A program made the position numbers and the translations under genes. A DNA stretch of 64,000 bases from Chloroflexota bacterium (GTDB lineage Bacteria > Chloroflexota > UBA11872), in NCBI GenBank assembly GCA_022824865.1, contig JAJDZD010000022.1, forward strand, positions 100,115-164,114, written 5' to 3'. Positions 1-64,000 of this stretch are shown here, piece by piece (positions within the stretch are counted from its first letter, which is position 1; each line of letters opens with the position of its first letter). Under the pieces are notes generated by a model. It made no database searches. It was given only the letters and a program-made list of their open reading frames with translations, and was not told the DNA's origin.

Positions 1-2
1 TC

Positions 3-884
3 TACCAGCGCGTCCACGGCGATCAGGCCGAGGCCGTCTGTCGGAGCGAACATGCGGACTCCGGCTTCTGGTTCGGCGCCCGGCCGTACCAGCTTCCCGC
101 CAGGTCCGATCCCGCGGCCTACAGCCAGGCGTTCGTCGAACGCGCCATCAACCGCTACAACACCCAGGGCCTCCAGGCCACGCTCGACTACTACAACTCC
201 CCGCAGAGCACCGACGGGCCGTGGTACGTCTTCATCTTCGACGAGAACGATGTGCTCGTCGCTCACGCGCCTACCCCCGCCATCGTGGGCCTCCATGCCC
301 GCGATGTCGTGGGCCCCGACAGCTATCCCACCGGCCTGCAGGTGGTGGCCGACGCGACGCCGCAGGGAGTCTGGAGTTCCTATTCGTGGTTAAATCCCGA
401 GACCGGCGCACCCGAGTCCAAGCACTCCTGGGTCGTCCGGCACGACGGCCTGGTATTCGGCTCGGGCTGGTACGAGCCGGGCCCATCCAAGGCTGACCTG
501 CCCGGCTACACGCAAGCCCTGGTGCAACGAGCCGTCAGTCTTCACGCCTCCGTGGGCACGGACGAGACTCTCGCCTACTACAACACCCCGGAGAGCGCGG
601 ACGGCCCCTGGTACGTCTTTGTCATCGAAGACCGGGACGGCATCCTCTACTCCGTGGCCAACGCCAACCGCCCGGACATCGTCGGAAAGACCCGCGAGCG
701 CATCGACGCCAACGGCTTCAACTACGGTGAAGCCATGGCCGCCGTAACCGAGGAGAGCGGCGGCGCCTGGGTGAGCTACCTGTTCACCCATCCGCAGACC
801 CGCGAGGACGCGCCCAAGCACTCCTGGGTCGTTCGAGTCGGCGACCTGATCTTTGGCGTCGGCTGGTACGAAGGAATCGAGTAA
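3..884 (+). CDS. Tandem Cache-like sensor domain protein (5' end outside window)
   Basis: The reading frame is open from the first bases of the window and ends at TAA 882-884, so the N-terminus is missing. It carries at least two copies of a repeated unit. Each has a YYN box, a DGPWYVF strand, an aspartate/asparagine-rich turn, a segment around IVG(L/K) and a closing stretch KHSWVVR followed by FG(S/V)GWYE. This pattern resembles single-Cache domains that bind small ligands outside the cell. The visible part has no membrane segment, kinase or methyl-accepting domain, and the protein ends directly after the last sensor unit. A free secreted or lipid-anchored ligand-binding protein is therefore more likely than a classical chemoreceptor. 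The family call is inferred from these motifs; the ligand is unknown. Confidence 0.6.
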   Translation, partial: YQRVHGDQAEAVCRSEHADSGFWFGARPYQLPARSDPAAYSQAFVERAINRYNTQGLQATLDYYNSPQSTDGPWYVFIFDENDVLVAHAPTPAIVGLHARDVVGPDSYPTGLQVVADATPQGVWSSYSWLNPETGAPESKHSWVVRHDGLVFGSGWYEPGPSKADLPGYTQALVQRAVSLHASVGTDETLAYYNTPESADGPWYVFVIEDRDGILYSVANANRPDIVGKTRERIDANGFNYGEAMAAVTEESGGAWVSYLFTHPQTREDAPKHSWVVRVGDLIFGVGWYEGIE

Positions 885-897
885 GCCGCCACCGCAC

Positions 898-933
898 GCC
901 GCCGGCCTGGTCGCAGCGAGGCAGGTCGGCGGC
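898..933. terminator. Possible hairpin terminator after the Cache-like gene
   Basis: GCCGCC at 898-903 can pair with GGCGGC at 928-933, and CCTG at 906-909 with CAGG at 922-925, around a 12-base loop. It lies 14 bases after the TAA of the Cache-like gene. There is no T tract, so it is either a weak or factor-dependent terminator or chance pairing in GC-rich DNA. Confidence 0.3.
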
Positions 934-1002
934 GTCGCGCGGCTCTCTGCTGCGGGAATGCCGTAGGGTAAACACGGCTTGGCTCACCCGGAGCGTGAAC
1001 TC

Positions 1003-1344
1003 ATGGCGAACCCCGAAGCAGTCTTTCAACGACACTGGGACGCGGTCCAGTCCGGCGACTTTGACCTCATCGCCGCCGACTACGCGGCTGACGCCCGCCT
1101 CATGCAACCCAACCAGGTGCACATCGGGCACGACGGCTGCCGCGCCTTCTTCGAAGCGCTCTTCGCAGACCTTGCTGGATTCGCGGCCCGCCAGGAATCC
1201 GTCACCGTCAAGGGCGACGCCGTCCTGCTCACCTGGTCGGGCACGCACGAGGATGGGCGCACCGCCGAGGGCGTGGACACCTTCGTCATCAGCGACGACC
1301 TCATCCACGTGCAGACGCTCGTCTACCGGATTCGGTCGGCCTGA
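1003..1344 (+). CDS. SnoaL-like / NTF2-fold protein
   Basis: A 113-residue protein with the typical SnoaL/ketosteroid-isomerase-like layout. It has an N-terminal helix (AVFQRHWDAVQSGDFD), an 'AADYAADARLMQPNQ' strand, a middle helix (CRAFFEALFADLAGF) and a last sheet ending GVDTFVISDDLI. Members form small cone-shaped alpha+beta domains that act as isomerases, hydrolases or binding modules. No catalytic Asp/Tyr set can be assigned here. ATG 1003 is preferred over an in-frame TTG at 979 because GGAG at 990-993 lies nine bases before the ATG. The gene stands alone between the Cache-like and HD-domain genes, so its substrate cannot be inferred from context. Confidence 0.7.
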   Translation: MANPEAVFQRHWDAVQSGDFDLIAADYAADARLMQPNQVHIGHDGCRAFFEALFADLAGFAARQESVTVKGDAVLLTWSGTHEDGRTAEGVDTFVISDDLIHVQTLVYRIRSA

Positions 1345-1411
1345 TCGCACCCCGTGTCCGATACGCGGGACTACACTCGGGCTCTGCCGAGCCGCACCCG
1401 GAGGTTGGACC

Positions 1412-1996
1412 GTGACCGTCGATGACACACAACGCGCGCGGGTGCGGGGCGAGTTGCCCGAAATCGAGTGGATCGACGACGCGGATCTTGCGGCCAGAGT
1501 CGTCGAAGCCTGGGCGCTGGCCCTCTCCCGAAGCTCCTTCAGCGCCATCGCCGACATCCGCGGCTCCGGCAACCCCGACACCCCACCGCTCGAAGACGGA
1601 ACCCAGACCGATCACATCCGCGGCGTCACCCGCCTCGCCGTCGCCATCGCGGACGAGCTCGGCAGTCTCTTCCCTGGCCTGGAGTACGACCGCGACCTGC
1701 TGATCGCCGCCGCCCTCTGCCACGACGTCGGCAAGCCCTGGGAGTTCGACCCCGAAAACCAGGCCCGCTGGGCCGCCGAGCGCGGACGCACCGGCTGGCC
1801 GTCCATCCGCCATCCCGGCTACGGCGTCCACATCTGCCTCACCGTGGGGCTGCCCGAAGAAGTCGCCCACGTCGCCGGCGGGCACTCAGGCGAAGGCGAA
1901 CTGTTGCAGCGCAGCCTCATCAACCAGATCGTCCACCAGGCCGACTACGCCTTCTGGCACGTATTGCAGGCCGGCGGGCAGTTGGCGGAGGACTAG
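1412..1996 (+). CDS. HD-domain phosphohydrolase-like protein
   Basis: A 194-residue protein with an HD-type metal-binding core. His residues occur in TDHIRGVTRLA and IRHPGYGVHIC, and the diagnostic doublet sits in AALCHDVGKPWEF, followed by GGHSGEGE and a distal HQADYAFW Asp. HD proteins hydrolyse phosphate esters of nucleotides or other small molecules; the substrate is not predictable here. The GTG start at 1412 is chosen because GGAGG at 1400-1404 is correctly spaced; longer readings in the same frame have no protein-like character. The stop overlaps the stop of the convergent gene on the other strand through a shared CTAG. Confidence 0.75.
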   Translation: MTVDDTQRARVRGELPEIEWIDDADLAARVVEAWALALSRSSFSAIADIRGSGNPDTPPLEDGTQTDHIRGVTRLAVAIADELGSLFPGLEYDRDLLIAAALCHDVGKPWEFDPENQARWAAERGRTGWPSIRHPGYGVHICLTVGLPEEVAHVAGGHSGEGELLQRSLINQIVHQADYAFWHVLQAGGQLAED

Positions 1997-2574
1997 GCAG
2001 CCGGCGTCGCCGGCCGAATCTCCAACTCCTCGTCACCGTTCCGCACCGCATCACCCGCCAACGTCGCAATGTCGTCGCCGCGCAGGTCGAAGGTGAAGCT
2101 CCCGGCCGCGTCACCACCGGGATCGCGTCCCTCCGCGTCAAATACGCCAATGTGAACGTCCGTCCCGCGCACCCGCAACCCGGCGTCATCCCCGCCGAGC
2201 GTGTAATACACCGTGCCGTCCGCCTGGATCTCATTCTCAACCGTCACCTCGGGATCCAGCCGCAGCACGTACCCATCAAACGCGATTCGTAGCTCAATCC
2301 TCTCGCCTTCCACGGTCCGCTGCACCGTGGCCGTGCCGCCGCTGCCATCGATGACCTGCGTACCATTCAGTTCGGCGACCCTCGGTCGCAGTTCCTGCTC
2401 GACGACCCGCGAGACAAACGTCCGCATCATCCGTGCAGCGCGTTCCTCGGGCGTCGGTGTCGGCCCGGTCGGCCCCGGGTCCAGCGTCGCCTCGTCCGCG
2501 TCAATTGCAACCACCACGATGGCCGCCGCGATCAGCGCCGAAGCCAGCCCCGCCAAGAGCCAGTTTCGACTCAC
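1993..2574 (-). CDS. Membrane-anchored protein of unknown function, coupled to arsC-like gene
   Basis: A 193-residue protein starting at GTG 2574. An N-terminal hydrophobic segment (LLAGLASALIAAAIVVVAI) acts as signal anchor. A Pro/Thr-rich linker follows, then a beta-rich domain with regular alternation (TVQRTVEGERIELRIAF, GTVYYTLGGDDAGLRVRG). The GTG overlaps the TGA of the upstream phosphatase gene as GTGA, which indicates translational coupling and supports this start. Many acidic residues and no cysteines suggest an extracytoplasmic soluble domain. I do not recognise a family. Its job may be linked to the phosphatase/arsenate reductase with which it is co-translated, but nothing in the sequence shows how. 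Confidence 0.6.
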   Translation of the reverse strand: MSRNWLLAGLASALIAAAIVVVAIDADEATLDPGPTGPTPTPEERAARMMRTFVSRVVEQELRPRVAELNGTQVIDGSGGTATVQRTVEGERIELRIAFDGYVLRLDPEVTVENEIQADGTVYYTLGGDDAGLRVRGTDVHIGVFDAEGRDPGGDAAGSFTFDLRGDDIATLAGDAVRNGDEELEIRPATPAA

Positions 2575-3005
2575 CCCAAAGCGCCCGGCGCCAACTCCGC
2601 CACCAGTTCGCGCACGCGCTCCGCGATGTCGTCCCGAACGCGCCGCACCGCCTCGATCGGCTGACCGGACGGGTCGTCCACCGCCCAATCCCGATATTCC
2701 GTGCCGGGCACCAGCGGGCAGGCATCGTCGCAACCCATCGTGATGCAAACGTCCGCCGCGGCCACGTCGTCAGTCGTCAAACGCGACGGCGTGGCATCAC
2801 TGATGTCGAGGCCGATCTCCCGCATGGCCTGAACCGCCATCGGATTGACGCGTTCGCCGGGAGCGGTGCCAGCCGACATGACCTGAATCTGCCCACCGCC
2901 GGACGCTCGCAGAAGCCCGGCGGCCATCTGGCTGCGCCCGGCGTTATGCACGCAGACGAATATCACCGAAGACGTGCGTCGGTCGCTCTGGCGGGATGCG
3001 GTCAC
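2571..3005 (-). CDS. arsC: ArsC-type arsenate reductase / low-molecular-weight phosphatase
   Basis: A 144-residue LMW-PTP-fold protein. The phosphate loop C-x5-R is at residues 18-24 (CVHNAGR followed by S). A second cysteine cluster, Cys87, Cys92 and Cys96 in the segment CITMGCDDACP, matches thioredoxin-coupled ArsC, in which two further cysteines relay electrons during reduction of arsenate to arsenite. The distal general-acid loop is WAVDDPSG. This cluster favours arsenate reductase over a plain tyrosine phosphatase. The start is GTG 3005. The stop overlaps the next gene (GTGA). No ArsR regulator, arsenite pump or ArsM is adjacent, which is unusual for a dedicated resistance operon. Confidence 0.8.
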   Translation of the reverse strand: MTASRQSDRRTSSVIFVCVHNAGRSQMAAGLLRASGGGQIQVMSAGTAPGERVNPMAVQAMREIGLDISDATPSRLTTDDVAAADVCITMGCDDACPLVPGTEYRDWAVDDPSGQPIEAVRRVRDDIAERVRELVAELAPGALG

Positions 3006-3102
3006 GGATTCACCGATAAGTCGGATTACTTGGCTCCGCCATCATAGGTGCGCCGCGATGCCAACGAACCCGGAATCCAACGCCCAATCTGGTCGTCGGG
3101 GT

Positions 3103-4155
3103 CTAGTAGTGGACCACCACCTGCGTCCCGTGATCGCAGAAATCCCACGCCCACTCGGAATCGTGCAGCCGCAGGTTCACGCAGCCCGCGCTCCGCGCCG
3201 TGCCGAATTCGCTGTGCCAGTAGGCGTAGTGAAAGCCGATCCAGCTGTCCGTGAAGTACTGGATGTGCAACACGTCGTCCAGGTCGTAGACGGCGTTGGT
3301 GCTGCCGTTGGAGATCATGCGCGCGCGCGGAACGCGTACAAAGACGCGATAGCGTCCGGCCGGGGTGAAGTCGGGATAAATGCCGGTTGACGTGGCGGCC
3401 ATCCGCACCGGCTCGTCCCCGTCAAAGAACGTCACCACCTGCCGCGTCAGGTCCACCGTGGCGCGACGGTCGGCCAGCGGCCCGTACACCGGTTCCAGCG
3501 CGGCCAGGTCCACAATGGGCGCATGCCGTGCTCGCGTGGCCGGCTCCGTCGGCAGCCTCAGCCGCTCCGCCTCCATCAGGCCCAATCGCAGGTCGGTTAC
3601 GCGCCCGCCGCTCTCGGAAAGCACCGCTCGCTCAAACACCTGCCACAGCCCGCCGTCGCCGACCACCGCCGGCGCCAGCGGATACCCAAACCGGTAAACC
3701 CCGCCGTTCTCACGGTGAAACGGCCACACCGCGGGGTGCACGCCATGACCTGTCTGGGGAAAGAAGTGGGCGTACGCTGCCTCGGGCTGCGGTGCGGACG
3801 AACGACTCACGTATGGACGGCCCAGGTTCAGGGGAACCACCCCCAGCGGGTCGCGCGAGGTCGGCGCCAGCGCCAGCGCACCCCGCTCGAAATACTGCGT
3901 CTCTCGACCGCGGACGTTCAGCCGCTCGGTAATCGGCCAGCCAAGCCCGTCTTCCCGTCCGTATTGCAGCCACCATGCCAGGAAGGGCCCGCCCACATGG
4001 TGACCGGTCTCGCGCAGATAGATGGCTGGAACCGGAACATCCGGAGTCGCCGGATCGGCTCGCACCACACCCGCCCCGGCGCCCATGGCTGCGCCGACCG
4101 CGATCGACAGGCGACCAAGAAACGCCCGTCGTGAACTGCGGGTGCTCTCGTTCAA
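3103..4155 (-). CDS. Tat-exported L,D-transpeptidase (YkuD domain)
   Basis: A 350-residue protein. Residues 8-13 (SRRAFL) followed by a hydrophobic stretch form a twin-arginine signal. The middle region (about 45-200) has LGFP-like wall-binding repeats: GHHVGGPFLAWW with GLGWPITE, and QTGHGVHPAVWPF with GYPLAP. The C-terminal domain is a YkuD catalytic module. It shows TVDLTRQVVTFFDG, the TPAGRYRV loop and the catalytic HSEFGTARSAGCVNL segment with Cys near residue 325. Such enzymes make 3-3 cross-links in peptidoglycan or attach proteins to it. A folded protein exported by Tat with wall-binding repeats implies action outside the membrane. The gene is monocistronic by spacing. Confidence 0.85.
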   Translation of the reverse strand: MNESTRSSRRAFLGRLSIAVGAAMGAGAGVVRADPATPDVPVPAIYLRETGHHVGGPFLAWWLQYGREDGLGWPITERLNVRGRETQYFERGALALAPTSRDPLGVVPLNLGRPYVSRSSAPQPEAAYAHFFPQTGHGVHPAVWPFHRENGGVYRFGYPLAPAVVGDGGLWQVFERAVLSESGGRVTDLRLGLMEAERLRLPTEPATRARHAPIVDLAALEPVYGPLADRRATVDLTRQVVTFFDGDEPVRMAATSTGIYPDFTPAGRYRVFVRVPRARMISNGSTNAVYDLDDVLHIQYFTDSWIGFHYAYWHSEFGTARSAGCVNLRLHDSEWAWDFCDHGTQVVVHY

Positions 4156-4277
4156 TGCTTGGCGTGAGATGGCTACACGCTCCTCGGTGGCCGAACCCCG
4201 CCCACCGGCCCTCCCGGCGAGGTCGCTACGCCACCCGCCCTAATGTTAGGACATACGCGCCGTGCGGCAATCCCCGG

Positions 4278-5663
4278 CTAGTCGTACCTGTAGCCGTACA
4301 CGCTGGCCCGCGCCGCCGTGACGTGCAGGCGCACCCGGCGGCCGCGCAAGGCCTCCAGCGAATCGCCGGTGTCCCAACAAACCCGCGCCTTGATCGCGTC
4401 GCGTTCAATGGGCACGGCCTCATCGTGGCCGAACCCCTCCAGCGCCCCGCCATGCTCGTTCAGTACCGCCACCCGCACGTCCCCGAACTCCGCGTCCACG
4501 TTCAGCGTCAAGCGGTCGCCGCTCACCTCGGCCGGTTCGGTCACGAACTCGCCGCCGTCCTGCCCCGCCGTCAGCGCCGCCCAGCGGTCGCGCCCAAACT
4601 CCAGGAGGCCAATTTGGCAGCGCGCCGGTCGCATCCGGTAGCGCCGTCCCGCGTGCGCCGTCCCGCGCCCGCCAAACGGCACCAGCATCCGGTCTCCCAC
4701 CACCAGCGGGTCGTTGCTGGATGGAAACACCCACATGTCATCCCACGCCCCCTCGGTGCCCCGGTCCAGCCACGGCGTCCGTTCCAGCCGCTGCCAGTGG
4801 TCCCCGTCGCGGCTCACGACCAGCTCCGTGTGCAGGCGCTCCACGAACCGGTCATAGAACTCCAGGTACCCCAGGTAGCCGTTCCCGGCCGTCATCGGGT
4901 ACATGCTGTAAAACTCGGTATCCAGCGGGTCCGCGTCGTCCGGCCGCATCAGCATCTCCGGCCCGATCCACTCACGCAGGTCCGGGCTGCGCCAGCGCTC
5001 CACGCTGCGGATTCGAGGGATCGGTGGGTCCGCCGCAAAGTCCCTGTCCAGGTCCGCGCGTCGAGACGTCAGCCAGTACTCGCCCCGCCGGTCGTCAAAA
5101 ATGCACTGAAACCGGTCCCCCGTCTCGGTCAGAAACGGCTCGTCATGCCACGACCAATGCACCCCGTCGGAACTCGTCAATACGAAGAACGCGTGCCGCC
5201 GAATGGCCGCCACCCGCGCATAAATCACCATCCGATAGCGTTCCGACTCCGGAGCCTGCGGATCGACGAGCACCTGCGGACTGTCCAGGTAATCCCAGGG
5301 CGCGCTTTCTCGCATCATCCAACAGATGTTGTTCGCGCGGCTGCCCTCCCACTCGAAAAGCCCCAGGTCCGGCTTATCCCAGGTCACGCCGTCGGTTGAC
5401 GTCGCGTAGCAGACCAGCGAGACCAGCGGCTGCGGACGCTCGGCATTCCAGGCCTCGTACCAGAGCTTGAATAGCCCCGTCTCCGGGTCGTAGTGCGCCG
5501 TGCCCCACGTCACCACCGACGTGCCTTCCCACGGCTCGGTCGGCGCCAGCACCGGCGCCATCTGCACCCGCGCCGGCCGGTTCCAGGTCCGGCGCATGTG
5601 CACCACCGTTTGCAGTTCCCACGGGTGACAGAACAGATGCAGCGAAGGGTCGTACGGCATCAT
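4278..5663 (-). CDS. Five-bladed beta-propeller glycosidase-like protein, copy A
   Basis: A 461-residue protein with the repeated blade signature of GH32/GH43/GH68-type propellers: FKLWYEAW with CYATSTDGVTWDKPDLG, VLTSSDGVHWSWHDE, ERWRSPDLREWIG and LVVSRDGDHWQRLE. A small beta-sandwich follows (DRLTLNVDAEFGDVRVAVL), as in GH32 enzymes. No signal peptide is present, so a cytoplasmic role is likely. Candidate catalytic acids are spread through the blades and cannot be fixed by eye. The gene is one half of a tandem duplication with the next gene upstream. ATG-ATG at the start makes the first codon uncertain by one residue. Substrate unknown; many relatives of this type are annotated only as 'glycosyl hydrolase family 32 N-terminal-like'. 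Confidence 0.75.
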   Translation of the reverse strand: MMPYDPSLHLFCHPWELQTVVHMRRTWNRPARVQMAPVLAPTEPWEGTSVVTWGTAHYDPETGLFKLWYEAWNAERPQPLVSLVCYATSTDGVTWDKPDLGLFEWEGSRANNICWMMRESAPWDYLDSPQVLVDPQAPESERYRMVIYARVAAIRRHAFFVLTSSDGVHWSWHDEPFLTETGDRFQCIFDDRRGEYWLTSRRADLDRDFAADPPIPRIRSVERWRSPDLREWIGPEMLMRPDDADPLDTEFYSMYPMTAGNGYLGYLEFYDRFVERLHTELVVSRDGDHWQRLERTPWLDRGTEGAWDDMWVFPSSNDPLVVGDRMLVPFGGRGTAHAGRRYRMRPARCQIGLLEFGRDRWAALTAGQDGGEFVTEPAEVSGDRLTLNVDAEFGDVRVAVLNEHGGALEGFGHDEAVPIERDAIKARVCWDTGDSLEALRGRRVRLHVTAARASVYGYRYD

Positions 5664-5717
5664 CCAACCTCGCGACCGCGAACCGCCCCGCCAGCATACG
5701 CAGCCGCGCCCGGCCGC
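5664..5717 (-). repeat. Duplicated 5' flank of the glycosidase-like genes
   Basis: About 50 bases upstream of copy A (5668-5715) match those upstream of copy B (7164-7213) almost base for base, including CGCGACCG, CCGCCCCGCCAGCATACGCA and GCCGCGCCCGG. The duplication unit therefore included the leader or promoter region as well as the coding sequence, and the promoters are probably shared in type. Confidence 0.8.
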
Positions 5718-5775
5718 CGCCCCTGGACTCGCGCAGTCTCAGGCTCTTGCAAGTGGGCGGCTGGTCAATAGGCCT

Positions 5776-7158
5776 TTAGCCAAATCTGTATCCGTACACA
5801 CTGGCTCGCGCCACCGTGGCATGGAGCCGCACGCGACGGCCACGTAGCGCGCTCAGGGAATCACCCGCATCCCACCGAACCCGCGCCTCGATTGCGTCGC
5901 GTTCGATCGGCACGGCCGCGTCGTGGCCGTAACCCTCCAGCGTCCCGCCATACGCATCCAGCACCGCCACCCGCACGTCGCCGAACTCCGCGTCCACGTT
6001 CAGGCACAGGTGGTCGCCCGTAACGTCCGCCGGTTCGGTCACGAACTCGCCACCGTCCTGCCCGGCCGTCAGCGCCGCCCAGCGATCGCGCTGGAACTCC
6101 AACAGCCCAATCCGGCACCGCGCCGGCTGCATCCGGTATCGCCGGCCGCCGTGCGCCGTGCCACGGCCGCAAAACGGCACCAGCATCCGGTCCTCAACTA
6201 CCAGCGGGTCGTTGCTGGCCGGAAATATCCACATGTCATCCCAGGCGCCCTCGGTCCCGCGGTCCAGCCACGGCGTCCGCTCCAGTCGCTGCCAGTGGTC
6301 CCCGTCGCGGCTAACCACCAACTCCGTATGCAGACGCTCCACGAACCGGTCGTAGAACTCCAGGTAGCCCAGGTACCCGTTCCCGGCCGTCATCGGATAC
6401 ATGCTGTAGAACTCGGTGTCCGGCAGATCCGCGTCGTCCGGCCGCATCAGCATCTCCGGCCCGATCCACTCACGCAGGTCCGGGCTGCGCCAGCGCTCCA
6501 CGCTGCGAATTCGCGGGACGGGCGGGTCCGAATAGAAGTCCCGTTCCCCGTACGCGCGCCTTGACGTGACCCAATACTCGCCCCGCCGGTCATCGTAGAT
6601 GCAGTGAAATCGGTCCCCGGTCTCGGTCAGAAACGGCTCGTCATGCCACGTCCAATGCATCCCGTCCGCACTGGTAAGCGCGAAGAATGCCTGCCGCCGA
6701 ATGGCCTGAACCCGCGCGTAAATGACCATCCGGTAACGCTCCGCCTCCGGCGCGTCCGGATCGACAAACACCCGTGGACTATCCAGGTAGTCCCACGGCG
6801 CGCTCTCACGCCGCATCATCCAGCAGATGTTGTTCGCCCGGCTCCCGTCCCACTCAAACACCCCCAGCTCCGGCTTGTCCCACGTGAGGCCATCGGTCGA
6901 CGTGGCATAGCAGACCGGCGTGTCCAGCGGCTCCGGGCGATCCGGATTCCACGCCTCGTACCAGAGCTTGAAGACCCCCGTCTCCTGGTCGTAGAACGCC
7001 GTACTCCAGGCCACCGACGTACCCTCCCACGGCTCGGTCGGCGCCAGCACCGGGTCCATCTGCACCCGCGCCGGACGGTTCCAGGTCCGGCGCATGTGCA
7101 CCACCGTCTGCAGCTCCCAGGGATGACAAAACAGATGCAGCGAAGGGTCGTACGGCAT
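5776..7158 (-). CDS. Five-bladed beta-propeller glycosidase-like protein, copy B
   Basis: A 460-residue paralogue of the gene immediately downstream, colinear throughout and identical at most positions. It has the same blade motifs (FKLWYEAW, CYATSTDGLTWDKPELG, ERWRSPDLREWIG, LVVSRDGDHWQRLE) and the same C-terminal sandwich. Differences cluster on surface-like segments (for example RAYGERDFYSD against RADLDRDFAAD) and at a residue pair in the active-site half (FCGRGTAH against FGGRGTAH). Its 5' flank is also shared with copy A. Divergence without stops or frameshifts implies that both copies are under selection. Function as for copy A. Confidence 0.75.
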   Translation of the reverse strand: MPYDPSLHLFCHPWELQTVVHMRRTWNRPARVQMDPVLAPTEPWEGTSVAWSTAFYDQETGVFKLWYEAWNPDRPEPLDTPVCYATSTDGLTWDKPELGVFEWDGSRANNICWMMRRESAPWDYLDSPRVFVDPDAPEAERYRMVIYARVQAIRRQAFFALTSADGMHWTWHDEPFLTETGDRFHCIYDDRRGEYWVTSRRAYGERDFYSDPPVPRIRSVERWRSPDLREWIGPEMLMRPDDADLPDTEFYSMYPMTAGNGYLGYLEFYDRFVERLHTELVVSRDGDHWQRLERTPWLDRGTEGAWDDMWIFPASNDPLVVEDRMLVPFCGRGTAHGGRRYRMQPARCRIGLLEFQRDRWAALTAGQDGGEFVTEPADVTGDHLCLNVDAEFGDVRVAVLDAYGGTLEGYGHDAAVPIERDAIEARVRWDAGDSLSALRGRRVRLHATVARASVYGYRFG

Positions 7159-7213
7159 GGCTGAACCTCGCGACCGTGAACCGCCCCGCCAGCATACGCA
7201 GCCGCGCCCGGCG
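7159..7213 (-). repeat. Second copy of the duplicated 5' flank
   Basis: This is the counterpart of the repeat at 5664-5717, directly before the start codon of copy B. The conservation ends at 7213, close to the end of the SDR gene, which marks one probable edge of the duplicated unit. Confidence 0.8.
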
Positions 7214-7225
7214 GCCTCTCGCGGA

Positions 7226-7960
7226 CTAGCGCTGCTGAATCGCCGCCGGCAGAAGTACGAGCTCGGGCACGTAGGCCCGCGGCGGCAGCGACGTCACGAA
7301 CAGCACCGCCTCCGCCACGTCCTCCGGCTGCAACGCGTTCGCGATCATCTCCGGCGGCGTCGGCGCCGGTCGCCGGTCGATCATGGGCGTTTCGGTCAAA
7401 CCCGGGAAGATCATCGTCGCCCGAATCCCGTTCCCGGCCTCCTCGTGCATCATCCCGTACACGAACCCGGCTTCCCCATGCTTCGTGCTCTGGTACGCCA
7501 CGCCCGACATGTCGGGAATCTGCACCGCCGCCGACGAAATCACCACCAGCCGCGCCCCGGCCGCCCGCAGCGCCGGCAACGCCGCCTGCGTGACGTCATA
7601 CAGTCCCCACAGGTTCGTCCGCTGCATCAGCTCCCAGTCCGACGAACTCAGCACCTCCAGAGCCCGCCCCGGGATATTCCAGCCCGTGGCGTACACCAGG
7701 ATGTCGATCCCGCCCAATGCCTCCACCACGGCATCCACGGAAGCCCGCGCAGCCGCGGAGTCCTGGATATCGACTGGGATTACTACTCCCTGGCGCCCGG
7801 TTTCCCGAATCTCACCGGCAACCTCGTTCAGCGCATCCTCGGTCCGCGCCAGCACCGCCACGTCCGCCCCGGCCCTGGCCAGTGCCAGCGCCGACGCCCG
7901 TCCCATACCGCTGCTGGCCCCATAAACCGCCGCCCGCTTCCCGGCGTGACTCTTGCTCAT
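7226..7960 (-). CDS. Short-chain dehydrogenase/reductase
   Basis: A 244-residue classical SDR. The nucleotide-binding glycine motif is GASSGMG near the N-terminus, followed by the central NNAG-equivalent YATGWN, the catalytic Ser in VVISSAAVQ and the catalytic pair in YQSTKHG (YxxxK). The substrate loop is PGLTETPM. The residue after the second strand (LARTEDAL) suggests preference for NADP(H) through Arg. ATG 7960 is preferred over TTG 7975 because a GGGAGG ribosome-binding site lies directly before it. The substrate is unknown. It stands upstream of the glycosidase-like pair on the same strand, so a role in sugar or polyol metabolism is possible but only inferred. Confidence 0.85.
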   Translation of the reverse strand: MSKSHAGKRAAVYGASSGMGRASALALARAGADVAVLARTEDALNEVAGEIRETGRQGVVIPVDIQDSAAARASVDAVVEALGGIDILVYATGWNIPGRALEVLSSSDWELMQRTNLWGLYDVTQAALPALRAAGARLVVISSAAVQIPDMSGVAYQSTKHGEAGFVYGMMHEEAGNGIRATMIFPGLTETPMIDRRPAPTPPEMIANALQPEDVAEAVLFVTSLPPRAYVPELVLLPAAIQQR

Positions 7961-7975
7961 CGGAGACCCTCCCAA

Positions 7976-8283
7976 GACTCGCCTGGCTCTCGAAGCGGCG
8001 CCCGCTCTTCCTCTCTCTCCTCGGACACCTTTGTGTAACCCGAGGGGTGGGGGTGCGGTGTCAATCCCTTCGAGGCGCCGTCGTTCTTTCCCTCTCCAAG
8101 GGGAGAGGCAGAACCTGTCCTGAGCTTGCCTAAGGATTCGGGCGTCTTCGGCCGAAATCGGTGAGGGGTCTTCCGGGCACCCAACCCTGGGTTATGCAAA
8201 GGTCTCTCCTCGGGGAGAGGGTTGGGGTGAGGGGTCTTCCGGGCAACCGCCCCTCGGGTTGCGCAAACGTCTCTCATCGGCGC
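7976..8283. repeat. Intergenic repeat cluster (CTCTCC/GGGAGAGG family)
   Basis: No gene is seen in this 0.3-kb spacer. It holds two direct repeats about 53-54 bases long, at 8161-8213 and 8227-8280, sharing GTGAGGGGTCTTCCGGGCA, a GGGTT core, GCAAA and GTCTCTC. It also has two short hairpins built from CTCTCC and GGGGAGAG (8090-8108 and 8203-8218). The same family returns at 19.9-20.1 kb. This is a dispersed extragenic palindromic-type repeat, not a coding region. Confidence 0.75.
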
Positions 8284-9138
8284 CTAGAAGCCCCGGTGCC
8301 CGCCGCGCCCGGGTCCATACGCCCCGTCCAGCGTGTTCTGGTCAAAGCCTTCGCCCACGCTCCCGTCGGCCACGTATCCGTACAGCGCCGCCTTGAAAAT
8401 CGCCTCCAGCGTCGAAACCGTTGCGATCGCCAGTCCCACCGTCACCACGCCAACCACCAGCCCGGCCATCGGCGACAGCGAGGCAATCAGGATGGCCGGA
8501 ACCAGCCCGATCAGCGCGGCCACGAATCCAACGATCCCGAACCCGAAGTTCGCCACCACCTGCTCGCCCCAGGTCCGCTTGAATAGCGAGCTCGACCGCT
8601 TGATCGCCGTGATTGGCCCCGTCTCCTCCGCCACCAGCACCGGCACCACGAAGAAGGTCAGGTACGCCCACACGCCGCCCACGATCGACAGCGCAATCTG
8701 CCCCAGGAAGTTATCGCGCGACTGATTCCGCAGGATCTGCAGGATCAATCCCACCGTAGCCGAAATCAGCGCCCAGCCGGCGATCTGCGGAAGGCGCGAG
8801 TTCGCCAGCCGGAACCCGTCGCCCAGCGTCGGCGTCCCGCCGGCCAGCCTCACCATCGCGGCCCCGATCAACGCCGCGTTGAAGTAAATGATCACGAACG
8901 CCAGCAGAAAGTACGTAATCCCCAGCAGCACGATGTCCGCCTCGGCCAGGCCCGCCGACCCCGCGCCGCCCAACCGGTCCAGCGTGCCAACGCCGGCGCC
9001 CACGCCGGTCAGCAGCGCCGCCAGGATCACCAGCGCCACGCCCGACATGATCGGAAACGCGATCAGCTTCCGATCGCTCTGCAACACGCCCCAACTCATC
9101 TTCGTGAGCTGCCACGTCCGTCCAAACGTTGCGAACAT
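8284..9138 (-). CDS. DUF6159-type polytopic membrane protein
   Basis: A 284-residue integral membrane protein with about six hydrophobic helices, including LIAFPIMSGVALVILAALL, ITYFLLAFVIIYFNAALIG, YLTFFVVPVLVAE and the pair AALIGLVPAILIASL and LVVGVVTVGLAI. The order of features matches the DUF6159 family, whose role is unknown: a soluble start with W and LMK-like residues, the 'NAALIGAAM' helix, a polar 'RLAGGTPTLGDGFRLA' loop, then 'VPVLVAEETGPITAIKRSS'. ATG 9138 is preferred over TTG 9147 because GGGGA upstream is well spaced only for the ATG. A glycine-rich tail closes the protein. Confidence 0.7.
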   Translation of the reverse strand: MFATFGRTWQLTKMSWGVLQSDRKLIAFPIMSGVALVILAALLTGVGAGVGTLDRLGGAGSAGLAEADIVLLGITYFLLAFVIIYFNAALIGAAMVRLAGGTPTLGDGFRLANSRLPQIAGWALISATVGLILQILRNQSRDNFLGQIALSIVGGVWAYLTFFVVPVLVAEETGPITAIKRSSSLFKRTWGEQVVANFGFGIVGFVAALIGLVPAILIASLSPMAGLVVGVVTVGLAIATVSTLEAIFKAALYGYVADGSVGEGFDQNTLDGAYGPGRGGHRGF

Positions 9139-9241
9139 TCGTTTCAATCCCCAAGTGTCGGCGTTGACCGTTCCAGAATAAACGCAGCCGGGGCGCCACG
9201 CGATAGCTTCATCGCCGCGACCGTGCCGTCGGCTGGGCGGA

Positions 9242-10714
9242 CTAGAGGCCGCTCAACTCCACCGTGCTGACCGTTTGGGTAGCCAGCTCCACCCGCCGCA
9301 CCACGTGATTATTCGTATCCGCCACAAACAACACCCCGTCAACCAGCGAAACCCCGCCCGGCTCATGAAACCGCGCCTCGGCCAGCCCGCCGTCCGCGTC
9401 CCCGTGCTCGGTATCCCCGGCAAACGACGTAATCAGCCGCTGGACCGGATCCACCACCTTGATCTTGTTGTTGTACGTATCGGCAATGAACACCCCTTCC
9501 GCCCCCGCCGCCACCCCCAGCGGATGCTGTAGTCGGATCGACGTGCCCTGCCCGTCCACGTCCCCGAAGTCGAACAGTCCCACCCCTGCAATCGTCCGCG
9601 CGTCGCCCCGGCCGTCCAGCGGCAGCGTCCGAATCGCGCTCGTCTCGCTATCCGCCACCAGCAGCCGTTCCGCGTGCACCGCCAGCCCGCTCGGCTGCGC
9701 CAGCTGCGCCGTGTCCAGCGGCCCGTCCTGCAGATTCTCGATCCCCGACCCCGCATACGGCCCGATTTCTCCGTCCGCCGGATCCATCACCCAGACCTGG
9801 TGCATCCCCGCCATCGCAATGAACAGCCGCCCGTCGTGCCAGGCCAGGTCCCACGGCGAGGCCAGTTCGGCCGTCAGTGCCGGATGCGATCCCGGTGCCG
9901 GATATCCCCGCGCCCCCGTTCCCGCCACCGTCGAAACCTCGCCCGACCCCAGCTCGATCCGCCGAATCCGGTGATTCTCCGTATCCGCCACGTACAGCTC
10001 GTCGCCAACCACGGCCAGCCCCTGCGGATACGTGAATCGCGCTTCCGAGGCCGCCCCGTCCCGATGCCCTTCCTCCGACGACCCGAACACCCGCCGCACT
10101 TCGCCGCTGTGGCTCGTTTCCACGATCCGGTGATGACCCGAGTCCGCGATGTACAGCGCGTCCTCGGTGGCCAGCACCTTCCCCGGAAACGCCAGTCCCG
10201 TATCCGAATCCGGCGCCTGCTCCATCACGTCCAGCGGCGCGTCCGTCACCGTGCCGTTCGGCCGGTGCTCATTCAGGATTCGGGTGACCGCCCGGTCCAG
10301 CGCCTCGAACGGCGCCTCGCCCGAATGAAACCCGATCACGTGCCCCAGCGGGTCCACGAACACCATCGTCGGCCACGCCCGCACCCCGTACGTCTGCCAG
10401 ATCTGGAAATCCCGGTCGTTCACCACCGGGTGCTCCAGCCGGTGGCGCCGCGCCGCGTAGCGCACGTTGAAGGTCTCGCGCTCCGCCGGGAACTTGGGCG
10501 TATGCACGCCCACCACCGCCAGCGCCGGACCGTGCTTTTCTTCGAGTTTCCGCAACTGCGGAAATAGCTGCAGGCAGTTAATTCAGCAGAACGTCCAGAA
10601 GTCCAGGATCACCAGCCGGCCCTGCAGGTCCGCCATGCGAACCGGCCGCCGCGTATTGGCCCACTCCAACCCCTCCGGAAACTCCGGCGCCGGAATCGGC
10701 GTCTGCGTCGCCAT
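9242..10714 (-). CDS. Thioredoxin-NHL repeat protein, predicted selenoprotein (NHLRC2-like), Sec at codon 44
   Basis: Read from ATG 10714 (GGAGG nine bases upstream) the frame continues for 490 residues if the TGA at 10583-10585 (codon 44) is read as selenocysteine. Residues 1-43 have the family start (LEWANTRRPVRMADLQGRLV, then ILDFWTFC). After the TGA come INC and LQLFPQLRKLEEKHG. Known NHLRC2-type proteins have a CCINC active site; here it is C-U-I-N-C, so Sec replaces the first Cys of the catalytic CxxC pair (Sec44, Cys47). The rest of the thioredoxin fold follows (PTMVFVDPLGHVIGF). About five NHL repeats come next (ALYIADSGHHRIV, LYVADTENHRIRRI, VFIADTYNNKIKVV, LFVADTNNHVVRRV). Read conventionally, the frame downstream would have to start at TTG 10555 and would lack the active site. 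A sequencing error or pseudogene is the alternative. Confidence 0.8.
10547..10564 (-). promoter_or_regulatory. Candidate bacterial SECIS hairpin
   Basis: On the minus strand, TTTCCGC and GCGGAAA form a perfect seven-pair stem closed by the tetraloop AGTT. The loop begins 26 bases after the UGA, and its G is the second loop base. Bacterial SECIS elements are short stem-loops just downstream of the UGA with a G near the start of the apical loop, so both distance and form fit. The hairpin is inside the coding region and is also partly dictated by codons for FPQLRK. Confidence 0.6.
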
Positions 10715-10954
10715 CCACCCACCCTCCAGTCATCCCTCATTCAGTCTCCCACGCCTCAACCTCCCGTTCGTGGTGAGCCGGGCCAGAGTCTTCGGCGGCC
10801 CGTGTCGAACCACCCCGTCCTTTCTTGCGTAGCGGCCGGTTTGTAACCGGCCTCTTCCGGTCGCATCCCCCAGACCAACCGCCATTCGTGGTGAGCCCGG
10901 CCTGATCCTGCCGACCTTCCGGACTCCGCGGCCCCAGAGATCCTCGGCACCCGC
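10715..10954. repeat. Intergenic cluster of dispersed repeats
   Basis: No gene is seen. Three short repeat units follow each other: 10765-10816 (GTTCGTGGTGAGCCGGGCC then GTGTCGAACCAC), 10828-10861 (an inverted-repeat core GGCCGGTTTGTAACCGGCC, then TCTTCCGGTCGC) and 10884-10912 (a shorter copy of the first). The same units recur at 22.68-22.79 kb in a similar spacer, so they are mobile or copy-spreading extragenic elements. Confidence 0.75.
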
Positions 10955-12220
10955 CTAGATCCGCGCCCCCCGCACATGCGGATTCGCCCACGCCAGCAGC
11001 GCCACCCCCAGCACGTACGCCCCCGCAAACGCGAACAAGATCCAGATCTCCACGAACTCGGCGATCCATCCGCCAACTAGCGCGCTGATCGGAATAAGCA
11101 CCACGCTCATCCCGCGCACGATGCCGAAGATCCGTCCTCGATACTTCTCGGGAACGGTCGCAATCGTGATCGCGCCATGCACGATCATTCCCGCCGTCAG
11201 CGCGCCGGTCTCGACAAACTCCAGGACCGTCGTCACGGGCAGCCAGGTCGACCCGGCGATTCCCAGGGTGCACATCCCCACCAGGCTCCAGCTTGAGGCC
11301 AGCAGGCGGCCAGCCCCGAGTCGGCGTTCCAGCGGACCGGCAATCAACCCGCCCAGCATGGCGCCGCCCGCCGAAGCTGCCAGCAGCAGCCCATACGAAT
11401 CTGCGCCGCCGCCCAATCGCACTTGCACGAGCGCCGGCCACAGCGGCCCGATAAGCGACGCCACGTTGATCAGCGCCGCCAGCCAGAGCAGCGCATACAC
11501 CACCGGGTAGTTCGACGCCGTGCGCCACCCATCGCGCAAATCCCGCGCAACCACCCTCGCCGAAAGTCCAAGGCCGGCGTCGCTCGCAGTTGTCGAAGCT
11601 CGCCCCGGCAGCCGCGCCAGCGCAATGCAAAGCGCCACGAACACGAACGACGCCGCATCCACCACCAGCGCCCACACCGCCCCCGCGGCCGCGATCAGCA
11701 GCCCCGCCGTCGCGCTGCCGATCAGCGCTGCCGACTCTCGCCCAGTGGAGAAGAGGCCCTGGGCCGTCGTCAGCAAATCGCGCCCGACGACGGAGGGCAT
11801 CACCGAGGCGCGCGCCGGCTGCATGAATGTCGTCAGCCCGTTCAGCTTGAAAATGGCCACGAACGCGACCACCGGCGGCAGATGACCAGCCACCACCACG
11901 ATCAGCGCCACCGCGCCCACCACCGCGGCTGCCCCCAGGTTGGTCACCACCATGATGGCCTTGCGGTTCCAGCGGTCCGCAAAGACCCCGGCCAGCGGCG
12001 CAAACAGCACGTCCGGCAGGTGCCAGATCGCCTGGATCACCGCCGTCTGCAGCGTGGACTGCGTTTCCGACCAGACCACCCACATGACAGCTAGGTTGAA
12101 AAACGCGTCCCCGAAATACGAAACCGTCTGCCCGCTCCACAGCAACGCAAACGACCGATTCCGAAACAGCCGCCGATAAACCTCAGTAATGCGCGTCAAT
12201 GCCTCGTAGGCACGGCGCAC
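10955..12220 (-). CDS. MFS transporter (MFS_3 / enterobactin-exporter-like)
   Basis: A 421-residue major facilitator with about twelve hydrophobic helices. The N-terminal start FRNRSFALLWSGQTVSYFGD is typical of the MFS_3 group of drug or siderophore exporters. The conserved loop between helices 2 and 3 is GVFADRWNRKAIM. The central loop is basic (RDLRDGWRTASNYP) and the second-half signature is PEKYRGRIFGIVRG. It is probably a proton-driven efflux pump of the cytoplasmic membrane. The substrate cannot be predicted. The gene is flanked by repeat-rich or hairpin-containing spacers on both sides, consistent with a single-gene transcript. Confidence 0.85.
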   Translation of the reverse strand: MRRAYEALTRITEVYRRLFRNRSFALLWSGQTVSYFGDAFFNLAVMWVVWSETQSTLQTAVIQAIWHLPDVLFAPLAGVFADRWNRKAIMVVTNLGAAAVVGAVALIVVVAGHLPPVVAFVAIFKLNGLTTFMQPARASVMPSVVGRDLLTTAQGLFSTGRESAALIGSATAGLLIAAAGAVWALVVDAASFVFVALCIALARLPGRASTTASDAGLGLSARVVARDLRDGWRTASNYPVVYALLWLAALINVASLIGPLWPALVQVRLGGGADSYGLLLAASAGGAMLGGLIAGPLERRLGAGRLLASSWSLVGMCTLGIAGSTWLPVTTVLEFVETGALTAGMIVHGAITIATVPEKYRGRIFGIVRGMSVVLIPISALVGGWIAEFVEIWILFAFAGAYVLGVALLAWANPHVRGARI

Positions 12221-12272
12221 CGAGTTTCGCGCACCCCCACCGACCGCACAGACACGATCGGCGCGGCAATCA

Positions 12273-12296
12273 GGTCAGCGAGGTGACCAGCTGACC
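12273..12296. terminator. Possible hairpin terminator downstream of the transketolase-like gene
   Basis: GGTCAGC (12273-12279) and GCTGACC (12290-12296) form a perfect seven-base-pair stem around a ten-base loop. It sits about 80 bases beyond the TAG of the minus-strand transketolase-like gene and upstream of the MFS gene. No T tract is present. Confidence 0.35.
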
Positions 12297-12373
12297 AGCA
12301 ACCCCGCATCCGTCCCCGCGCCTCGGGCTGCGGGGTGGAGCGAGCGGTAATCGCTGCTACACCTCAGCGTGGA

Positions 12374-14932
12374 CTACAGCCCAACCGCCGCCTGCTGGCG
12401 CGCCAGCCGCGAGTCGTGGTCCTCGGCGAACCGCTTGATACCGGCATAGATCGAGTCCGCGTCCAAGTGCGCTTCCGCGATCACGTCCGGCTCGGTCCCG
12501 CCGGTCAGCCACTGGTCGTCCCAGTCCGACCACAGCGAGTACTCGTCCGTCAGCGGACCAAGACCGCTCACCGGCGGGAATCGCCGCGTGCCGGTGGAAA
12601 CCACCATCGCGTCGTACCGGCTGGCGTCCGACACGATCGAGTCGCGGTAGGACGCCGGCTGGCGAGCGAACAGTTCCTCGCTCACCACGGCCACCACCCG
12701 CACGTTCACCCCGGCCTCGTCCAGCCGTGGCAGCACGTTCACCAGGTTCACGGTCGAGTTCGAGCCCTGCACGAACACCGTGCCCTGCGCGGGCTTGTCC
12801 GGGTCCCAGTCGCGGATCAGGTACAGGCCCTTCGCCGCTGCCAGCGGGTCCGAGTCGGCAAACGTGTTCCGGTCCGCCACCGGGAAGTCCGGCCGTGCCA
12901 CCTCGATGATGATCACGCCCACGTTCGGGTCCTGCGCGGCCTGCGAAGCCGCCGCGAAGTACCCCGGCGCCACGTCGTTGTAATCCCAGAAGCTCAGGTT
13001 GATCGCCTGGCCCCGCGGGAACAGCTTCCACACCTGCGGCGCGAAAATGCCGAAGTGCGTCCGTGCGTCCGCCGCCGTCTCCGGCCCGGAGTGTCCCGCC
13101 AGGATGTGCAGCACGCCCACCCGGAACGGGCTGTCCTGGTTCTGCTGGCTCCACACCCGCGCCGGCAGGTACATCAGCGGCGTGAACGCGCCGTAGGTCC
13201 CGCTCAGCGCCCACACGCCCGCGTGCACGTCCGGGTCCATCGACGCCGACTGGCTTACGAACCCGATCGCCGACGACGCGTTCCCGGCCTCCTCGATCGG
13301 CGCCTTGATGCGCGTGCCCAACGGGTTGCCGATTGGGTCGTAGTGCCCCCACAGGGCGCCGTTCTCCACGTTGATCGAGCTCGACAAGTCGGCCGCCAGC
13401 GTGATGAATCGGTTGTCCGTCACGTAGTTGGTCCACTTGATGATCTCGGAAATCGCCCGACGCGTCCCCGCTACGTCGCCGGCCTTCTTGAACAGCTCGA
13501 TGTCCACCGTCGAGGTCTCGCCCGAGAACTCGTTCGTGACCTCCAGCGACTGCGGCTCTTGCGGGATGTTGTGCGGCTGCAGTCGCTCGTCCTGGAACGG
13601 ATCCGAACTCGTGTCGATCCGCAACGGCAACTCGTCGTTCAGCGAGCCGCCAATCTCCACCAGCCTGTCCGCCAGCCAGTCGCCCAGGCCGTTCTGATTC
13701 AGCACCGACATCGCCACGTCGATGTTCGTCTTGAACTGGATCAGCCGCTCGCGCTCATCGGCCACCGGACCGTCCCGGATCCCGTCGAACTCCACCCCGT
13801 AGCGCTGCTCAAAGCTCTCCGCCAGCGCCACGAAGTACGGCTCGTTCATCTTCATCTCGTACGGATGGCTGTGATACCCCACCAGCTGCTCGCCGAAACC
13901 GGCAATCTGGCCGTCCTGGGCGCTCGGCCACCAGCCCTTGGTCGTGTTCCCGACCACGATCAGCGGCCGCCGGTCGTCCGGGTCCCAGTCCTCCATCATC
14001 TTCAGCGCGGCCATCACCTGGTCGTAGTCGTTCCCGTCGTCCAGCGACAGCACGTTCCAGCCATAGGAGGTCCACTGGTCCTCCATCACGTAGCCCTCGG
14101 CCACGTCCTCGCCAATCACGCCGCCCACCAGGGAGTCGTCGATCCCGGCGTTGTTGTACGAGAGCAGGATCCGCAGCCGCTTCCCGACCTTCTGCGCCAG
14201 CGCCTGGGTCTTCAGCTCCTGCGCGTGACCCTCGGTCATGGCGAACTCGCCTTCCAGCGCGATCACCTTCAGCGAGTCGTCCGCCCCCACAAAGTCCCAG
14301 AACGCCGCCTTGCCGGCCGCCGTCGCAACGCCGATGCCGGACGGACCCCCGTTCACGTCGTTCGTCAGGTCGGTCGTCTCCGCATGGCCCGCCAGCGAGC
14401 GGATCCCGCGAATCTTCGCCTGCGCGAACAGCGGGTGGTCGGCCAGCCCGTTGTCTTCCAGCAGCGTGTCCAGCGCCTCGCGTCCGCGACGGAAGCCCAG
14501 CGCGTCGATCGCCAGCATCCCGATATTCGGGTCCACGGCGTACTGGTTGTCGCCCGTCGCGGCGTGCTTCCGCGCCATCGCCTCGCCCATGATCATCCAC
14601 AGCGCGTACGCCGTCGGGATGTTGTGCCCGCCCGCCAGCATGAAGCGGTCGCAGTACGGGTGCTTTGGCCGTCGGTAGTCGTACCGCAGCGCCCCGTTCT
14701 CCGGGCCGCCCAGGTGCAGCGCCACGTTGTACGGCGTATAGGCCAGCGGCCCGCCGAAGTGCCCCGTCTGGGCGTAGTTGCCCAACAGCACCAGCGTCAT
14801 GGCGGTTATGAACCCAACGTCTTCCAGTCGGTCCCGGTCGTAGTCGGGAATCTCGACGCTGTGCTCGGTGGCCACCTGCTGGGCCGTGGCCCGTCGCAGT
14901 GTCGCCACGGCGCTACCGTTTTGGCTTGTCAT
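12374..14932 (-). CDS. Transketolase-family thiamine-diphosphate enzyme (852 aa)
   Basis: A long transketolase-like protein. The N-terminal third has the HFGGPLAYTPYNVAL and FMLAGGHNIPTAYALW segments corresponding to the substrate- and ThDP-contacting loops. The cofactor motif is present in an atypical form: ALEGEFAMTEGHAQE followed about 25 residues later by LSYNNAGID (the usual GDG...NN becomes EGE...NN). The pyrimidine-binding half (ADLSSSINVENGALWG, FVSQSASMDPDVHAGVWALS) and a C-terminal domain with HILAGHSGPETAADA follow. At 852 residues it is longer than ordinary transketolase (about 660), and it lacks the typical phosphoketolase start. The exact reaction is therefore uncertain: an alpha-keto or ketose donor enzyme is all that can be said. 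Confidence 0.65.
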   Translation of the reverse strand: MTSQNGSAVATLRRATAQQVATEHSVEIPDYDRDRLEDVGFITAMTLVLLGNYAQTGHFGGPLAYTPYNVALHLGGPENGALRYDYRRPKHPYCDRFMLAGGHNIPTAYALWMIMGEAMARKHAATGDNQYAVDPNIGMLAIDALGFRRGREALDTLLEDNGLADHPLFAQAKIRGIRSLAGHAETTDLTNDVNGGPSGIGVATAAGKAAFWDFVGADDSLKVIALEGEFAMTEGHAQELKTQALAQKVGKRLRILLSYNNAGIDDSLVGGVIGEDVAEGYVMEDQWTSYGWNVLSLDDGNDYDQVMAALKMMEDWDPDDRRPLIVVGNTTKGWWPSAQDGQIAGFGEQLVGYHSHPYEMKMNEPYFVALAESFEQRYGVEFDGIRDGPVADERERLIQFKTNIDVAMSVLNQNGLGDWLADRLVEIGGSLNDELPLRIDTSSDPFQDERLQPHNIPQEPQSLEVTNEFSGETSTVDIELFKKAGDVAGTRRAISEIIKWTNYVTDNRFITLAADLSSSINVENGALWGHYDPIGNPLGTRIKAPIEEAGNASSAIGFVSQSASMDPDVHAGVWALSGTYGAFTPLMYLPARVWSQQNQDSPFRVGVLHILAGHSGPETAADARTHFGIFAPQVWKLFPRGQAINLSFWDYNDVAPGYFAAASQAAQDPNVGVIIIEVARPDFPVADRNTFADSDPLAAAKGLYLIRDWDPDKPAQGTVFVQGSNSTVNLVNVLPRLDEAGVNVRVVAVVSEELFARQPASYRDSIVSDASRYDAMVVSTGTRRFPPVSGLGPLTDEYSLWSDWDDQWLTGGTEPDVIAEAHLDADSIYAGIKRFAEDHDSRLARQQAAVGL

Positions 14933-15182
14933 CCCTGGGTTGCTCCTCGTCTGGCCTGGGTGGCGGCGTGACTTTCGGTCCCTGTGCCGTCCTTATCGCC
15001 GCACCCGCGCGGCTGCCGCTTCGTATATCCACCTGGAGGCCGGGGCGCGCTCACACGCAGCACCGCCCGACCGCCCGGTAAGCCTACCGAATCAGCGGCC
15101 CGTCCTGAACTCGCACCACCGCCGAATGGCAGCCGGGCTATGGTGCTTGACGGTCTGTTCGCTATATGCGAACATCGCTTCA
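14933..15182. other. Spacer upstream of the toxin-antitoxin pair
   Basis: A 250-base spacer between the divergently read transketolase-like and toxin genes. No gene is convincing. The only structured element I see is the palindrome at 15158-15172. Both promoters must lie here, but no clear -35/-10 pair could be fixed. Confidence 0.5.
15158..15172. promoter_or_regulatory. Candidate operator of the RelE/XRE pair
   Basis: The perfect palindrome TTCGC-TATAT-GCGAA lies 10 bases before the toxin ATG. Antitoxins with an HTH domain usually repress their own operon by binding such sites, so this is the natural operator candidate. Binding itself is inference. Confidence 0.5.
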
Positions 15183-15452
15183 ATGCCGCAGAGCCTGCGC
15201 ATCGAATGGACGGCGAGGGCGGTTAGAGACATGCGTCGCCTGAACGTCCAGGACCGCGAGAGAATCATCGGCAGAATCGAACGGTACGCGAGCGATCCAG
15301 CCGCCTTCGCTCGGCAGGTGATCTCGCTCACCGGAAGTTCATTTCGTCGGATTAGGGTCGGCAACTATCGCGTGATCTTCCGAATCGAACGGGAGGTAGT
15401 CGCCGTCATGCTCGTCTTGCGCGTGCGGCATCGGAGGGAGGCGTATGACTAG
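15183..15452 (+). CDS. RelE/ParE-family toxin
   Basis: An 89-residue RelE-fold protein. It starts MPQSLRIEWTARAVRDMRRL, continues with the helix RERIIGRIERYA, then strands SSFRRIRVGNYRVIFRIE and VMLVLRVRHRREAYD. The Arg in RRIRVGNYRVIF and the closing RHRREAY are the usual family positions for mRNA contact and cleavage in ribosome-dependent RelE nucleases. The start is ATG 15183, which gives standard RelE length. The gene overlaps the next by eight bases. Toxin-first order with an XRE-type partner is the HigBA-like arrangement. Confidence 0.85.
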   Translation: MPQSLRIEWTARAVRDMRRLNVQDRERIIGRIERYASDPAAFARQVISLTGSSFRRIRVGNYRVIFRIEREVVAVMLVLRVRHRREAYD

Positions 15453-15792
15453 TGAGCCAACCGTCCACCTGACGCAATCGGCCTATCGTGCGCTGCTGGC
15501 TCGAAACGAAGAACTCGAGGACCGCCTCGCTGCCCTCGAAGCCGACGATGGCAGCCGCATCCCCCACGCCGTCGCGCTCGCAATCATTCGTGGCGAATCC
15601 CCGCTCGTCGCCTTCCGTACCCACCGCGGTCTGACGCTGCGCGAGCTTGCCCGCCAGGCCGGCATCTCCCCCAGCTACCTCTCCGAAATCGAACGTCGCC
15701 GTAAACCCGGCTCCGCCGCCACCCTCGCCAAACTCGCCGCCGCCCTCGACACCACCATCGACACCCTGCTGACCGACTCCGACACTCGCTGA
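15445..15792 (+). CDS. XRE-family antitoxin
   Basis: A 115-residue DNA-binding protein. Residues 1-45 form an amphipathic, probably toxin-binding, segment (ALLARNEELEDRLAALEADD). Residues 55-110 form a Cro/C1-type helix-turn-helix (LTLRELARQAGISPSYLSEI, ERRRKPGSAATLAKLAAALD). The start overlaps the toxin's 3' end by eight bases, so the two are co-translated. It is expected to neutralise the RelE-like toxin and to repress the operon at the palindrome upstream. Confidence 0.85.
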   Translation: MTSEPTVHLTQSAYRALLARNEELEDRLAALEADDGSRIPHAVALAIIRGESPLVAFRTHRGLTLRELARQAGISPSYLSEIERRRKPGSAATLAKLAAALDTTIDTLLTDSDTR

Positions 15793-15818
15793 GCCTCGGC
15801 CAACCAGCGTCCGTCGTT

Positions 15819-16283
15819 CTAGCTTTCGTCCTCCGCCAGCAGGTCCAGCAGCCCATCGGGATGCAGGGGACCCTCAAGCGGCTGGCTGATGTCAATCCAC
15901 CGGGCCTCGAACCGCTCGCCGTCCCCCTCGACTCCCTCAATCGTTTCGCTGTCGTATCGCGAGCGGTCCACAAACTCCGCCTCGAACAGCAGCACGATCC
16001 AATGCGCCGGCTGCCCCTCCCGCTCGAAGATGTTCTCGACGGTCCCCATATGACGAACGTTCTCGATCTCCTCGCCTATCTCCTCCCGAATCTCCCGCCG
16101 GACAGCATCGGCCCCGCGCTCTCCGAAGTGAATGGCCCCGCCCAACGGTCGGTAAAACCGATTGCCCTTCGCCGTCCGGTACTCACGCACCAAAAGCCGC
16201 GATCCATTCCGAATCACCGCCAGCGCCACCGGACGGATGCCGGCATAGCCCGGCGAGCGCTGAGTCGTCACCGGCCCGGCCAC
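15819..16283 (-). CDS. Nudix hydrolase, tandem copy 1
   Basis: A 154-residue Nudix protein. The Nudix box is complete: GGAIHFGERGADAVRREIRE followed by EIGEEI, matching G-x5-E-x7-R-E-U-x-E-E-x-G-U. Nudix enzymes hydrolyse nucleoside diphosphates linked to another group. The substrate loop around TVENIFEREG and the aromatic-poor C-terminus do not point to a specific substrate. It shares its whole layout with the two Nudix genes upstream, including an ENIF(Y) strand, a VEGDG(E) loop before the last strand and a PL.P.GLL.LL end. Confidence 0.85.
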   Translation of the reverse strand: MAGPVTTQRSPGYAGIRPVALAVIRNGSRLLVREYRTAKGNRFYRPLGGAIHFGERGADAVRREIREEIGEEIENVRHMGTVENIFEREGQPAHWIVLLFEAEFVDRSRYDSETIEGVEGDGERFEARWIDISQPLEGPLHPDGLLDLLAEDES

Positions 16284-16327
16284 TTCGCGCCATTAGCGCG
16301 CCCGGCGCAGACGCTCGCAGCAGTCAC

Positions 16328-16795
16328 CTAACCCGCACTGCCCCGGAGCAACTCCAACAGCCCCAACGGATACAACGGCCGGTCCAACGGCTCCGACACA
16401 TCAATCCAAACCGCCTCGATCCGCGTGCCGCCGCCCTCCGTGCCCACAATTCGCTCGGCCTCGTAGTAGGAGTCGTCTGCAAACCGCGCCTCGAACACGA
16501 ACACGACCTCATGCCCCGGCCGACCGTGATAGTCGAAGATGTTCTCCAGCGTCCCCAGCTGCCGCACGTCCCTGATTTCGGCCTCGAACTCTTCCCACAT
16601 CTCCCGCCGCACCGCCTCAATGGCCCGTTCGCCAAACTCAACGCCCCCGCCCGGCGGACGATAAAACCAGTCGCGCCGGTCCCACGCCGCGTTGTCCTCC
16701 ACCAGGATGCGCGGCCCGTCCCGAAACACCGCCAGCGCCAGCGGTCTGATCCCCGCCCATGTCGGCAGCAGTCCGGACCTCACCAATTCGTCCAC
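16328..16795 (-). CDS. Nudix hydrolase, tandem copy 2
   Basis: A 155-residue paralogue of its two neighbours. The Nudix box is GGGVEFGERAIEAVRREMWE followed by EFEAEI, in which the usual Gly near the end is replaced (EE-F-E where EE-x-G is expected), a possible change in metal geometry. The shared start (AGIRPLALAVFRDGPRILVE) and end (PLYPLGLLELL) align directly with copies 1 and 3. It lies 45 bases upstream of copy 1 and 13 downstream of copy 3, so the three are probably co-transcribed. Confidence 0.8.
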   Translation of the reverse strand: MDELVRSGLLPTWAGIRPLALAVFRDGPRILVEDNAAWDRRDWFYRPPGGGVEFGERAIEAVRREMWEEFEAEIRDVRQLGTLENIFDYHGRPGHEVVFVFEARFADDSYYEAERIVGTEGGGTRIEAVWIDVSEPLDRPLYPLGLLELLRGSAG

Positions 16796-16807
16796 GCCGA
16801 ACGCTGA

Positions 16808-17299
16808 TCAGTCTTCAGCGGCGACCGCAGCCAGCCGCGCCCGCAACAACTCCAGCAACCCGGTCGGATACAACGGCGCGTCCAGGGGCTCCGACATGTC
16901 CAGCCACACGGCCTCGATCCGATCCCCGTCGCCCTCCACCCCCACCAGCCGCTCCGCCGCCTCGAGCGATGAATCCGCGAACCTCGCCTCGAACATGAAC
17001 ACGATCTCGTGCCAGTCCTTGTCGTCCTTCGAGTAGATGTTCTCCAGCACCGCAAGCAGCCGAACGTCCGTAATGTCCGCGCCCAACTCTTCCCGGATCT
17101 CACGCACCGCCGCGTCCTCGGCCAGTTCGCCATGGTCCACCGCGCCGCCCAGCGGCCGGTAGGCCGGCGGTCCGCCGGTTGCCGCATAGTCCTGCACCAG
17201 CACGCGCGACCCGGCGCGTATCGCGGCCAGCGCCTGCGGCCGAATCCACGCCCACGACGGCAGCGACCCCTCAGGCAACTGCCTGGCGGCCCGAGTCAC
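16808..17299 (-). CDS. Nudix hydrolase, tandem copy 3
   Basis: A 163-residue protein from GTG 17299, chosen because homology to copies 1 and 2 begins just inside it (SWAWIRPQALAAIRAGSRVL) and a GGGGTGG sequence precedes it. The longer reading upstream gives an Arg-rich, protein-unlike extension. The Nudix box GGAVDHGELAEDAAVREIRE with ELGADI is complete. As the first gene of the trio it is the likely best-expressed copy. Confidence 0.8.
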   Translation of the reverse strand: MTRAARQLPEGSLPSWAWIRPQALAAIRAGSRVLVQDYAATGGPPAYRPLGGAVDHGELAEDAAVREIREELGADITDVRLLAVLENIYSKDDKDWHEIVFMFEARFADSSLEAAERLVGVEGDGDRIEAVWLDMSEPLDAPLYPTGLLELLRARLAAVAAED

Positions 17300-17384
17300 C
17301 GGACCACCCCGTCTAGCCCAGGCGGGCTCGTCCCGTGTGGTCAACGCAATCGTCCCGCTTGGACCGTAGGCCTGGAGGCCGGCC

Positions 17385-18446
17385 CTACGGCGCGCCCTCC
17401 GGCGCCGCCGGCGGACCATCCTTCAGATAGTCCAGGTCCAGCGCGCTCCGCACCTGCTCCATCAGCGGCTCCGCCCGGCGCTTCGTCTCCGCCGTCCCGG
17501 CCGCCAGCACGTCCCGCACGTCGTCCGGCCGCGCCTCCCAGTCCGCCCGCCGCTCCCGGATCGGCCCCAGGAACGCATTCATCGCCGTGAACAGCCGGTC
17601 CTTCACCTCCACGTCCCCGACCTTGCCGACCCGGTACCGCGCCTTCAGGTCGTCCACTTCCTCCGCGTTCGGATTGAACGCGTCGTGATACATGAACACC
17701 GGGTTGCCTTCCACGGTGCCCGGATCGGTCGCCCGCAGCCGCTTCGGATCCGTGAACATGCTCCGCACCTTCGCCCGCAGCGTGTCCTCGGAATCCTTCA
17801 GGAAAATCGCGTTCCCCGCCGACGTCCCCATCTTCCCCTTGCCGTCGATCCCCACCAGCCGCGGCACCTCGCCAACCCGGCCCCTGGGAACCACAAACGT
17901 CTCCCCGAACCGACGGTTGAACCGGATCGCCACATCCCGCGTCATCTCGATGTGTGGCAGCTGGTCCTCCCCCACCGGCACCAGGTGCGCCAGCGGCAGC
18001 AGGATGTTGGAAATCTGCATCACCGGGTAGTTGAAAAACGCCACCGGCACCGACTTGTTGGTCGACTCCAGGTCCGCCAGTTCGGCCTTCAGCGTGGGAT
18101 TCCGCTGCAGGTGTCCCAAACCCAGGAACCAGCTCAGGTGTAGCGTCAACTCCGCGAACTCCGGCACCCCGCTCTCGATCACGAAGTGCGAGATATTCGG
18201 GTCCAGCCCAACCCCCAGCCAGTCCAGCGTCACCTCCCAGAGACCCCAGCGGATCCACGGCAGGTTGTCGGCGTAGTCGGAGACCTGGTAATCGGCCAGC
18301 AGGAAAAACGACTCGTACTCCTCCTGCAGCTCCAGCCACTGCGAAAACGCGCCCGCGTAATGCCCCACGTGCGAGGGCCCGGAAGGCCGCAACCCCGTCA
18401 GGATGCGGCCGCGTTCACCATCCGGCGCGTCGTCCATCTCCGACAT
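17385..18446 (-). CDS. trpS: Tryptophanyl-tRNA synthetase
   Basis: A 353-residue class I aminoacyl-tRNA synthetase. The HIGH-equivalent is PSHVGH (residues 24-29). The Trp-pocket region LLADYQVSDY and the conserved MQISNILLP and VPVGEDQLPHIEMTRD segments are typical of TrpRS. The second signature is KMGTS at residues 205-209 where most enzymes have KMSKS or KMGKS, so the second lysine is absent. The C-terminal anticodon-binding helices end normally. ATG 18446 is preferred over upstream in-frame starts because GAGG lies nine bases before it. It charges tRNA-Trp in the cytoplasm. Confidence 0.9.
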   Translation of the reverse strand: MSEMDDAPDGERGRILTGLRPSGPSHVGHYAGAFSQWLELQEEYESFFLLADYQVSDYADNLPWIRWGLWEVTLDWLGVGLDPNISHFVIESGVPEFAELTLHLSWFLGLGHLQRNPTLKAELADLESTNKSVPVAFFNYPVMQISNILLPLAHLVPVGEDQLPHIEMTRDVAIRFNRRFGETFVVPRGRVGEVPRLVGIDGKGKMGTSAGNAIFLKDSEDTLRAKVRSMFTDPKRLRATDPGTVEGNPVFMYHDAFNPNAEEVDDLKARYRVGKVGDVEVKDRLFTAMNAFLGPIRERRADWEARPDDVRDVLAAGTAETKRRAEPLMEQVRSALDLDYLKDGPPAAPEGAP

Positions 18447-18519
18447 ATCAAATGACCTCGCCTGAACCCGCAACCCGCCCATACTGCCACCGCGCATCGA
18501 TCAACCGACCCGTTGGGTC

Positions 18520-19917
18520 TTACCGCAGCAGCTTGTTCACCCCGTTCAGCCCCGCCACCTTGTACGCCTCGGCAAACGTCGGATAGTTGAAGATCGTCTC
18601 CACGAAATAGTCAATCGTCCCGTCAAGCTGCATCACCGCCTGCCCGATGTGCAGCAACTCGCTCGCCTGGCTGCCGAAGATGTGCACCCCCAGCACCTTG
18701 CGCGTGTCCGGATCGAACAGCAGCTTCAGGATCCCGAAGTCGTCCCCAATGATCGCCCCGCGCGCAATCTCCTTGTACCGCGCCACCCCGCTCTCATAGG
18801 CCATGCCCGCGCTCGTCAGCTGTTCCTCGGTCTTCCCAATCAGCGCGATCTCCGGAATCGTGTAAATGCCGATCGGCAGCTCGTCGTCCTCGATCTCGGG
18901 GCACTCCATCCCCAGCGCGTGAAGAGCCGCCATCCGTCCCTGCTCGGCTGACGTTGAAGCCAGCGCCGGCTGTCCGATCACATCCCCCACCGCGTAAATG
19001 TGCTCCACGTCGGTTTGGAAGAAGCTATTCACCTTCAGGCGTCCGCGCGCGTCGGCCTTTAGTCCCGCCGCGTCCAGGTTCAGCAGGCCCGTCGCGCCGT
19101 GACGCCCAATCGAATACATCACCACATCGCTCACAACCCTGGCGCCCGTCTCCAGCACCGTCACCGGCCGGCCCCGCGGGTCGAACTCGACACTCGATAC
19201 GTTGTGCCCCAGCCGCAGCGTGATCCCGTCCTCGCGCATCCGGTACTTCAGCGCCTCGCCAATCTCCTCGTCCACCATCTCCAGGAGATCGCGTCGGCCG
19301 TCGATCAGCGTCACCGCCACGCCCAGCGTGGCAAAGATGCTCGCGTACTCCGTGCCGATCACCCCGGCCCCGACCACGGTCATCGACTTCGGAATCGTGC
19401 GAAGGTCCAGGATCCCGTCGCTGTCCACCACCCGCTCACTGTCGAACGGAATGTGCGCTGGTCGCGCCGGCCGCGACCCCGTTGCCAGGATCACTTTCTC
19501 GGTGCGCAGCTCAAGGATGGAGTTCTCGGTGTGCACCGCGACCGTGTTCGGATCCTCGAAGTGCGCGATTCCGTTCAGCATGGCAACGTCGTTGCGCAGG
19601 AACCCATCCCGCACCACGTCCACCTCGGACTGCACCACCTGGGCCGTCCGGCGCAGCAGGTCGTCCATCGTCACGTTGGTCATCACCCGGTAGGACGCCC
19701 CGTAAAACGCCCGCTGCCCCACCCCGGTCACGTGAATCACGGCTTCGCGCAGCGTCTTGGAGGGAATCGTCCCCCGGTGCACGGCCTGTCCGCCCACGTA
19801 GCGCTGGCGGTCGATGCATACGACCCGTCGCCCCGCCTTGGCGGCCTGAATCGCCGCCCGGCGCCCGGCCGGACCCGTCCCGATAATGACGACGTCGTAG
19901 TTCTCGGGCTCTCTCAT
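18520..19917 (-). CDS. sthA: Soluble pyridine nucleotide transhydrogenase (Si-specific)
   Basis: A 465-residue flavoprotein of the disulfide-reductase superfamily. The FAD motif is VVIIGTGPAGRRAAIQAAKAG. At the site where lipoamide or glutathione reductases have the redox CxxxxC pair it reads GGQAVHRGTIPSK, without cysteines, exactly the SthA condition. The NAD(P) motif is MTVVGAGVIGTEYASIFA, followed by the FAD ribityl loop HIYAVGDVIGQPALAS and a dimerisation domain with GVHIFGSQASELLHIGQ. It moves hydride between NADPH and NAD+ and so balances cofactor pools. A repeat-rich spacer separates it from aconitase upstream. Confidence 0.9.
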   Translation of the reverse strand: MREPENYDVVIIGTGPAGRRAAIQAAKAGRRVVCIDRQRYVGGQAVHRGTIPSKTLREAVIHVTGVGQRAFYGASYRVMTNVTMDDLLRRTAQVVQSEVDVVRDGFLRNDVAMLNGIAHFEDPNTVAVHTENSILELRTEKVILATGSRPARPAHIPFDSERVVDSDGILDLRTIPKSMTVVGAGVIGTEYASIFATLGVAVTLIDGRRDLLEMVDEEIGEALKYRMREDGITLRLGHNVSSVEFDPRGRPVTVLETGARVVSDVVMYSIGRHGATGLLNLDAAGLKADARGRLKVNSFFQTDVEHIYAVGDVIGQPALASTSAEQGRMAALHALGMECPEIEDDELPIGIYTIPEIALIGKTEEQLTSAGMAYESGVARYKEIARGAIIGDDFGILKLLFDPDTRKVLGVHIFGSQASELLHIGQAVMQLDGTIDYFVETIFNYPTFAEAYKVAGLNGVNKLLR

Positions 19918-20247
19918 CTAGTCGAGGACAGCTCTTTCCCCCTCTCCCCGTGGGAGAGGGCTGGGGTGAGGGTCTTCCGGTCGTGACGCCGTCGGTGTCG
20001 CAACTGCTCAGATGGCCGCGCCTGCCACGCAACGCCCTCTTTCTCCCTCTCCCTTGAGGGAGAGGGCTGGGGTGAGGGTGGCTGCCGGGGTCCCGCAACC
20101 ATGCCCGAGTACAGCATTCCCCAGTGGAACTCCTCTTCGCAGGCAGACCGAGTGAGACTGTTCAAGCCAATCCCCGGCCCCTCGGTGCCTCCCATCTTTG
20201 GAGGGCCTGGGGTCAGGGTCCGGCTACCTACGTATCGGTGTGACAGG
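19918..20247. repeat. Intergenic repeat cluster (CTCTCC/GGGAGAGG family)
   Basis: No gene is seen. Two good copies of a hairpin repeat occur at 19938-19980 (CCCCCTCTCCCCGTGGGAGA then GGGCTGGGGTGAGGGTCTTC) and about 20043-20080 (CTCCCTCTCCCTTGAGGGAG then AGGGCTGGGGTGAGGGT). A diverged third remnant lies near 20190-20222 (TTTGGAGGGCCTGGGGTCAG). The same family is present at 8.0-8.3 kb. Confidence 0.75.
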
Positions 20248-22542
20248 CTAACCACCTGCCGCGCGAATCAGATTAAGCGCCGACCCCGCCCAAAACCAGC
20301 GAATCTGCTCTTCGTTCAACGTGTGGTTCAGCCGGATCGTCGCCGTCGACCCGTCCGAATGCTCCAGCGTCGCCGTCACCGGCCTTCCAGGCGCCAGCTC
20401 GTCCACGTCGTTCAGGGTGATCCGGTCGTCGATCTCGATCCGCTCGAAATCGTCCCCATCCTCGAACGTCAGCGGCAGCAGCCCCTGCTTCTTCAGATTC
20501 GCCTCGTGGATCCGCGCAAAGCTCCGCACGATGATCGCCCCGCCGCCCGTATGCCGCGGTGACATCGCCGCGTGCTCCCGGCTGCTGCCCTCGCCGTAAT
20601 TCTGATCGCCCACCGCCACCCAGGTGATGCCCTGCCGTTGGTAGTACGTGGCGATATCCGCCAGCGGCTCGTCGTCCTCGCCCGTCTCCGTGTTATAGCC
20701 GGCGCCCGCCTCGTCCCCGAACGCGTTATTGGCCCCGATGAACATGTTGTCGCTGATGTTCGTCAAGTGCCCCCGGTACCGCAGCCACCGGCCCGCCGGC
20801 GAGATCGCGTCCGTCGTGCACTGTCCCGTCGCCTTCAGCAGCACCGGCATCCCGTGGAACTGCTCCACTGTCCGCTCCGGGAACGGCTCAAGCGCCTCCA
20901 GCCGCTCGCTCTCCGGATCGATCGCCACCGTCACCGCGTCCGGATTTTCAGCCGGCGGCTCATAACCGTACTGCTGCCCGATAAACCCATCCGACGGAAT
21001 ATCCGCCGCCGGCCCCGGCGGCTCCAGCACAAACGCCTCCCCGTTGTCCCCGCCCACCGGCGAAGCCGTCGGGTCGGCGGACAGCCGACCACCCAGTGCA
21101 AACGCCACCGCCACCTCGGGACTCGTCAGGAACGAGAACGTATTCGGGCTCCCGTCATTCCGCCGCGGAAAATTCCGGTTGAACGACGAGACAATCGAAT
21201 TCCGCTTCGGCGGGTCGCCCTCGCGCGCCGGCGTGATGTCGTCCCGCCGCCACTGCCCGATGCACGGACCGCACGCGTTCGCCAACACCACTGCCCCGAT
21301 CGACTCCAGGTCCTGCAACTGACCGTCCCGCTCAATCGTCGCCCGCACCATCTCCGACCCCGGCGTCACCAGGAACGGAATCCGCGCCTTCGCGCCACGC
21401 GCCGCCGCCTGCCGCGCCAGGTCCGCCGCCCGCGAGATGTCTTCGTACGACGAGTTCGTGCAACTTCCCACCAGCGCTGCGGAAATCTGATCCGGATAGC
21501 CTTCTTCTGCGGCGGCCCCGGCCAGCTCTGAGATCGGCCGCGCCAGGTCCGGCCGGTGCGGACCCACCACGTGCGGCTCCAGCTCCGACAGGTCGATCTC
21601 GATCACCTGTTCGAAATACCGCTCCGGCTCGGCCAGCACCTCCGCGTCCGCCGTCAGCAGGTCCCGGTTCGCGTCTGCCAGCCCGGCCAGCTCGTCGCGT
21701 TCCGTTGCCCGCAGATACGCCGCCATCCGCTCGTCGTAGCCGAATACCGAGGTCGTGGCGCCCAGTTCCGCGCCCATATTCGTAATCGTCGCCTTGCCCG
21801 TGCAGGCCAGAGAAGCCGCGCCCTCGCCGAAGTACTCCACGATCCGGTTCGTCCCGCCGCTCGTCGTCAGCAGCCCCGCCACCTTCAGGATCACGTCCTT
21901 CGGCGCCGTCCAGCCCGAGAGCTCGCCGGTCAGGTGCACGCCGATCCCATTCGGGTGCAGCACCTCCCACGGGAAGTCCACCATCACGTCCACCGCGTCC
22001 GCGCCGCCCACCCCGCAGGCCAGCATCCCCAGCCCGCCCGCGTTCGGCGTATGCGAGTCCGTGCCGATCATCAGCCCGCCCGGAAACGCGTAGTTCTCCA
22101 GCACCACCTGGTGAATGATTCCCGACCCCGGTGCCCAGAATCCGATTCCGTACTTCGCCGACACGCTCTTCAGGAACGCGTACACCTCGTTGTTCTCCAG
22201 CAGCGCCTGTTGCAGGTCCGGGTCCGCCCCGCTGTAGGCGCGAATCAGGTGGTCGCAGTGCACCGTCGAGGGCACCGCGGCGCTGTCACGCTCGGCCAGC
22301 ATGAACTGCAACAGCGCCATCTGCGCCGTTGCGTCCTGCATCGCCACCCGGTCCGGCCGTAGTTGCAGGTAACTCTCGCCGGCAACCAGGTCCTGCCCTG
22401 CCGGATCGTCCAGGTGCCCGTACAGCACCTTCTCCGTCAACGTCAGCGGCCGCTCCAGCCGCTCCCGCACCACCGCCAGACGCTCCCGCATGGCGGCATA
22501 AATGCCCTCGATCAGTTCCGGCGTCGACTCAATCTCCGGCAT
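20248..22542 (-). CDS. Aconitate hydratase, mitochondrial type
   Basis: A 764-residue aconitase. It interconverts citrate and isocitrate in the TCA cycle with a [4Fe-4S] cluster whose ligands are visible as the Cys in VGSCTNSSYED and the two in NACGPCIGQW. Other family marks are GTDSHTPNAGGLGMLACGVG, FNRNFPRRNDG, the swivel-domain GDQNYGEGSSREHAAMSPRH and SFARIHEANLKKQGLLPL. Length and order match mitochondrial-type (AcnA-mito) aconitase and not bacterial AcnA (about 890) or AcnB. The start is ATG 22542 (MPEIEST) after GGGGAG. An in-frame upstream extension to 22590 is less likely. Confidence 0.92.
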   Translation of the reverse strand: MPEIESTPELIEGIYAAMRERLAVVRERLERPLTLTEKVLYGHLDDPAGQDLVAGESYLQLRPDRVAMQDATAQMALLQFMLAERDSAAVPSTVHCDHLIRAYSGADPDLQQALLENNEVYAFLKSVSAKYGIGFWAPGSGIIHQVVLENYAFPGGLMIGTDSHTPNAGGLGMLACGVGGADAVDVMVDFPWEVLHPNGIGVHLTGELSGWTAPKDVILKVAGLLTTSGGTNRIVEYFGEGAASLACTGKATITNMGAELGATTSVFGYDERMAAYLRATERDELAGLADANRDLLTADAEVLAEPERYFEQVIEIDLSELEPHVVGPHRPDLARPISELAGAAAEEGYPDQISAALVGSCTNSSYEDISRAADLARQAAARGAKARIPFLVTPGSEMVRATIERDGQLQDLESIGAVVLANACGPCIGQWRRDDITPAREGDPPKRNSIVSSFNRNFPRRNDGSPNTFSFLTSPEVAVAFALGGRLSADPTASPVGGDNGEAFVLEPPGPAADIPSDGFIGQQYGYEPPAENPDAVTVAIDPESERLEALEPFPERTVEQFHGMPVLLKATGQCTTDAISPAGRWLRYRGHLTNISDNMFIGANNAFGDEAGAGYNTETGEDDEPLADIATYYQRQGITWVAVGDQNYGEGSSREHAAMSPRHTGGGAIIVRSFARIHEANLKKQGLLPLTFEDGDDFERIEIDDRITLNDVDELAPGRPVTATLEHSDGSTATIRLNHTLNEEQIRWFWAGSALNLIRAAGG

Positions 22543-22887
22543 AACGGCTGACGCTCCCCTGACACCCGGCGTGGCCACACGCCGGCGCACCCAATTCTAG
22601 TGCCCCGCCCTCCTGTCATTCCGAACGCAGCGCAGCGGAGTGAGGAATCCCGCCTTCTCTTCCGCCCTCCGCCCAATCTTCCGTAGGGGCGAGTCTGTGA
22701 CCCGCCCGTCTTCCGGTCGAGGCCACCCGTGCAACCGTTCGTGGTGAGCCGGGCCGGTGTACCCACCGGCCCGTGTCGAACCACACCCCCGGATGCGGCC
22801 ACCAACCCTATCTTCTTCCCTCTTGTACGTTGCCAAAGCCTTGGATTGACCAAAGTCACCGTGAACAGGCCGAGAGTGGGCGAGAGC
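22543..22887. repeat. Intergenic cluster of three dispersed repeat families
   Basis: No gene is seen. In order: 22614-22652 (CATTCCGAACGCAGCGCAGC then GGAGTGAGGAATC), 22682-22719 (GTAGGGGCGAGTCTGTGACC then CGCCCGTCTTCCGGTCG) and 22736-22790 (GTTCGTGGTGAGCCGGGCC, ACCGGCCCGTGTCGAACCAC). The last two families also occur together at 10.77-10.91 kb. Such elements are common in some Chloroflexota and other environmental genomes, to my knowledge without an assigned function. Confidence 0.75.
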
Positions 22888-24114
22888 TCACGACACAAAC
22901 CCCAGGTCCACGGTGCGGCGGCTGGTGCGGATCAGCTCCTGCCGGATGCGTTGGGCCAGGTCGCGCTCCGCCACCACGCTGCCCTCCACCGTCACGTTCA
23001 CGGTCACGGCGCTGCCCAACTGCGGGTTCGGAATCACCTGCGAGCCGCGCGGCAAATTCACCAACTCCGGCCCCATCTCCCCCACCAACGCCATCCCGCC
23101 CGGTGCGTAGGGTGTACCGCCGGCGTAGCCGCGGACGTTATTCGCCAACTCCCGCTTGTGCGCTTCCCACCACGCGTCAGCATCGGCGTAGAGCGAGATG
23201 TTGTGCCCCAGTTCACGTTGCGAGAGGAAGAGGTCCTCCAGATTCGCCGGTGGTGGCATGTTGAGAATCCGCTGTTTTTCCGCCTGGACGGGATCGAGCT
23301 CCGTCGGGTCGGTATGAGCGCTGACGCCCGGCGGTGGGCCCCAGGCGCCGGCTGGCCCACCGACTCCAGTGGGCAACGGTGGCGCGCCAGCCAGCAGCTT
23401 GAACGCGTCCAACGTCGACAAGGCCTGGTCCTCTAGCGTCCCCATCTGGCCGGTGTACGTGAACGCCTCCTGCGTTCCCGTAACCATCGCCGCGCTCATG
23501 CCGTCCATTCCAAACGTGGCTAGGTCCATGGTTCCGCCTAAAGCGCCCACCCCGCCGTCAAGCTCGTGAATAGTGTCGAACATAACCCGATTCGAATCTG
23601 TAACTTGACCTGTTGCCTTCGACAACTCACTCAAGTTCCTCGTGTGCTCCTCATGCTCCAAGCTGACTTGACGTGCCAACTGTGCATGATCAAGAGCTAC
23701 GGCTGGCAATTCAAATGGCAGGGGGGGAGGAAGAGTGTACGCCAATAACTTGGCGTGCTCCGGGGATATTTGTCCCCCCAGCGGAACCGAACCGTGCATG
23801 GCGTCATCGGCTCGATTGAATTCTTCAGTCTGCCACTCCGGGATCGAAGGCCTAGTCTTATCTAATGCCCCTCGCAGTTTAAAGAGCCTATCCATTTCAC
23901 CAAAGAGATATAAAAATTGTCCGGCCATCTCACCATCAAAAGCCGCAAGAGGACCCCCTCTGGACATTGCCCCGGAGGGATCATCGTTAGAAAGCTTATA
24001 AACTTCAACGCCGGACTGGTAGTGTCGATCAACTCCTGTGGCATCGGTAGAGCTATCGCCGGTAAGTGCCTTGGCTCTTTCAATGACTTCCGAGTCTTCA
24101 GGGTCCTCCGACAT
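22888..24114 (-). CDS. Phage tape-measure-like protein (C-terminal type)
   Basis: A 408-residue protein. The last 80 residues have the layout seen at the end of many phage tail tape-measure proteins: a glycine-rich YAGGTPYAPGGMALVGEMGP, then ELVNLPRGSQVIPN, then a VTVNVTVEGSVVAE strand pair and a closing helix RDLAQRIRQELIR. The N-terminal half has no transmembrane segment and no recognised domain. The codon and base composition of 23560-24120 is visibly poorer in GC than that of neighbouring genes, which points to acquisition from outside. No capsid, portal, terminase or integrase gene is nearby, so this is a solitary phage-derived gene or the remnant of one. Function is unknown. Confidence 0.5.
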   Translation of the reverse strand: MSEDPEDSEVIERAKALTGDSSTDATGVDRHYQSGVEVYKLSNDDPSGAMSRGGPLAAFDGEMAGQFLYLFGEMDRLFKLRGALDKTRPSIPEWQTEEFNRADDAMHGSVPLGGQISPEHAKLLAYTLPPPLPFELPAVALDHAQLARQVSLEHEEHTRNLSELSKATGQVTDSNRVMFDTIHELDGGVGALGGTMDLATFGMDGMSAAMVTGTQEAFTYTGQMGTLEDQALSTLDAFKLLAGAPPLPTGVGGPAGAWGPPPGVSAHTDPTELDPVQAEKQRILNMPPPANLEDLFLSQRELGHNISLYADADAWWEAHKRELANNVRGYAGGTPYAPGGMALVGEMGPELVNLPRGSQVIPNPQLGSAVTVNVTVEGSVVAERDLAQRIRQELIRTSRRTVDLGFVS

Positions 24115-24660
24115 CGTTTTCCTCCAATAATGCGCTGTAACAGCGCGGTGGTGTATTGGTCCGACTAGCTGTACCGGTGGGTCCGGCAGTACACGGGGAC
24201 ATCAAGGGCGCTTCATGCGGCCATGCCCACGCAATTGGCCTACGCTTGTAAACTTGACGTGCGGCTTATCGTGGGGCGCCTGTTCCGAAATCCCCGTGGT
24301 TGCACCAGGCTTCTGGACACCTGTGCGCAGATAGGGGGTGCTCAAAGCGTTGGCCACGCGAGCTCGCCTTTCCCTCTCGGAGCTCGCCGGCCCTCGCGGA
24401 TCGCTGATCGTGCGCCTCGGCTAAAACCTTCGGCGCTTCAGTCAGACGCTATTCTCGGCACCAGGGCGACACCGACCAACCGGAAGGGTCGGGAGTTGAG
24501 CGACTCCAACGACCGACCCGTCCAGCAGGAACCATACGTCGTCTGCTAACAGAACTGTACTCGACCGGAGTTCACTCGTCAAGCCGAGCAACCCTCGTTC
24601 AGACCGCGCGTTCGGCTAGCTGCCCGGCACACCCGCCCGAAGGAGTTCGACTCAGCGGCT
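24115..24660. other. Unassigned 0.55-kb spacer
   Basis: Between the tape-measure-like gene and the next minus-strand stop. One plus-strand open frame of 108 codons (24223-24549) exists, but its composition is unlike its neighbours and it has no ribosome-binding site or recognisable domain. I see no tRNA, hairpin terminator or repeat of the families found elsewhere in the window. The lower GC content of the adjoining gene fades out here, so it may be the flank of a transferred segment. Confidence 0.4.
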
Positions 24661-26250
24661 TCAGCTACGGTAGTACGCGCTGTCCGGCCCGCCACGGCAG
24701 CCGTCAAGTAAGATTGCATCGTCCAGGCACGGCTCGTCGAACCACACGCCGCCGACCCACGCCGCGATGTCCTCGATCACCTCCGCGCCAACATGTCCCT
24801 GTCGACGCGGAGGTGTTTCGGTAAACGACTGGAGGTCAAGCAACCCATCACTATGGTTGTCATACACGCGAAACGTGACATGTCGCCAAGCTCCCAGACT
24901 TCGCAGCCATCCGGTCACATCCTCCCAGGTCAGCTCGGTGCTGCTACCGCCGAAGAGCAGCAGCATGGGCATTGACGGTGGGCGTACGGCTTGCTCCGGA
25001 CGGTACGCTCCCATGTCCCGGTGGTAGGACGTGCGCAGTACGCTGTCGGGCGGCGCCGTTTCGCCGGCGGCCAGCGCCGCGCTTCGGGCCGCGCTTAGGC
25101 GCACCAGGTCAAGCAGAGCTTGCTCGACGTGGGATAACCCGTCCTCTTCGAATTCCGCCTCCGCCTCGCGCACGCGGCTGGCGAGGAACGGTCCGCTGCG
25201 GGCCGAGACAAGAATCAACCCGGCCAGGCCGGGCGCTCGCTGCGCGATGCGCGGCGCCGCATACCCGCCGAGGCCGTGCCCCAAAACATAGACACGTGCC
25301 GGATCAACCCGTGGCGTGTAGCGCAAGAGGTTTACCGCCGCCAACCCACCGTCCACTATTTCGTCGTTCAGCGTAAAGTCCGGCTGCCGCGCGAATGCCA
25401 GCGCATGCGTCCATGTACGCCCGTCATAGCGCAGCGTCGCGATTCCACGAGTCGCCAATCCCCAGGCCAGGTCTCGGAGATTTCGGCCGCTTCCAACCGT
25501 GCCGTCGCGGTCGAGTTCTCCATATGAAGCCAGTACGACGGCCGGGAACGGTCCGGCTCCCCGCGGCATGGCTAGGGTTCCGCCAACAACCCATGAGTCG
25601 TATCCCAGCGTTACCTCACGTTCCTCAAACGCGTTTGGGTCCGCATAGAGCGGAACCGTGTCGTCCGGTATCCGGAACAGGTGCTCCGATGCCCCGCGGG
25701 TTGCTAGGGAAAAGACCCGCCCGTCACGGACCAGCCCTACGACCACGCGCGCATCCACGGCTGCGCGGCCTGAGCCTCCGAGCCGGGTCACCCGTAGCCG
25801 TAACAGCAGTGCATCAGAAAGGGGAAGGAACCTCAGTGATGCTGACCGATCGACGACGATCCGGACAAGGCCCGGCGATTGTGACGGATCCTGACCCAGG
25901 ATCGCCTCGTACCACCCGCGCTCCAAATTCACTTCACAGAGCGAGCTTTCGGGCCGTTGCTCGAGCGCCAGCATCTCGTACGCCGCCTGAAAGTTGTCCG
26001 CTGCCATCGCCTGCATGAACGCCAGCGCCCGCGCTTCGGGATCAAAGTCGAACGGCGGTACCTGGAAGTTCGGCGCCGCCGGCGTCGCCATCTCGCAAGC
26101 CGACGAATCGGAGGAGCCGCCGCGGACGACCAGCAGGACACCGACCCCGATAGCGGCGATCATTCCCACCCCTGCGACCAGCACGGCGGCGCGACGCCGC
26201 CACCAGCGCATCTTCAACAGTCGTCCGGTAAGGCCGCGTCCGATCCCCAT
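24661..26250 (-). CDS. Secreted alpha/beta-hydrolase-fold protein with atypical nucleophile elbow
   Basis: A 529-residue protein. An N-terminal signal anchor (AAVLVAGVGMIAAIGVGVLL) precedes a DUF3887-like region with DNFQAAYEMLALEQRP, then a dienelactone-hydrolase/S9-like catalytic domain starting GGTLAMPRGAGPFPAVVLA. The nucleophile elbow reads YVLGHGLGGYAAPRIAQRAP. Gly326 stands where the family has the catalytic Ser (usual GHSLGG). Later elements are kept: GLILVSARSG, MPMLLLFGGSSTELT and YDNHSDGLLD with a possible catalytic His. Without the Ser it may be a non-catalytic binding protein or use another residue. ATG 26250 is chosen because the signal anchor follows directly. It lies downstream of the coupled propeller cassette but separated by 144 bases. 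Confidence 0.65.
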   Translation of the reverse strand: MGIGRGLTGRLLKMRWWRRRAAVLVAGVGMIAAIGVGVLLVVRGGSSDSSACEMATPAAPNFQVPPFDFDPEARALAFMQAMAADNFQAAYEMLALEQRPESSLCEVNLERGWYEAILGQDPSQSPGLVRIVVDRSASLRFLPLSDALLLRLRVTRLGGSGRAAVDARVVVGLVRDGRVFSLATRGASEHLFRIPDDTVPLYADPNAFEEREVTLGYDSWVVGGTLAMPRGAGPFPAVVLASYGELDRDGTVGSGRNLRDLAWGLATRGIATLRYDGRTWTHALAFARQPDFTLNDEIVDGGLAAVNLLRYTPRVDPARVYVLGHGLGGYAAPRIAQRAPGLAGLILVSARSGPFLASRVREAEAEFEEDGLSHVEQALLDLVRLSAARSAALAAGETAPPDSVLRTSYHRDMGAYRPEQAVRPPSMPMLLLFGGSSTELTWEDVTGWLRSLGAWRHVTFRVYDNHSDGLLDLQSFTETPPRRQGHVGAEVIEDIAAWVGGVWFDEPCLDDAILLDGCRGGPDSAYYRS

Positions 26251-26394
26251 GATTTCTGGCGAGTCTCTCGACTGAGGGTGCGCAGGTCTGTCACATTGTG
26301 AGGGTAGAGCAGCCGGGTCGGGCTGAAATTCAATGACACCCGTCCACCGCTCGCCAAGACTCCGGGCAGTGCCCCGGCGCATGGACCATCAGCG

Positions 26395-27654
26395 CTAGCT
26401 CGCGTGCGTCGTCTGCCCGTCGCCGGGGGTGATATCCCCGTAGGCCCCCAGGTCCCGGTACTCCTGCTGCAAGCCGCCCACGGTGGTGGCCCGGCTGGCC
26501 GCCTGGCCGTCGGCGGCCGCCGCCGTCGTGATCCGGCTGGTCAGGTTCGCCAGCGTCTGTGTGTGCTCCGGGTCGCCCGCCGGCGTGTCGTCGCGGATGG
26601 CCTGGACGACGTTCTGATCGTCCGTCACCACCGCCCACTGCGCCACCGCCTGCCAGGCCTCGAAGCCGATGGCGTTGTGGGCCCCCATCGGTGCCAGGAA
26701 CACCACCGCCTCGCGCCCGCCGATCTCGGCCGCCAGCGCCGCCTCCGCCGCTGTCACCTGCGCCTGCAACCCCGCCTCGTAGGCGCCCCGCGTCTGCAAC
26801 GCGTCCGACCCGTAGGTGCCCGCCTCGTGCTCGCGGACGTACAACTCGTACGCCGCCGCCTCTCCCCGCGGGTCATACGCCACGGTCACCGTGGTGGGCG
26901 TCGTGCCGCTGCCCAGCAGGAACCCGGTCACCGCGTAATCCGCAAAACAGGTCAGGAACAGGTACTCCCGCGACTCCCCGCCCCGCGCGATGGCCAGGAA
27001 ATTGGCCTTCGCGGTTTCGCGGTAGGCCGGATTGAGCGTGTCAAGCGTCACCGCGAATAGCAGCTCAAGAGTGGCCACGTCCGGAATGGCTCCGTCCGCG
27101 CCCAGTTGCAGCCAGAATCGGATGGCCGCCTCCCGCTGGTCCGCGCTTCGTGCTACGCCGCGCCAGACGCAGCGCACCGAGCTTGCCGCCGGCGTCCCCC
27201 GGATCGCCAGGTGCACCGGCGACGCGCCGGCCAGGTACTGGCCTTCTTCCAACAGATCCTCCACGGTGGGAACGTTGCCGATCGCGGCTGCCGCATGTCC
27301 ACCCGTCCGGTCGTCCCTTAGCCCGGAGGTCGCGCCAGAACTCGCCGGCGTAACCGGCGTTGCCACCACCAACCGGTCGACAGCAGCCAAGGGCCCGCGC
27401 GATATCACACGGTCGGAGGTCGCTTCGGTGCTGGGTGCAGACGCTACCGCCGGGGCCATGACCGGAGGTGTCGGCGCGGCCGCGGCGACCGGCACGATTC
27501 CCGGTGGCGATGGCTGTCGAGTTGTGGACGCAGCCGCGTCTGCGCACGCCGCACCCAACGCCCCAATAAGCAATGCCAACAGCAGCACCCTGCACATGGC
27601 CGGGGTCGCACGCTTGGCGCCGACAACATGGATCGATCCCCAGATGCGCTTCAC
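26395..27654 (-). CDS. Secreted protein of unknown function, last gene of the coupled cassette
   Basis: A 419-residue protein. It starts at GTG 27654, which overlaps the TGA of the LRR-lipoprotein gene (GTGA), so the two are translationally coupled. A hydrophobic segment (VLLLALLIGALGAACADAA) is a signal peptide; the AAC may be a degenerate lipobox. A long Pro/Ala/Thr/Val-rich linker (about residues 40-120) leads to a helical domain. The domain has VEDLLEEGQYLAGASPVHLA, a pair of Cys (VRCVWRG, LTCFADYA) and a C-terminal coiled stretch (LTSRITTAAAADGQAASRAT). I do not recognise the domain. Position and secretion suggest that it works with the protease and propeller proteins of the cassette. 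Confidence 0.6.
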   Translation of the reverse strand: MKRIWGSIHVVGAKRATPAMCRVLLLALLIGALGAACADAAASTTRQPSPPGIVPVAAAAPTPPVMAPAVASAPSTEATSDRVISRGPLAAVDRLVVATPVTPASSGATSGLRDDRTGGHAAAAIGNVPTVEDLLEEGQYLAGASPVHLAIRGTPAASSVRCVWRGVARSADQREAAIRFWLQLGADGAIPDVATLELLFAVTLDTLNPAYRETAKANFLAIARGGESREYLFLTCFADYAVTGFLLGSGTTPTTVTVAYDPRGEAAAYELYVREHEAGTYGSDALQTRGAYEAGLQAQVTAAEAALAAEIGGREAVVFLAPMGAHNAIGFEAWQAVAQWAVVTDDQNVVQAIRDDTPAGDPEHTQTLANLTSRITTAAAADGQAASRATTVGGLQQEYRDLGAYGDITPGDGQTTHAS

Positions 27655-30002
27655 GTCGATGATTCGCAGTCAGGAAGCTCAAGTTGGGCACGCTTCGGGA
27701 TCGGAAGCTCCAGCGGCAGGCACCCCGAGAGCTGGTTACCCTCGACGGAAATGCGACGCAGGTCGGGCAGCTGGGTCAGCGCCGCGGGGATGCTGCCCGT
27801 CAGCCGGTTGCCCGACAGGTCAAGCGACGTGAGGTTTGCCAGTTGGCCCAACTCGGGCGGGATGCTGCCGGACAGTCCGCTGTGGCTGAGGTCAAGGAAC
27901 TCGACGTTCGCCAAGCGGCCCAGTTCGGGCGGGATAGACCCACCCAGCGACGCGTTGACATCGGATCGACGTCCCGTGATCCGCACAAAGGTCGCCTGGG
28001 TCAATCCGCCCAGTTCGGGCGGGATGCCGCCGGTCAGATGCGTCGAACTCAGGTCCAGTTGGCGGAGGTTCGAGAGCTGGCCCAGGGCCGGCGGAATCGG
28101 CCCGCTGAGATAGGTCCCGTCCAGGGCCAACACTTCCAGGCGGGTCAACTGGCCCAGTTCCGGCGGAATGGAGCCACCGACATTGGTCCCCCGCAGATCC
28201 AGGACCCGCAGGCGCGACAGGCGGCCGAGCTCCGGCGGAATATCGCCGCCCAGGTAGCTCCCGCCCAGACGCAGTTCCTCCAGTCCCGAAAGCTGGCCCA
28301 GCATCGAAGGGATCAGACCGGTCAGACGGAATAGAAACGGTCCGAGGCCGCGAACCCGTCGTGGCTCGCCACCCACCGCGACCCCTTGCCACGTCGCAAT
28401 CGGCTGATCCTCGCTCCAGCGGCCTCGCGCGCCGAGGAGATCTCGCAGCCGGAGCAGAGTCTCGCAGTCCCGCACGAGCCCTGGGTTGGCGGCCGGATCC
28501 GGGACGATGACTCCCGCCCGGCAGCCGTCGGTGTCCGGGCGTGGCCCCGGCACTAAGCCGCGAGGCAGCAGGACGCGCACGTCGTGTCCGGACGGCGCCA
28601 TGGTGTACATCCAGGTCCTGATGGGAGCGGACCTTTCGGCCACATGGCGGCTGACCACCGCAATACGCCGCCCGTCCGGCAACCAGACCGCCTCGCTGCC
28701 GCCCGTCAGCGAGATGACCGACATGCCCACCCGCACGCCATCCGCGCCAACCACGCAGATGCGCCGACCGCAGGCATACAGCAACATCGACCCGTCCGGC
28801 GACCAGGCCACCGTCGAAATCCAGGCCCGCCTGGGGTCCGGCCGTCCAAACCGTGTGCCCGGCTGCCAGCCTTCGACGATCGTGATCCGCTGGAGGTCGT
28901 CGCCGCTGATGGAGACGCGGTAGAGCGCCACCTCGCCCCCCTCCGCCGCGGCGAAGGCCAGCCGCTGTCCGTCGGGCGACCAGGCGACTGGACTGACGAC
29001 GGTAGCGGCCAGTTGCCGCGTGTGGCTGCCATCCACCGTGACAATCTGCAGCCCCTGGCCGGGAGCGCTGAACGCCAGGTGCTCGCCATCGGGCGACCAC
29101 TGCGGCTGACCCTCGGCCGACCGCGCGAGTTCCCGTATGCCGCCGCCGTCAGGCGCCATGACGTACAGGCGGAGCTCCGGCTCCCGGTCCTCCGACCCCG
29201 CGGCGTACAGGCGCCGTCCAAACAATTGCTCTCGCGTCGGAAAGTCAACGGCGTAGTCATGCTCGGAGAGAAACGCCAGGCGTTCGCCGTCGGGCGACCA
29301 GACCGGGGCCCGGCCGAGCGCCACGGGCCGAGCCTCGTGTGTCGCCTTCTGCCACACCGAGATTTCGTGCAGCACGCGACCCATGCGGACCGGGAACCGG
29401 ACCGCGTCCGGCGCGCTGGACGGCACGTCCCGCGGGTAGCTAGTCACGCGGGCCGGCGGAAAGCCGGTCTCCGCGTGCTGCTGGTGACAGACCGAGTAGA
29501 CCACCCGCGTCCCGTCCGGCGACAGGTCGGCGGAGGTCAGGCGCACGCGGCCGAACCGCGCCAACCCGAACCATCCATCCGCCGGATCTTCCGCCCGGTA
29601 GATGACCAGTCCCGGCGCTAGCTCGACAATTGGCGTCGCTCGCGGCCCATCCACCGGGCGGCTGTAGTACCCGGAGTACGCGGCGTGACTGACAAACAGG
29701 AGCTCCGCCGCATCACCCTGCGACCCGCCCCCCTGGACGGATGATCGGGGCATCAATCGCAGCGAGACCCCCGTCTGCTCGCCCTCAGGACACTCCGGTA
29801 ACGCCTTTCCCGGCTCGGGCCAGCGCGTTACGGGCGGAGAGGGCGGATCACCGTGGAAAACCGGATCTCCGGGGATAACGGGCGGTACGAGGCGCGGGTC
29901 GTGCTCGCACGCGGTCATGCAGAGGATCACAACCAGAAGCACCGGCAGCCACGACCGCCGCCTCCAAGGTTCAACGCAAACAGCTCCAAACATCAGCGCC
30001 AC
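27651..30002 (-). CDS. Beta-propeller (PD40) lipoprotein with plant-type leucine-rich repeats
   Basis: A 783-residue surface protein. Its lipoprotein signal ends at VILCMTAC. Residues about 85-500 form a TolB/PD40-like propeller with repeated WSPDG blades (APVWSPDGERLAFLS, PQWSPDGEHLAFSA, VAWSPDGQRLAFAA, VAWSPDGSMLLYACG) and the pair CGRRICVV. A cap segment follows, with NPGLVRDCETLLRLRDLLG and ATWQGVAVGGEPRRVRGL. It resembles the plant LRR N-terminal cap (LRRNT_2) in spacing. About eight LRRs then follow the plant-specific consensus (LTGSIPAALTQLPDLRRISV, GGSIPPELGQLTRLEVLALD). It is probably a cell-surface binding protein. It starts at GTG 30002, three bases after the previous stop, and overlaps the next gene. 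Confidence 0.8.
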   Translation of the reverse strand: MALMFGAVCVEPWRRRSWLPVLLVVILCMTACEHDPRLVPPVIPGDPVFHGDPPSPPVTRWPEPGKALPECPEGEQTGVSLRLMPRSSVQGGGSQGDAAELLFVSHAAYSGYYSRPVDGPRATPIVELAPGLVIYRAEDPADGWFGLARFGRVRLTSADLSPDGTRVVYSVCHQQHAETGFPPARVTSYPRDVPSSAPDAVRFPVRMGRVLHEISVWQKATHEARPVALGRAPVWSPDGERLAFLSEHDYAVDFPTREQLFGRRLYAAGSEDREPELRLYVMAPDGGGIRELARSAEGQPQWSPDGEHLAFSAPGQGLQIVTVDGSHTRQLAATVVSPVAWSPDGQRLAFAAAEGGEVALYRVSISGDDLQRITIVEGWQPGTRFGRPDPRRAWISTVAWSPDGSMLLYACGRRICVVGADGVRVGMSVISLTGGSEAVWLPDGRRIAVVSRHVAERSAPIRTWMYTMAPSGHDVRVLLPRGLVPGPRPDTDGCRAGVIVPDPAANPGLVRDCETLLRLRDLLGARGRWSEDQPIATWQGVAVGGEPRRVRGLGPFLFRLTGLIPSMLGQLSGLEELRLGGSYLGGDIPPELGRLSRLRVLDLRGTNVGGSIPPELGQLTRLEVLALDGTYLSGPIPPALGQLSNLRQLDLSSTHLTGGIPPELGGLTQATFVRITGRRSDVNASLGGSIPPELGRLANVEFLDLSHSGLSGSIPPELGQLANLTSLDLSGNRLTGSIPAALTQLPDLRRISVEGNQLSGCLPLELPIPKRAQLELPDCESST

Positions 30003-30005
30003 TGC

Positions 30006-30449
30006 CTAACGCGTCTCATACAACGCGCGAATCGCCAGGACATCCAATGGGTATGGGGAGCACTTCTCGCTGTAGTTCCCTCCCGACATAACGGAATCAG
30101 ACAACCTGTGATGGACATCAGAACCATCGGCGCTGCGAAGACCCAACGCGTGCCCAACCTCGTGAACGAGGATCCCGTAGGAATCGGATTTGCCGGCTGG
30201 GCACTGGCTAAGTTTGACATCCGACCGATCAACACTGGTGTCACCCCCAGGCCGCTGCAGACCACCGATCAATAGGACGGCGCGCCGATTCCTGAAGGGC
30301 GTCACGTGCAGGTTGTTGGGCTGCCCCAGGCTGGTCGGCGTGGTTGACCCAGGATCTGGGATCGGGTCGCAGGCCGGCGGCTGCAGCGTCGGTTCACCCG
30401 GCCGAGGGCTCACCCGTGCGGCAGCGCTTGCCCGTCGCTCCACGTTCAC
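30006..30449 (-). CDS. Reduced zinc-metalloprotease-like protein (in-frame deletion derivative)
   Basis: A 147-residue protein from GTG 30449, which overlaps the stop of the preceding propeller gene (GTGA). It joins two distant pieces of the 1049-residue protease encoded upstream. PGEPTLQPPACDPIPDPGST to HVTPFRNRRAVL comes from the linker/FN3 region. The second piece, GGLQRPGGDTSVDRSDVKLS onward, comes from the protease C-terminus; the roughly 400 residues between are missing, yet the frame is kept. It retains HEVGHALG (residues 96-103), an SVMSGG Met-turn-like segment and the PLDVLAIRALYETR tail. No signal peptide is visible. It may be a degenerating copy or a functional small coupled protein; the intact frame and coupling favour the second, cautiously. 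Confidence 0.55.
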   Translation of the reverse strand: MNVERRASAAARVSPRPGEPTLQPPACDPIPDPGSTTPTSLGQPNNLHVTPFRNRRAVLLIGGLQRPGGDTSVDRSDVKLSQCPAGKSDSYGILVHEVGHALGLRSADGSDVHHRLSDSVMSGGNYSEKCSPYPLDVLAIRALYETR

Positions 30450-31927
30450 GGACGTTCCTGAGCCCCGACCGCAATCAACTGTTCGCGTGCATAGGGATCT
30501 GCCACCACCAGAATTCGCTCGTCGGTGCCATCCGGCGCCATGGTGTACAGGACCACCTCGGCTCCGGCACGCACCGAAGCGGACGATCGGTTCAGACCCA
30601 CGCTGGCCACGGCAATCCGCGTGCCGTCGGGCGACCAGGCCGCCAGGCTCCCATTCGGTAGAGACACTGGCGATTGCCCGGCTGGCGTGCCGTCGGTCCG
30701 AACCACGCAGACGTGCGCCCCGCATGTGTACAGCAGGCTCGTCCCATCCGGCGACCACGCCACCGTCGAAATCCACGCAAATGTGGGACGGGAATCGGGC
30801 GCACCGTCCGGCCGCCAACCCTCCACGACCGCCACGCGCTGTGCATCGGTTCCGTCGGCCGCCATCGTGTATAGCGCTACGTCGTTACCATCTGCCTTCG
30901 CAAACGCTATCCGGCGCCCGCTCGGAGACCACACCGGATCGCTGACGACGTCGACGGCCAGTTCCAGCTGCGATCCGAGGGCGTCGTCTGCCGTCACGAT
31001 GCGCAAGACGTGTCCCGGCGAGTCCGCCGGCCGCCACGGTCTCTCTCCCAGTACAAACGCCATCCGCCGCCCGTCGGGCGACCACTGCACGGCGCCAGTG
31101 ATCCCGCGCGCCACTTCCCGCACCTGGCCGTCGGCGGCGTCCAGTACGTTTAGGCGGGATCCGCGGAGCGCTCCGGCCGTGTAGTCGTAGTCGGTAATAA
31201 ACGCAAGTCGCTGCCCGTCCGGCGACCATTTCGGCAGGCCGCCGACAGCCAGCCGCTCTATGGTCCCGCTCCCACGATCCCAAACGAAAACCTCGTACAG
31301 ATCGAAGGGAATCGCGACCCAGACCCGCCCGGCTGGGACGTCGAGGACACCCTCAGCCCCACTGGCATAGGTCTGCCCCTCTACCTGATCGCGACACACC
31401 GCAAACGCAATCTTGGACCCATCAGCGGCGACACTCGCCGCCGTCAGCCGCTCCGCGACGAACCGTACAGATCCAACCAACGGTTTCGCGGGATCGCTGA
31501 CCTCTCGCGGATCTGTCCAGTCGGTAGGCATGTTGTGGCTCCGCGCTTCCCAGTGCCTGCCCGTCGTTTCAATCGATATTTCGCCGGCGGCGTCGTGCAG
31601 GAGCTGCAAGCCGGTCCCGTCGGCCGCCGCGGCGTAGAGCCGAGTGCCACTGGCGAACAGCACCTCCGGCCCATCCGGCAGCCAAGCCACAGCCACGGTC
31701 CGTAATGCGCGACTCCCTGCAGCCGGTAAAACCGGACCCCACAGGTGGGCCAGCCACTGGTCAGATACGCCGGTACACGATGGTCGGGGTGGTTCCGAAA
31801 TCTCAGGCGTACGTGAAATCTCGCCAACTGGCTCGCTCCCGCACCCTGCCATGCTCAGGGCAACGGCAATCGTCAACGCCGCAAGCGCTATACGCCGCCT
31901 ACATGCACCGGACCAGAGAGCAGGCAT
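30446..31927 (-). CDS. Beta-propeller (PD40) lipoprotein without LRR
   Basis: A 493-residue paralogue of the two flanking propeller lipoproteins. Its signal is ALAALTIAVALSMAGC with a good lipobox. The propeller blades read PKWSPDGQRLAFITDYDY, VQWSPDGRRMAFV, PVWSPSGRRIAFAKADG, VAWSPDGTSLLYTCG and AAWSPDGTRIAVAS, with the conserved CGAHVCVV pair. It ends at ILVVADPYAREQLIAVG, just where the paralogues enter their Cys-rich LRR cap, so it is the propeller-only form. ATG 31927 directly precedes the signal peptide. The gene overlaps the next by GTGA. Likely an outer-surface scaffold or binding protein. Confidence 0.8.
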   Translation of the reverse strand: MPALWSGACRRRIALAALTIAVALSMAGCGSEPVGEISRTPEISEPPRPSCTGVSDQWLAHLWGPVLPAAGSRALRTVAVAWLPDGPEVLFASGTRLYAAAADGTGLQLLHDAAGEISIETTGRHWEARSHNMPTDWTDPREVSDPAKPLVGSVRFVAERLTAASVAADGSKIAFAVCRDQVEGQTYASGAEGVLDVPAGRVWVAIPFDLYEVFVWDRGSGTIERLAVGGLPKWSPDGQRLAFITDYDYTAGALRGSRLNVLDAADGQVREVARGITGAVQWSPDGRRMAFVLGERPWRPADSPGHVLRIVTADDALGSQLELAVDVVSDPVWSPSGRRIAFAKADGNDVALYTMAADGTDAQRVAVVEGWRPDGAPDSRPTFAWISTVAWSPDGTSLLYTCGAHVCVVRTDGTPAGQSPVSLPNGSLAAWSPDGTRIAVASVGLNRSSASVRAGAEVVLYTMAPDGTDERILVVADPYAREQLIAVGAQERP

Positions 31928-31935
31928 CGCTAGCG

Positions 31936-32108
31936 TTACCGTGACTGGTACAACGCACGCATCGCCGGCATGTCGGGGGGGGCGACGCGCAGTCGGGATT
32001 GTCGGGCAACGCGCCTTCCGAAACACCGTCCTCGAGCGCGAGAATGGCGGCCGACTCAGCCCAGCGCGCCGGGTTGCGGCTGCAAGCTGGAGCGTCCGAG
32101 AGCCTCAC
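31936..32108 (-). pseudogene. Frameshifted remnant of the metalloprotease C-terminus
   Basis: A GTG at 32108 overlaps the stop of the preceding propeller gene (GTGA), as at the other junctions. The frame then reads EGALPDNPDCASPP. At a run of eight C (eight G on the plus strand, 31975-31982) the family tail moves to another frame, where DMPAMRALYQSR and a TAA at 31936-31938 follow. This corresponds to PNDPDC...PLDVLAIYALYQQ of the full-length protease. Uncorrected, the short frame runs on into the next gene as far as 31899. It is a C-terminal remnant broken by a one-base homopolymer change, or a sequencing error in that run, or a phase-variable site. Confidence 0.6.
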
Positions 32109-33955
32109 GCGCCGCTCTCCTGCCCGCAGACGCGCACGCCCTCGGCCACCTGCAGTTGCTCCACAAAGGCGGCGCTCAGGCAGCCGCTCATCCGTGCGCC
32201 CCCGTGAAGCCGCAGATCCAGTTCGCGAAGGTGCGCCAGGCGCTCGAGGTCACGCGGCACGTCGTCGAAGAACGTGTGGCCGGACAGATCCAGCGTCTGC
32301 AACTGGTCCAGATCGCTGATCGCCGGCGGGATCTGACCGATGAGCCGGAGGCTCTCGTGCCGGTGCACACCCTGCCGAAACCTGAACTTCAGCCCCGTCA
32401 CCCGCGTCGGCTCTCCGCTGATCTGCACCCCCGCCCACTGCGCCAGCGGCGCCCCAAGTCCCCAATTCAGAATGGTCGGGCCCGCCAGCGTGTCTCGTAT
32501 CGCCATCAGTGTTTCGCAATCCCGCACCAGCCCCGGGTTGGCCTCCGGATTGGGCACCAGGTAGCCCTCGCGGCAGGCGGCCTTGCCCACCTCGGCGTCC
32601 TGGTAGCTCGAGTGCTCCGCCACCATCGCCAGCCCGCCGCGCACCAGCACCCGCACGTCCGAGCCGTCCGGCGCCATGGTGTACAGCACCACCTCGCCGT
32701 TGGGCGTCGGGTTGCCGGCCGCCCGCACGGCGACCCGCGACCCGTCCGGCGCCCAGGCCGCCGCGGCCCGGCCCCTCTCGTTGGCGAACTCCTCCGGCGA
32801 CCGCCCCACGATCTCGCCGTCCAGGTTCACCACGCACAGCTGATACCCGCACCCGTACAGGATGTGCGCCCCGTCCGGCGACCATTCCACTTGCGACAGC
32901 GGGTAGTCCTGATGCGGCTTGTGGGTCGTCTTCGCCAGGCCCCGCAAGTCCTCAATTTCCCTTATGACACGTTCGTCTGACCCATTCGCCGCAATCGTCA
33001 CCAGTTGCGCGTCCGGCCCCTGCCGTCGCACCAACGCGAGGCGCATACCATTGGGCGACCAGGACACCCCGCTAATCACGCCGCCCGTCACGGCGTGCTG
33101 CGTGGATCCGTCGGCCACCACAACGACGAGACCTGAGACCCGGACGAACACGCCCTCGCGAATCCGGTCGGGTCGTTCGGCCGACAGCACTGCAAAGCGC
33201 TCACCATCCGGCGACCACCTCGGCGCGAAAGCTGTCCGGCCCTCATTCGGCAGCACGAGATCGATATCGGGCGCTAAGTCATCGCCCTGCAGCGAGAGCA
33301 CCCATAGCGCTGCGTACGACGGTTCCGCGGGGTTCCGATCGGACATATAGGCAATGCGGCGGCCTTCAGGCGACCACGCCGGCAAGTGGTCGTACCTGCC
33401 ATCGGTCGTAAGCCGACGGGCCCTCGACCCATCCAGCGCCACCGTGGCGATTTCGAACTGGTATTCGCCGCGCGGCGTCCACGGAGCGCCGCCCCTCAGC
33501 TTAAGGCCCTCAGTCGGGTATTCGCAGCTGGCGTAGACGATTTCCTGGCCGTCCGGCGACAACTCGGCGTACAAGCGCATGCCATCGGGGAATCCATATC
33601 CCGGATTCGCATCGACAATCTCCCGCAACCGCGTGCCGTCGACGTTCACCAAATGCACCGAGGCACTATCGTCAAAGATGAGTTGGGTCCCGTCAGGACT
33701 CCAGTCGACGAGGTGCGGCGCCGGTTCGTTCGTCGGAAGCCCGTCGCCGGGCGGGCCGCACGGAAACCCAGGTATGTTGTCGGGCCCACGCGACCGTGCC
33801 CACTCGCCGTAGGCTTGTTCCCAGTCACCGGCCTGATTGTCGTCTCGAATCTGCTCCTGGTTATCGGCGTTTTCAGCCGCTTCGCAGCCGGCAACGAATA
33901 CAGAAGCAAGCACGACGGCGACGCTTAGAAGTCGACGCATCCAGGCAGTAATCAC
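32105..33955 (-). CDS. Beta-propeller (PD40) lipoprotein with short LRR tail
   Basis: A 616-residue paralogue. Its signal VVLASVFVAGC is a typical lipobox. The propeller has blades VDWSPDGTQLIFDD, PAWSPEGRRIAYMSDRNP, PRWSPDGERFAVLS, VSWSPNGMRLALVR and VEWSPDGAHILYGCG with the CGYQLCVV pair. The cap NPEANPGLVRDCETLMAIRD followed by LNWGLGAPLAQWAGVQISGE leads into about three LRRs (LIGQIPPAISDLDQLQTLDL, ERLAHLRELDL) and a Cys-containing end. The GTG start at 33955 overlaps the protease stop. It is the first of three propeller paralogues in the cassette and probably sits on the outer face of the membrane. Confidence 0.8.
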   Translation of the reverse strand: MITAWMRRLLSVAVVLASVFVAGCEAAENADNQEQIRDDNQAGDWEQAYGEWARSRGPDNIPGFPCGPPGDGLPTNEPAPHLVDWSPDGTQLIFDDSASVHLVNVDGTRLREIVDANPGYGFPDGMRLYAELSPDGQEIVYASCEYPTEGLKLRGGAPWTPRGEYQFEIATVALDGSRARRLTTDGRYDHLPAWSPEGRRIAYMSDRNPAEPSYAALWVLSLQGDDLAPDIDLVLPNEGRTAFAPRWSPDGERFAVLSAERPDRIREGVFVRVSGLVVVVADGSTQHAVTGGVISGVSWSPNGMRLALVRRQGPDAQLVTIAANGSDERVIREIEDLRGLAKTTHKPHQDYPLSQVEWSPDGAHILYGCGYQLCVVNLDGEIVGRSPEEFANERGRAAAAWAPDGSRVAVRAAGNPTPNGEVVLYTMAPDGSDVRVLVRGGLAMVAEHSSYQDAEVGKAACREGYLVPNPEANPGLVRDCETLMAIRDTLAGPTILNWGLGAPLAQWAGVQISGEPTRVTGLKFRFRQGVHRHESLRLIGQIPPAISDLDQLQTLDLSGHTFFDDVPRDLERLAHLRELDLRLHGGARMSGCLSAAFVEQLQVAEGVRVCGQESGA

Positions 33956-36900
33956 GGGCTTGATTCCTGCTGATACAGTGCGTAGATCGCGAGTACGTCA
34001 AGCGGATGCGGCGAACAGTCGGGGTCGTTTGGCAGAACGCTATCCGCGTCGCCAGGCTTGAGCTCATACGGAGTCTCGTAGCTCATCACCGATTCGTAGA
34101 TTGAAGGGTGATGAACGACGTCGTCCGACCAGTCCTGCACCCGCGAGCCATTTCGAATACCAAGGACGTGCCCGGCCTCGTGTACCAAGGTCTGATATAC
34201 CCCAAGGTCAGGCGCGCCGCAGGTGTTGAACCGCACGTCATCGCGGTCGACCGTGACGCCGCCGCCGGGATCCAGGCCACCAGGAATGTCAAACGGACCC
34301 ATTCCATAGGAGCTTTGAGCTAGGAATATATCGGAGGTCCAGCCCTTATCGTCATTGAAATGCAGACGTGTCGCGCACGCCGTAGGGGCGAACACACACT
34401 CCACTAAACCCAGTTCATATTGCAGGCCCCAAACCTTGCTTAATTCACTAAATAGACCCATAGTTTTGAGACCCTCATAAGTGCCGCCCGTGGCATTGTC
34501 GATCATGATTATTTCGTTGGCCTCTTTATCGTCAACTTGCGCGCTGGTTAGGATGTCTAAGCTCATAAGATACTGTTGTAGTTGGGCTAGTTCTGCAGGC
34601 GATAGCTTCTGCCCGAATTGAGCAGCGTATTTCTTCCTGATGTCTTCGTAGACTGCGTCGTAGTCCGCGCAATCGCCCGACTCGTGCACCATGCGGACGA
34701 GGCCGTTCGTGGCCAGCTGCCACTGCCCGAGCGCGTGATTGATCAGGTTTTCCCACTGCGTGATATCGCCTGGAAACCCATCGGGACAGATGCGATACGC
34801 ATACGTCCGGTTCTTCACGCGGTAGTTCAGCGGGAACGTCGCCACCCGCTCGCCGCCATCGGCGGCTCGGGCCGACGGCCAGGCATAGGCGTCGCGCGCG
34901 GCGAACACCGTGGAGGTCCGCTGCGGGCCGGTCTCCTCATAGCGCAGCTGGATGGCGTAGATCGCTTCCATCGTGAGGTCCTCATCGATCGTGTCGGGAT
35001 TGGTCGAGCTTTGAGAAAAGACCTCGACCGGGTGGAAGGTATCGAGCGCCCACCCCAGTGCTTGGTGATTGCCGCCAAGGCGTCGATGGTGAAAGGCGTA
35101 GGTGCCGGTCGAATAGTCGCTGCCCAGGATGTTCCCGACGGCCAGCCACTGCAGCTTGACCTGCGGCGCCCCCGCCGAACTCTTGCCGTTGGCTTCGATG
35201 ATCGGGCTGTCGATGATGATGGCCTCGCTGCTGACCGCGGATTCCACGGTGCCGTTGACGGCGTGGAGCCGAAGGCCGTAGGCCGTGCTATGGGCCAGGC
35301 CTTGCGACACGCCGTTATTTCGCGTGATCACGTGGTCGAGGTCAATGACGTAGCAGTTGTTGACTGAGACCTCGCCGCTGGTCGTACCGTCAGCGCCACG
35401 ATCCGGCGGCAGCCAGTTGGTCCAGCCGCTGGCCAAGCGCTGCCGGATCTGCACGACGTACTTCCTCGCCCCCGGCACCGGGTTCCACGTGAGAACGGCG
35501 CGCCGGTTCCGGAAAGGCGTCACGTGCAGGTTGGTGGGCTGGCCCAGGCTGGTGGGCGCGGTTGACCCAGGATCCGGGATCGGGTCGCACGCCGGCGGCT
35601 GCAGCGTCGGTTCACCCGGCCCGGGGGTTACCGGCGCCCCGGCGCCGACCTGCGGCGTTCCAGTCGCCGTGTCTGACCACTCGCCGTCGCCCGTCGCGTT
35701 CGCGGCGCGCACTTGCACCTGGTAGCTCGTGCCGTTGGTGAGTTCCGTAATGGTGGTCGACGTGCCGGTGCTGACCTCCGTCTCGGTCCAGTCGTCGGTC
35801 GCACCCGCCCGATGCCGCACGTCATAGTGCGTCGGGGCGCCGCCGCTGGTCGGCGCCGTCCAGTCCACGTGCAACGCGGCGTCGCGCGGACTCACCACCG
35901 GCTGCCCCACCGGGCCGGGTTGCTGCGCCTCCACCGTGAGCTCCCGGCGGTCGTACAGCACCGAGCCGTCCTGCGATTCCAGCCGCACCACCGCGTCGCC
36001 CCCCGGCGCGCAGCCGTCAATCCACATCGAGTCGTAGTAGCCCAGTCCAGGCGACGGCGACGGCGCGCGCGGCGCCGCCTGCCCCTGTGCGCCGCTGGCC
36101 CCGCAGCGGCCTTCGGGCTGGATCGGCCCTTGGAGCCGGATGTAGGCCGTGGCGCCCACGGGCACGTCGTTCGCGCCAATCTTGATCCGCTCGCCGATCG
36201 CGATCGTGGTCTTCGGCAGGGCCAGTGTCGGCAACGGCCCCGGCAGCGGCGTCACCGTCACTTCGGCGGACCAGGCCCCGCAGCTGTTGGGCCCGTTGCA
36301 GGCCCGGATCTGTACCCCCTGCCCCCGCCCGTACTTGAGCCCCGTGAAGCTGTGGCTGCGGCTGGCCGCGCCCACCACGGTCGCCTGGTCGTGCGACGGC
36401 CAGGGGTTCGGCTGCTCCCGCCGCAGCAGGCCGAAGCCGGTCAGCGCCCGCCCGCCGGTATCGGTGTGGGGGCTCCAGTGGACCGTGAACGAGGTGGCGG
36501 TCCGGTTGCTGGTGCTGAGCGACTGCACCTGGCCCGGCGGGCCCACCGTGGGCGCCGCCGTGGGATTAGCCGTGGCGGTGGGCGTCGGCGTGGCCGTGGG
36601 CGTGGCGATCTGCACTTCCTTGGGCGGGTGCGTCCACCAGCCGCAGCTGTCGGCGCCGTTGCAGGCATGAATGCGGAACTTGTACGTCGCGCCGGCCTGC
36701 AAGCCGGTATAGGTGTGGCTGCGCGCGGCCGCGCCCTTGACGAGCGCGTCGCCGTAGTTGGGATGGGTCGGCCCGGTCCAGAACAGCAGGCCGAAGCCGG
36801 TCAGCGCCCGCCCGCCGTCGCTGGGCTTGCCCCAGGTGGCCCGGACGGAACTGGTGGTGACGTTGTCGAAGCTGACGCTCGGCACGATGCCGGGCGTCCC

Positions 36901-37101
36901 CGCCTTGGTCGCCCCGCGCGTCGCCGCCGACGCGGCCGCCGCGCCGGCCACGCGTGGATGCCGCTCCGCTGGACCACCCGCCCGAGCGCCGCCCGGCGCC
37001 CCGCGCCGCGCCCGAACCTGGCGAGCACACGACGCAGCTCCCACCCGACGGCTGGCATCGGTCCCACCCCCGCCGGATCGCAAGCGCGAAGAGTCAATCA
37101 C
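33952..37101 (-). CDS. Fibronectin-III / zinc-metalloprotease protein
   Basis: A frame of 1049 codons. Two related FN3 domains (about 70-165 and 190-290) both carry GRALTGFGLL and an ACNG..SCG..W disulfide pair, separated by a Thr/Pro repeat linker. A beta domain and a third FN3 (about 395-485, HYDVRHRAGATDDWTETEVS) follow. Next come a linker PGEPTLQPPACDPIPDPGST, another FN3-like domain and a C-terminal protease domain with HEAGHVLG at 974-981 and SVMSYE as Met-turn. Standard metzincins have His or Asp three residues after the Gly; here it is Asn, and a DVVHH pair further on may supply the ligand. No signal peptide is visible in this frame, and the first 60 residues are Arg/Gly-rich, so the true start or N-terminal sequence is uncertain. 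It is the first gene of the coupled cassette. Confidence 0.75.
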   Translation of the reverse strand: MIDSSRLRSGGGGTDASRRVGAASCARQVRARRGAPGGARAGGPAERHPRVAGAAAASAATRGATKAGTPGIVPSVSFDNVTTSSVRATWGKPSDGGRALTGFGLLFWTGPTHPNYGDALVKGAAARSHTYTGLQAGATYKFRIHACNGADSCGWWTHPPKEVQIATPTATPTPTATANPTAAPTVGPPGQVQSLSTSNRTATSFTVHWSPHTDTGGRALTGFGLLRREQPNPWPSHDQATVVGAASRSHSFTGLKYGRGQGVQIRACNGPNSCGAWSAEVTVTPLPGPLPTLALPKTTIAIGERIKIGANDVPVGATAYIRLQGPIQPEGRCGASGAQGQAAPRAPSPSPGLGYYDSMWIDGCAPGGDAVVRLESQDGSVLYDRRELTVEAQQPGPVGQPVVSPRDAALHVDWTAPTSGGAPTHYDVRHRAGATDDWTETEVSTGTSTTITELTNGTSYQVQVRAANATGDGEWSDTATGTPQVGAGAPVTPGPGEPTLQPPACDPIPDPGSTAPTSLGQPTNLHVTPFRNRRAVLTWNPVPGARKYVVQIRQRLASGWTNWLPPDRGADGTTSGEVSVNNCYVIDLDHVITRNNGVSQGLAHSTAYGLRLHAVNGTVESAVSSEAIIIDSPIIEANGKSSAGAPQVKLQWLAVGNILGSDYSTGTYAFHHRRLGGNHQALGWALDTFHPVEVFSQSSTNPDTIDEDLTMEAIYAIQLRYEETGPQRTSTVFAARDAYAWPSARAADGGERVATFPLNYRVKNRTYAYRICPDGFPGDITQWENLINHALGQWQLATNGLVRMVHESGDCADYDAVYEDIRKKYAAQFGQKLSPAELAQLQQYLMSLDILTSAQVDDKEANEIIMIDNATGGTYEGLKTMGLFSELSKVWGLQYELGLVECVFAPTACATRLHFNDDKGWTSDIFLAQSSYGMGPFDIPGGLDPGGGVTVDRDDVRFNTCGAPDLGVYQTLVHEAGHVLGIRNGSRVQDWSDDVVHHPSIYESVMSYETPYELKPGDADSVLPNDPDCSPHPLDVLAIYALYQQESSP

Positions 37102-37229
37102 AGCTGTCGGCCGCTATGCAAAAACCTGCATATCCATGGCCCGATCCCGGGCCCCCGCGCGCCCCAGCCCGCGCCCGCCCCGCCACCAGCCCTGCGCTCA
37201 CTCCCGACTCCCCATCCCACTGCCTCTCG

Positions 37230-37246
37230 TGTACATCCAGTGTACA
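37230..37246. promoter_or_regulatory. TGTACA inverted repeat
   Basis: TGTACA (37230-37235) and TGTACA (37241-37246) are separated by TCCAG. Each half is itself palindromic, so the element reads as direct and inverted repeat at once. The right half runs into TACAAT, a -10-like sequence. It is a candidate operator-promoter; no regulator is assigned. Confidence 0.4.
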
Positions 37247-37516
37247 ATAGACCCGATGTCTCCGCAACCCGAACTCTGGATGCCCTCGCTCCTCCTGCCG
37301 CTCGGCCTGCTGCTACGAATCCTGTCCGCGGCGCTCGGGCTATGTCGCCCCCACCCCGCGCCCCCACCCCGCCGGCCCACCCGCGTCTCGCGCCTCCGGC
37401 CCCTCGCAACCACCCCCTGCGCCATCCTTTCCCCGCCGTCACCCCCGCGTTCGCCGGTATCCACCCCCACCACCGACGCGCCCCAAAACCACCAGAAATG
37501 CGCCCCGAAAAAACCG

Positions 37517-37540
37517 AAGAGTTTTTTAGAAAAAACTCTT
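37517..37540. promoter_or_regulatory. AT-rich perfect hairpin
   Basis: AAGAGTTTTTT (37517-37527) and AAAAAACTCTT (37530-37540) are perfect 11-base complements separated by AG, inside very GC-rich DNA. It could serve as a bidirectional terminator-like element, a cruciform or a protein-binding site. It lies 160 bases before the pilin-like gene. Confidence 0.5.
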
Positions 37541-37700
37541 ATTGCGCGCGAGCCCCCCTACTCCACCCACCTCAGCCACTCCCATCGGCAGCCCAACCCA
37601 CCCGTCGCCGCGGCCGCCTCATTCCGCCCTTCTGTCCCCCGCTTCTCTCACTGCTCACTTCTCTCCACTCACTCCTTCCTCTACGCCCGTCTACACTGGC

Positions 37701-37931
37701 ATGAACCCGCCAAGCCTCGGAGCCGGTGTGACGGCCAATCTCAACCCCGCCGGACCGCCCCGCCATTCACGGCGCCGCTACCTGCCCGAGGGCTCAGGCG
37801 TCAGCGTCCTCAGCTACATCCTCGTCACCGCGGTCTTCGTCATCGTCCTGATCGTGGTGCTCAACTCCCTCGGCGACAGCATCGGCCAGGGCCTCCAGGA
37901 CCTCGTCGACCAGATCCCCATCAGCCTCTGA
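37701..37931 (+). CDS. Small single-pass membrane protein, Flp-pilin-like
   Basis: A 76-residue protein. A basic, Pro-rich start (GPPRHSRRRYLPEGSG) precedes one long hydrophobic helix (VSVLSYILVTAVFVIVLIVV), then LNSLGDSIGQGLQDLVDQI. The layout of a short basic leader ending in Gly, a hydrophobic helix with an early Tyr and an LG..I.....I end recalls type IVb Flp pilins, but the usual Glu at position +5 is missing. No Shine-Dalgarno precedes ATG 37701, since the upstream stretch is almost free of purines. It ends 15 bases before clpC and is probably co-transcribed with it. Confidence 0.5.
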   Translation: MNPPSLGAGVTANLNPAGPPRHSRRRYLPEGSGVSVLSYILVTAVFVIVLIVVLNSLGDSIGQGLQDLVDQIPISL

Positions 37932-37946
37932 GGAGCCGCTAGGCCC

Positions 37947-40454
37947 GTGGAACGCGAACCCGACGACTACACCCCCGTCGAATACCTCCGCCGCCTCACC
38001 GGCCGCGGCCGTCGCGTCATCCAGCACGCCGAGCTCGAAGCCGCCCGCCTCGGCCACGACGCCGTCGGCCCCGGCCACGTCCTCCTCGCCATCCTCGAAT
38101 CGCCCCAAACTGCCGCCGCCCGCGTCCTCCGCGATTCCGGCGTCGACCTTGGGCAACTCCGCGAGGCCCTGATTGACACCCACCCCCCGGGCTACGCCCG
38201 CGACGACGGTCGGCGCCCGCTCTCCGCCCAGGGCCGCAACGTCCTCCGCTCCGCCGCCCTGGAGGCCGAACGCATGGGTGTCCGCTTCATCGGCACCGAG
38301 CACCTGCTGCTCGGCGCGCTGGCCAACGCCGGTCGCCTCACCGCGGGTGCGCTGGCCGCCGCCGGCGTCGAGTTCCGTGCACTCCGCCGCCGCGTTGAAG
38401 CCGCCTACCAGCCCGGATCCCCCGGCCGCGGCCGCCGCCGCCGCGGCCGCTGGCGGGGGCGCCGTCGCCGCGGCAAGCCGCGCAGCATGCTGGCGGAGTA
38501 CGGCAGCGACTTCACGAATGCCGCCCGCGGCGGCGACCTGGACCCCGTGATCGGGCGCCAGCTTGAGATGGACCGCGCCATTGAGGTGCTGCTGCGCCGG
38601 ACCAAGAACAATCCCGTGCTGGTGGGCGACGCCGGTGTCGGCAAGACGGCGATCGTGGAAGGGCTGGCTCACCGGATCGTGAAGGGCGACGTGCCGGACG
38701 AGTTGCACGACAAGCGGCTGGTCTCCCTGAGCCTGCCCGGCATGATCGCTGGCGCCAAGTACCGCGGCGAGTTCGAGGAACGGGTGCAGCAGTTGATCGC
38801 CGAGGTGCGCAAGAGCGGTGACGTGATCCTCTTCATCGACGAACTGCACACCGTCATCGGGGCGGGCGGCGCGGCGGGTTCGCTGGATGCTGCCAACCTG
38901 CTGAAGGGTCACCTGGCGCGCGGCGAGGTGCAGGTGATCGGGGCCACCACCTGGCGCGAGTACCGGCGCTACATCGCCAACGACAAGAGTCTCAACCGCC
39001 GATTCCAGCCCATCGACGTCGACGAACCCAGCGACGAGGATGCGGTCGAGATCCTGAAGGCTCTGCGCCCGATCTACGAGTCGTATCACGGCGTGGAGGT
39101 CACTGACGACGCGGTGGACGCCTCGGTGCAGCTGTCGCGCCGCTACGTCACTTCGCGCCAACTGCCGGACAAGGCCATCGACCTGGTGGACGAGGCCGCC
39201 GCTCGGGCCAAAGTCCAGCGCCAGACCCCACCCACCCGCATCCTCGAACTCCTGCGCCGGATCAAGCAGTTGGACGCTGAAATCGCGGCGGAGCCCGAAG
39301 CGCCAGACGACCCGGACCATTCCCCCGGCGCCCGCCGTCGAGTGCGCGATCAGGTCGCCGACGAACTCCGCGATGAGCGCGCCGCCTGGGAATCCGAAGT
39401 CGGCACGGACCGCCCGGTCATCACCCCGCACGAGATCGCGGAGGTCCTTTCCTCCTGGATCGGCGTTCCGCTGCCGACGCTGGCCGAGAACGACTCGGAC
39501 CGCTTTCTGCACATGGAGGACGACCTGCGCAAACGCGTCGTCGGCCAGGATGACGTTCTCGTTGAACTCGGCCGCGCTCTGCGCCGCGCCTTGGCTGGTA
39601 TGCGAGACGAGCGCCGACCCATCGGGTCGTTCCTGTTCCTCGGCGAATCCGGCGTCGGCAAGACCGAAACCGCCAAGGCCTTGGCCCAGTTCGTCAGCGG
39701 AACCGACGACAATCTGGTACGCGTCGACATGTCCGAAATGTCCGAGTACCACAGCATCTCGCGGCTCATCGGCTCCCCGCCCGGCTACGTCGGCTTCGAC
39801 GAGGCCGGTGGCCTGACCGAGGCCGTCCGCCGCAACCCCTACTCCGTCGTCCTGTTCGACGACGTGGAGAAAGCGCACCCCCGCACCTTGCAGGTGCTGT
39901 TGCAGATCATGGAGGACGGCCTGCTTACTGACGCCAACGGCCGCCAGGTCGACTTCCGCAACACCATCATCGTGCTGACCTCCAACCTTGGCGTCGACCA
40001 GGTCACCGGACCCTCGATCGGCTTCGAGTCCGCCTCGGGCTCGGCTCGACGCCATACCGCCTACGAGTCCCGCATCCGCGAGTTCGCCCGCCGCCAACTC
40101 CCCGGCGAATTCCTGAACCGGCTCGACCGCCTGGTCGTCTTCCGCGCGCTCGAAGAGGAAGACATCCGCGAAATCGCCCGTCGAACGCTCTCGGACGCCA
40201 TCCTCCGGGCCGAGAACCTCGGCATCCGGCTCCACATCGCCTCCGAGGCGCTCGACTACATCGTCAATGTCACCCTTGGACGCAACGCCGGAGCACGACC
40301 GATCGCCCAGCTGGTCGGCGAATACGTGGACCAGCCGCTGACCGAGCACGTGATGCAGGCCGAGGCCGAGGGACGCGAATTTGAACTGCGTGTGCAGGAC
40401 GATAAGCCGACCATCGTCGAGACAACCCCGAGTCCCGCAGGTACCCCCGGCTAA
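37947..40454 (+). CDS. clpC: ClpC-type AAA+ unfoldase
   Basis: An 835-residue Hsp100 protein. Two Clp_N repeats ([40 protein letters not shown]) come first. An unusual Arg/Gly-rich linker follows at residues 161-179. AAA-1 has Walker A GDAGVGKT (227-234) and Walker [14 protein letters not shown]. The middle segment is short and acidic. AAA-2 has Walker A GESGVGKT, Walker [13 protein letters not shown] and the pore loop GSPPGYVGF. It unfolds proteins for the ClpP peptidase. The middle domain lacks a clear UVR motif, so the ClpC label rests mainly on the overall order. The GTG start at 37947 is supported by AGGAG at 37931-37935. Confidence 0.88.
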
Positions 40455-40472
40455 CCCGATGCGCGTGGGCTG

Positions 40473-41276
40473 ATGGCGGGACGCGCTCCGCCCGAACAAG
40501 TTCAGGGCGGGGCGGTCCTCCGCGCCGGCACCCGGTCAGCCGCCGACGGCCTCCGCACCGCCGGCCGAGCCCTCGCCGCCGCCCTCTTCCCGCCGCGCTG
40601 CGCTGCCTGCGGCCGCCCCGGCGCCGCCCTCTGCCAGCCCTGCCTCGCCACCGCCACACGCCTCCCCCACCCCCAATGCCGCCAATGCACTCGTCCCCTC
40701 ACCTACGGCGACCAATGCGCCCGCTGCCGCCTCGAGCAACGCCGCATCAACCATCTCTATGTCCCCTACGCCTACACCCCACCCATTCTCCAGGCCGTCC
40801 ATCGCTTCAAATACGCCAACAAGCGCTACCTCGCCGCCGACCTGGCCACCCTCGCCATGTCGGCTCTCCCGCCTGATCTACAGGTCGATTTCATCGTTCC
40901 CGTTCCGCTCACCCCCAGCCGGGAGCGGCAACGCGGCTACAACCAGGGCCGGCTCCTTGCCGCCGAGGTCGCTCGGCGACTTCAGCTTCCACTAGATGGC
41001 CGTGTGCTCATTCGCCTGCGCGACACTCCGCCGCAGACCTCGCTGCCCCGCGCGCAGCGCCTTGCCAACGTTCGAGGGTCCTTTCGCGCCCTACGCAAGC
41101 TGTCCGGCGCCCGGATCCTGCTGGTGGACGACGTGACGACCACGGGCGCCACCATTGAGGCAGCAACGCGCGCTTTACGCCGCCGCGGCGCGGTCTGGGT
41201 CGGCGCGTTGGCGCTGGCGCGAACTCCCGAGGAACGCTCCGATGTTCCACCGAATCCGTCCGATTTACTCCTGTAG
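40473..41276 (+). CDS. comF: ComF-family phosphoribosyltransferase-like protein
   Basis: A 267-residue protein. The N-terminal half carries four CxxC-type pairs (CAACG, CQPC, CRQC, CARC) forming zinc ribbons. Next come the ComF marker FKYANKRYLA and a type I phosphoribosyltransferase fold with VDFIVPVPLTPSRERQRGYN and the PRPP loop ILLVDDVTTTGATI. ComF relatives act in DNA uptake in competent bacteria, but in many lineages the role is unclear. It begins 18 bases after clpC. An alternative start inside the first 35 residues is possible because the first stretch is weakly conserved. Confidence 0.85.
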   Translation: MAGRAPPEQVQGGAVLRAGTRSAADGLRTAGRALAAALFPPRCAACGRPGAALCQPCLATATRLPHPQCRQCTRPLTYGDQCARCRLEQRRINHLYVPYAYTPPILQAVHRFKYANKRYLAADLATLAMSALPPDLQVDFIVPVPLTPSRERQRGYNQGRLLAAEVARRLQLPLDGRVLIRLRDTPPQTSLPRAQRLANVRGSFRALRKLSGARILLVDDVTTTGATIEAATRALRRRGAVWVGALALARTPEERSDVPPNPSDLLL

Positions 41277-41357
41277 CGTTGATATACTCCGGCAATCTCG
41301 CGGCTGGGAGGCTTGCCCCCGAGCCGCGTTGTCCCAAGCGCGTAAGGGGTGCGCCGG

Positions 41358-42239
41358 ATGGCCGTCAGGCGTCGCGGCGGAGTGCAAAGCTATCCGGATG
41401 TCCCGGTTGACCTTTGGGTTACGTGCCGCAAGTGTGGCGGCATGCACTACCGCCCAGAGTTCGAAGCCGCGCTCCGCGTGTGTCCTTCCTGCAACTACCA
41501 CGACCGCCTGGATGCGGCCGAACGGATTGCGCTGCTGCTGGACGACCCTGGCGAGTTTCGTGAGATTGACGCCGACGTCACCGCTGCCGACCCGCTGGGA
41601 TTCCGCCGCCCCAGCGGCTCGTACGTCGACCGCGTAGCCAAAGCCCGAGCCCTCACGTCCCGCAACGAAGCCATCGTCTGCGGCATCGGCCCGCTGCACG
41701 GCCGGCCGGTGGCGCTGGGTGTGATGGAATTCGGCTTCATCGCCGGCAGCATGGGCTCGGCCACGGGCGAGAAGATCACCCGGCTCTTCGAGCATGCGCT
41801 GCGCCACGGTTTGCCGGTCATCACCGTCACCGCTTCGGGCGGCGCCCGCCAGGACGAGGGCCTCTTTGCCCTGATGCAGATGGCCCGTACCACGGCGGCC
41901 GCCGCCAGACTGGGCGAAGCCGGCCTCCCGCACATCTGTGTCATGGCCGACCCGACACTGGCCGGCGTCACCGCCAGCTTCGCCGCCGTGGCCGACATCA
42001 TCGTGGGCGAACCCGGAGCGACTATTCGCTTCGCCGGGTCACGCGTCGTCCAGGGCACGCTGCGCCGGCGCGCACCGGTCGAAGACCACACCGCCGAGTG
42101 GGTGCTGCGCCAGGGCATGCTTGACCTCGTCGTCCCACGACGTGAACTGCGCGAAACCCTGGGCCGGGTGATTGGTCACCTGGCGCCGGCGGAAGCGGCC
42201 GCCCCGGCGCGGGTCACGGCCAAGGCCGCGCGCGTCTGA
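41358..42239 (+). CDS. accD: Acetyl-CoA carboxylase carboxyltransferase subunit beta
   Basis: A 293-residue subunit. The zinc ribbon is present (CRKCGG...CPSCNYH). The crotonase-fold body has FGFIAGSMGSATGEKITRLF, the oxyanion glycine pair TASGGARQDEG and the conserved GEPGATIRFAGSRVVQ. With AccA it transfers carboxyl from biotin to acetyl-CoA, the first step of fatty acid synthesis. ATG 41358 follows AAGGGG at 41344-41349; an in-frame GTG three codons earlier is less well placed. A TATACT at 41283-41288 could be a -10 box of its own promoter. accA follows after 15 bases. Confidence 0.92.
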   Translation: MAVRRRGGVQSYPDVPVDLWVTCRKCGGMHYRPEFEAALRVCPSCNYHDRLDAAERIALLLDDPGEFREIDADVTAADPLGFRRPSGSYVDRVAKARALTSRNEAIVCGIGPLHGRPVALGVMEFGFIAGSMGSATGEKITRLFEHALRHGLPVITVTASGGARQDEGLFALMQMARTTAAAARLGEAGLPHICVMADPTLAGVTASFAAVADIIVGEPGATIRFAGSRVVQGTLRRRAPVEDHTAEWVLRQGMLDLVVPRRELRETLGRVIGHLAPAEAAAPARVTAKAARV

Positions 42240-42254
42240 GCGCGGAGCGCGCCC

Positions 42255-43214
42255 GTGCTTGAATTCGAGCGCGACCTCGATGAGCTCCGCGAGCACATCG
42301 CCGAACTCGAGCGGGACGCCGGCGCGGACCCCAACTCGCAGGTCGCGCGCGAACTGGCCGTGCTGCAATTGGAGCTGGAAACCCGCACGGCCGACATCTT
42401 TGCCCACCTAACCCCGTGGCAGCGCGTGCAGTTGGCGCGCCACGCGCAGCGGCCTCACACGCAGGACTATCTTGATCGGCTCTGTTCGGATTTCACCGAA
42501 CTCCACGGCGACCGGCGCTTCGCCGACGATCCCTCGGTAATTGCCGGGCTGGCCACGTTTGAGGGCCGCAGCGTGATCGTGGTGGGCCACCAGAAGGGCC
42601 GAAGCACAGCCGAAAACGTCGAGCGAAACTTCGGCATGGCCCACCCGGAGGGATTCCGCAAGGCCCTGCGCCTGTTCGACATGGCCGAACGCTTTGGGCG
42701 GCCTGTTCTGACTTTCCTGGACACGCCGGGCGCCAGCCCGACGCTTGACGATGAGAAGCGCGGTCAGTCCTGGGCCATCGCCGAGAACATGGCTCGGCTG
42801 GCGCGGCTCCGGGTGCCGGTGATCGTTACGGTCATCGGGGAAGGCGGGAGCGGCGGCGCCCTGGCATTGGGGGTCGGCGATCGGGTGCTGATGCTTGAGC
42901 ACGCGATTTACTCCGTGGCCTCGCCCGAGGCCGCCGCCGCCATCATCTGGCGCAGTTCCGACCACGCCGAAGAAGCGGCCGCCGCTCTAGGCCTGACCGC
43001 GCCCGACCTGCTGCGAGCCGGTCTGATCGACCGCGTCGTGCCCGAACCGGAAGGCGGGGCGCACCGCGACTTCGACAGCGCCGCCGCCAATCTCAGAGCC
43101 GAACTGGCGCGCATGCTGGAAGAACTCTGCGCGCAGAACGTTGACGACCTGATCAACGCCCGCTACGCCAAGTTTCGCGCCATGGGCGAACATCAGCAGG
43201 CGCCCGCCGTCTAG
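42255..43214 (+). CDS. accA: Acetyl-CoA carboxylase carboxyltransferase subunit alpha
   Basis: A 319-residue subunit. The family start is a helical LEFERDLDELREHIAELE, then TPWQRVQLARHAQRPHTQDY and CSDFTELHGDRRFADDPSV. The crotonase core has GHQKGRSTAENVERNFGMAH, PEGFRKALR, the conserved TFLDTPGASP and IGEGGSGGALALGVGD, and finally IYSVASPEAAAAIIWR. It pairs with AccD to complete the carboxyltransferase. The GTG start at 42255 has GGAG seven bases upstream. The biotin carboxylase and carrier subunits are not in this window. Confidence 0.93.
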   Translation: MLEFERDLDELREHIAELERDAGADPNSQVARELAVLQLELETRTADIFAHLTPWQRVQLARHAQRPHTQDYLDRLCSDFTELHGDRRFADDPSVIAGLATFEGRSVIVVGHQKGRSTAENVERNFGMAHPEGFRKALRLFDMAERFGRPVLTFLDTPGASPTLDDEKRGQSWAIAENMARLARLRVPVIVTVIGEGGSGGALALGVGDRVLMLEHAIYSVASPEAAAAIIWRSSDHAEEAAAALGLTAPDLLRAGLIDRVVPEPEGGAHRDFDSAAANLRAELARMLEELCAQNVDDLINARYAKFRAMGEHQQAPAV

Positions 43215-43330
43215 CAGCACGCTTCCAATACACGCCCGGCGGCCCAAGGTCCGTGATCAGTCGCCCGGATTCGGATATGGGCGGTTCATGTGCATACGTG
43301 AAACAGGGCCAATTGCCGGAAAGGACGCTC

Positions 43331-43365
43331 TAACACAATTGTCGCGTACACTGTAATCGTGTTAC
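43331..43365. promoter_or_regulatory. Candidate operator of the VapBC-type pair
   Basis: TAACAC (43331-43336) and GTGTTA (43359-43364) form an inverted repeat over 22 bases, and GTAA-TCGTG-TTAC (43353-43365) a tighter one, just before the antitoxin start at 43373. Such sites are typical of autoregulated toxin-antitoxin promoters. Binding is inferred. Confidence 0.35.
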
Positions 43366-43372
43366 TGCCTGC

Positions 43373-43609
43373 GTGGATTCCGCAGTGAAGAACATCACGC
43401 TCAGCGCCGATGAGGATCTCATTGCCGCCGCACGCCGACGCGCCGCTGCCGAGCGCACGACGCTGAACGCACAATTTCGGCAGTGGCTGGCCGCCTATGC
43501 CGGACGGGAACAGCAGGCCGACACGGCTGTTGCAACGATCCGCCTCCTGCGCCGCGACATTCGGACCGGCGGTCGCCGCTTCTCCCGGGACGAAATGAAT
43601 GAGCGCTGA
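43373..43609 (+). CDS. Ribbon-helix-helix-like antitoxin (VapB-type)
   Basis: A 78-residue protein. It opens with a beta strand and helix typical of ribbon-helix-helix antitoxins (VKNITLSADEDLIAAARRRA) followed by ERTTLNAQFRQWLAAY. An Arg-rich C-terminal tail (LLRRDIRTGGRRFSRDEMN) should wrap the toxin. The start may be GTG 43373 or GTG 43385. It overlaps the toxin gene by 11 bases, a strong sign of a coupled pair. Expected to repress its own promoter. Confidence 0.75.
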   Translation: MDSAVKNITLSADEDLIAAARRRAAAERTTLNAQFRQWLAAYAGREQQADTAVATIRLLRRDIRTGGRRFSRDEMNER

Positions 43610-44021
43610 GAGCTTTATCGACACCAACGTCTTCATCTACCTATTTGACGAGACCGACCCGGAGAAGCAACAGCGAGCGGAAAACCTGGTGTGTGAGAGC
43701 CTGAACCGCGGACGTGGGTGCATCAGCTATCAAGTCGTTCAAGAGACCCTGAATGTCGTGACTCGAAAGCTAGGCGCGCGCCCGGAGAGCGCCCGACTAC
43801 TGCTGGAGGACGTCCTGGCGCCGCTCTGGCGAATCAACCCCACGCGCTCGCTTTACACGCAAGCCCTTCGAGTGCACACGCAACACGGCTACAGCTTCTA
43901 CGACTCTCTGATCGTGGCGGCCGCGCTCGAAGCCGGCTGTGTCCGCCTCTACAGCGAAGACATGCAGCACGGGCAGCGCGTGGAACAGCTGACGATTGTC
44001 AATCCCTTTGCTCCAAGCTAA
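43599..44021 (+). CDS. PIN-domain toxin (VapC-type)
   Basis: A 140-residue PIN-domain ribonuclease. The first acidic metal ligand is in FIDTNVFIYLFD, the conserved Glu in VVQETLNVVTRK and the last Asp cluster in YSFYDSLIVAAALEAGC and LYSEDMQHGQRV. VapC toxins cut tRNA or rRNA when freed from their antitoxin. The ATG start overlaps the antitoxin gene. All four expected acidic positions are present, so it is probably active. Confidence 0.85.
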   Translation: MSAESFIDTNVFIYLFDETDPEKQQRAENLVCESLNRGRGCISYQVVQETLNVVTRKLGARPESARLLLEDVLAPLWRINPTRSLYTQALRVHTQHGYSFYDSLIVAAALEAGCVRLYSEDMQHGQRVEQLTIVNPFAPS

Positions 44022-44115
44022 CGGCCCAGACTTACGCCACGGTCCCAGTTCGAGACCTGCCGACAGGGCGAAACTGGCGAGCAAGACCCATGCGAAGCCC
44101 GCGTAGAGCAGAGCG

Positions 44116-44943
44116 ATGAGTTTCCCCAGACAGCTAGAGCGACTGGTCTCTTGCGGCTCACGACCGGCAACCATCCACTTCGCACTGCCCTCGTCCCGCC
44201 TACCTTCGGAGATTGAGTCCCTGAACATCCTGCTGATCTCTGACCTACATGTCGGAGGGCGCCCACATCGCTCGCTGGCAGCGCTGGACAAGCTCGCCGG
44301 CACGACGACCGACCTACTCATCGCGGCAGGCGACCTGGTCGAGCATGAGCACTTCACGGCCGACGTGGGCGAGCGGCTGGCACGAATTGAGGCGCGCCTG
44401 GGCGCTTTCGCCGTCTGGGGCAACCACGATGCCCTGGGCATGCCGCAAGGTCCGGCTCCCGGCTGGCTGCGGCATGAAACCCGGTCGCTCTCCGCCATGG
44501 AAGCTGGACTGGCGGCTCACGGCATCCAGACCCTGACCAACCGCTCCGCCCGCCTGACCGTCAATGGCGCCTTGCTGCAACTGGTCGGCGTCGGCGATAC
44601 GCATGTCGGTCTTTGCGACCTCGACGCGGCATTCGACGGAGTGGATCCCGAACTCTTTACGATCCTCGCCGCCCACAACCCGGATACGGCCTACGAGTTA
44701 GGCGAGCGACGCGTTGACTTCACTCTCAGCGGTCACACCCACGGCGGGCAGATCGCCGTCCCGTTGTTCGGGCCGCTCACGCTGCGCACGCGGCATCGGC
44801 TGCCGAGGCCGAGCGGCCTGATGTATGTACGCGGGCGCCCCCTTGTCGTCTCCGCCGGCGTCGGCACTGCCGGTGTCCCGGTGCGATTCAATGCGCCGGC
44901 CGACGTCGTGGAGCTACGCCTGATGCGCGTCGACTCCCGCTGA
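44116..44943 (+). CDS. Calcineurin-like metallophosphoesterase (YaeI/YkuE type)
   Basis: A 275-residue phosphoesterase with all metal-binding blocks: LLISDLHVGG, IAAGDLVEHE, VWGNHDALG, ILAAHNPD and LSGHTHGGQIAVP. The GHTHGGQ block and the distance between blocks fit the YkuE/YaeI group, which act on lipid-linked or other phosphodiesters near the membrane. No clear transmembrane helix is present, so it is probably cytosolic or peripheral. Its 3' end overlaps the convergent hydrolase gene by 30 bases. Confidence 0.85.
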   Translation: MSFPRQLERLVSCGSRPATIHFALPSSRLPSEIESLNILLISDLHVGGRPHRSLAALDKLAGTTTDLLIAAGDLVEHEHFTADVGERLARIEARLGAFAVWGNHDALGMPQGPAPGWLRHETRSLSAMEAGLAAHGIQTLTNRSARLTVNGALLQLVGVGDTHVGLCDLDAAFDGVDPELFTILAAHNPDTAYELGERRVDFTLSGHTHGGQIAVPLFGPLTLRTRHRLPRPSGLMYVRGRPLVVSAGVGTAGVPVRFNAPADVVELRLMRVDSR

Positions 44944-46110
44944 AAGCTGTCCCAGCGCCTCGTATGTGAACTGCCAGAGTGTCCACATCCCCGGCAGGAA
45001 CGACCCCAGCAACACCGGGGGAGAAAGATCGAGCTCCGCAAGTTGCGCGTGCTGAATCACGTCCAGGACAGCCAACCGGGCCCGTGGTTCGCCGCCCAGC
45101 CTGTCAAATATCACTTGCGACTCCTGGGCCGGAACGTACAGGTCGCTCCTGTCGTGCAAGAGTGCCACGGGCGCCCGCAGCCGCTCGATGTGTGCGTCGG
45201 GCGAAATCGACTCCAGCGTCCCCGGCATGGTGCCGCGCACACTGTCCATGAGCCTGCCCACCGCCGCGGGATCGCGATTGACAAACAGGTTATACACGCT
45301 ACGAGCTGTTGCGCCGAGTCGGATCACGTTGTATGTCGGCAGCATGTCCGGATCCGGGTCGGGCGTCTCTAGTGTGAACAGGTGGAAGAGCGCCTCCTGA
45401 TCGCTGGCTTCGGGAATTGCGGAGAGCAGGGTATTTCGCGTTACCAGCCACACGTAGCTGTCGGGCTGGTACGACTCGTAGCCGTCGCCGACTTGCACGG
45501 TTGATGTCGTCACGGCGCGCAGCATCGCGTCCAGCGAGTAATACGCCCCAATCGTCGCGACCAGCGCCACCTGCTCGGCGATCTCCGGATCCGATGCCGC
45601 CACCATCGCCAGCGACCCGCCCATGCTGAAGCCGATAAACCCCACGCGGTTCGCATCGACCGACGGACGCGACTGGAGGACCTGGAACCCACGAACCAGC
45701 GCGCCAATGTCCTCCGGGAACACTCGATAGTTCCGGTAGTCCAGCGCATCGGGCACGAGAACCGCAAACCCCGTTCGCGCCAGCCCGTCGGCAAAGCCAA
45801 CCAGCGGCTCGTACGTTCGCCCTTCGGGAACAACCCCGTTCACCAGCACGATCGCGGGCCCATTGCGTGCGTCCGGCGGCTCGTAGAGATCCGCCAGCAC
45901 GTCATACCCGTCCCTGGTCGTGTACGACAGCGTGGTAACGCGCGGCGGCGGACGCAGTTGCAGCGGCGTCGGCGGATTGCCAGGAATTACTGCCGCCAGC
46001 GCGGACGCCGTGCGAATACCCGGCCCCAGCTCATCCCGTACCCCGACGACGAATCCCAGCAGTGCCAACGCCAGCCCGAAGCCGATAAACGTCCGGGCCG
46101 TGATCACCAC
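44914..46110 (-). CDS. Exported dienelactone-hydrolase-like alpha/beta hydrolase
   Basis: A 398-residue protein. An N-terminal hydrophobic segment (FIGFGLALALLGFVVGV) anchors or exports it. The hydrolase core starts RDGYDVLADLYEPPD. The nucleophile elbow is FIGFSMGGSLAM with Ser in place. A candidate Asp lies in LLHDRSDLYVP and the His in VIQHAQLAEL. The lid between them is long and helical. It is probably an esterase or peptidase-like enzyme acting outside the cytoplasm; the substrate is unknown. Unlike the other hydrolase in this window (24.7-26.2 kb) its catalytic set looks complete. Confidence 0.75.
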   Translation of the reverse strand: MVITARTFIGFGLALALLGFVVGVRDELGPGIRTASALAAVIPGNPPTPLQLRPPPRVTTLSYTTRDGYDVLADLYEPPDARNGPAIVLVNGVVPEGRTYEPLVGFADGLARTGFAVLVPDALDYRNYRVFPEDIGALVRGFQVLQSRPSVDANRVGFIGFSMGGSLAMVAASDPEIAEQVALVATIGAYYSLDAMLRAVTTSTVQVGDGYESYQPDSYVWLVTRNTLLSAIPEASDQEALFHLFTLETPDPDPDMLPTYNVIRLGATARSVYNLFVNRDPAAVGRLMDSVRGTMPGTLESISPDAHIERLRAPVALLHDRSDLYVPAQESQVIFDRLGGEPRARLAVLDVIQHAQLAELDLSPPVLLGSFLPGMWTLWQFTYEALGQLSAGVDAHQA

Positions 46111-46176
46111 GCCCCATCCCTGGGCAACCGACCGCGAGCCACGCTGCTCCGCCGGAATGAGCTGCCCGACCGCGGG

Positions 46177-46821
46177 CTAAGGATCCTCAGGTTCCTCCGG
46201 AACCAGCGGGAGCGTCGTTCGCTCGATTTCCGTTCGCTCACGACGCAATCGCGATTCGCTGATGGTCTCCAGCATCTCCGGAATGCCGCCTTCGCCGAAG
46301 TAGCTTGACGCGTACCTCACGTAGGCCACTTCATCGAGCGTCACCAAGCGTTCCATGACCATGTCGGCTATCTGCTTGGAATCGACATCGAACGCATCGT
46401 GGCTCAAGAGTTCGTTTTCGATCCGAATGGCCGTCGCTTCCGCCCAGTCGCTGCTGATCGGACGCTTCGTTCCGGCGATCATGATCGAGCGGTAGAGCTT
46501 GCCCCAGTTGAACGGTTCGCTCCGCCCGTCGGCCTTCAGTACCCGAATGTCCATTCGCGCCAACCGCTCAAGGGTCTGATAACCACGCCCGCACTCTGCG
46601 CAGCGACGGTGACGGCGCACGGCTCGCTGCGGCGTTACCTCCCACGACTCAATCCGCGCCTCGTCGCGTCCACAATGCGGGCACGTGTAGGCGTCCCGAC
46701 GTTCATACGTGGTGAATCGATGGCCGCACTCCTGGCAGGCACGGCGTCGCCGTGTGGCGTCAGCGGCCTCTCGCGTGTCGACCACTTGCAACCGTGCCGA
46801 CGTGCAGGCTGGGCACCGCAT
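46177..46821 (-). CDS. nrdR: NrdR transcriptional repressor with two zinc ribbons
   Basis: A 214-residue protein, longer than ordinary NrdR (about 150). It starts as usual with MRCPAC, and Cys3, Cys6, Cys29 and Cys32 form the first zinc ribbon, ending CGHRFTTYER. A second ribbon follows (Cys47, Cys50, Cys74, Cys77) ending CGRGYQTLER. Only then does the ATP-cone domain begin (DIRVLKADGRSEPFNWGKLY, then RSIMIAGTKRPI). NrdR represses ribonucleotide reductase genes in response to ATP/dATP. The doubled ribbon could change the DNA-site spacing. ATG 46821 gives the standard family start. No nrd gene is in the window. Confidence 0.88.
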   Translation of the reverse strand: MRCPACTSARLQVVDTREAADATRRRRACQECGHRFTTYERRDAYTCPHCGRDEARIESWEVTPQRAVRRHRRCAECGRGYQTLERLARMDIRVLKADGRSEPFNWGKLYRSIMIAGTKRPISSDWAEATAIRIENELLSHDAFDVDSKQIADMVMERLVTLDEVAYVRYASSYFGEGGIPEMLETISESRLRRERTEIERTTLPLVPEEPEDP

Positions 46822-46852
46822 GTTGCGCACTCGCTGCCAGACTGGGCGGGAA

Positions 46853-46921
46853 GCATACCATCAGACCACTACATCTAGTATGCCGTTCGAACTTCTCACA
46901 GGTTCAACCCACATTTTGTGG
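46853..46921. promoter_or_regulatory. Divergent promoter region with inverted repeats
   Basis: The 203 bases between nrdR and the VOC gene hold GCATAC (46853-46858)/GTATGC (46878-46883) and a tight CCACA-TTT-TGTGG (46909-46921). They are candidate operators for either or both divergent genes. No typical NrdR box is evident. Confidence 0.35.
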
Positions 46922-47024
46922 TTAGCGGATAGTCGAGTCTGCCTCTCATCGACAATTATCTTGGCCCCATGCAAGCCGCGGCCGACGCGCGATACTGTTC
47001 AGCGCTATCCAGGGCGGAGCGCCT

Positions 47025-47447
47025 GTGCCAGACCACCCCGAGGGACTCCGAGGGCTTCGATTCAGCCGCGTGGATCACGTGGCAATCAACGTGCGCGATC
47101 TTGACCGCAGCGCGGCGTTTTATGCCCGCGTCCTGGCTCTTGTTCCGGGACCGCGAACGACGTTCCGACAGGTCCTGGAGGCGCCCAGATTGTCGTTGCA
47201 TCTGTTCCAGGCGCCTGAGCGGCGACCAGAAGCCAGTACCCACGACTGGCGGCGGTTAGGGGTGCAACACGTGGCGCTGGCACTGGGGGAAGCCGAGTTC
47301 GAACGCGCCGCCGAGGTTATCGTCGCGGCCGGATCGGCGGTCGAAGGGCCAACAGAAGATCCCGGGGGACGTTCCCTCTACTTCCGCGATCCGGATGACA
47401 ACGTTATCGAACTACGCAGCGCGTGGGATTCCTCCCGCGGCGAGTGA
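47025..47447 (+). CDS. VOC-family (glyoxalase/dioxygenase-like) protein
   Basis: A 140-residue protein with two beta-alpha-beta-beta-beta modules. The first holds the metal His in RVDHVAINVRDLDRSAAFYA and the second in LGVQHVALALGEAEFERAAE. The closing strand is SLYFRDPDDNVIELR, with the conserved Glu. VOC proteins include lyases, isomerases and ring-cleaving dioxygenases; the substrate is not predictable. The start is GTG 47025. Divergent from nrdR. Confidence 0.85.
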   Translation: MPDHPEGLRGLRFSRVDHVAINVRDLDRSAAFYARVLALVPGPRTTFRQVLEAPRLSLHLFQAPERRPEASTHDWRRLGVQHVALALGEAEFERAAEVIVAAGSAVEGPTEDPGGRSLYFRDPDDNVIELRSAWDSSRGE

Positions 47448-47498
47448 ATCCAAGCAACGCCGGCGACCGGCATGGTCAGTTCCGTCGCAGCCCGTTCC

Positions 47499-47504
47499 TA
47501 TAAT
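47499..47504 (+). promoter_or_regulatory. TATAAT -10 box upstream of the nucleotidyltransferase gene
   Basis: A perfect TATAAT lies 48 bases before the start at 47552, in otherwise GC-rich DNA. No good -35 hexamer is found at the usual distance, so promoter activity is uncertain. Confidence 0.35.
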
Positions 47505-47551
47505 CGTGCGTCGCGGCGCCGGGCGCCCGTGATGCCCTGGAGGTCCGCTGC

Positions 47552-48259
47552 GTGTACGCCGTTTTGATCGCCGGAGGCCGCGGTGAACGCCTGCGGCCGC
47601 TGACCGCTAACGTGCCCAAGCCCATGGTCGCCGTGGCCGGCAAGCCGATCATGCAGCACCAGGTGGAGTGGTACCAGGCGCAGGGAGTCGACCACTTCGT
47701 CATCTCGTGCGGCTACTTGCACGAAGTCATCGAGGACCACTTTGGCGACGGCTCCGCCTTCGGCGCCAGCTTCAGCTACGCGGTCGAGGACACGCCGATG
47801 GGACGCGGTGGCGGCCTGCGCCTGGGCATGCAGCAGATTCCCCGCGATGAGCCGATCGTGATGGCTTCCAACGCCGACATCCTGACGGAGCAGCGGCTGG
47901 TTCCCATGCTGGCCCAGCATCGGGCCGACGCCAACATGGCCACCATCTTGCTGACGCCCTACATCAGCCAGTATGGAATCGTGGAAGTGGACGGTCGCAA
48001 GGTCAGCCAGTTCACCACCAACCCGGTGCTGCCTCATTGGATCAACGGCGGCGTGTACGTGCTGGACCGGTCGTTTGAGGATCACTTGCCCGAGATTGGC
48101 GACCACGAGGACAGCACGTTTCCGGAACTGGCCGCGGCGGGCCGGCTGGGCGCTTTCCAGTCCGAAGCTCGCTGGCGCGGTATGGATAGCGTGAAAGACC
48201 ACGCCAATCTCGAAGACGAATTGGCCAACGCGCCCCTGAACTACGCCGGCGCCGACTGA
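47552..48259 (+). CDS. Sugar-phosphate nucleotidyltransferase
   Basis: A 235-residue protein of the glucose-1-phosphate/mannose-1-phosphate nucleotidyltransferase type. The signature YAVLIAGGRGERLRPLTANV followed by PKPM is complete, and the metal Asp lies in ASNADIL. Further family parts are EDTPMGRGGGLRLGM and WINGGVYVLDRS. It makes an NDP-sugar from NTP and a sugar phosphate. It is short, without the C-terminal beta-helix or acyltransferase domain, like the RfbF/GCD1-type enzymes of surface polysaccharide pathways. The GTG start at 47552 follows a strong GGAGG. Confidence 0.85.
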   Translation: MYAVLIAGGRGERLRPLTANVPKPMVAVAGKPIMQHQVEWYQAQGVDHFVISCGYLHEVIEDHFGDGSAFGASFSYAVEDTPMGRGGGLRLGMQQIPRDEPIVMASNADILTEQRLVPMLAQHRADANMATILLTPYISQYGIVEVDGRKVSQFTTNPVLPHWINGGVYVLDRSFEDHLPEIGDHEDSTFPELAAAGRLGAFQSEARWRGMDSVKDHANLEDELANAPLNYAGAD

Positions 48260-48286
48260 TGTCGCTGGCCGCGCGCCGGCCCTGAC

Positions 48287-49096
48287 ATGCCACGGCCCAG
48301 ACCGGTCACGCCGCCGCCGTTTCGCGAAACCGGCTACGACCCGGCCGCGCAGGTGTACGACCTGGAGTACCCGGAGTGCGACGGAGCGGAGTTGGACTTC
48401 TGGATCACCGAGGGGCGCCGTTTCGGGCCGCGGCTGCTGGAGTTCGCCGTCGGCACCGGCCGCATGGCGGTTCCCCTGGCCAGGCAGGGTTTCCTGGTCA
48501 CCGGCGTGGATACGTCAGCCGCCATGCTGCGGCGAGCGGCCACACGCCGTGCCTCGCTGTCTCGCGCCACCCGCGCACGCCTCGATCTGCGCCGCGGTGA
48601 CATGCGCACTTGTCGGCTCCCGGAGACCTTTGGTCTTGCGCTGGTGGGTTTCAACTCTTACCTGTTGCTTCCCGACCGAGAATCCCGGCTGAAGACCCTC
48701 CAAAACGCCGCCATCCACGTGCGGCCCGGCGGAGGCGTTGCCGTCGATGTCTTCTCCGCCACATCGCTTGACGCCACGCCGGATCACGAGGAGGTGGAGT
48801 TCCTGGAACGCGACCCCTCGACCGGCCGGCGCGTTACCCGCGAGCGCTTCTACACCTACGACGAGGCCGCGCATCGCGGTTGCAGCACTCTTATCTACCG
48901 CTACTACGACGGCCCGTTGCTGGTTGACGAGCGCCGGCTGGGCTACAGCCTGGCGCTGGTGACCCGAGACGACGTGGTGGCGGAGTTCGTGGAGGCCGGG
49001 TTGCGGATTGACGCGGTGCACGGCGATTACACGCGCCAGCCGTGGCGCGACGACTCGCCGAACCTGATCGTCATCGGTCGCACGGTTGCGCGTTGA
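48287..49096 (+). CDS. SAM-dependent methyltransferase
   Basis: A 269-residue class I methyltransferase. Motif I is LLEFAVGTGRMAVPLARQGF, the acidic ribose-contacting residue is in VTGVDTSAAML, motif II in LDLRRGDMRTCRLPE and motif IV/V in HVRPGGGVAVDVFSA. A C-terminal beta-extension (YTYDEAAHRGCSTLIYRYYD) resembles small-molecule methyltransferases. The substrate is unknown. It lies 27 bases after the nucleotidyltransferase gene and may share its transcript. Confidence 0.85.
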   Translation: MPRPRPVTPPPFRETGYDPAAQVYDLEYPECDGAELDFWITEGRRFGPRLLEFAVGTGRMAVPLARQGFLVTGVDTSAAMLRRAATRRASLSRATRARLDLRRGDMRTCRLPETFGLALVGFNSYLLLPDRESRLKTLQNAAIHVRPGGGVAVDVFSATSLDATPDHEEVEFLERDPSTGRRVTRERFYTYDEAAHRGCSTLIYRYYDGPLLVDERRLGYSLALVTRDDVVAEFVEAGLRIDAVHGDYTRQPWRDDSPNLIVIGRTVAR

Positions 49097-49169
49097 CACA
49101 GGGCCAACGGGCTCTTCACAATCGCATGCAAGCCATCCGGGCCGTTTGGGCCCACGACCAGAAACGCCT

Positions 49170-49472
49170 ATGACCAGCGAGCCGCGCCGCCACATCCGCG
49201 TATCCGAGTTTCGGTTTCAGATTCCGCGTCGTAACGGCGAGGGAACGTTTCCGGTGCTGCGATATCAGTTGGGATGGACCGATGCGTTCATCGACGAAGA
49301 GACCGGTGACCGCTATGAACTGGCCTACGTGCTCGATCAGCTGGAAGCGCAGGGTTGGGACGTGCACGACCTGCTGAAGGGGCGCGGGACGTTTCGAGAG
49401 ACCGTGGAGCGCCTGCCGTTGCCGTACGGCGGTCAGTTCGTCCCCGGAGACCCGACGACCCGCGACGCATAG
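49170..49472 (+). CDS. Small conserved-looking protein of unknown function
   Basis: A 100-residue acidic/basic mixed protein with no membrane segment. It has a regular alternation of strands and helices (VSEFRFQIPRRNGEGTFPVL, TGDRYELAYVLDQLEAQGWD) and ends GQFVPGDPTTRDA. I do not recognise the family. The start is taken as ATG 49170, where protein-like sequence begins. It is embedded in a same-strand run between a methyltransferase and a Gfo/Idh/MocA oxidoreductase gene. Confidence 0.55.
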   Translation: MTSEPRRHIRVSEFRFQIPRRNGEGTFPVLRYQLGWTDAFIDEETGDRYELAYVLDQLEAQGWDVHDLLKGRGTFRETVERLPLPYGGQFVPGDPTTRDA

Positions 49473-49537
49473 GCTGAGCCAAGCGCTGCGATCCAGCAGC
49501 TTGACGTAGACTTCCGCCCGTCCGGGCGCACTGCACG

Positions 49538-50542
49538 ATGTCCATGCCATACCGACTTGGCGCCATTGGCGTTGGCGGCAATGCCGCGGGTCACCTGCGG
49601 CGGTTTTCTGCGATGCCCGAGGTTGACGTGGTTGGCCTGGCCGATCCGTCCGAGGCAGCGATTTCGAACGCAACGTCCGGCCTGACGGACCTGCATGAGG
49701 TTCCCGCCTACTCCGATTGGCGTGACCTCCTGGCGGCAACCGGCCCGGATGTGGTGCTGGTTTCGACTCCCCACACGCTGCACCACGAGCATGTGATGGG
49801 CGCCCTCAACGCCGGCGCGCATGTGCTGTGTGAAAAGCCTCTGGCCCACACGCCGGAGCTGGCACTGGAGATAGCCGATCACGCGAACGATCTTGGCCGA
49901 CACGTGGTGGTCGGCTTCCAGCGGCGCTTCAGCCCCGGCTATACGTACATGCGCGAGCGGCTACAGCGCGGCGACATGGGGGAGATTACCCACGTGCAGG
50001 CCAGCCAATGGCAGGCCTGGATCAACAGCGCCAGGGGCAGGTGGCGGAGCACGCTGGCCCTGGGCGGCGGCGGTCAGCTCAGCGACTCCGGCAGCCATCT
50101 CATGGACATGCTGCTGTGGACGACCGGACTTCGCATCGTTGAAGTCGACGCGCGCATGCGTACTTACGACCTGGAAGTCGAAGTCGACGGCGCGGCGGTG
50201 TTTCTCTTCGAGAACGGCGCGATTGGCACGCTTTCCATCATCGGCACCGGCCACACGTTCGGGGAGCGCCTGGCGGTGGTTGGCGGCAACGGGGCGATCC
50301 GCGCGGACTGGGCTTCGGGCGGTGTGGAGGTGATTCTGGAAGACGACCTGGACACCCAGGTCACGCGTGAAGTCGACGGCCTGTCCGGTGGGAGCAATCC
50401 CGACGAACACTTCCTTGCCGTAATCAGCGGCGCAGCCCCCAACGGCTCACCGCCCGAAGACAGCGTCCACTTGCTGGAGGTGCTGGCGGCGATCCGGCAG
50501 TCTTCCGTCTCGGGGCAGCGCGAAGTCGTCCGTCGGACCTAG
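49538..50542 (+). CDS. Gfo/Idh/MocA-family oxidoreductase
   Basis: A 334-residue NAD(P)-dependent dehydrogenase. The Rossmann start is LGAIGVGGNAAGHLRRFSAM. The family hallmark CEKPLA lies after VLVSTPHTLHHEHVMGALNA. The C-terminal sheet domain carries GGGQLSDSGSHLMDMLLW, the usual catalytic His/Asp area. Such enzymes oxidise sugars or inositols. Directly downstream, six bases away, starts a secreted glycosidase-like gene, so the pair may act on one carbohydrate. Confidence 0.88.
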   Translation: MSMPYRLGAIGVGGNAAGHLRRFSAMPEVDVVGLADPSEAAISNATSGLTDLHEVPAYSDWRDLLAATGPDVVLVSTPHTLHHEHVMGALNAGAHVLCEKPLAHTPELALEIADHANDLGRHVVVGFQRRFSPGYTYMRERLQRGDMGEITHVQASQWQAWINSARGRWRSTLALGGGGQLSDSGSHLMDMLLWTTGLRIVEVDARMRTYDLEVEVDGAAVFLFENGAIGTLSIIGTGHTFGERLAVVGGNGAIRADWASGGVEVILEDDLDTQVTREVDGLSGGSNPDEHFLAVISGAAPNGSPPEDSVHLLEVLAAIRQSSVSGQREVVRRT

Positions 50543-50547
50543 CCTGG

Positions 50548-52758
50548 ATGGGCGGCCGCCTGCCCGTTCGCTGGCGCCCTGCAGTCCGATTCGCCGGCGC
50601 CCTGCTGTTGGGCAGCCTGCTGCTCGGCGGCTCGCCAGCGGCTGATATCGCGGTTCGTCTCGATCAGCCCTCGACCGGTTTCGCGCAGTCGCTCGATTTC
50701 AAGCTGGGCACCAACGAAATCGTCGACCTCTATCGAGACGGCGGCATTGACCGGGCCGCCCTATACGGAGCCGATCTGGTACGCGTGTGGGTAGGGCATC
50801 GATTTCTTGGCGCGGCGGTCGGCAGCACGCCCACCGACTTCGACTGGAACCAACTCCATGCCTTTGTGCAGCGAGTCCTCGACGCCGGCGCGACGCCGAT
50901 GGTCAGTTTTGTCGCCGCGCCGGCTTGGGTAACTGCTGCTGACGGCACCCCAAGCTCGCAGCACGAGAGCGAACGCTTCGACGCCGCCGGCGTCAGAGGT
51001 TATGCCGAGTACGTCGCGGCAGCCATCGAGCGCCTGCGTGATCACTTCGGTCCTGTCGCGCTGACTTGGCCCTACACCATCTGGAACGAGCCGAACAATC
51101 ATCAGAACGCCGGTCAGCACTACGCCTGCGGCAGCGGCGCGGCATACGCGGAACTCTATGCTGCGGCCCGCGACGCCGTGGCCGCGCGCCTTGGCTCAGG
51201 CGTCGTGGCTATGGGCGGACCGTCGCTGGATGCCATCGACACCGGCGCCACGCTTAACCCAGACGGTAGCCGGACCTGCGGGAATGCGCCCGACGTGGAC
51301 TGGTCTACGTACCTGCGGTCCGTCGACTCAGCGTCCTTCCACGACTTCCTGACGTGGCACTGGTACGGCATGCATCGCATCGGCGAAACAACGTCGGCCG
51401 ACGTCCTGCGCACACGTCTGTCATGGTTCGAAAACCGCGTGCGCGTGATTTCAGGAATCGCCGCCGGACGGCCCCACTACGTGGAAGAGATCAACTTCAA
51501 CGGCGATCTTGCGGTCGATCCTCTGGTTCATGCGCCGATAAACGGCGCCTTTCTGGCCTCCGCCACCCTGCGCGCCGTGCGCCAGGGCGCTAGCGGCCTG
51601 CTGGTATACAAGGGAACCAGCGACCCGTCGGGGAGATCGCCTCGCGGCGAACCGGACTTCGGTTTGTGGTCCAGCGCGATTGCAGACACTCCGGCACCGG
51701 CATTTGGGGTGATGCAACTCGTACGCCGGTTCGTCGCGGGTTCCGGACGACTGACCCGGGTGGATGTACGCGGACCGGACCTTGATGCGCTGGTCGTGGA
51801 CACCGACCAGGGACCGCGTGCGGCAGTTGTAAATCTATCGCCAAGTCACCGGACCGTACGCGTGACCGGCTTGGCCGCCGCGCCTGCGGTCACCGTCAGC
51901 GGTGAATCGGCCTGGACGCCTTCCTGGTTCGACGGTGCGTCCGTCTCCGTTCCGGGCTTTGGATTAGCGGTAATAGACGGCTCGCTCAGCGGGCTACCTG
52001 CACTCCCGACCGTCGAGCGCGGCCGCCGGACGTATGACACCCGGTGCTCGTCGTGTCACGGCGTCACACCCTTGGGCGCGCTAGCGCCGGGACTGGCCGG
52101 TGCCTCTAAAGCCAGGGTTGACGGCTCGCACGCCGCCGCCCGTCTGACCCACAACGAGCGGATCAACCTGGCTAGCTTCTTCTCTGGCTGGCGAGCCGCT
52201 GGCCGCGGGGTCACGGGCGTCGTGCAGGATGCCAAGGGGACTCCCATCGCGGGAGCTCTCGTAATCGGCGCCGGCTTCGACTCCGGCACCGCGGCGTGGA
52301 CCGACGCCGCAGGGCAGTTTGAACTGCACGTGTCCGATCCGCTGGCCAGCGTCACCTCAACCCCCCGACGGCTCATCGCTCTCCACGCAGACCACGGAGT
52401 TGCCTACGCGCCCATCACCCAAGGGGCCACATCGTCTGGACCCATGGCGACATTCGCGCTGCTCGCGCCGACAACAGGCCAGCGACCTGTCCTTGCCTCC
52501 ATCTATGCGGTTGACGAAGGAAACGGCATCTATCGGCTGGGCACCGCAAGCGCGGGCGCCTCCGAGATCTGGGCCGTCGCCGCAGCCGGCGGCATCGCTC
52601 GCCGACTCGCGCACCAGCCAGGGTCCGCGTTCGGCGTTCGACAGACGCACATCGCAGCCGCCGACGCATCAACGGCTGCGGGCAACTGGGTTGTCGCCGC
52701 AATCGGATCACATGGTGCGGTGGAGCTTCGACGCGTGACCATCCAGTCAACACCATGA
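50548..52758 (+). CDS. Secreted GH39-like glycosidase fused to a c-type cytochrome module
   Basis: A 736-residue exported protein (signal: FAGALLLGSLLLGGSPA). Residues about 40-400 form a TIM-barrel of the GH39/clan GH-A type. The acid/base Glu is in TIWNEPN (Glu181), the nucleophile Glu in HYVEEINF (Glu313 or 314), and the conserved HWYG is in between. A beta-sandwich follows (400-480). Then comes a haem-binding CSSCH (residues 500-504) in a c-type cytochrome-like stretch of about 60 residues without any methionine. It is followed by a carboxypeptidase-regulatory-like domain (VTGVVQDAKGTPIAGALVIG) and a last beta region. Glycosidase and haem binding in one exported chain is an unusual combination. 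No stop or frameshift lies between them. Confidence 0.8.
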   Translation: MGGRLPVRWRPAVRFAGALLLGSLLLGGSPAADIAVRLDQPSTGFAQSLDFKLGTNEIVDLYRDGGIDRAALYGADLVRVWVGHRFLGAAVGSTPTDFDWNQLHAFVQRVLDAGATPMVSFVAAPAWVTAADGTPSSQHESERFDAAGVRGYAEYVAAAIERLRDHFGPVALTWPYTIWNEPNNHQNAGQHYACGSGAAYAELYAAARDAVAARLGSGVVAMGGPSLDAIDTGATLNPDGSRTCGNAPDVDWSTYLRSVDSASFHDFLTWHWYGMHRIGETTSADVLRTRLSWFENRVRVISGIAAGRPHYVEEINFNGDLAVDPLVHAPINGAFLASATLRAVRQGASGLLVYKGTSDPSGRSPRGEPDFGLWSSAIADTPAPAFGVMQLVRRFVAGSGRLTRVDVRGPDLDALVVDTDQGPRAAVVNLSPSHRTVRVTGLAAAPAVTVSGESAWTPSWFDGASVSVPGFGLAVIDGSLSGLPALPTVERGRRTYDTRCSSCHGVTPLGALAPGLAGASKARVDGSHAAARLTHNERINLASFFSGWRAAGRGVTGVVQDAKGTPIAGALVIGAGFDSGTAAWTDAAGQFELHVSDPLASVTSTPRRLIALHADHGVAYAPITQGATSSGPMATFALLAPTTGQRPVLASIYAVDEGNGIYRLGTASAGASEIWAVAAAGGIARRLAHQPGSAFGVRQTHIAAADASTAAGNWVVAAIGSHGAVELRRVTIQSTP

Positions 52759-52803
52759 GCCGGCGGCAGGATGCTCGGCGTCCCGCCTGACGCGGTCAGC
52801 AGC

Positions 52804-53310
52804 CTAGGACTTGCCCAGATCGTCCAGGTCTAGCTGATTGATGAACTCGCGAAATACTTCGAGCTTCTCTTCCGCCACGGGCTCGCCTTCCCCGGACTCC
52901 TCACCTGAAACATCCGGCTCAAATCCAGCCTCATTGAGGACTGACGGCTCAACCAGAATCGGCGCGTTCGCTCGCACCGCCAGCGCGATGGCGTCACTCG
53001 GCCGTGAATCCAGTTCGTAGCGACTTCCGTTTATATCCAGCACGATTGTCGCGAAGAAGGTCGTGTCGACCAGATCCGTCACGACTACCCGTTCCACGGA
53101 CCCCTTGACCGCTTCAATCAATTGCTTGAGCAGATCGTGGGTCAATGGTCGCGGAACTTCGTGATCCTGGAGCTTGACCGCAATGGCGTCGGCCTCACCC
53201 TGGCCGATCACGATCGCAAGATAGCGCGGTCCGTCCCGCTCCTTCAGCACAACTACGCGGCTGGGGCTGATGAGATTGACGCGCACGCTATCCACGATCA
53301 TTTCGATCAT
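52804..53310 (-). CDS. Bifunctional nuclease (BFN/DUF151) family protein
   Basis: A 168-residue protein. The DUF151 core is clear: RVVVLKERDGPRYLAIVIGQ, EADAIAVKLQDHEVPRPLTH, DTTFFATIVLDINGSRYELD and the signature SRPSDAIALAVRANAPILVE. A highly acidic linker (SGEESGEGEPVAEE) and a short terminal helix follow. Plant and archaeal relatives cut RNA and DNA; the bacterial role is not settled. It lies downstream of the aspartate kinase gene on the same strand. Confidence 0.88.
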   Translation of the reverse strand: MIEMIVDSVRVNLISPSRVVVLKERDGPRYLAIVIGQGEADAIAVKLQDHEVPRPLTHDLLKQLIEAVKGSVERVVVTDLVDTTFFATIVLDINGSRYELDSRPSDAIALAVRANAPILVEPSVLNEAGFEPDVSGEESGEGEPVAEEKLEVFREFINQLDLDDLGKS

Positions 53311-53405
53311 GTCGCTACCGCCACTCCCGCTCCAGGTGATGTCTTAACAGGTTTGGCGCGCACTTTCATGGTATCAGCGCCCATCCACGGAACGAATGCG
53401 CGGCG

Positions 53406-54638
53406 TCACATGGCGTCCGGGGCGCTCAGATCGAACTCGTCGTGCAACAGCTCGGTCGCGCGCGCCACGTGCGACTTGTCCACCAGGCACGTGAGCCGAA
53501 TCTCACTGGTCGTAATGCTGACGATGTTGATGCCGGCCGCCGCCAAGGCTCCGAACATCCGGGACGCGATTCCCGGTGTGCTCTGAATGCCCACACCCAC
53601 AATGCTGACCTTGCCCAACTCGGTTGACGCCGCCACGTCGCGAGCGCCGATTTCGGCTGCCACGGGGCGAATCAGATCGAGCGTCGCGTCCAGGTCGGTT
53701 TCGGCGATGGTGAACGAAAGGTCGGTCACGCCGCCGTCCGAGACGTTCTGCACGATTACGTCGATGTTGATGTGGCGGTCGGCCAGGGGCTGGAACAAGG
53801 CGTGCGCCAGACCTGGCCGGTCACTGACGCCACGAATAGTCACCCGCGCCACGTCGGTGTCATGCGCGACGGCGCGCACTCGCTGCATAGTCTCGATTGG
53901 AACCGCTGATTCAGCCACGATTTCCGTCCCTGGTGCATCGCTGAAACTGGAACGTACCACCACCGGCATGCCGAAGTGTTCGGCAATCTCGACCGCGCGC
54001 GGATGCATGACACGCGCGCCGAGCTTTGCCATCTCCAGCATTTCGTCGTAAATCACCAAATCGAGCTTGCGCGCGTTCGGCACGATGCGCGGATCGGCGG
54101 TGAAGATGCCGTCCACATCGGTGTAGATCTCGCAGCGGTCCACGCCCAAGGCCACGGCCAAGGCCACCGCCGACGTGTCGGACGTTCCGCGCGCGAGAGT
54201 GACAATGTCTCCCTCCGGGCCAAGTCCCTGGAATCCGGCCATAACCGGAACGCAGCCGGATTTGAGCTCCGCGCGTATGCGCGTCGGCTCGATCTCCGTG
54301 ATGCGGGCGCGGCCGTAGCGCCCGTTGGTCCGAATTCCGGCCTGCGGGCCCGAAAGGGCAACCGCGTCGCACCCAAGCTCGTGCAAGGCCATTGACATGA
54401 GCGCCGCCGAGACGAGTTCGCCCGTGGACAGCAGAAAGTCCAACTCGCGCGAACGCGGCCGGGTGGCCAGTCGCTCCGCCGCAGCGATCAGATCGTCAGT
54501 CGTGTCGCCCATTGCGGACACCACCACGGCTATGCGGTCGCCCTGTGTAAGCGAGTCGTGAATTCGCTCGGCCACCGCACGGATTCGTTCACTCGTCGCG
54601 ACCGAAGATCCACCAAACTTTTGAACGAGTACTGCCAC
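53406..54638 (-). CDS. Aspartate kinase
   Basis: A 410-residue enzyme. It phosphorylates aspartate at the head of the lysine, threonine and methionine pathway. The amino-acid-kinase domain has VLVQKFGGSSVATSERIRAV, LLSTGELVSAALMSM, the ATP loop TLARGTSDTSAVALAVALG and YTDVDGIFTADPRIV. Two ACT regulatory domains follow (VTIRGVSDRPGLAHALFQPL, VSIVGVGIQSTPGIASRMFG), so feedback control is expected. GTG 54638 gives the normal AVLVQKFGG start; the longer frame to 54659 adds seven unlikely residues. Confidence 0.92.
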   Translation of the reverse strand: MAVLVQKFGGSSVATSERIRAVAERIHDSLTQGDRIAVVVSAMGDTTDDLIAAAERLATRPRSRELDFLLSTGELVSAALMSMALHELGCDAVALSGPQAGIRTNGRYGRARITEIEPTRIRAELKSGCVPVMAGFQGLGPEGDIVTLARGTSDTSAVALAVALGVDRCEIYTDVDGIFTADPRIVPNARKLDLVIYDEMLEMAKLGARVMHPRAVEIAEHFGMPVVVRSSFSDAPGTEIVAESAVPIETMQRVRAVAHDTDVARVTIRGVSDRPGLAHALFQPLADRHINIDVIVQNVSDGGVTDLSFTIAETDLDATLDLIRPVAAEIGARDVAASTELGKVSIVGVGIQSTPGIASRMFGALAAAGINIVSITTSEIRLTCLVDKSHVARATELLHDEFDLSAPDAM

Positions 54639-54755
54639 GCCTAACCACGCTGTCGACACACGAACCTACGATGCTAGCAATCGCAGCCCGTCGACGCGCA
54701 CCACCATCGCGTCCAACGGCGCCCACAGCCGACGCTAGCTCGGTGTGCTCGCCCC

Positions 54756-56312
54756 CTAATGCCTCGCCATAACGTCGTGGGCCAGGTCAACGATCCGTCG
54801 CTGGTAGTTCGCCAGCGACCAGCGCTCAGCGCGTTCGCGGGCCGCTTCGCTCATCGCCGCTCGCCGACGCCCGTTCCGAATCAGCGTCAGCGTCGCGGCG
54901 ACCAACTCCTCCAGCGTGCGCCAGCGAAACCCGCTGCGTCCTGGCTCGACAATCTCGCGCAATCCTCCGCCGTCGAAGACAATCGGCACGGCGCCGGACA
55001 TCATCAGTTCGGCGACCGCCATTCCAAAGTGCTCGAACCGCTCGGGAGCGCGGCGTTCAGATTCCCCGTATCCCGCCGCATGCCAGGCAATGGCGGCATG
55101 TGCCCGCAACTCGCGCACCGTTGTCTCGTCGGCATTCGGATACACGTCAATCGGCAGTCCACGCGCCTCGGCCTCCACCCTGAGCAGATAATCCGCATCC
55201 ACCGGGCGCTGACCAACGCCGCCAACAAGCGCCAGGCGCCAGCCGACGAGACCTCGGTCACTCAGCATCCGGAAGGCCCGAACCATGGCGATGTGCTTCT
55301 TGTTGTGCCCCCCGACAAAGAAGCGGCCAATCGAGACGATCAGCGGCCGCTGTCCGGCCACTTCCTGGCGATCATCGGCGATGACCGGCGGCTCGATGAC
55401 TGGTCCCGTGACTCCCCAGCGGCGCCGCAGCCACGACGCGGTGAAGTGCGAGTTGGGCGTCACCGCGTCGTACGAGCGCAGGGCGTCGGAATACCTGGCG
55501 GCATGGTCGTCTCCCGCGCAGTAGGCCAGTTTTGGGACTAGGCGTCGGGTCATTCGCTGATAGAGATCTCGCGGCAACGATCCGCGCTCCTCAATTGAAC
55601 CCAACCCAAGGCCCAGTCGCCGACCCTCCCAGCGATTGGCTCCGCCGGACGCTGCCGACCGAATCGCCAACTCTCGAGAGCCTGTCGGAACATCGATCCA
55701 GGGACTCGGCGCAAAGTCGCCTTTGGCTCCCGCCCGTCCCTCGGCCAGCACATGGCCGGAGTTCGTCGCAATCGTGTAGGTGCGATCGTCGTGACTCATC
55801 GCGCTGAGCCAGAAGCGGACCCGGGTACCGTCCCGCACTGCAATCCGCCCGTCGCCATCGGACTGGCGGAAGAGAGCGCCCCGGTGGGCCTCGGTGCCAA
55901 ACCAGCCGGATCGCTCGTGAGCGGCACCAACCCCCCGGCCAATTCCTCGAAGCGCGCTGCCAACAACCCGCCAGGCGGTACTGCTGCGACGCGCCGAAAA
56001 ATAGACAAACCGGATCGATGGCAATCCACGACCGTCAACGAGGCTGAGATGGGTGCCGTTGATGAACAAGTCGGCGCCACCGGCGACATCGCGTCCGGTA
56101 AGTTGCGGCCGCTCGGGCATGAAGCGGAAGTCCACCCCGTGCAGATCGATACCTGCCCAGTCCACGACGGCGGATCGTGGCAACGGACAGTGCGAGACCA
56201 CGCTCACCGAGCCCAGCTCCCGCAAGGCACTTGCCGCGCTAAGAACTTGACGCTCGCCTCCGCCCAGCGTGGCCAGCCAGCCGTCGAACAGAACGATGCG
56301 CTTGTTCTTCAC
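54756..56312 (-). CDS. Glycosyltransferase, family 4 type
   Basis: A 518-residue GT-B protein. The start VLFDGWLATLGGGERQVLSA is the glycine-rich GT4 acceptor loop. An inserted domain of about 110 residues (about 150-260, SAMSHDDRTYTIATNSGHVL) interrupts the N-terminal lobe. The donor-binding lobe has SIGRFFVGGHNKKHIAMVRA, then PERFEHFGMAVAELMMSGAV and FDGGGLREIVE, the EX7E-like site. It transfers a nucleotide-sugar unit to an unknown acceptor, probably in surface polysaccharide or glycolipid assembly. It neighbours a GT2 gene upstream. Confidence 0.85.
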   Translation of the reverse strand: MKNKRIVLFDGWLATLGGGERQVLSAASALRELGSVSVVSHCPLPRSAVVDWAGIDLHGVDFRFMPERPQLTGRDVAGGADLFINGTHLSLVDGRGLPSIRFVYFSARRSSTAWRVVGSALRGIGRGVGAAHERSGWFGTEAHRGALFRQSDGDGRIAVRDGTRVRFWLSAMSHDDRTYTIATNSGHVLAEGRAGAKGDFAPSPWIDVPTGSRELAIRSAASGGANRWEGRRLGLGLGSIEERGSLPRDLYQRMTRRLVPKLAYCAGDDHAARYSDALRSYDAVTPNSHFTASWLRRRWGVTGPVIEPPVIADDRQEVAGQRPLIVSIGRFFVGGHNKKHIAMVRAFRMLSDRGLVGWRLALVGGVGQRPVDADYLLRVEAEARGLPIDVYPNADETTVRELRAHAAIAWHAAGYGESERRAPERFEHFGMAVAELMMSGAVPIVFDGGGLREIVEPGRSGFRWRTLEELVAATLTLIRNGRRRAAMSEAARERAERWSLANYQRRIVDLAHDVMARH

Positions 56313-56409
56313 GTCGACCCGGTCAACCGCCGTGGGGCCATCCGTCGCCTAGCATGATCGTTCTCGCAAGTGGCTAAATCCCGTGCGGCAAGCGGAGGCC
56401 GCACCGGCG

Positions 56410-57231
56410 TCAGTCGTATACCCCGCGAAGCAGGTACCACCGTACCCTCAGAACATCGAACAACATCGAGACGGCATCGGACAGGGGGCGAACCTTGCTC
56501 ATCGGAACGTGTCGCCACTCGACTGGAATCTCCACCGTCTGCCAGCCGCGACGTCGGGCGATGGCCAACAGTTCCACGTCAAACGCGGTTACCTGCTCGT
56601 GCTGAATGACGTCGCTATCGGCTGGATAGAGCCGAGCCCGACGAAAAATGTCCTCGGCCGCATCCGCCGAAAACCCTTTGAAGCCACATTGCGTGTCGGT
56701 GAATCCACTGACGCCCAGCCAGCTCACCAAACGGTTGAATCCGCGCCCAAGCGCATGCCGGCGCCACGGCTCGTCATATCGCTGTGACTGGTCCAATTCC
56801 CGTGAGCCGATCGCAACGTCGGCTCCGCGCCGAATCTCTTCAACGATTCGTTCAACGAAAACGAGTGGCACCGCAAGATCGGCATCCATGAACATCCGCA
56901 CGGCGCCGCATGCCGCCAACATGCCGCGCGCGACGGCCGCGCCCTTGCCACGGTGCGGCTCGGCCAGCACCACCGGAACGAGGTGTCCCACGCCGACGTC
57001 CGCTTGTGCCCAGGTCTGAGCGACCTCAAGGGTGGCGTCCCCGGATCCATCGTCCACGACCACAACTTCGACCAGCCCGTCGCGGCCGGCCGCCCACTCG
57101 TCAATGGCGCGTAGCGTGCCTGCCAGGCGGGCTTCCTCGTCGTACGCCGGAATGACGATTGACAGTTGCAGCGGCGCCCGGGGCGGACTAGTCGACGGTG
57201 GCACGGAATCCGCCGAACTGCTGCCCGTCAC
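56410..57231 (-). CDS. Glycosyltransferase family 2, polyprenyl-phosphate glucosyl/mannosyltransferase-like
   Basis: A 273-residue GT-A enzyme. LSIVIPAYDEEARLAGTLRA and VVVVDDGSGDATLEVA form the nucleotide site, and MFMDADLAVP is the DXD-type metal site. GSRELDQSQRYDEPWRRHAL, then DTQCGFKGFSADAAEDIF and VEIPVEWRHVPMSKVRPLSD match dolichyl-phosphate beta-glucosyltransferase-like bacterial enzymes that load a sugar on a lipid carrier. It has no membrane helices. It starts at GTG 57231, six bases after argH, so it is probably in the arginine transcript. Confidence 0.88.
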   Translation of the reverse strand: MTGSSSADSVPPSTSPPRAPLQLSIVIPAYDEEARLAGTLRAIDEWAAGRDGLVEVVVVDDGSGDATLEVAQTWAQADVGVGHLVPVVLAEPHRGKGAAVARGMLAACGAVRMFMDADLAVPLVFVERIVEEIRRGADVAIGSRELDQSQRYDEPWRRHALGRGFNRLVSWLGVSGFTDTQCGFKGFSADAAEDIFRRARLYPADSDVIQHEQVTAFDVELLAIARRRGWQTVEIPVEWRHVPMSKVRPLSDAVSMLFDVLRVRWYLLRGVYD

Positions 57232-57237
57232 GCGGCG

Positions 57238-58689
57238 TCAGTCGTCCGCCGGATCAGGCGCCGCAGGTTGCAGTGCCGCCGGAAGACCTCGGGCTACAAG
57301 ATCCCGCACGTGCTCATGCTGCCAGCGCAGCCAGCGGTTCGCGCGCGCGGCTTCCTCGCGCACTCGGGCCGGCGCGGTCCCGCCAAGCGACGTCCGGCGC
57401 GCGACGGCCCTCGGAAGATCCAACCTTTCCCGCACGTCCGCGGAAAGCCTCGAATCGGCCTCCGCAAAGTCGGCATCGTCCAGGTCGGCCAGTTCGACGC
57501 CCCTATCCTCGGCGAGGCGAACCAGTCGCCCCACGGCCGCATGCGCGTCGCGAAAGGGTACGTCCTGCTCGGTCAGGTCGTCGGCAATCTCAATGGCCGT
57601 GGAATGCCCCATACCGGCCACTGCCGCCATGCGCTCGCGGTTCACCGTTAGCGTGTCCAGGGCTCCGGTCAGCGCCCGCAGCGCCGCGAGCACGTCGTCT
57701 TCCACTCGAAATACGGCGCGCTTGTCCTCCTGCATGTCCAGGGCATAGCTCAGCGGTACGCCCTTCAGCGTCGCTTGCCACCCCACAGCCGCACCCGTGA
57801 TCGCGGCGGCCTTTGCACGTGTCAGCTCCGCCACGTCGGGGTTGAGTTTCTGGGGCAGCATGCTGCTGCCGGTCGCAAACGCATCGTCGAACCGCACCAT
57901 GCCGAACCCCGGCGACGCCCAAATCACGAGGTCTTCCGCCCAGCGCGACAGGTGACCGCTGAGCGTCACGCAGGCCTGCAGCACCTCGCTCACAAAATCC
58001 CTGTCGGACACGGCGTCCAAGCTGTTGCGCGCCACCTGGCTGAAGCACAGTTCCTCCGCGACAAACTCGCGATCAATGTCGAATGCAACGCCGGCTAATG
58101 CTCCCGCGCCCAGCGGACATACGTCGGTCACGGTGTAGGCGTACAGGATGTTGTCCACGTCGCGCCGGTGCATTTCAAACAGGGCCAGGAAGTAGTGGCC
58201 CAAGGTGACCGGCTGGGCGACCTGCAAGTGGGTGAAACCCGGCGCAATCGTCTCCGCCTCCTCTTCAGCCCGCCGCACCAGCACGCCCAATAGATCAAGC
58301 ACCGCGGTCACCAGGCGCAAGCAGAAGCCCTTGCAGTAGAGCCGGAAGTCCGTTGCCACCTGGTCGTTACGGCTGCGCGCCACGTGTAGTCGTCGACCGT
58401 GGTCGCCGATCCGCTCGGTCAGCACCCGTTCGACGTAGCTGTGCACATCCTCGTCGTCAGCGTTCACCGGAGGTCCACCGAGCTGATCGAGTTCCGCCAG
58501 CAGTTTGTCGAGCGCCTCGGTCAGCGCCTCCGCGCTACTTGCCGGAATGATCTCCTGCCGGCCCAGCATCGCGGCGTGGGAGCGACTGGCCACGATGTCC
58601 TCGCGGTACATGCGCCGGTCGACGGGAAACGAGCGCGTAAAGGCGCGCGCGACATCCGCGGGCGGTTTGTCGAAGCGTCCACCCCACAT
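57238..58689 (-). CDS. argH: Argininosuccinate lyase
   Basis: A 483-residue enzyme of the fumarase/aspartase superfamily. It starts MWGGRFDKPPADVARAF. Conserved blocks are GRRLHVARSRNDQVATDFRL, GFTHLQVAQPVTLGHYFLAL and the catalytic loop GSSMLPQKLNPDVAELTRAK (family usually GSSIMPQKRNPD). It splits argininosuccinate to arginine and fumarate, the last step of the pathway. argD lies upstream after 40 bases. argG, argF and carbamoyl-phosphate genes are not in the window. Confidence 0.93.
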   Translation of the reverse strand: MWGGRFDKPPADVARAFTRSFPVDRRMYREDIVASRSHAAMLGRQEIIPASSAEALTEALDKLLAELDQLGGPPVNADDEDVHSYVERVLTERIGDHGRRLHVARSRNDQVATDFRLYCKGFCLRLVTAVLDLLGVLVRRAEEEAETIAPGFTHLQVAQPVTLGHYFLALFEMHRRDVDNILYAYTVTDVCPLGAGALAGVAFDIDREFVAEELCFSQVARNSLDAVSDRDFVSEVLQACVTLSGHLSRWAEDLVIWASPGFGMVRFDDAFATGSSMLPQKLNPDVAELTRAKAAAITGAAVGWQATLKGVPLSYALDMQEDKRAVFRVEDDVLAALRALTGALDTLTVNRERMAAVAGMGHSTAIEIADDLTEQDVPFRDAHAAVGRLVRLAEDRGVELADLDDADFAEADSRLSADVRERLDLPRAVARRTSLGGTAPARVREEAARANRWLRWQHEHVRDLVARGLPAALQPAAPDPADD

Positions 58690-58729
58690 AAGCGCGGCCT
58701 ATTTCAGCCGACGGGGCACAAGGATCTCG

Positions 58730-59908
58730 TCAGGCGCCTCGTGCGGCGTCGAGCGCATCCAGACCTTCGTCGAGTTCATCCACGCTGATCGTCAGCGGCG
58801 GCACGATGCGGATCGTCTCCGGTCCGGCCTTGATCAGCAGCAGTCCATCGCTGCGAGCCTTCTCCACCACCTCTGTCGCCACGTCCTCCGACTCCAGGTC
58901 GAAGCCGACCATCAGCCCCAGACCGCGCACGCCGGTGACACGGGCGCCCTGCTCGGCGCTGGCCCGCAGACGCGCCCGCACGTGCTCGCCCTTCGCCTGC
59001 ACTTCATCCAGAAAACCGGCAGCCAGCACTCGATCCAGCACCACCCGCGCCGCAGCGCAGGCAACCGGACTGCCGCCGAATGTGGATCCGTGCTCACCCG
59101 GCGCCAGCACGCTCACGGCCTCGCTGCTGAGGACGGCGCCGATCGGCAAGCCGCCGCCGAGGCCCTTGGCCAGACCGATCAGGTCGGGGGTGACGCCAAA
59201 GTTCTCGTAGCCGAACAGGCGACCCGTGCGCCCGATGCCAGTCTGGACCTCGTCGAAGATCAGCAGCACGCCATGCTCGTCGCAGACCCGGCGCAGACCT
59301 TGCACGTAGTCCACGTCGGCCATGCGTACGCCGCTCTCGCCCTGGACCAGTTCGACCATTACGGCGGCAGTTGACGGCGAAATCGAGTCGTCCACGGCAT
59401 CCAGATCGTTCAACGGCACGTGCGTGAATCCTGAGGGCATGGGCGCAAACGGCTCCTGGTAAGCCGGAGTACCAGTCGCCGCCGTGGTGGCGATCGTGCG
59501 GCCGTGGAATCCGTGCTCCGCCGTGATGACTTCGTAGGCGCCATCGCGCTGCGTGCGCCCCCACTTGCGAGCGATCTTCAGGCAGGTCTCGCTGGCTTCG
59601 GCGCCGCTGTTGACGAAGAACACGCGGTCCAGCGCCGAGTTGTCCACTAGGCGCTGCGCAACCTCAAGCTGCGGCGTCGTGTAGAACAGGTTGGAAATGT
59701 GCGCCAGGGACCGAACTTGCTCCGCCACCGCGTCGCACAACTCGGGATCGCCGTGGCCCAGCGTGGTGACGGCAATGCCGGCGGTGAAGTCCAGGTACGA
59801 ATTGCCCTCGTCGTCCCACAGGCGCGACCCCTCACCGCGCACCAGCGTCACCGGAAAGCGGCGAAACGCCTGGTGGTAATAGCGCGCTTCCAGCTCTTGC
59901 CAGCCCAT
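58730..59908 (-). CDS. argD: Acetylornithine aminotransferase
   Basis: A 392-residue class III PLP aminotransferase. Key blocks: YLDFTAGIAVTTLGHGDPEL, FFVNSGAEASETCLKIARKW, HGFHGRTIATTAATG, the Asp in LLIFDEVQTGIGRTGRLF and the PLP lysine in LAKGLGGGLPIGAVL, then GEHGSTFGGSPVACAAA. It converts N-acetylglutamate semialdehyde to N-acetylornithine. Position in the argC-J-B-D-H run supports the arginine role over the lysine or GABA paralogues. Confidence 0.92.
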   Translation of the reverse strand: MGWQELEARYYHQAFRRFPVTLVRGEGSRLWDDEGNSYLDFTAGIAVTTLGHGDPELCDAVAEQVRSLAHISNLFYTTPQLEVAQRLVDNSALDRVFFVNSGAEASETCLKIARKWGRTQRDGAYEVITAEHGFHGRTIATTAATGTPAYQEPFAPMPSGFTHVPLNDLDAVDDSISPSTAAVMVELVQGESGVRMADVDYVQGLRRVCDEHGVLLIFDEVQTGIGRTGRLFGYENFGVTPDLIGLAKGLGGGLPIGAVLSSEAVSVLAPGEHGSTFGGSPVACAAARVVLDRVLAAGFLDEVQAKGEHVRARLRASAEQGARVTGVRGLGLMVGFDLESEDVATEVVEKARSDGLLLIKAGPETIRIVPPLTISVDELDEGLDALDAARGA

Positions 59909-59960
59909 GCGTCGTTCAGCCTCGGGAGGGGTCGAACGGCAGTCGCCGTTCCGACTCGGA

Positions 59961-60728
59961 TTATAGGGACGCGGCTTCGGCCCTCACCTGGGTACCGCCG
60001 CCGGTCGGGTCCAGGGCACGCCTCAGTGCATGGCTTCGCGATCCGTTGGCAATGCAGACCCTGCCCACTTCACCGAGCAAGGCCACGGCGGACCGGACCT
60101 TTGGGACCATCCCACCCGCAATCACCTCGTCCCCGATCAAGCGCTCGGCGCCAACCGGATCCAGGTGCGCCAGCACCTCGCCATCCGCGCCTTTGACACC
60201 GTCCACGTCGGTCAGAAACACCAGGGCCGCGGCCCGCGTGGCGCTCGCCAACGCCCCCGCGATGTCGTCACCGTTCACGTTATACAGCGACCCGCGATCG
60301 TCGACACCGAGCGGCGAAACCACCGGCACATGTCCCCCGGACGTCAGGTCATCGAGAATTGTCGTATTCACCGTTTGAACGCGACCCACCCAGCCAAGCT
60401 CCGGCGATGCCTGTTGTACGCCCACCACGCCGCCGTCCGGTCCGCTGATGCCCACCGCGGAGACTCCGGCCTGTTGCAGCGCGCCAACAACGGCCGGCGC
60501 CACCAGCCCACGAAACACCAGCACCGCGTCGTCCCGCGTCTGGTCGTCGGTCACGCGCAGGCCGTTATGCCAGGTAGTCTTGCGTTTCCTCGCCGCTTGC
60601 CAGGCCGTCAGTTCGTCACCGCCGCCATGGGCGATAACGACCCGCACGCCGGCATCGACCAGGGCCCGCACATCCGTGCCGACTCGTCCCGCGGCCATGT
60701 CCGCCGTCCCGCCGATCTTCACGACCAC
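59961..60728 (-). CDS. argB: Acetylglutamate kinase-type amino acid kinase
   Basis: A 255-residue amino-acid-kinase-fold protein. VVKIGGTADMAAGRVGTDVR opens the P-site and VVIAHGGGDELTAWQAARKR is the glycine loop. LYNVNGDDIAGALASATRAA is the acetylglutamate signature, followed by LTDVDGVKGADGEVLAHLDP. It shares features with the LysZ/ArgB branch (VTDDQTRDDAV), so action on a carrier-bound substrate cannot be excluded. The arg context makes N-acetylglutamate most likely. The start is uncertain: GTG 60728 has no good ribosome-binding site. Confidence 0.88.
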   Translation of the reverse strand: MVVKIGGTADMAAGRVGTDVRALVDAGVRVVIAHGGGDELTAWQAARKRKTTWHNGLRVTDDQTRDDAVLVFRGLVAPAVVGALQQAGVSAVGISGPDGGVVGVQQASPELGWVGRVQTVNTTILDDLTSGGHVPVVSPLGVDDRGSLYNVNGDDIAGALASATRAAALVFLTDVDGVKGADGEVLAHLDPVGAERLIGDEVIAGGMVPKVRSAVALLGEVGRVCIANGSRSHALRRALDPTGGGTQVRAEAASL

Positions 60729-60784
60729 GTAGCGGCCGGTCAGATCAGGCGTGGCTGTTGAATCGGATTCGAGATTGCCGGCGC

Positions 60785-62014
60785 TCAGGTCATGTACTCC
60801 GCGTTGATCGCCACGTACTCCGCCGAGAGGTCCCCGCCCCAGGCCGTTGCCCTCGCCTCGCCCTGGTTCAGTGCCACCTCAATCGTGACGTCGGGCTGCC
60901 GGAAATGCTCGGCAACCAACGACTCCTCGTATACCGCGGGGGCTCCCTCGCGGACGACCTGCGTGTCGCCGATCCAGATGTCGAGCAAGTCCGGGTCGAA
61001 CACGGCGCCGCTATTACCCAGGGCCATCACAATCCGGCCCCAGTTCGGGTCGCCGCCGTGAATCGCGGTCTTCACCAGCGACGATGTCGTGACCGCGCGC
61101 GCCGCCGTACGCGCCGTGGCGTCGTCCGACGCTCCACGCACCGTCACGGCGAAGACCTTCGTCACACCCTCGCCCCCGCGCACGATCTCCTTCGCCAACC
61201 ACCGGCACACCGCCTGCAAACCGCGCGTAAACGCTTTCGCGTCAGAGGTGCCTTCCTGGATCAAGCCGGTCTCGCTGGCGCCGTTGGCCAGCAGCAGTGC
61301 GGTATCGCTTGTCGACTGATCGCCGTCGATGCTGAGCAGATTGAAGGAGTCGGCCACGGTCTCGCTCAGCAGCCGCTGCAACGTGCCGCCTTCCAGCTCG
61401 GCGTCTGTTGTCATGAATACGAACATCGTCGCCATGTTCGGATGCACCATGCCGGCGCCCTTCGCCGCGCCGGCGATTCGAATGGCGCCGCCGGACACCG
61501 GAACCTCAATGGCCAGCGTCTTTGGGCCGATATCTGTCGTCAGCATGGCCCGCGCGACCGCCTCACCCGCGTCAGGCGTCAGTTCCAGCGCCTCAACCCC
61601 CGCCAGGATCTTTGGCATCGGCAGGTGGAATCCAATCACGCCCGTCGACGCAACGAGAATCTCATCGGCCGGCACGCCGAATCGGCTGGCAAAGGCGTCA
61701 ATGAACGCCAGCCCATCGGCCCGCCCGCGGGCGCCAGTAAACACGTTCGAGTTGCCGCTGTTGAAGACGATGCCGCGGGCCGGCTTCCGGGCGAGACGCT
61801 CCTTGTTGATCGTTACCGAGGCTCCATACACGCGGTTGGTCGTAAAGGTCGCTGCCGACTGACAGGGCGTGTGCGTGCTTAGGATCGCGCCCAGATCCAG
61901 CGCCCCCGTAGCCTTGATTCCAGCGGTCACGCCGCCACCCACGAACCCTCGCGGCGCCAGCGTGCCCCCGGGAATGACCCGAAAGCCGTCAAGTTCCGCA
62001 GGTGGCTCGTGCAT
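60785..62014 (-). CDS. argJ: Bifunctional ornithine acetyltransferase / N-acetylglutamate synthase
   Basis: A 409-residue Ntn-type enzyme. The self-cleavage site is in KGAGMVHPNMATMFVF, with cleavage expected between Ala and Thr, giving alpha and beta subunits. Other blocks are FTTNRVYGASVTINKERLAR, GIVFNSGNSNVFTG, STGVIGFHLPMPKI and TAIHGGDPNWGRIVMALG. It recycles the acetyl group from acetylornithine to glutamate, replacing argA/argE. The ATG directly follows the argC stop (TAG-ATG). Confidence 0.93.
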   Translation of the reverse strand: MHEPPAELDGFRVIPGGTLAPRGFVGGGVTAGIKATGALDLGAILSTHTPCQSAATFTTNRVYGASVTINKERLARKPARGIVFNSGNSNVFTGARGRADGLAFIDAFASRFGVPADEILVASTGVIGFHLPMPKILAGVEALELTPDAGEAVARAMLTTDIGPKTLAIEVPVSGGAIRIAGAAKGAGMVHPNMATMFVFMTTDAELEGGTLQRLLSETVADSFNLLSIDGDQSTSDTALLLANGASETGLIQEGTSDAKAFTRGLQAVCRWLAKEIVRGGEGVTKVFAVTVRGASDDATARTAARAVTTSSLVKTAIHGGDPNWGRIVMALGNSGAVFDPDLLDIWIGDTQVVREGAPAVYEESLVAEHFRQPDVTIEVALNQGEARATAWGGDLSAEYVAINAEYMT

Positions 62015-63046
62015 CTACGGGTGACTCGGCGGAATCGCCAGGCCGACCTGCTCGTCGATCCCCACCATCACGTTCGCGTTCTGGACCGCGCTGCCAGCCG
62101 CGCCTTTGCCAAGGTTGTCGATCGCGGCCATCGCCACCAGCGTCTGCGTCGCCTCGTCCACCGTCCAATGCACAAAGGCATGGTTCCCGCCGGATGTCCA
62201 CTTGGTGTGCGGCGGCACGCCCGCCAGGTGCACGAACGGCTCGTCCTCATAGGCGTCGCGGTACGCCTGCTCGACTTGCGGCGGCGCGACAGCTTCATTC
62301 AGCGCCCCGTACGCCGTAATCAGGATGCCCCGCGTCATCGGCACCAGGTGCGGCGCGAACGTCACCTCGACCGGCGTCCCGCCAATGTCGCTCAACTCCT
62401 GCGCGATTTCCGGACTCTGGTAGTGGTCCGCCACCCGATAGGCCGACGAATCTTCATTGATCTCGGAGAACCCGTAGGCGGCCGACGCCGAACGCCCGGC
62501 TCCGGATACGCCGGTCTTCGAGTCCACCATCACGTGTCCGTCCAGCAAGCCGGCGCTCGCAGCCGGCGCCAGCGCCAGCGCCGCCGTGATCGCATGACAA
62601 CCCGGATTGGCCACCAGGTCGGTCTCGCGAATGTGTTCGCGATGCCACTCCGTCAGCCCGTATACGGCCGAATCGATCCATTCCGGCGCCGCGTGCTCCA
62701 CGCCGTGCCAGCGCAGGTAGTCCGCCGGATCTCGCAACCTGAAATCCGAACTGACGTCGATGCAACGAATCCCGTCGTCGAGAAACGGCGCCAGCTGCGC
62801 CGCCGACGCCTTGTGCGGCAGGCACGAGATCACCAGGTCGGCGCTCCCGTTCAACTCGGGCGTCAGCTCCAGGTCGGCGTAGGCGGCCCGGCCGCTGGCG
62901 CGCATCCACGGAAACACCTCGTGCAGACGGCGTCCGGCCTGGCTGCGGGCGGTGGCGCCGACGATTTCGAACTCCGGGTGGACGGCCAAATAGCGAACCA
63001 GTTCGCCGCCGGAATACCCGGTCGCGTTGAGAATTCCTATGCGCAT
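62015..63046 (-). CDS. argC: N-acetyl-gamma-glutamyl-phosphate reductase
   Basis: A 343-residue NADPH enzyme. The Rossmann start is IGILNATGYSGGELVRYLAV. Further blocks are DLVISCLPHKASA and CIDVSSDFRLRD. The catalytic Cys is in VANPGCHAITAALALAP. Then follow SKTGVSGAGRSASAAYGFSE, FAPHLVPMTRGIL and KGAAGSAVQNANVM. ATG 63046 is used because GAGG lies five bases before it; a GTG two codons earlier overlaps that site. First gene of the arginine run. Confidence 0.93.
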   Translation of the reverse strand: MRIGILNATGYSGGELVRYLAVHPEFEIVGATARSQAGRRLHEVFPWMRASGRAAYADLELTPELNGSADLVISCLPHKASAAQLAPFLDDGIRCIDVSSDFRLRDPADYLRWHGVEHAAPEWIDSAVYGLTEWHREHIRETDLVANPGCHAITAALALAPAASAGLLDGHVMVDSKTGVSGAGRSASAAYGFSEINEDSSAYRVADHYQSPEIAQELSDIGGTPVEVTFAPHLVPMTRGILITAYGALNEAVAPPQVEQAYRDAYEDEPFVHLAGVPPHTKWTSGGNHAFVHWTVDEATQTLVAMAAIDNLGKGAAGSAVQNANVMVGIDEQVGLAIPPSHP

Positions 63047-63105
63047 ACGCACCTCGCCTGGGAGAAGCGATTATATGGACGCTCGGCGCCCGCGCCGCAG
63101 GTTTT

Positions 63106-63915
63106 TCAGGCGTGCAGCGTAAGCAACAGGATCAGCGCCAGGGAACCGGCGCCCACGCGGTAGGCCGCAAACGCGATCAGGCTGTGTCGAGCGACGAATC
63201 GCAGCAGCCAGCGCACGGCTGCTGCCCCCACCACTGCCGCGACAAGCGTCGCCCCGATTAGCAGCGAGATGTCGCCGATCGAGTTGCCGCTGATCGCCAC
63301 GTCCAAAAACTGAACCAGACCCGCACCCGCCACTGCCGGCGCCAGCAGGAACAGCGAAAACCTGGCGGCGGCCTCACGCTCCACGCCCAGACCTCGCGCC
63401 ACCGTCATCGTGATACCTGCCCGCGACACCCCGGGAACCAGTGCCGCGAACTGCGACAAGCCAACCGCGACCCAGAGCGCGAACGGCGTGGAGGCTAAGT
63501 CGTGGCGACTGGTACCGAAGCGGTCGGCCGCCGCAAGGCCCAGTCCAAACACGATCAGCAGCACCGCCGCCAGCGTCGGGTCGCGCAGCGTAGTCAGCCA
63601 ACCCCGCAGCGGCAGCGCAATCAGGCCGATCAACAAGGTCGATCCAACCAGCGCCGCCAGAAGCCGACGGGCCAGCTCCACGGAGTCCCCCCGGCCGATC
63701 ACGCCGCGCGCCAGCCAGACCCAGTCGGACCAGAGCGCGATAACCAGTGCCAGACCGGTCCCCACGTGCAGCGCCACCGACAACGTAAGCCCCGTCAGAA
63801 ACGGATCGGACCAGCCGGCCAGGGCCGGGACCAGCACCAGGTGGCCTGAACTGCTGACCGGCAGAAACTCGGTCAGCGCCTGGACCGCCGCCAGGATGAT
63901 CACCTCGCCCCACAT
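63106..63915 (-). CDS. uppP: Undecaprenyl-diphosphatase
   Basis: A 269-residue membrane protein with about eight helices. The two catalytic blocks are LTEFLPVSSSGHLVLVPAL and LVPGVSRAGITMTVARGLGV. UppP removes a phosphate from undecaprenyl diphosphate, recycling the lipid carrier used for peptidoglycan and polysaccharides. It lies 59 bases upstream of argC, on the same strand. The neighbouring GT2 and GT4 genes may use the same carrier, which is an inference. Confidence 0.92.
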   Translation of the reverse strand: MWGEVIILAAVQALTEFLPVSSSGHLVLVPALAGWSDPFLTGLTLSVALHVGTGLALVIALWSDWVWLARGVIGRGDSVELARRLLAALVGSTLLIGLIALPLRGWLTTLRDPTLAAVLLIVFGLGLAAADRFGTSRHDLASTPFALWVAVGLSQFAALVPGVSRAGITMTVARGLGVEREAAARFSLFLLAPAVAGAGLVQFLDVAISGNSIGDISLLIGATLVAAVVGAAAVRWLLRFVARHSLIAFAAYRVGAGSLALILLLTLHA

Positions 63916-64000
63916 GGGTCAGCCGACCCAGCGAGACGCCGGTGCGCACCCTGGCGGGCGGCCCAGTGTCAAAGCGTCTAGATGAATACCGGAGCGAGCA
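63916..64000. other. 5' flank of uppP
   Basis: The last 85 bases before the window edge. They should hold part of the promoter for uppP and possibly for the arginine run. No gene or clear promoter hexamers are seen. Confidence 0.3.

Follow-up and report, generated by a model that had tools for sequence, protein, structure and literature searches.

A thioredoxin-NHL gene of a Chloroflexota bacterium very probably encodes a selenoprotein with a UxxC active site

We analyzed a stretch of 64,000 nucleotides from a Chloroflexota bacterium, here called the window, and conclude from sequence comparisons that a gene on its minus strand, coding for a thioredoxin-like domain followed by an NHL β-propeller, very probably gives rise to a selenoprotein. 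In the explanation we favor, the UGA at codon 44 would be decoded as selenocysteine (Sec) by means of a downstream hairpin, Sec44 and Cys47 would form a UxxC redox pair, and the propeller would dock the substrate; we hold this explanation as a whole with high confidence. We read the gene in this way because the TGA is conserved, Sec and Cys interchange at this codon, the hairpin covaries, the genome carries the Sec genes, and the predicted fold matches those of SOQ1 and human NHLRC2. The Sec genes, the interchange and the SECIS-type hairpin also bear out the original prediction of a thioredoxin-NHL selenoprotein with a UxxC motif.

The reading frame and the predicted protein

The frame begins at ATG 10714, preceded by a likely ribosome-binding site, and ends with a TAG at 9242 (Table 1). 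As had been claimed, the TGA at codon 44 (10585-10583) is its only interruption. A plain ORF finder places the gene start at TTG 10555 and returns a product of 437 amino acids from which the active site is lost, just as was anticipated for standard gene callers. A comparison with 11 copies from the same genus over the 43 codons 5′ of the TGA yields 34 synonymous codon differences and 12 non-synonymous ones, with most of the changes at third positions; we therefore consider this stretch to be translated in the thioredoxin-NHL frame.

Table 1. Features of the thioredoxin-NHL gene, in window positions
Feature	Position	Strand	Basis or remark
Putative thioredoxin-NHL selenoprotein gene	9242..10714	-	490 residues with TGA as Sec; Pfam NHL, Thioredoxin_8, AhpC-TSA
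Likely ribosome-binding site GGAGGG	10722..10727	-	7 bases 5′ of ATG; read from sequence
Thioredoxin-like domain, residues 1-153	10256..10714	-	Pfam, AlphaFold2 model, Foldseek
TGA codon 44, Sec by our reading; pairs with Cys47 as UxxC; corresponds to Cys-90 of human NHLRC2	10583..10585	-	
SECIS-type hairpin UUUCCGC-AGUU-GCGGAAA	10547..10564	-	7 bp; loop starts 25 nt after TGA
TTG	10553..10555	-	start in mechanical ORF call; codon 54 (Leu) when the whole frame is read; overlaps hairpin loop
Six-bladed NHL β-propeller, residues about 173-487	9254..10198	-	model strands, Pfam NHL, Foldseek to 6g7w

Two other groups of genes on the same strand of the window caught our attention. Adjacent ORFs at 4278-5663 and 5776-7158 encode very similar paralogues of about 460 amino acids, both with MPYDPSLHLFCHPWELQ near the start, and likely stem from a recent tandem duplication. 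Three tandem ORFs of 154-203 amino acids at 15819-17419 contain NUDIX-like motifs, as judged by eye. For NHLRC2-type genes, excerpts of PMC6107167 report no conserved gene neighbors in 7 genomes.

The closest sequences of known structure are SOQ1 (E 9e-106) and NHLRC2 (3e-104). An AlphaFold2 model, calculated from a 15-row alignment with U entered as C, has a mean pLDDT of 93.8 and predicts a thioredoxin fold, in which residue 44 lies immediately before the helix formed by residues 45-64, and a propeller of 24 strands in six groups of four. With both domains covered, Foldseek gave TM-scores (query) of 0.95 to SOQ1 (7djk) and 0.94 to NHLRC2 (6gc1). The predicted model thus has the NHLRC2/SOQ1 arrangement of a thioredoxin-like domain followed by a six-bladed NHL propeller, and sequence and predicted fold together uphold the NHLRC2 likeness proposed at the outset. 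The CC(I/V)NC motif of this family is present as well, reading C-U-I-N-C in the window protein with the putative Sec in place of the second Cys of CCINC in the PDB relatives. This cysteine is Cys-90 of the human protein in the numbering used in excerpts of PMC6107167. The alignment hence places codon 44 on the first Cys of CINC, in line with the earlier assignment of the TGA to the first Cys of the catalytic pair.

Codon 44 in related loci and the downstream hairpin

We examined the state of codon 44 in several sets of genomes. Within the class, 25 of 41 genomes have a match at 1e-40, and all 24 matches that cover the thioredoxin part carry TGA at this codon; a second class match without the thioredoxin part (G038) was left out. 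In a sample of 400 genomes of the phylum, 81 match at 1e-60. The three that lack the thioredoxin part (G228, G247 and G397) were omitted, and the other 78 loci carry TGA (57), TGC (15) or TGT (6). A second collection was obtained by scanning named genomes with a query confined to the part behind the TGA, which picks up Sec and Cys forms alike. Among the best 80 of its 562 confirmed candidates, 30 have TGA, 49 have Cys, and one is incomplete. After leaving out L129, which starts at a contig end, and counting once the 7 loci common to both collections, the phylum sample and the best 80 of 562 named candidates amount to 150 distinct loci, 81 with TGA and 69 with Cys. The rows are related, so these counts overstate independence, and many of them are MAGs in which misplaced contigs are possible.

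Sec forms from records whose titles name neither Chloroflexota nor one of its groups are found among the best 80 of 562 in NC10 (L128), Rokuibacteriota (L155), Planctomycetota (L183) and an unassigned bacterium (L157); a further such record, bacterium HR28 (L142), is the same as a locus of the phylum sample. Cyanobacteria, Acidobacteriota and Brocadiaceae are among the groups represented by Cys forms in the best 80 of 562. In a tree of the 150 distinct proteins, calculated with the trait columns removed, TGA and TGC/TGT interchange about 11 times, at least five of these state changes being forced by starred branches, compared with a mean of 50 after shuffling. This tree comes from a quick search with SH-aLRT support only, leaves 42 of 147 inner branches open, and gives no readable direction of the changes. 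The interchange of Cys and Sec looked for at this codon is therefore present, and two marks of bacterial selenoproteins are found: an in-frame UGA kept at one codon and Cys homologues that align Cys to it. Residue 47 is Cys in all 150 loci, and residue 43 is variable: 7 of 81 Sec loci have A or G at this position, and 19 of 69 Cys loci have G. We therefore take Sec44 and Cys47 to be the redox pair.

Excerpts of PMC13188914 give rules for bacterial SECIS elements: a loop of 3-9 nt that has a G at one of its first two positions, a stem of 4-16 bp, a distance of 16-37 nt after the UGA, and an MFE of at most -7.5 kcal/mol. We ran them in our own implementation, which accepts uninterrupted stems only and takes the energy of the hairpin alone. 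The window hairpin satisfies these rules with its loop AGUU, 7 bp, a distance of 25 nt and -8.7 kcal/mol as an isolated hairpin. Across the 150 loci (phylum sample plus best 80 of 562), the same is true for 73 of 81 Sec loci and 2 of 69 Cys loci; in shuffled sequences, the numbers are 33/810 (about 4%) for Sec and 8/690 (about 1%) for Cys. A Fisher test on the hairpin counts takes no account of relatedness. Seven of the 8 Sec loci that fail the strict rules retain CAGUUG, and the remaining one, L157, has no hairpin.

The stem also covaries. In 51 distinct Sec rows, the covariation score is 0.321 versus 0.162 in shuffles (0/500), and 28 cells are changed on both sides of the stem versus 8.1. 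A weaker measure, the number of pairs with two-sided change, gives 4 versus 2.8, a value of 4 being reached in 57 of 500 shuffles. Pairing amounts to 93.8% in these rows and drops to 70.0% or less when the partners are slid. The same columns in 21 Cys rows pair to 44.2%, with no excess of covariation. An RNAalifold consensus comprises 4 bp only. The SECIS-type hairpin is thus present behind the TGA, as the original prediction led us to check, though the 56-nt stretch of the window folded alone prefers a different pairing: its MFE structure is a competing hairpin (-10.5 kcal/mol), while the SECIS hairpin is the centroid (-9.3). This stretch is not more stable than its shuffles (z -0.01), and single-sequence folding is not diagnostic here.

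Two Sec forms from outside the Chloroflexota depart from the AGUU-type hairpin that most Sec loci share, the loop being UGGAC in L128 (NC10) and GGUC in L183 (Planctomycetota), which suggests that Sec was gained separately in these two. The unassigned L157 combines TGA at codon 44 and a selA gene in its genome with the absence of a hairpin by the SECIS rules; its SECIS may be atypical, or else the codon is broken or misread.

Because it lies inside the coding sequence, the hairpin could also constrain the protein. For Leu54, 78 of 81 Sec loci use TTG, compared with 11 of 66 Cys loci that encode Leu at this place, and TTG makes up 9.4% of the Leu codons further down the Sec genes. Of the 81 Sec forms, 64 have the residues PQLR; among the 69 Cys forms, the most frequent sequence is PDLK, with 33. 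The hairpin may have fixed codons and residues alike, and the gene may thus offer a case of an RNA element dictating amino acids. Alternatively, the residues behind the active site could derive from common ancestry and not from the hairpin: AQLR occurs in six Cys forms, and the tree places the Cys loci of family f21, of which several carry AQLR, among Sec forms.

The TTG codon is also central to an alternative for the gene as a whole, a selenium switch, in which the full-length enzyme would be made with selenium and an NHL-only product with a role of its own, starting near TTG 10555, without it. Such a switch is compatible with the selenoprotein reading. It would be served by the 437-amino-acid frame opened by this TTG and by the retention of TTG at this codon in 78 of 81 Sec loci, as well as by the NHL-only matches in G228, G247 and G397, of which that in G228 starts 37 bases from a contig end. 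The hairpin, however, already accounts for the TTG, and we regard the switch as improbable.

The meaning of UGA in the genome

If the TGA is read as Sec, the genome should contain the required machinery. We found selA (512.7 bits), selB (352.2), selD (372.2) and tRNA-Sec (71.2 bits), all above curated cut-offs, and ARAGORN identifies the tRNA as SeC(tca). All four genes whose absence was to speak against the original prediction are therefore present. The genome's own selD (L010, contig C59, minus-strand ORF 1369-2553) is interrupted once, by an in-frame TGA at HGAG-U-ACK; a hairpin with the loop CGUGC (RNAfold) lies downstream, and selD appears as a second selenoprotein gene. The 2026 inventory lists UxxK as the selenophosphate synthetase motif (excerpts of PMC13188914). 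The selD TGA fits this motif and provides further indication, besides the thioredoxin-NHL gene, that this genome decodes UGA as Sec.

We also compared the distribution of the machinery with that of the codon. In the phylum sample, 56 of 57 genomes with the Sec form and 19 of 21 with the Cys form carry selA; the only Sec-form genome without it, G029, does have tRNA-Sec. For the named genomes, based on 50 of 79 loci (10 Sec and 40 Cys, two of them in one genome), the numbers are 9 of 10 and 21 of 39, no selA being found in the Sec-form genome of L112. Pooled, 65 of 67 Sec and 40 of 60 Cys genomes carry selA (Fisher p 7e-6), a comparison that may count genomes twice and ignores relatedness. A tRNA-Sec was detected in 21 of 24 Sec-form genomes of the class, in 27 of the remaining 33 with the Sec form and in 19 of 21 with the Cys form; the failure to detect it in 3/24 and 6/33 Sec-form genomes is perhaps due to gaps or a stricter filter. 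These counts indicate that Sec forms go together with the machinery while the machinery does not demand a Sec form, so that it is no discriminator within the phylum.

UGA could instead be decoded as another residue, either through a general change of the code or because an unusual tRNA whose anticodon is UCA inserts Cys. Variants of tRNA-Cys with this anticodon exist, and a UCA tRNA alone would likewise leave the frame open. A first look, in which TGA ended only 1 of 14 genes, had suggested that it is hardly used as a stop; a fuller count did not bear this out, since 18 of the 41 long ORFs of the window that do not overlap terminate in TGA. Together with the presence of RF2 in 13 of 13 genomes of the genus, this led us to reject general recoding. 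The UCA tRNA, moreover, scores as tRNA-Sec and is accompanied by selA, selB and selD, which leaves decoding as another residue very unlikely. A premature stop, in a pseudogene or by base-call error, would suit a frame with a single break, but we see next to no chance for it and reject it for the window, since the TGA recurs at codon 44 in 81 distinct loci (phylum sample plus best 80 of 562) with an open and conserved frame downstream, 73 of these 81 have a hairpin that is absent from 67 of 69 Cys homologues, and the changes 5′ of the TGA are biased to third positions.

Proposed mechanism, significance and relation to known proteins

Based on the selenoprotein reading, we propose that the ribosome would decode UGA 44 as selenocysteine with the help of SelB, tRNA-Sec and the hairpin just downstream. 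By analogy to thioredoxins, Sec44 would act as the nucleophile and Cys47 as the resolving residue. In the model, the UxxC pair is predicted to sit at the start of helix α1 of the thioredoxin-like domain and to face the cleft between this domain and the NHL propeller; the propeller is probably the docking site for the substrate, be it a protein or another molecule. Sec44 could then attack an oxidized group of the substrate and Cys47 resolve the intermediate, whereby a disulfide or other oxidized group would be reduced (or isomerized).

The 2026 prokaryotic inventory comprises 119 selenoprotein families or subfamilies (excerpts of PMC13188914). The term NHL is absent from its main text and from that of the other selenoprotein papers we examined, and the open-licence literature held nothing relevant that pairs NHL or NHLRC2 with selenium; a groundwater study with further candidates, cited in PMC13188914, lies outside this scope. 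NCBIfam has no model that scores over its cut-off for the thioredoxin-NHL protein. As no NHL-type family is found in the inventory, this literature or NCBIfam, the thioredoxin-NHL protein would be a new selenoprotein form within a known protein family. On balance, though with clear reservation, we favor the wider view of an undescribed selenoprotein family across Chloroflexota and scattered other phyla, with repeated interchange of Sec and Cys and a hairpin that fixed the sequence behind the active site, and which points to redox chemistry of NHLRC2/SOQ1 at CINC with human Cys-90 as the nucleophile.

Mammalian NHLRC2 is described as essential and as mutated in FINCA disease, NHLRC2 is reported not to have reduced insulin, its propeller forms a conserved cleft with the CCINC motif, and the modification made by known NHLRC2/SOQ1 members is termed unidentified (excerpts of PMC6107167). 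SOQ1 has a role in plant photoprotection (excerpts of PMC10173003). Although the human protein failed an insulin-reduction assay, Sec at the equivalent of its Cys-90 would argue that the family performs redox chemistry. A bacterial Sec at exactly one of the family's cysteines would be independent evidence of redox catalysis in NHLRC2/SOQ1 and would single out the residue on which mutation or trapping should focus: residue 44 is probably where chemistry takes place in this poorly understood family, and the Sec form could serve as a reactive handle for catching the substrate. In practical terms, mechanical ORF calls lose the active site of thioredoxin-NHL Sec genes.

Several known proteins share parts of these features. 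Bacterial UxxC selenoproteins with a thioredoxin fold (Thioredoxin, Thiol-disulfide isomerase-like cd02966 and Redoxin family PF08534; excerpts of PMC13188914) likewise have Sec first in a CxxC-type pair within a thioredoxin-fold domain. The two generic UxxC entries of the inventory could hide fragments of the thioredoxin-NHL family. The C-terminal domains of DipZ (2hyx, 5cyy) as well as ResA/TlpA share the thioredoxin-like domain, with the motif SCINC in DipZ. In these proteins, however, the match is restricted to the N-terminal third, with only residues 9-154 aligning to DipZ; they lack the NHL propeller and carry Cys instead of Sec. The closest relatives are human NHLRC2 (6gc1) and the lumenal part of Arabidopsis SOQ1 (7djk), which contain the same two domains over the full length at 38-39% identity to the window protein and share with it the CCINC motif and a W-P-T with the cis-proline position, but have Cys at the residue where the window protein would carry Sec.
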